From the NCBI GenBank assembly GCA_944363385.1, contig CALVUB010000013.1, forward strand, positions 1-13,045: a stretch of 13,045 bases of DNA, given 5' to 3'. A model generated the notes under the pieces. It was not told where the DNA came from. It made no database searches and saw only the letters and a program-made list of their open reading frames with translations. Made by a program: the position numbers and the translations under genes. This document shows, one piece after another, positions 1-13,045 of the stretch; positions within the stretch are counted from its first letter, which is position 1, and every line of letters starts with the position of its first letter. Source of the stretch: an uncultured Clostridia bacterium (lineage in GTDB: Bacteria; Bacillota; Clostridia; Christensenellales; UBA1242).

Positions 1-70
1 TTAAACTTACAAAAACAAAATCAAAATTTCGCATTTCACACCCTGACTTAAAATACCTTTTACAAAACCA

Positions 71-99
71 AAAAAAACTCACCTTAAGTGAGTTTTTTT
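71..99 (-). terminator. Rho-independent terminator of the surface-protein gene
   Basis: The inverted repeat pairs 71-82 with 88-99. Its core is CTCAC/GTGAG, closed by a run of A:T pairs around a 5-nt loop. Read on the minus strand, the stem runs straight into a T tract, just beyond the stop codon at 101-103. The A/T arms make it almost symmetric, so it could also stop plus-strand transcription. I see no gene in bases 1-70. Confidence 0.85.
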
Positions 100-100
100 A

Positions 101-3100
101 TTATTTTTTCTTTGATTTGTTTTCTTTTACTTTAGAAACAACAAAGTAGATTACAACGCCAGCCAAGATTGCAACTGAAACGCCAATCAAAACCTGTCCA
201 ACAACTTCTTGAACATTTACTGGAGTTGAAGTTCCGTCATCTCCAACAGTAAAGGAGTATTCTTTTGTCTCGCTTGCATTTCCAGCAATGTCTCTAACAT
301 AAATTGAAACAGTATATTTTCCTTCTTCTTCAATCTTGTAAGAGTATGCATAATTACCTGGAACACTTGAAGTGTTTGAAAGCGTTTTTGTTGTGTTTGT
401 GCTTGTGTTTTTTACTTGAATGACAATCCCTTTAAGAAGGTCATCTCTATCTGTAGTTGTTTCATCTTCAACTGTGATTTTGTCAACTTGAATGTCAATA
501 ACATCACCTACATTGTAAGTTGATTTGATAAACTGATTATTTGTGTTATCAATGTTGATAGTAGGAGGCATAAGGTCGCCTACAGTAAATTCATACTCTT
601 TGGTTGCAGTTGAGCCAACAGGTTGACCTATGATGTTTTTAGCGGCAACGGTGTAAGTGAGTTTGTATCTTCCGTTTGTATTGAGAAGAAGAACAAGGTT
701 GCCTTTTTCATCGTAAGTGAGGTCGCTTTCTTTTACAGAATTCCAATTGTTCATGCTTATTGTTGCAATTGTTCTGGTTGAGCTTCCCGTTGTTACTGAA
801 ATTGAAACAGTTGACTTATCTTTATCAATCTCTCCATTACCTTTAACGTCAGCATTAATTGGTTTTACAATTAAAGATTGTTTTGTATCTGCAAACTTTC
901 GAGTTTCATAGTCTGAGTCGTCCATATAAAGATTTACAGCAACATCACCTGCAGTGTATTCTATTATCTTGCTAGGCGAATGATGCAATTCAACAACTCT
1001 ATTTTCGCCGTCATAAGTTGGAAGCTGGTCGATTGCCATTTCCTTGCCAATTCCAAGTAGGCTTTTGTTTATTTTAAGTTCATATCCAGCCTCAGTTTTT
1101 TCAGCAAAAATATAGTAAGTTTCTCCTGCAGTAGCAGTGCCATCACCAACTTTTTCTGTGCCATCTGCCTTGTAAGCAAGCACCTGTTCACCTTTTGAGT
1201 TTGTAGACATGAAAAGTTTGCCATTTGCTGCGCCTGTGCTGTCAAAATACTCCTCATCAGTTAAATAGCTTATCACAAAAACATCATAGCGAAGTTTATA
1301 AGTTCCTCTTGATTTTGCTGTGAAACTTGTTTCAGAAAGTTCATAATCATTGCTGTCTGCATATATAGCTGAAATTGTGTAATAACTTGCAGTCTTTTCA
1401 CTGTCAAAGTCAGAAATTCCGATATAGCCAACGCCTTCACTATCAGAAACTGAAAGTGTTGGTACTGGAAGTTTTTGAGCCTCGTTGATTACGATTTCTT
1501 TCTTTGTTGAAAAAATATTTTTGATTTCTGGGTCTTCAACATTAGGAATTGCTGTCACATGGTATGAGAAATATGTTGTGATGGAATGTCTGCCTGCATC
1601 ACTTACAGTTACCGCAACAAGATAGTCGCCACCAGTTGAGGCGGTAAATGAACCTGCTTCAAGCACAAATTTTTCAGTGAGAGAATCATAGTAAGTTGAC
1701 ATGTTTGAGCTGTGAACAATTGTTTGAACGCTAGGGTCATCTTCATCAACCTTGTATACCACAACGCCAGCAGTCATATATTGTGGCAAGTTGTCTTGAT
1801 AGTAAAGTGTTGGAAGAACGATTGTTTCGTTGTTTACATAGCCAGTTTCATCAGATTTAACCACTTGATAAAGTGTAGGTGCAACCGTGTCTTCAATGTT
1901 TGAAACATAGCATTGTTTGTCATAGAAGCCCACATTGCCTTGGTCATCAATTGCGTATGAGAAAAATTCGATATAAGCTGCGTCTTGTGGTTTGTTTGCG
2001 AGTCTGATTTCATATTCGTCTTCGCCTTCAAGAATTGTCCAACCAGAAGAAGTCACAACATTGTTTCCGTCAGCTTGGATATACCATTTGTTAGAAGAAA
2101 TACCAATTTTAGAAGCTTCGTTGATAATATATTTAATTTCGCTTCCGATAGGTTTGTCTCCCTCAGAAGTTATTGGCTGTCTTTTTGAGTCAAGATATCT
2201 GTAAGCCGTGTGGATTTCCGCCCTGCCATCGCCACCTGTGTCTGAAACAGTTGGCTCAGTAAGAGTGATGACTTCGTCATCCAGATAAGAAGATTGGAGC
2301 TCAGTTAAATAAAGAATAGATGGTGCGGTTGCATCGTCAGCATTTTCAACAACTTCCACTTCAAATTGGATTTCTGTTGCACTGTTTGTTGAAACATTGT
2401 CGTTTGCAACATAACAGAATCTGTATGTTTGCTCTGAGAAATCTGCATTTGTTGTGTTTGGAGTGATATAAGCATAGCCTTTTTCAAGAAGTTGTTCATC
2501 AGTTAGTTCTGCGCCATATTCACTGCCGGTAACTGGATCAACAGTTCTGCTTTTAGTTACAATAAGATAATGTTTTGTTTGTAACCAATTTTTGATTGTT
2601 GTTTCGTTTTCTTCAGCATCGCCAGAAAGAACGATTCCTTCCAAGGTCATTTGGCGCCTGATTTGATAGTTATCATCATAGATTGACCTATAAAGTCCTT
2701 TCGAGCCATCTTTTTCAGCTTTAAAAATAAGGTTATACTCATCATAAGTTGTAATTTCATAGAGAAGTGAACCTGTTGCAGTTCTAATTCTTCTAGTTAA
2801 GGTTAACTCTTCCTCGTCAACATAGTTGTCACTTCCACCAATTGCATACATAATAATGTTGCGGTTAACAGTTTTAGATTTTAAAAGAGTTTCTGCGCTC
2901 TTGTATGTGCCATCTTTATTTTTAGCATCCTTATTGCCAGCATCATAGATATAAGGTGTAGCTTCAAGTGTGTCAGCAACATCAACGATTGTAAATTCTG
3001 TTGTCGCAGTGTGTCCATAAAAGTCGGTTGCAGTGTAGACAAATCGATAGTCACCAGGTTCAGGCGCTTTGAAGTTGTTATCTTCATCAAGAGTGTTTTC

Positions 3101-4165
3101 AACAGGTTTCCAAACGCCATTTACTCTTCTGTCAACCTTGATTGAATAAGAAATTGAAACAGCTTCATCTGCAGGTTTGTCTGTAGAAGAAGTTGTGGCG
3201 ATAAGTCCTGGAAGTGCTTTTTCAACACCAACAGTAGCTGAAGAAGGGCGAGATGAATCAAGCTCAATCTTCAAGTTATAGCCAGCTTTGTCGTTTGTGT
3301 CAGTGTAATAGCTTTTGTTTACTGTGAAAGATTTTTTTGTTGAAGAAATTTGAACACCATTTTGATAGTATTTGTAAACAATATCAAAACTATATCCATT
3401 TGCTCCTGTAAGTGAAGAACCTTTAATATAGTAATCTCCGTCAGAATTTCTAGCAATCTTGACATCTTCAGAATAAGCTTGGTCAAGAGTGATAAGAAGA
3501 TAATCTTCGCCCAAAGCCTCTTCGGCGTCAATCACAATTTCAAGGTCAGTAATCTCCTTTTCTTGCGCATTGCTGACAGTTGGAACTGGAATAAGAATAT
3601 CTTTTTCATTTGCAATAGAAAGGTCATAAACAGAAGGCACCATTTTTGTATCATTTGAATCAAATTCAAAAGAAACCTCGCTTGTAACACAACGAAGCTC
3701 AAGTTGATAAGAATAATATTTGCCGTCGTCTAAAACAGAATATTCGATAATGTATCGACCTAAGCGGTCTGCGCCAAAAGTTTTCACTCCTTGATATTTT
3801 TCATCGCTTGAGTCATAGACAATTGAATTATCAGCTGCATAATAAGCCACAACCTTTGACTCTTCGATTGATCCTAACACTTCTGAGCCGATAATGTGAG
3901 CAGTTGAGCTTTTGCCAAAATAATGTCCTTGAGGAATAGTAAATTCTCCGCCCTTTTCGACTGTAGTTGGAACGGTGTTTGCGTCAACCTCAATTCTGTT
4001 GGTATTGTCAGAAATCTGCCCGCTGTCTGAAGAAGGCTCTTGTTGCCAAGTTTCCCCAAAAGAAGAGAAGGCGCCAAATGGTAGTGTTGTGCCACACACT
4101 AAAAGTGCAACTCCAAGTGCTGCACCCTTAAAAATACTTTTGTTTTTAATACTTTTTTTGTTCAT
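101..4165 (-). CDS. Large secreted, membrane-anchored Ig-like-domain surface protein
   Basis: Predicted 1354-aa extracellular protein. It begins with a basic n-region (MNKKSIKNKSIFKG) and a hydrophobic stretch at about residues 14-32, typical of a Sec signal peptide. The body is a series of all-beta modules of about 80-150 residues. They repeatedly end in G-x-Y-x-x-x-Y-x-V/A-x-D-like strands and often open with D-x-x-x-P-x-I/L, the pattern of bacterial Ig-like/cadherin-like domains. The end is a single hydrophobic helix at about 1321-1344 plus a KVKENKSKKK tail, so it is probably held in the membrane with the bulk outside. No LPXTG motif is present. The open frame extends 12 codons further upstream, but I chose the ATG at 4165. 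An AAAGGA site lies before it, and the predicted transcription start falls near 4198, leaving no leader for the longer form. The lone Cys in the signal peptide follows LLV, which does not fit a lipobox. Adhesion or an envelope-structural role is inference; no catalytic domain is visible. Confidence 0.92.
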   Translation of the reverse strand: MNKKSIKNKSIFKGAALGVALLVCGTTLPFGAFSSFGETWQQEPSSDSGQISDNTNRIEVDANTVPTTVEKGGEFTIPQGHYFGKSSTAHIIGSEVLGSIEESKVVAYYAADNSIVYDSSDEKYQGVKTFGADRLGRYIIEYSVLDDGKYYSYQLELRCVTSEVSFEFDSNDTKMVPSVYDLSIANEKDILIPVPTVSNAQEKEITDLEIVIDAEEALGEDYLLITLDQAYSEDVKIARNSDGDYYIKGSSLTGANGYSFDIVYKYYQNGVQISSTKKSFTVNKSYYTDTNDKAGYNLKIELDSSRPSSATVGVEKALPGLIATTSSTDKPADEAVSISYSIKVDRRVNGVWKPVENTLDEDNNFKAPEPGDYRFVYTATDFYGHTATTEFTIVDVADTLEATPYIYDAGNKDAKNKDGTYKSAETLLKSKTVNRNIIMYAIGGSDNYVDEEELTLTRRIRTATGSLLYEITTYDEYNLIFKAEKDGSKGLYRSIYDDNYQIRRQMTLEGIVLSGDAEENETTIKNWLQTKHYLIVTKSRTVDPVTGSEYGAELTDEQLLEKGYAYITPNTTNADFSEQTYRFCYVANDNVSTNSATEIQFEVEVVENADDATAPSILYLTELQSSYLDDEVITLTEPTVSDTGGDGRAEIHTAYRYLDSKRQPITSEGDKPIGSEIKYIINEASKIGISSNKWYIQADGNNVVTSSGWTILEGEDEYEIRLANKPQDAAYIEFFSYAIDDQGNVGFYDKQCYVSNIEDTVAPTLYQVVKSDETGYVNNETIVLPTLYYQDNLPQYMTAGVVVYKVDEDDPSVQTIVHSSNMSTYYDSLTEKFVLEAGSFTASTGGDYLVAVTVSDAGRHSITTYFSYHVTAIPNVEDPEIKNIFSTKKEIVINEAQKLPVPTLSVSDSEGVGYIGISDFDSEKTASYYTISAIYADSNDYELSETSFTAKSRGTYKLRYDVFVISYLTDEEYFDSTGAANGKLFMSTNSKGEQVLAYKADGTEKVGDGTATAGETYYIFAEKTEAGYELKINKSLLGIGKEMAIDQLPTYDGENRVVELHHSPSKIIEYTAGDVAVNLYMDDSDYETRKFADTKQSLIVKPINADVKGNGEIDKDKSTVSISVTTGSSTRTIATISMNNWNSVKESDLTYDEKGNLVLLLNTNGRYKLTYTVAAKNIIGQPVGSTATKEYEFTVGDLMPPTINIDNTNNQFIKSTYNVGDVIDIQVDKITVEDETTTDRDDLLKGIVIQVKNTSTNTTKTLSNTSSVPGNYAYSYKIEEEGKYTVSIYVRDIAGNASETKEYSFTVGDDGTSTPVNVQEVVGQVLIGVSVAILAGVVIYFVVSKVKENKSKKK

Positions 4166-4205
4166 CGTAAAAGTCCTTTTAAGCAATTTATTTTGTAACA
4201 ATGTT

Positions 4206-4234
4206 ATTTTATAATATTTTGTCGTTTAAGTCAA
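4206..4234 (-). promoter_or_regulatory. Sigma-A-type promoter of the surface-protein gene
   Basis: On the minus strand, TTGACT (4229-4234) and TAAAAT (4206-4211) are separated by exactly 17 bp, and each box matches consensus at 5 of 6 positions. Initiation is expected near 4198, giving a leader of about 33 nt with the AAAGGA ribosome binding site ahead of the ATG at 4165. Confidence 0.75.
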
Positions 4235-4427
4235 CAAAATCAAACATATATTACAAAAAATATTTTGCGAAAAAAAGTTGGCATTATGCTGTAGAAAAAA
4301 GACTTGTTTTGTCGAAAAAAAACATAAAAATTTTTAAAGACTAAAAATCACACTTTGTTTTACTCCTGCGTAATATGTTAATGTGAAAGCAAAACTTTCA
4401 ATTACATAAGAAAATTAGGAGGAACAA

Positions 4428-4625
4428 ATGAATTTCTTTAACGGAATCCAAAATGGATGCGGTGGTTGTGGAAACTGCTGTGACCCATGCTCACTTATTC
4501 TTTGGATGATAATTTTACAAAGCCTTTGCGGTTGTGGCAACAACAATTGCTGTGGCATAGACGCCTGCACCCTTGTAATTCTTTTACTTTTGTGTGGTGG
4601 CTGTGGCAATGGTTGCGGTAAATAA
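4428..4625 (+). CDS. Small cysteine-rich protein with internal duplication
   Basis: Encodes 65 aa with 13 cysteines (positions 11, 14, 17, 18, 21, 34, 36, 41, 42, 47, 56, 59, 63), many in CG, CC or CGxCG contexts, and many glycines. The ribosome binding site AGGAGG at 4417-4422 is ideal, 5 nt before the ATG, and a strong terminator follows, so this is very likely a real gene. The protein is made of two similar halves. Each has a CC pair, a short gap, a Cys, a hydrophobic run (SLILWMIILQSL in the first, TLVILLLL in the second) and then a CG.CG cluster. There is no signal peptide and no known catalytic motif. Possible roles are metal binding, a disulfide-rich or self-assembling coat component, or a membrane-inserted microprotein; none can be settled from the sequence. 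I faintly recall short high-cysteine proteins of this style being annotated in clostridial genomes. No convincing vegetative promoter is visible upstream (a TAATAT at 4371 has no matching -35 box), which might mean an alternative sigma factor. Confidence 0.85.
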   Translation: MNFFNGIQNGCGGCGNCCDPCSLILWMIILQSLCGCGNNNCCGIDACTLVILLLLCGGCGNGCGK

Positions 4626-4668
4626 GCCATAAAATCAACAATTTCAAAGCTCCTTTGGTAACTAAAAG

Positions 4669-4707
4669 ATAAAAATGGACAAAAGACAGTCCATTTTTAT
4701 TTTTTTT
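4669..4707 (+). terminator. Terminator after the cysteine-rich protein gene
   Basis: A perfect 12-bp stem pairs 4669-4680 with 4689-4700 (core TGGAC/GTCCA) around an 8-nt loop, followed by a run of T to 4707. It separates this gene from the PH-domain gene, whose promoter starts about 10 bp later. Confidence 0.9.
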
Positions 4708-4716
4708 AAAAATCTC

Positions 4717-4745
4717 TTTACATTTTGTTCAATTTATTGTAAAAT
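4717..4745 (+). promoter_or_regulatory. Sigma-A-type promoter of the PH-domain gene
   Basis: TTTACA (4717-4722) and TAAAAT (4740-4745) lie 17 bp apart, each matching 5 of 6 consensus positions. The start of transcription would be near 4752, about 24 nt before the ATG at 4776 and upstream of its GGAGG site. Confidence 0.72.
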
Positions 4746-4775
4746 AGAGGTAGAAATTAATTTTTGGAGGAAAAT

Positions 4776-5159
4776 ATGAAATTTGACGAAGATTGCGAAG
4801 TAATTTGGCACGATAGAAAACGCTTTTTAGGCATGCCACTTTCTTTTACAAGATATTATTTAGTAAAAAAAGACAATGAATGGATAAAAATCTTTAGAGA
4901 TAAAGGGCTTTTGTCTTCAATTATTGATGAAGTAAATGTTTATCGTTGCTTTGACCTTCGTTTGCATGCATCACTTATGGACAAAATTGTTGGAACAGGC
5001 TCAGTTCATATCGACAGTAACGACTCTGAAATGCCTGAGTTTGGGCTTATGCACATCAAAAATCCATATAAAGTCAGAGACCTTCTTTCATCTCTTATTG
5101 AAATTGAAAGAAAGAAGCGCCGTGTTGGCATCACAGAATTTCAAGCACCACAAGATTGA
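4776..5159 (+). CDS. Bacterial PH-domain (bPH_2-like) protein
   Basis: A 127-aa soluble protein that I read as one bacterial pleckstrin-homology-like domain (the PF03703/bPH_2 type). The supporting pattern is an N-terminal 'IWHDRKR...SFTRYYL' strand pair, a 'VNVYRCFDLRLHASLMDKIVGTGSVHI' core resembling the usual 'YRI.D....L..KIFG.GTI.V', and a terminal 'HIKNPYKVRDLLSSLIE' strand and helix. It has no membrane segments, unlike the YdbS/YdbT members. The frame can start at a TTG at 4764, but that codon sits just before the GGAGG at 4766-4770, so the ATG at 4776 is the start. It has its own promoter and ends at a shared terminator, so it is monocistronic. The stop is TGA, which argues for the standard code. 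The binding partner is unknown; phosphoinositide binding should not be assumed for bacterial members. Confidence 0.85.
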   Translation: MKFDEDCEVIWHDRKRFLGMPLSFTRYYLVKKDNEWIKIFRDKGLLSSIIDEVNVYRCFDLRLHASLMDKIVGTGSVHIDSNDSEMPEFGLMHIKNPYKVRDLLSSLIEIERKKRRVGITEFQAPQD

Positions 5160-5245
5160 AATTTTTGACTATGCTTTCAATCACAAAAGTAAACCTTTGC
5201 CTTTGCAGTAAAATGTTTTCGATAAATGTTTTTACAAGACAAAGT

Positions 5246-5275
5246 AAAAAAATCCACAATTTTGTGGATTTTTTT
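5246..5275. terminator. Bidirectional terminator between convergent genes
   Basis: The arms AATCCAC and GTGGATT are extended outward by A and T runs into a stem of about 14 bp with a very small central loop. A tract follows on either side, so it can end both the plus-strand PH-domain transcript and the minus-strand WG-repeat transcript, whose stop is at 5283-5285. The 5160-5245 spacer holds nothing else I recognise. Confidence 0.85.
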
Positions 5276-5282
5276 ATTCGTT

Positions 5283-6620
5283 CTAATCACTTTGCTCTTC
5301 ATCAAGATTTTCTTCAGGTTTTTCTTCTGATTTTTCTTCAGATTTTTCAAAAAGCGACTGTGCTTGTTTTAGCAAACTTTGATAATTAGGGTCGGCTACT
5401 TTTTCCGAATATTGCTCTTTCTTCTCGTCAATAATTTTCTTAATATACTCCATTTCGCTTCTTAATGCTTCAACCTTATTACTCTTTGCTTCTTCAACTT
5501 CTTTTTCATAATAGTTCAAAACAATTGCTTTAAGCTTGTTCACAAAGTCATCAGAAAACCTAATTGCTGGAATGCCAACGATTGACTTCACATTATCTTT
5601 AGCCTCTTGTAAATAGTCAACATCTTCCATTATTTGATTATTTCTTTTAATTCTCTCAAAATTCTTATTGATCGTATATTCTTGCTCACCTTTTTTTACT
5701 TTAGCAAAACCTTCGCTGAAAGCATATACCTTATCATACCCTTCGCCATGTAGTTTGAAGTCTTTATCGTCAACAAAATACCATTTGCCAGCTTTCTTTG
5801 CTCCAGCAAAACCTTCGCTGAAAGCATATACCTCATCATACCCTTCGCCATGTAGTTTGAAGTCTTTATCGTCAACAAAATACCATTTGCCAGCTTTCTT
5901 TGCTCCAGCAAAACCTTCTTCGAAATCATCTATATAGTCATATCCTTCGCCATGAAGCTTAAAATCTTCATCTATGAAATAATATTGGTCATTCTCATAT
6001 ACAACATTAAAGCCTTCTCTATACCCGCTATATTTATAAAGATGTGATGTGCCTGTTTTCTTAATTTCTTCTCGATTTACATAATACCCTTTGCCATCTT
6101 TTTTTACTACAGTAAAACCTCCACTGAAAAAATATGCCTCATCATAACCTTCACCATGTAGCTTGAAATCTTCATCTATGAAATAATATTTTCCATTCTC
6201 ATAAACAACATTAAAGCCTTCTCTATACTCGTCATATTTATAATCATGCGAAGAGCCTGTTTTTCTCAATTCTTTTATATTTATATACCAGCAATTCTCT
6301 CTGTGTTCCAAAAAGGGTTTTGTAGCAACCCAGTCGAATATAGGAGCAACATCCCCAGTTCCGCATAGTGATTGCATATGTGCATTTATGTCATAAAGTT
6401 TAAAACCATTGTCAACGTCAACCAAATACCAGTAGCCAGTAATCTCGTCACCTTTTCTTACCAGAGCAAAACCTTCAACAACTGTAAGTCGTTTTCTTCC
6501 CATTTTCTCTCTGTAAAAATAACAATTATCATAACCTTCACCATAAATTTTGCCGTCAGAGCCTTTGAAATAATATTTTCTTATTCCGCCAAATTCTCTT
6601 TTTACCACTTTAAATTCCAT
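5283..6620 (-). CDS. WG-repeat protein with coiled-coil and acidic C-terminus
   Basis: A 445-aa protein. Residues about 1-325 are repeated modules of 33-35 aa of the form EGF-x5-G-K-W/Y-Y-F-V/I-D-x2-FKLHGEGYD-x5-F, the signature of the WG/beta-repeat family (PF14903), thought to form propeller-like beta sheets. Two neighbouring units (about residues 238-305) are almost identical. Residues about 335-425 are helix-rich with heptad character (EVEEAKSNKVEALRSEMEY and following). The last 20 residues are acidic and repetitive (EKSEEK, EKPEEN). No signal peptide or membrane segment is seen, so it is probably cytoplasmic. The start ATG at 6620 has a perfect AGGAGG (6626-6631) 5 nt away. The gene stands alone, with its own unusual promoter and a bidirectional terminator at the end. 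WG-repeat proteins have no single known function; a protein-interaction scaffold is a reasonable inference. Confidence 0.93.
   Translation of the reverse strand: MEFKVVKREFGGIRKYYFKGSDGKIYGEGYDNCYFYREKMGRKRLTVVEGFALVRKGDEITGYWYLVDVDNGFKLYDINAHMQSLCGTGDVAPIFDWVATKPFLEHRENCWYINIKELRKTGSSHDYKYDEYREGFNVVYENGKYYFIDEDFKLHGEGYDEAYFFSGGFTVVKKDGKGYYVNREEIKKTGTSHLYKYSGYREGFNVVYENDQYYFIDEDFKLHGEGYDYIDDFEEGFAGAKKAGKWYFVDDKDFKLHGEGYDEVYAFSEGFAGAKKAGKWYFVDDKDFKLHGEGYDKVYAFSEGFAKVKKGEQEYTINKNFERIKRNNQIMEDVDYLQEAKDNVKSIVGIPAIRFSDDFVNKLKAIVLNYYEKEVEEAKSNKVEALRSEMEYIKKIIDEKKEQYSEKVADPNYQSLLKQAQSLFEKSEEKSEEKPEENLDEEQSD
5704..5907 (-). repeat. 102-bp tandem coding repeat, two near-identical copies
   Basis: Copies 5704-5805 and 5806-5907 differ at a single base (T at 5732, C at 5834), which changes Lys to Glu in the GYD-K/E-VYAFS segment. 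Each copy encodes one 34-aa WG-repeat unit, so gain or loss of a copy keeps the frame. This near-identity, against clearly diverged flanking units, implies a recent duplication or ongoing gene conversion. Confidence 0.95.
5967..6264 (-). repeat. Older 204-bp higher-order repeat in the WG gene
   Basis: The stretch around 5967-6060 recurs around 6171-6264 at roughly 85% identity, displaced by exactly 204 bp (two 34-codon units). It encodes REGFNVVYEN-x-x-YYFIDEDF in each copy, and the partner module between is of the GTSHLYKY/GSSHDYKY type. The array therefore grew at least once by two-unit steps before the recent single-unit duplication nearby. Confidence 0.85.
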
Positions 6621-6630
6621 TTTCTCCTCC

Positions 6631-6783
6631 TTTTGTGGAAAAGTTTTGTGGATAACTTTTCCCTTTCAATCAATGATAATTCTATTATACCCCCCCCCGA
6701 AATTTTGTCAAGGGGTTTTGCGAAATTTGTGTAAAAAACTTTTTTTGAGAGGTTTTTAAAAATCGCTTTTGTGGATAACTTTT
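6631..6783 (-). repeat. Three 17-bp direct repeats with DnaA-box cores around the WG-gene promoter
   Basis: TTTTGTGGATAACTTTT occurs exactly at 6644-6660 and 6767-6783. A two-mismatch copy (TTTTGTGGAAAAGTTTT) is at 6631-6647, overlapping the second copy by 4 bp. On the minus strand the cores read TTATCCACA, TTATCCACA and TTTTCCACA, matching the DnaA-box consensus TTWTNCACA. A further weaker match, TTTTACACA, lies at 6729-6737. All share one orientation. Two sites fall in the predicted 5' leader, between the transcription start and the ribosome binding site, and two fall upstream of the -35 box. Confidence 0.8.
6684..6711 (-). promoter_or_regulatory. Consensus promoter of the WG gene with a G9 tract in its spacer
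   Basis: On the minus strand, perfect TTGACA (6706-6711) and perfect TATAAT (6684-6689) are 16 bp apart. The spacer includes nine consecutive Gs directly before the -10 box (plus-strand C run 6690-6698). Initiation is expected near 6677, giving a leader of about 57 nt. Spacer length would change with every base gained or lost in the tract. Confidence 0.82.
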
Positions 6784-6789
6784 TGTGTG

Positions 6790-6824
6790 AAAAATAAAAA
6801 ATCATAGCCTTTTGTTGACTATGA
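6790..6824 (-). terminator. Terminator of the sepF-lspA-rluD operon
   Basis: On the minus strand, TCATAGTC (6817-6824) pairs with GGCTATGA (6802-6809), including one T-G wobble, around a 7-nt loop, and is followed by a T-rich tract (6791-6801). The stem begins immediately after the stop codon of the pseudouridine synthase gene. Confidence 0.8.
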
Positions 6825-7715
6825 CTATTTTATTTTCTCGATATAATTTTGAAAATAGTCTGGCAGAGCAATTTCAAATTGCATAAGTTTGCCAGTGCGA
6901 GGATGAACAAATTGTATAAAATATGAATGCAGAAGTTGCCCTTTCAAATTTTTATCTGGCTTTCCGTAAACATTGTCGCCAACAATTGAATGCCCAAGCC
7001 ATTTGCAATGCACTCTGATTTGATGAGTTCTGCCCGTTTGCAGAGAAAATTCCACCAAACTTTTGTTCTTAAATTCCTTTAGCACCTTAAAATCTGTAAT
7101 TGCTTTCTTGCCTGAAGAAGAGACTGCATATTTTTTGCGATCAGACCGACTTCGCTCCAAAAAAGTTTCAATATGCCCTTCCTTTTCTTTAAAAATTCCT
7201 TCACATAAAGCCATGTATTTACGCTTACATGTTTTATTTTTAATTTGCTCGGCAAGCGAAACATGCGCCAAATCATTTTTTGCCACAACCATAAGTCCAG
7301 AGGTGTTTTTATCAAGCCTATGCACAATGCCGGGTCTGAGAACGCCATTGATACCGCTAAGGTCTTTCACTCTGTCAAGCAGTCCATTGACGAGAGTTCC
7401 GCTTTTTGTGGAAGAACAAGGATGCACCACCAAGCCTTGTGGTTTGTTTACCACAATCAGGTCAGTGTCTTCATAAACAATTTCAAAGTCAATTTTTTCA
7501 GCCTCCGCTTCAAGAGGTTTGGGTTGTTCAAACTCGAAAGTCACTTTTTGACCAAGCTTAACCTTCTCGCCCGCTTTAACTTTTTTACCATTAAGCAAAA
7601 TTTTGCCTTCATTGATAAGATTTTTTATATGAGAGCGCGACAAAGCAGGTTGATTTGCATTAAAAAGCACATCAAGCCTTTCTCCTTCTTGGTTTACAAT
7701 AAATTCACCCTTCAA
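6825..7715 (-). CDS. rluD: RluA/RluD-family 23S rRNA pseudouridine synthase
   Basis: A 296-aa enzyme that isomerises specific uridines in RNA to pseudouridine. An N-terminal S4 RNA-binding domain (about residues 12-65, with SRSHIKNLINEGKILLNGKKVK) is followed by the catalytic domain, with family motif RPGIVHRLDKNTSG at 127-140. Asp135 is the expected catalytic residue. A later 'LQTGRTHQIRVH' motif is the second hallmark. Length and domain order are those of RluD-type members acting on the large subunit; the exact target uridines cannot be told, and RluC/YlyB-like naming is possible. The start is a TTG at 7715, with an AGAGAGG site upstream and no nearby in-frame ATG. It follows lspA by 26 bp, an arrangement common in Bacillota, and is the last gene of its operon. 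Confidence 0.93.
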   Translation of the reverse strand: MKGEFIVNQEGERLDVLFNANQPALSRSHIKNLINEGKILLNGKKVKAGEKVKLGQKVTFEFEQPKPLEAEAEKIDFEIVYEDTDLIVVNKPQGLVVHPCSSTKSGTLVNGLLDRVKDLSGINGVLRPGIVHRLDKNTSGLMVVAKNDLAHVSLAEQIKNKTCKRKYMALCEGIFKEKEGHIETFLERSRSDRKKYAVSSSGKKAITDFKVLKEFKNKSLVEFSLQTGRTHQIRVHCKWLGHSIVGDNVYGKPDKNLKGQLLHSYFIQFVHPRTGKLMQFEIALPDYFQNYIEKIK

Positions 7716-7741
7716 AATCGCCTCTCTTATTAAAATTCACG

Positions 7742-8386
7742 CTAAATTTTGTTGTTTTTGTCTTCATTTTTTTGCTTGGCAACACTATTTTTGTCAATTT
7801 TCTCATCAACTCGTTCATCTTCAGCCTCACTGTCTGGCTTTTGAGATGGTTGCTTCATAGCCTCCTTTTTTGCCTTCTCCAGTTTTGCCTCTCTGACAAA
7901 TTCGATAATGAAATAGACAATAAACAGCACAACACCAATTGTAATGGCGCTGTCTGCAATATTAAATACAGGAAAATTAATAAACTGAAAATTGATAAAA
8001 TCGCGCACATAGCCAAAAACCAGTCTGTCATACAAGTTGCCCAAACAGCCACCAACGATAAAGCCGATTGTGACCGAGAGCAAGATTTGCATGCCTTTTA
8101 TGCTGATTGAGTTTTTAATTTTTTTGATATAAAACCATAACAAAACAACCGCTACCACTAGAGAGATAACAATCAGAAGCCAAGTTTGACCTCCAAAAAT
8201 CCCCCAGCTTGCGCCAAAGTTTTGAACATGCACAAAATTTATAAACCCCTCAATAAAAGAGGTGCTATCTCCAACATTTGGGATAAGCGAGCTTATCAAG
8301 AGATATTTTGTAAGCATATCAAAAACAAACACAAAAATTGCCACCATGATAGCGACAAAATAGCTTTTGAAAAATTTACTCTTCAA
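7742..8386 (-). CDS. lspA: Lipoprotein signal peptidase (signal peptidase II)
   Basis: A 214-aa integral membrane aspartyl protease that cuts signal peptides from diacylated prolipoproteins. Four hydrophobic helices are visible (about 9-30, 66-88, 99-117, 145-165). Family motifs in order are D23-x-x-TK, VQNFGASWGIF (54-64), GNLYDR (116-121), VRDF with catalytic Asp129, and FNIADS with catalytic Asp145. The open frame runs 29 codons further upstream, but GGAGGG at 8395-8400 is placed 8 nt from the TTG at 8386, so I start there. This start overlaps the sepF end by 11 bp and suggests translational coupling. An unusual charged tail of about 50 residues (165-214, rich in Lys, Glu, Asp) follows the last helix, making the protein longer than the usual 150-170 aa. 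Confidence 0.93.
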   Translation of the reverse strand: MKSKFFKSYFVAIMVAIFVFVFDMLTKYLLISSLIPNVGDSTSFIEGFINFVHVQNFGASWGIFGGQTWLLIVISLVVAVVLLWFYIKKIKNSISIKGMQILLSVTIGFIVGGCLGNLYDRLVFGYVRDFINFQFINFPVFNIADSAITIGVVLFIVYFIIEFVREAKLEKAKKEAMKQPSQKPDSEAEDERVDEKIDKNSVAKQKNEDKNNKI

Positions 8387-8741
8387 TTTCCATACCCTCC
8401 GGCAAATACAGATAAAGTTTTTCTGCTTCAAGTTCATGCATAGTTGCCGACAGAGCAAAGCAAACCCCTTCAAAATAAGTCAAAATCCTCTCGGCAAGGT
8501 CTTTTTCACAATATTCGACAGAGATAATACAAGGATTGCCCTTTATCAGAATTTCCGCAAAATCTTTAACTTGCAGATAACTTTCTGGATAATAAACAGG
8601 CACTCCGTCAATTTCATCAACTCGTGATTTTACCTTTCCATGTTTTATCTTAAAGCTGGCTTTGGTATTTTTTTTAGGCTTTTTTGATTTTTCGTCATTT
8701 TCAAAGCCCAAAGCACCAAAAATTTTACCCATAAATCCCAT
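8376..8741 (-). CDS. sepF: Cell division protein SepF
   Basis: A 121-aa protein of the SepF (DUF552) family, which binds the FtsZ C-terminus and helps align the division ring at the membrane. The N-terminal MGFMGKIFGALGF segment fits the short membrane-binding amphipathic helix, followed by a Lys-rich linker (about 15-45). The globular core at about 50-115 has PESYLQVKDFAEILIKGNPCIISVE, then ERILTYFEGVCFALSATMHEL and LYLYLP, which follow the family pattern of helix, strand and 'F..G..YA' segment. The ATG at 8741 has AAGGTGA upstream; an internal ATG at 8732 is a less likely start. It is the first gene of the sepF-lspA-rluD unit. ftsZ and the ylm genes that often flank sepF are not in this window. 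Confidence 0.88.
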   Translation of the reverse strand: MGFMGKIFGALGFENDEKSKKPKKNTKASFKIKHGKVKSRVDEIDGVPVYYPESYLQVKDFAEILIKGNPCIISVEYCEKDLAERILTYFEGVCFALSATMHELEAEKLYLYLPEGMEIEE

Positions 8742-8760
8742 AATAATTCACCTTTAAATT

Positions 8761-8769
8761 ATTATATCA
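8761..8769 (-). promoter_or_regulatory. Probable extended -10 promoter for the sepF operon
   Basis: The minus strand reads TGATATAAT, an extended -10 element with a perfect TATAAT (8761-8766). The -35 position (TTTCAA, 8784-8789, 17-bp spacing) is poor. The leader would be only about 12 nt, barely enough for the ribosome binding site, so an additional upstream start is possible. Confidence 0.5.
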
Positions 8770-8828
8770 TAAAAATATTAAACTTGAAAAACAAATTTCG
8801 CATCAAATTTGCAATTGCAACAAAAAAT

Positions 8829-8858
8829 TTGACAAAAAAGAAAGATAAGGCTTAGAGT
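8829..8858 (+). promoter_or_regulatory. Possible plus-strand promoter for a non-coding RNA
   Basis: A perfect TTGACA (8829-8834) is followed at 18 bp by TAGAGT (8853-8858), 4 of 6 to the -10 consensus. It faces a terminator about 190 bp away with no open reading frame in between. The -10 match is only fair. Confidence 0.4.
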
Positions 8859-8862
8859 AAAA

Positions 8863-9050
8863 CCTCTGCGATGCCTTTGTCACTTTGTTTGTAAAACAAT
8901 TTGCTAACTATGGAAACAAAAGAGACAATATCATAGGTTGGAGTTAAGCAACTATCTATCTATAAATTCACTTTTGCATGCGAAGTTAGGCTTTTATAAG
9001 ACCTAAAAATCACCCAACAAAAAAATGACTGAAATTTCAGCCATTTTTTG
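8863..9050 (+). ncRNA. Candidate structured RNA, 6S-like in outline
   Basis: The stretch between sepF and tuf has no plausible protein gene but is rich in pairing. Ends pair over long range: CCT, CT, CG and ATGC within 8863-8874 match GCAT, CG, AG and AGG within 8976-8990. The helix can extend outward with TAAAA/TTTTA (8858-8862 with 8992-8996) and CTTA/TAAG (8851-8854 with 8997-9000), though those 5' bases overlap the proposed -10 box. An inner hairpin pairs TTGCTAACT (8901-8909) with AGTTAAGCAA (8942-8951). Wide unpaired segments lie on both sides between the two helices. A closing stem, central bubble and apical stem in about 180 nt is the plan of 6S RNA, but no sequence signature proves this. 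Strand is inferred from the promoter-like and terminator elements. It could instead be an unrelated leader or regulatory RNA. Confidence 0.4.
9020..9049. terminator. Terminator of tuf, symmetric
   Basis: An AAAAAATG-A-CTG arm (9020-9031) pairs with CAG-C-CATTTTTT (9038-9049), with one mismatch and a short AT loop. Both ends carry T tracts on their own strand. It ends the minus-strand tuf transcript, which stops at 9064, and could equally end a plus-strand RNA arriving from 8863. Confidence 0.85.
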
Positions 9051-9063
9051 ATTTAAAAGTTGA

Positions 9064-10266
9064 TTATTCAATAATTGAAGAAACAACACCAGAACCAACC
9101 GTTCTGCCACCTTCACGGATAGCGAAACGAAGTCCTTGCTCAATAGCGATAGGATTGATAAGAGTGATAGTCATTTTAACATGGTCGCCAGGCATAACCA
9201 TTTCAACACCCTTTTCAAGTTCGATAACACCAGTGATGTCAGTTGTTCTGAAATAGAATTGTGGTCTATAACCATTGAAGAATGGAGTGTGACGGCCACC
9301 TTCTTCTTTCTTAAGAACATAAACTTCAGCAGTGAATTTTGTGTGTGGGTGAATTGAACCTGGTTTGCAAAGAACTTGACCTCTTTCAATGTCTGTTCTT
9401 TGAATTCCACGAAGAAGAAGACCTGCGTTGTCACCAGCGATAGCTGCATCAAGAGACTTGTGGAACATTTCAACGCCTGTTACAACAGTTTGTTTTGAAG
9501 CGCCAAGTCCAACGATTTCAACAGTGTCACCAATTTTTACAGAGCCTCTTTCAACTCTACCAGTTGCAACAGTTCCACGACCAGTGATTGTGAAAACGTC
9601 TTCAACAGGCATAAGGAAAGGTTTGTCAGTTTCTCTTTGTGGCTCAGGAATGTAAGAATCAAGAGCGTCAAGAAGTTCTTGAATGCAAGCGCAAGATGGG
9701 TCAGAAACATTTCCAGCTTGAGCAGCTTCCAAAGCTTTCAAAGCAGAACCTTTGATGATTGGAGTTTTGTCTCCTGGGAATCCGTATTCAGTAAGAAGGT
9801 CACGAATTTCCATTTCAACAAGTTCAAGAAGTTCTGGATCGTCAACTTGATCAGTTTTGTTCATAAATACAACGATGTAAGGAACACCTACCTGTCTAGC
9901 AAGAAGGATATGCTCTCTTGTTTGAGGCATAGGACCATCTGTTGCAGCAACAACAAGGATAGCGCCGTCCATTTGAGCAGCACCTGTGATCATGTTTTTA
10001 ACATAGTCAGCGTGTCCTGGGCAGTCAACGTGAGCATAGTGACGTTTGTCAGTTTCATACTCAACATGAGCTGTGTTGATAGTGATACCTCTAGCCTTTT
10101 CTTCTGGGGCTTTATCGATTTCATCATATCTCATTTTTTGAGCAAAGCCCTTAGCAGCTGAATACATTGTGATTGCAGCAGTAAGAGTTGTTTTGCCGTG
10201 GTCAACGTGACCAATAGTTCCAACGTTTACATGTGGTTTTTTTCTTTCATAAACACCAATAGCCAT
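9064..10266 (-). CDS. tuf: Translation elongation factor Tu
   Basis: A 400-aa GTPase that delivers aminoacyl-tRNA to the ribosome. The G domain shows GHVDHGKT (19-26), RGITI (59-63), DCPGH (81-85), NKTD (136-139) and GSALK (173-177). Domains 2 and 3 follow with the usual '[13 protein letters not shown]', '[11 protein letters not shown]' and '[20 protein letters not shown]' stretches. The base-specificity motif is NKTD rather than the usual NKCD. A short insertion-like segment ([14 protein letters not shown], about 181-194) lengthens the loop after GSALKALE by about 6 residues relative to the E. coli protein. The start at 10266 has GGAG about 10 nt upstream. It is the last gene of the str cluster, 130 bp after fusA, with a likely promoter of its own. 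Confidence 0.99.
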
Positions 10267-10300
10267 TTTAAAAAATCTCCTTTTTTTGTTTTACTACGAT

Positions 10301-10328
10301 ATAATAACATATTTTTTTGCAAAAGCAA
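10301..10328 (-). promoter_or_regulatory. Probable separate promoter for tuf
   Basis: On the minus strand, the extended -10 TG-T-TATTAT (hexamer 10301-10306, TG at 10308-10309) follows TTGCTT (10323-10328) at 16 bp. Initiation near 10294 would give a leader of about 28 nt. It lies in a highly AT-rich fusA-tuf spacer and would allow tuf expression above that of the upstream genes. Confidence 0.5.
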
Positions 10329-10374
10329 AATGATTTTTCAACTTTTTTAAAATTTTTATCAATTTTTTATAAAC

Positions 10375-10393
10375 TTTGCATTCGGGATGCAAA
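10375..10393 (-). terminator. Weak hairpin after fusA, possibly a partial terminator
   Basis: TTTGCAT and ATGCAAA arms (7 bp) enclose a 5-nt loop directly after the fusA stop. The following minus-strand sequence is AT-rich but lacks a clean T tract, so partial attenuation or mRNA 3'-end protection is more likely than full termination. Confidence 0.4.
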
Positions 10394-10396
10394 TGT

Positions 10397-12475
10397 TTAT
10401 TGTTTGCTTTTTGCTCTCTCACCTATAATGTTTTGAGCAATAGATTTTGGAACTTCTTGATATTTAAGAGGTTCCATAACATAATTTCCTCTGCCCTGAG
10501 TTTGAGAACGAAGGTCGGTTGCATAACCAAACATCTCAGCAAGAGGCACTTCTGCATTGACAATTTGAATGCCAGCAGAAGATTCTGTCCCAGTAAGCAT
10601 ACCTCTTCTTGAAGTAAGGTTGCCCATAACAGTTCCAAGATATTCATCAGGCACTTCAACAGAAACCTTCATGATAGGTTCAAGAAGCACTGGGTCTGCA
10701 TTTCTTGCGCCTTCTTGGAAAGCCATAGATCCTGCAATCTTGAAGGCCATTTCAGAAGAGTCAACTTCGTGATAAGAACCATCCACCAAAGTAACCTTAA
10801 AGTCAACTGTTTCATAACCAGCAAGCACACCATTCATTCTGGCTTCATTGATACCGTTGTTGATTGGTTGGATATATTCTTTAGGAACAGATCCGCCAAC
10901 AGTTTTATCCACAAACTGATAGCCCTCACCAGGAGCGAGAGGCTCCATTTCAATGATACAGTGACCATATTGACCTTTACCACCAGACTGCCTGATGAAT
11001 TTTCCTTCAGCCCTAACAGCTTTCTTGATAGCTTCACGATAGCTAACTTGTGGTTTACCAACAGTAGCTTCAACTTTAAACTCTCTAAGAAGTCTGTCGA
11101 CAATGATTTCAAGGTGAAGTTCGCCCATACCAGCGATCAAAGTTTGACCAGTTTCTTGATTGGTTGCAACTCTAAACGAAGGATCTTCACGAGAAAGTTT
11201 TGCAAGAGCGAGAGCCATTTTTTCTTGCATGTCTTTTGTTTTAGGCTCAATGGCAAGTTGAATAACAGGTTCTGGAAATTCCATGCTTTCAAGTTGGATT
11301 GGATGCTTTTCATCACAGAGAGTGTGACCTGTGATAGTATCTTTAAGTCCAACAATAGCAGCAATATCACCAGCTGAAACTTCGGTGATTTCCTGTCTGT
11401 TGTTTGCGTGCATTCTGATAAGTCTTCCAACTCTTTCAGTTTTTCCTGTGTTTGAGTTGTAAACATAAGAGCCTGCGGTAAGTTTTCCACTGTAAACGCG
11501 GAAGAAAGTAAGACCACCAACATAAGGGTCGGTCATAATTTTGAAGGCAAGTCCAGCAAGTGGAGCATTTTCATCAGGTGCTCTATCTTCTTCTTTGCCA
11601 GTGTCTGGATTGATACCCTTTATGTTTTCAATGTCAAGAGGGCTTGGCAAATATTCAACCATTGCATCAAGAAGCATTTGAACGCCTTTGTTTTTGTAAG
11701 ACGACCCACAAAGAACTGGTGTTAAAGTTTTTGCAATTGTTGCTTTTCTGATAGCTTTTTTAAGTTCCTCAATTGAAATTTCTTCGCCTTCAAAGTATCT
11801 TTCAAGAAGAGCGTCATCAGTTTCAACAATTTTTTCAATCATTTTGTCATGTTCTTGTTGCGCTCTATCTTTAAGCTCTGCAGGGATGTCAACAATTTCA
11901 ATTTGAGTTCCCATATCGTCTTTATAAATCTCAGCCTTCATTGTAAGCAGGTCGATAATACCTGAGAAGGTATCAGCCTCACCAATTGGCATTTGGATTG
12001 GCAATGGGTTTGTTTTAAGTCTTCTTTGAATAGACTCAACACAACCAAAGAAATCGGCTGCATCTCTGTCCATTTTGTTTACATATATAATAGTTGGCAC
12101 TTTATATTTTGTAGCTTGACGCCAAACAGTCTCGGTTTGAGGTTGAACTTTATCACGAGCAGAAAGCACAAGCACAGAGCCGTCAAGCACTTTGAGTGAA
12201 CGCTCAACTTCAACTGTAAAGTCAACGTGTCCTGGAGTGTCGATTATATTGATTTTATGACCTTTCCAAGAACAAGTTGTGCAGGCTGAAGTGATTGTGA
12301 TGCCACGCTCTTGTTCTTGAGCCATCCAGTCCATGGTTGCAGCGCCATCGTGAACTTCGCCAATCTTGTGACTTTTGCCGGTGTAATACAAAATACGCTC
12401 AGTTGTTGTGGTTTTCCCAGCATCAATGTGAGCCATAATGCCGACATTTCTAGTAAGTTCTAGATTGTTTGCCAT
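10397..12475 (-). CDS. fusA: Translation elongation factor G
   Basis: A 692-aa ribosomal translocase GTPase of normal length. The G domain contains AHIDAGKT (15-22), RGITI (58-62), DTPGH (79-83) and NKMD (133-136). The rest follows the five-domain plan, ending with the domain IV loop '[21 protein letters not shown]' and domain V '[13 protein letters not shown]'. The segment after beta-strand 4 reads [14 protein letters not shown], where DK replaces the more common GG. The start ATG at 12475 has AAGGAG a few bases upstream. It lies 112 bp after rpsG and before tuf, as in most Bacillota str operons. Its length, motifs and location favour true EF-G over a TetM-like ribosomal protection protein. 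Confidence 0.98.
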
Positions 12476-12497
12476 AATTGTTCTCCTTTTAGATTTT

Positions 12498-12530
12498 ATA
12501 ACTTTTAAGCGAAAGTTATAGTCGCTTTAA
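12498..12530 (-). promoter_or_regulatory. Overlapping alternative hairpins in the rpsG-fusA spacer
   Basis: Two inverted repeats share bases and cannot form together. One pairs 12498-12505 with 12512-12519 (ATAACTTT/AAAGTTAT). The other pairs 12505-12512 with 12522-12530 (TTAAGCGA/TCGCTTTAA, one bulge). They lie just upstream of the fusA ribosome binding site. The spacer also has a TATAAT at 12573-12578 (minus strand) without a good -35 box. A regulatory role is inference. Confidence 0.35.
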
Positions 12531-12587
12531 CGATTTCTCAGCAAATCTTATTTCATTAGTTCTTTACAAATTATTATACTTAAAATC

Positions 12588-13045
12588 TTACCACTTAAAG
12601 TGAGCAAATGCCCTGTTGGCCTCAGCCATTCTGTGCATTTCGTCACGCTTTTTGATTGCTCCGCCAGTCGAATTGAAAGCGTCCATAATCTCGCCTGCAA
12701 GTTTTGCTTGCATTCCTCTTTCACCTGTTCTCTTTCTTGCGAAAGCAACAATCCATCTGATAGCAAGAGTTTGTCTGCGCTCTGGTCTGATTTCCATTGG
12801 CACTTGGTAAGTTGCGCCTCCCACTCTTCTAGATTTTGTTTCAAGCACTGGTTTTACATTTTCAAGTGCAGTTAAGAACACATCAAGTGGTTCTTGTTCA
12901 AGTTTTTCTTTTATTGTGTCAAAAGCTCCATAAACAATTCTTTGAGCAAGACCTTTCTTTCCAGATTCCATAACCTGATTTACAAGTTTTGTAACAACTT
13001 TGCTCTTATAAATTGGATCTGGGAGAACATCTTTTTTGACAGCAC
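12588..13045 (-). CDS. rpsG: 30S ribosomal protein S7, N-terminus cut by the window edge
   Basis: 151 complete codons are visible, beginning [20 protein letters not shown], and the frame runs out of the right edge. Against the usual 155-156 aa, only about five to seven N-terminal residues are missing. S7 nucleates assembly of the 30S head on 16S rRNA and lines the mRNA exit path. Family hallmarks are DVLPDPIY, the '[30 protein letters not shown]' core, the basic '[21 protein letters not shown]' helix and the '[23 protein letters not shown]' end. An internal Met at 12971 is not the start, because conserved residues continue upstream of it. It is followed by fusA, as in the str operon. Confidence 0.98.

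Follow-up and report, generated by a model that had tools for sequence, protein, structure and literature searches.

The switching of a promoter by slippage within its spacer is a known principle of phase variation. In Neisseria meningitidis, homopolymers lie in the spacers of the porA, fetA and opc promoters (PMC2791445), and lengthening of the opc poly-C tract from C11 to C12 raises expression (PMC3447861). In Campylobacter jejuni, biases in slippage keep the tracts for the most part at lengths of G9 and G10; in Campylobacter, such tracts occur at many loci per genome, mostly within reading frames and in a minority of cases between genes (PMC8355987). Slippage of a G tract connected with the sortase-dependent pili of Bifidobacterium breve has been measured in populations, and further tracts in promoter spacers are mentioned (PMC9187656). 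In a review, phase variation in Clostridia is described through the invertible promoters of C. difficile (PMC11868660).

The locus considered here lies in a 13,045-base stretch of DNA from an uncultured Clostridia bacterium (hereafter, the window), where nine consecutive G stand in the spacer of a promoter upstream of a WG-repeat protein gene. The meningococcal promoters are those of a Gram-negative pathogen, whereas the present ones belong to uncultured bacteria with metagenome-assembled Clostridia genomes as named relatives, use both bases, and reach nine one-base-type tract promoters in a single genome (G065, the highest count per genome). The likeness to Campylobacter lies in tract length and in the number of loci per genome; however, many of the tracts described here sit in promoter spacers rather than in reading frames. 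Nearly every genome of the genus encodes MutS and MutL, whereas Campylobacter is not known to have MutS-type repair. B. breve is likewise a Gram-positive gut commensal with a G-tract switch, although it belongs to a different phylum from Clostridia, and its switch is of the reading-frame type, within a pilin gene. What lacks a literature match is not the principle but its extent in the order and the unit formed with WG and BspA genes: a literature search with partial coverage returned, among the matches listed, no account of spacer tracts in these Clostridia and none of phase-variable WG genes.

Slipped-strand phase variation through promoter spacing, on the opc/porA/fetA principle, is probably the best explanation of the G9 tract, and we hold it with reasonable confidence. 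This interpretation, which a sequence-only reading of the window had proposed, is supported by an architecture that recurs throughout genus and order while a reversed pattern has hardly any matches, by clean differences in tract length between some near-identical copies, and by an enrichment of N-terminally hydrophobic products among the downstream genes.

The G9 promoter and its surroundings

The sequence-only reading described exact TTGACA and TATAAT boxes 16 bp apart, nine uninterrupted G touching the -10 box, and a great rarity of long G runs in this DNA, and each of these points holds. The -35 box (6706..6711) and the -10 box (6684..6689) are exact consensus hexamers on the minus strand. 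The G9 tract, established by run count and the genus scan, abuts the -10 box at 6690..6698 on the same strand, the plus strand reading C9. From 6711 to 6684, the minus strand is TTGACA-AAATTTCGGGGGGGGG-TATAAT, where the 16-nt spacer AAATTTCGGGGGGGGG consists of AAATTTC followed by G9. An uninterrupted homopolymer of the opc/porA/fetA type is therefore present between the two boxes, and a G/C run of at least six bases occurs only once in the 13,045 bases. A consensus scan of the window returns the G9 promoter alone as a 12-of-12 promoter-like match. It is also the sole match to TTGACA-N16-TATAAT with at most one mismatch, a pattern found on average 0.15 times per shuffled window (at least one match in 29 of 200 shuffles); for GGGGGGGG, 0.06 occurrences are expected per shuffled window. 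A chance origin of the tract promoter is ruled out by these shuffles together with the reversed-pattern controls given below.

Between the -10 box and the gene lies a 5' leader (6621..6683, minus strand), delineated by pattern recurrence and folding, which comprises a TATCATTGATTG block, a GGAAAAGTT/AACTTTTCC hairpin and a GGAGG ribosome site. The hairpin is only mildly stable (fold z -1.3, a weak value), and an Rfam search of the window returned no RNA element at the gathering threshold. The start codon of the WG gene follows 63 nt past the -10 box, behind this strong ribosome site. The gene (5283..6620, minus strand) encodes a 445-aa protein that matches the WG_beta_rep family (PF14903, E 1.8e-14; 53.9 bits against a curated cut-off of 25.6). 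Its upstream neighbour is an rluD-like pseudouridine synthase gene (6825..7715, minus strand; PF00849, E 3.2e-36), and on the other side stands a bPH_2 domain gene (4776..5159, plus strand; 23.6 bits, cut-off 22). Because a terminator-like hairpin (6800..6826, minus strand; consensus scan only) ends the rluD gene and may separate the WG gene from the genes upstream, the WG gene probably has its own promoter.

The WG protein has no N-terminal hydrophobic segment and is thus no obvious surface antigen. A protein search yielded 71 homologues, the few given names of which are uninformative on function. The WG protein and two leucine-rich repeat (LRR) proteins have no match among the PADLOC anti-phage families, three proteins tried against NCBIfam gave no match, and the best sequence match of the WG protein to a solved structure has an E-value of only 0.99.

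Other features of the window deserve mention in their own right. Three DnaA-box-like motifs (TTATCCACA twice, TTTTCCACA once) lie on the minus strand at 6634-6655 and 6770-6778, that is, within 145 bases around the promoter, where base composition predicts about 0.33 in the whole window; two of them overlap the leader hairpin region, and a further such motif lies at 10905. A 65-aa Cys/Gly-rich protein without a Pfam family is encoded beside bPH_2 (4428-4625, plus strand), with same-locus matches in two relatives (G021 and G025) and a 16-residue match in a third (G030). A 1355-aa protein (101-4168, minus strand) has hydrophobic stretches at both ends, by eye, and a weak, below-cut-off match to the Ig-like family Big_13; the start of its gene is without a G/C run of six or more.

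Tract promoters in the genome, genus and order

The window's own genome, labelled G000 within a set of 112 genus genomes in which G021 is a close relative, is a 764-kb draft in 99 contigs, 73% complete. It holds eight G/C runs of at least seven bases, six of exactly nine and two of exactly eight, so that run lengths display an excess at nine instead of a steady fall-off with length. Three of the six nines, the window's among them, lie in promoter-like spacers and three in reading frames that are open at nine. A second such spacer (contig C26) combines the imperfect boxes TTGAAA and TAATAT around G9 before a gene for an N-terminally hydrophobic protein, and a third (contig C69) combines TTGCAT, C9 and TATAAT before a BspA-type LRR gene. 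The in-frame nines belong to one Acyl_transf_3 protein and two GLUG-repeat proteins, in which the tract falls, by eye, just past the N-terminal hydrophobic stretch. At one of the two 8-G runs (L278:493-1006, contig C23), an HD-domain gene is split between frames, which reflects either a phase-OFF state or an assembly error; the second lies, by eye, inside a terminator-like stem.

Across the genus, G tracts between TTG and TATAAT occur at 73 places in 28 of the 112 genomes, against three matches to the reversed pattern. C tracts in the same position account for 99 rows (96 distinct ends) in 39 genomes, with none in the reversed control, and 53 genomes carry a tract promoter of one or the other base. 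An order-wide scan that required TTGACA and eight G found 96 places in 54 of 396 genomes and 23 of 142 genera; no reversed-pattern match stood among the matches listed. Promoters of this build are not confined to WG genes, and the window's belongs to a large set extending through the genus and order. This breadth bears on the reading of the G9 count as an assembly or sequencing artefact, in which a shorter or mixed true locus was collapsed to nine. Homopolymers are error-prone and the draft is incomplete and fragmented, but errors that could alter a count are unlikely to create a tract, let alone one at the promoter position in 53 separate genomes, and we regard an artefact as very improbable.

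In named public genomes, at least 119 stretches carry the promoter pattern. The 80 of these that were listed include many metagenome-assembled genomes of uncultured Clostridia and Bacilli, as well as Streptobacillus, Helicobacter and Chloroflexi; some of the matches in unrelated groups may have arisen by chance. Individual records with the pattern belong to Streptobacillus notomytis, Helicobacter, Candidatus Ancillula and Selenomonadaceae (L134, L142, L083 and L084), where it reflects either independent origins or chance.

Orthologous genes can lie behind tracts of either base. A lipoprotein family has 41 matches in 33 of the 112 genomes, and 11 of the 20 upstream regions inspected (one at a contig end) contain a G/C run of at least seven: C7-C10 in eight species and G8 in three (G015, G042 and G034), where no exact TATAAT follows the tract. 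For a family of small membrane proteins, with 31 matches in 27 of the 112 genomes, 11 of the 27 upstream regions inspected have a tract, nine of G and two of C. These counts are lower bounds, since several of the inspected regions begin within the coding sequence, so that the promoter may lie outside them. BspA genes stand behind C9 in G000 and behind G8 in G021.

The products downstream were examined for 103 tract promoters (72 G and 31 C, after a stricter -35 pattern had excluded two of 74 G promoters). A downstream gene could be called for 87; of the other 16, 11 are no more than 300 nt from the end of their contig. Of the 87 gene products, 59 have a hydrophobic segment at the N-terminus, compared with 47 of 186 background reading frames from the same stretches (Fisher p 2.7e-11), with paralogues counted separately and a few genes mis-chosen by the caller, among them the G070 WG gene. 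The enrichment persists for genes of at least 100 aa (49/71, p 1.8e-10) and is less marked behind C tracts (11/29) than behind G tracts (48/58). Pfam was run on 71 of 74 non-redundant proteins, a likely mis-call, a near-duplicate and one more being omitted. Among the 25 of 46 families listed are BspA LRR (seven), Listeria-Bacteroides repeat (six), DUF6273 (four), ABC transporter (three), GLUG (two) and InlB-type repeat (two), with single glycosyltransferase and methyltransferase matches.

MutS is found in 107 and MutL in 108 of the 112 genus genomes, so the lineage is not repair-deficient, which counts against the slippage reading, and slippage cannot be put down to missing mismatch repair. 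In the incomplete G000 draft itself, the search recovered no MutL.

Tract length, spacer length and promoter state

Tract lengths were compared between close copies among 101 tract promoters, made up of the G-stretch promoters and the C promoters in 30 loci, which cover only about a third of the C places. A change was taken as clean when the five bases before the tract and everything from the tract to the -10 box were identical. The lengths are those of assembly consensus sequences from one genome per species, and annotated G-tract lengths can deviate from real ones, according to the B. breve report (PMC9187656). The closest copy of the window locus itself is only about 82% identical. In G030, two loci with unrelated upstream DNA share some 205 bases, spanning the promoter and gene start, that differ only in carrying G8 or G9.

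Among the 17 pairs whose flanks match at 90% identity or more, 13 differ in their longest run, five of them cleanly. All five are G pairs, of which eight of 11 differ in run length; the clean changes come from G021, G030 and G065 only, and the pairs share members and are not independent. In three close G pairs, the tract or its surroundings also carry substituted or additional bases. The same holds for the six C pairs, none of which changes cleanly: they differ by a base within the tract or at its border. The flanks of the 17 pairs hold 20 indel events in 3,308 columns; set against 17 tracts of about nine bases, clean tract changes are several-fold commoner per base than flank indels. In the range of 75-90% identity, the run differs in 21 of 29 pairs (23 of 32 before three rows aligned over 26 columns were dropped), six of them cleanly; with 206 indel events in 5,793 flank columns, the tracts show no excess there.

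These data bear on two further explanations. If the G/C tract were a fixed-length operator for a DNA-binding regulator with a wide regulon, its length would be set by binding. The excess at nine would then mirror the binding site, and both orientations would be allowed, since a double-stranded G site reads C on the other strand. Tract lengths do cluster at eight to ten, and nine is the mode (G promoters, 24 of 53; C promoters, 16 of 25). In G086, G10 stands in each of the seven G-tract promoters that were found, and most of the compared pairs show no clean length change. An operator of this kind is nevertheless unlikely, given the near-identical copies that differ cleanly in length, the exact 9-G runs that also occur within open reading frames, and tracts that do not keep to one place in the spacer, since one set abuts the -10 box and another lies closer to the -35 box. 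A neutral or decaying mutational product, without effect on expression and pure only by accident, would suit the several tracts that differ by substitution rather than length. It would also suit the persistence of interrupted tracts: GGTGGGGTG, with a spacer of 16, is present in both the WG paralogue on contig C25 of G000 and its G021 orthologue, which are 90.6% identical over 3 kb. That some WG relatives have no tract or an interrupted one counts against slippage. A neutral product is nevertheless improbable, and more so than an operator, against the excess over reversed-pattern controls, the recurrence of either base upstream of orthologous genes, and the enrichment for hydrophobic N-termini.

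The spacing of the boxes informs the likely state of the promoter. The sequence-only reading took 17 bp as optimal and G9 as suboptimal, a claim not upheld by a survey of about 499 kb of stretches (some overlapping, duplicates removed), in which tract-free TTGACA/TATAAT pairs peak equally at spacers of 16 and 17 (10 of 30 each). Tract-free or interrupted relatives of the window promoter with exact hexamers, with orthologues counted once, have a spacer of 16 in four of five cases and of 15 in one. Given this peak and these relatives, the assembled G9 state, with its 16-nt spacer, is probably ON or near-ON. G-tract spacers are bimodal, with 28 of 53 at 15-16, five at 17-18 (two of them at 17) and 17 at 19-20, and 18 of 25 C-tract spacers are 15-16; this spread would fit promoters of which some are strong, some weak and some OFF. 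The tendency of C. jejuni tracts to be held at G9 and G10 fits the peak at nine seen here.

Under phase variation by spacer slippage, the G9 tract would act as a contingency locus. DNA polymerase would slip on the homopolymer during replication, and the gain or loss of a G would lengthen or shorten the distance between the -35 and -10 boxes, altering the start of WG-gene transcription by the housekeeping sigma factor; a change of one or two G could make the promoter stronger or weaker. The window's tract would be one member of a genome-wide repertoire of promoter-like spacers and of coding tracts in which slippage would shift the frame, and this repertoire would in turn be part of a system across the genus and order. 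We infer slippage within living populations, the direction of any change in expression, and a benefit in the form of bet-hedging against immunity, phage or niche change.

Repeat-carrying units and their promoter-leader module

The leader pattern occurs at 11 places, including the window, in four of the 112 genomes; G000 is among them, and six of the places are in G021. The interval between rluD and the bPH gene differs between relatives. In G000 it holds one G9-WG unit. In G021 it holds a BspA unit, whose tract is interrupted, beside a short WG unit that lacks a tract; in G025, two tract-free WG units and a duplicated rluD end. In G030, rluD and the bPH_2 gene are adjacent, with no insert. The duplicated 3' piece of rluD in G025 (L324, contig C3, 6903-7091) lies between the two WG genes, as expected from tandem duplication of the WG unit.

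Within this interval, the gene that follows the promoter-leader module is a WG gene in G000 but a BspA gene in G021, which points to units that were exchanged or duplicated. A module common to different genes and an interval occupied by different units would also be compatible with an invertible or recombining promoter, in which site-specific recombination does the switching and the tract is a by-product. However, within 600 bases only one pair of inverted sequences encloses the promoter, and its 21 nt are just 76% complementary; strong flanking inverted repeats are absent, and an invertible promoter is accordingly rejected; site-specific recombination as the switch has, in our estimate, hardly any likelihood.

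The WG protein consists of WG repeats followed by a C-terminal domain at about residues 325-445. Unlike the repeats, which place the protein in the WG_beta_rep family, this domain recurs in two BspA-type LRR proteins of G021 behind the same promoter module (E 1e-11 and 6e-10 in a profile search, with E-values here and below computed for a set of only 13 sequences). Related promoters precede six other WG proteins, of which four have the domain (E 4e-15 to 3e-9); the count is five of seven if the C25 orthologue is included. The protein on contig C20 of G021 gives a weak match to the profile (E 0.006), and the matches of the short G021 WG, G070 WG, G029 WG and C69 LRR proteins do not reach significance. 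Since promoter and C-terminal domain can stay constant while the repeats differ, the leader module may be read as a cassette in which a constant promoter and protein tail accompany swappable repeats. Five leader-module proteins (at loci L321 on G021:C2, L206, L327 and L026) end in a similar acidic tail near DDDGKxE, and the 3' untranslated regions of the two units on G021:C2 are alike by eye; these resemblances suggest duplication or gene conversion.

A broader proposal, which is conceivable though we lean slightly against it, joins a general G/C-spacer switch for large repertoires of surface and other proteins, acting throughout this order of uncultured gut Clostridia, to a portable repeat-carrying unit in the window's lineage. 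The unit would have a constant promoter, leader and C-terminal domain and interchangeable WG or leucine-rich repeats; slippage would pick the repeat protein that is made, and recombination would pick the repeats that it carries. If slippage switches operate so widely in these bacteria, many members of the animal gut community would hold a phenotypic diversity that is invisible to one genome per species but open to measurement through G counts in metagenome reads that already exist. The tract promoters would also provide a genome-wide list of candidate surface proteins under selection by host or phage.
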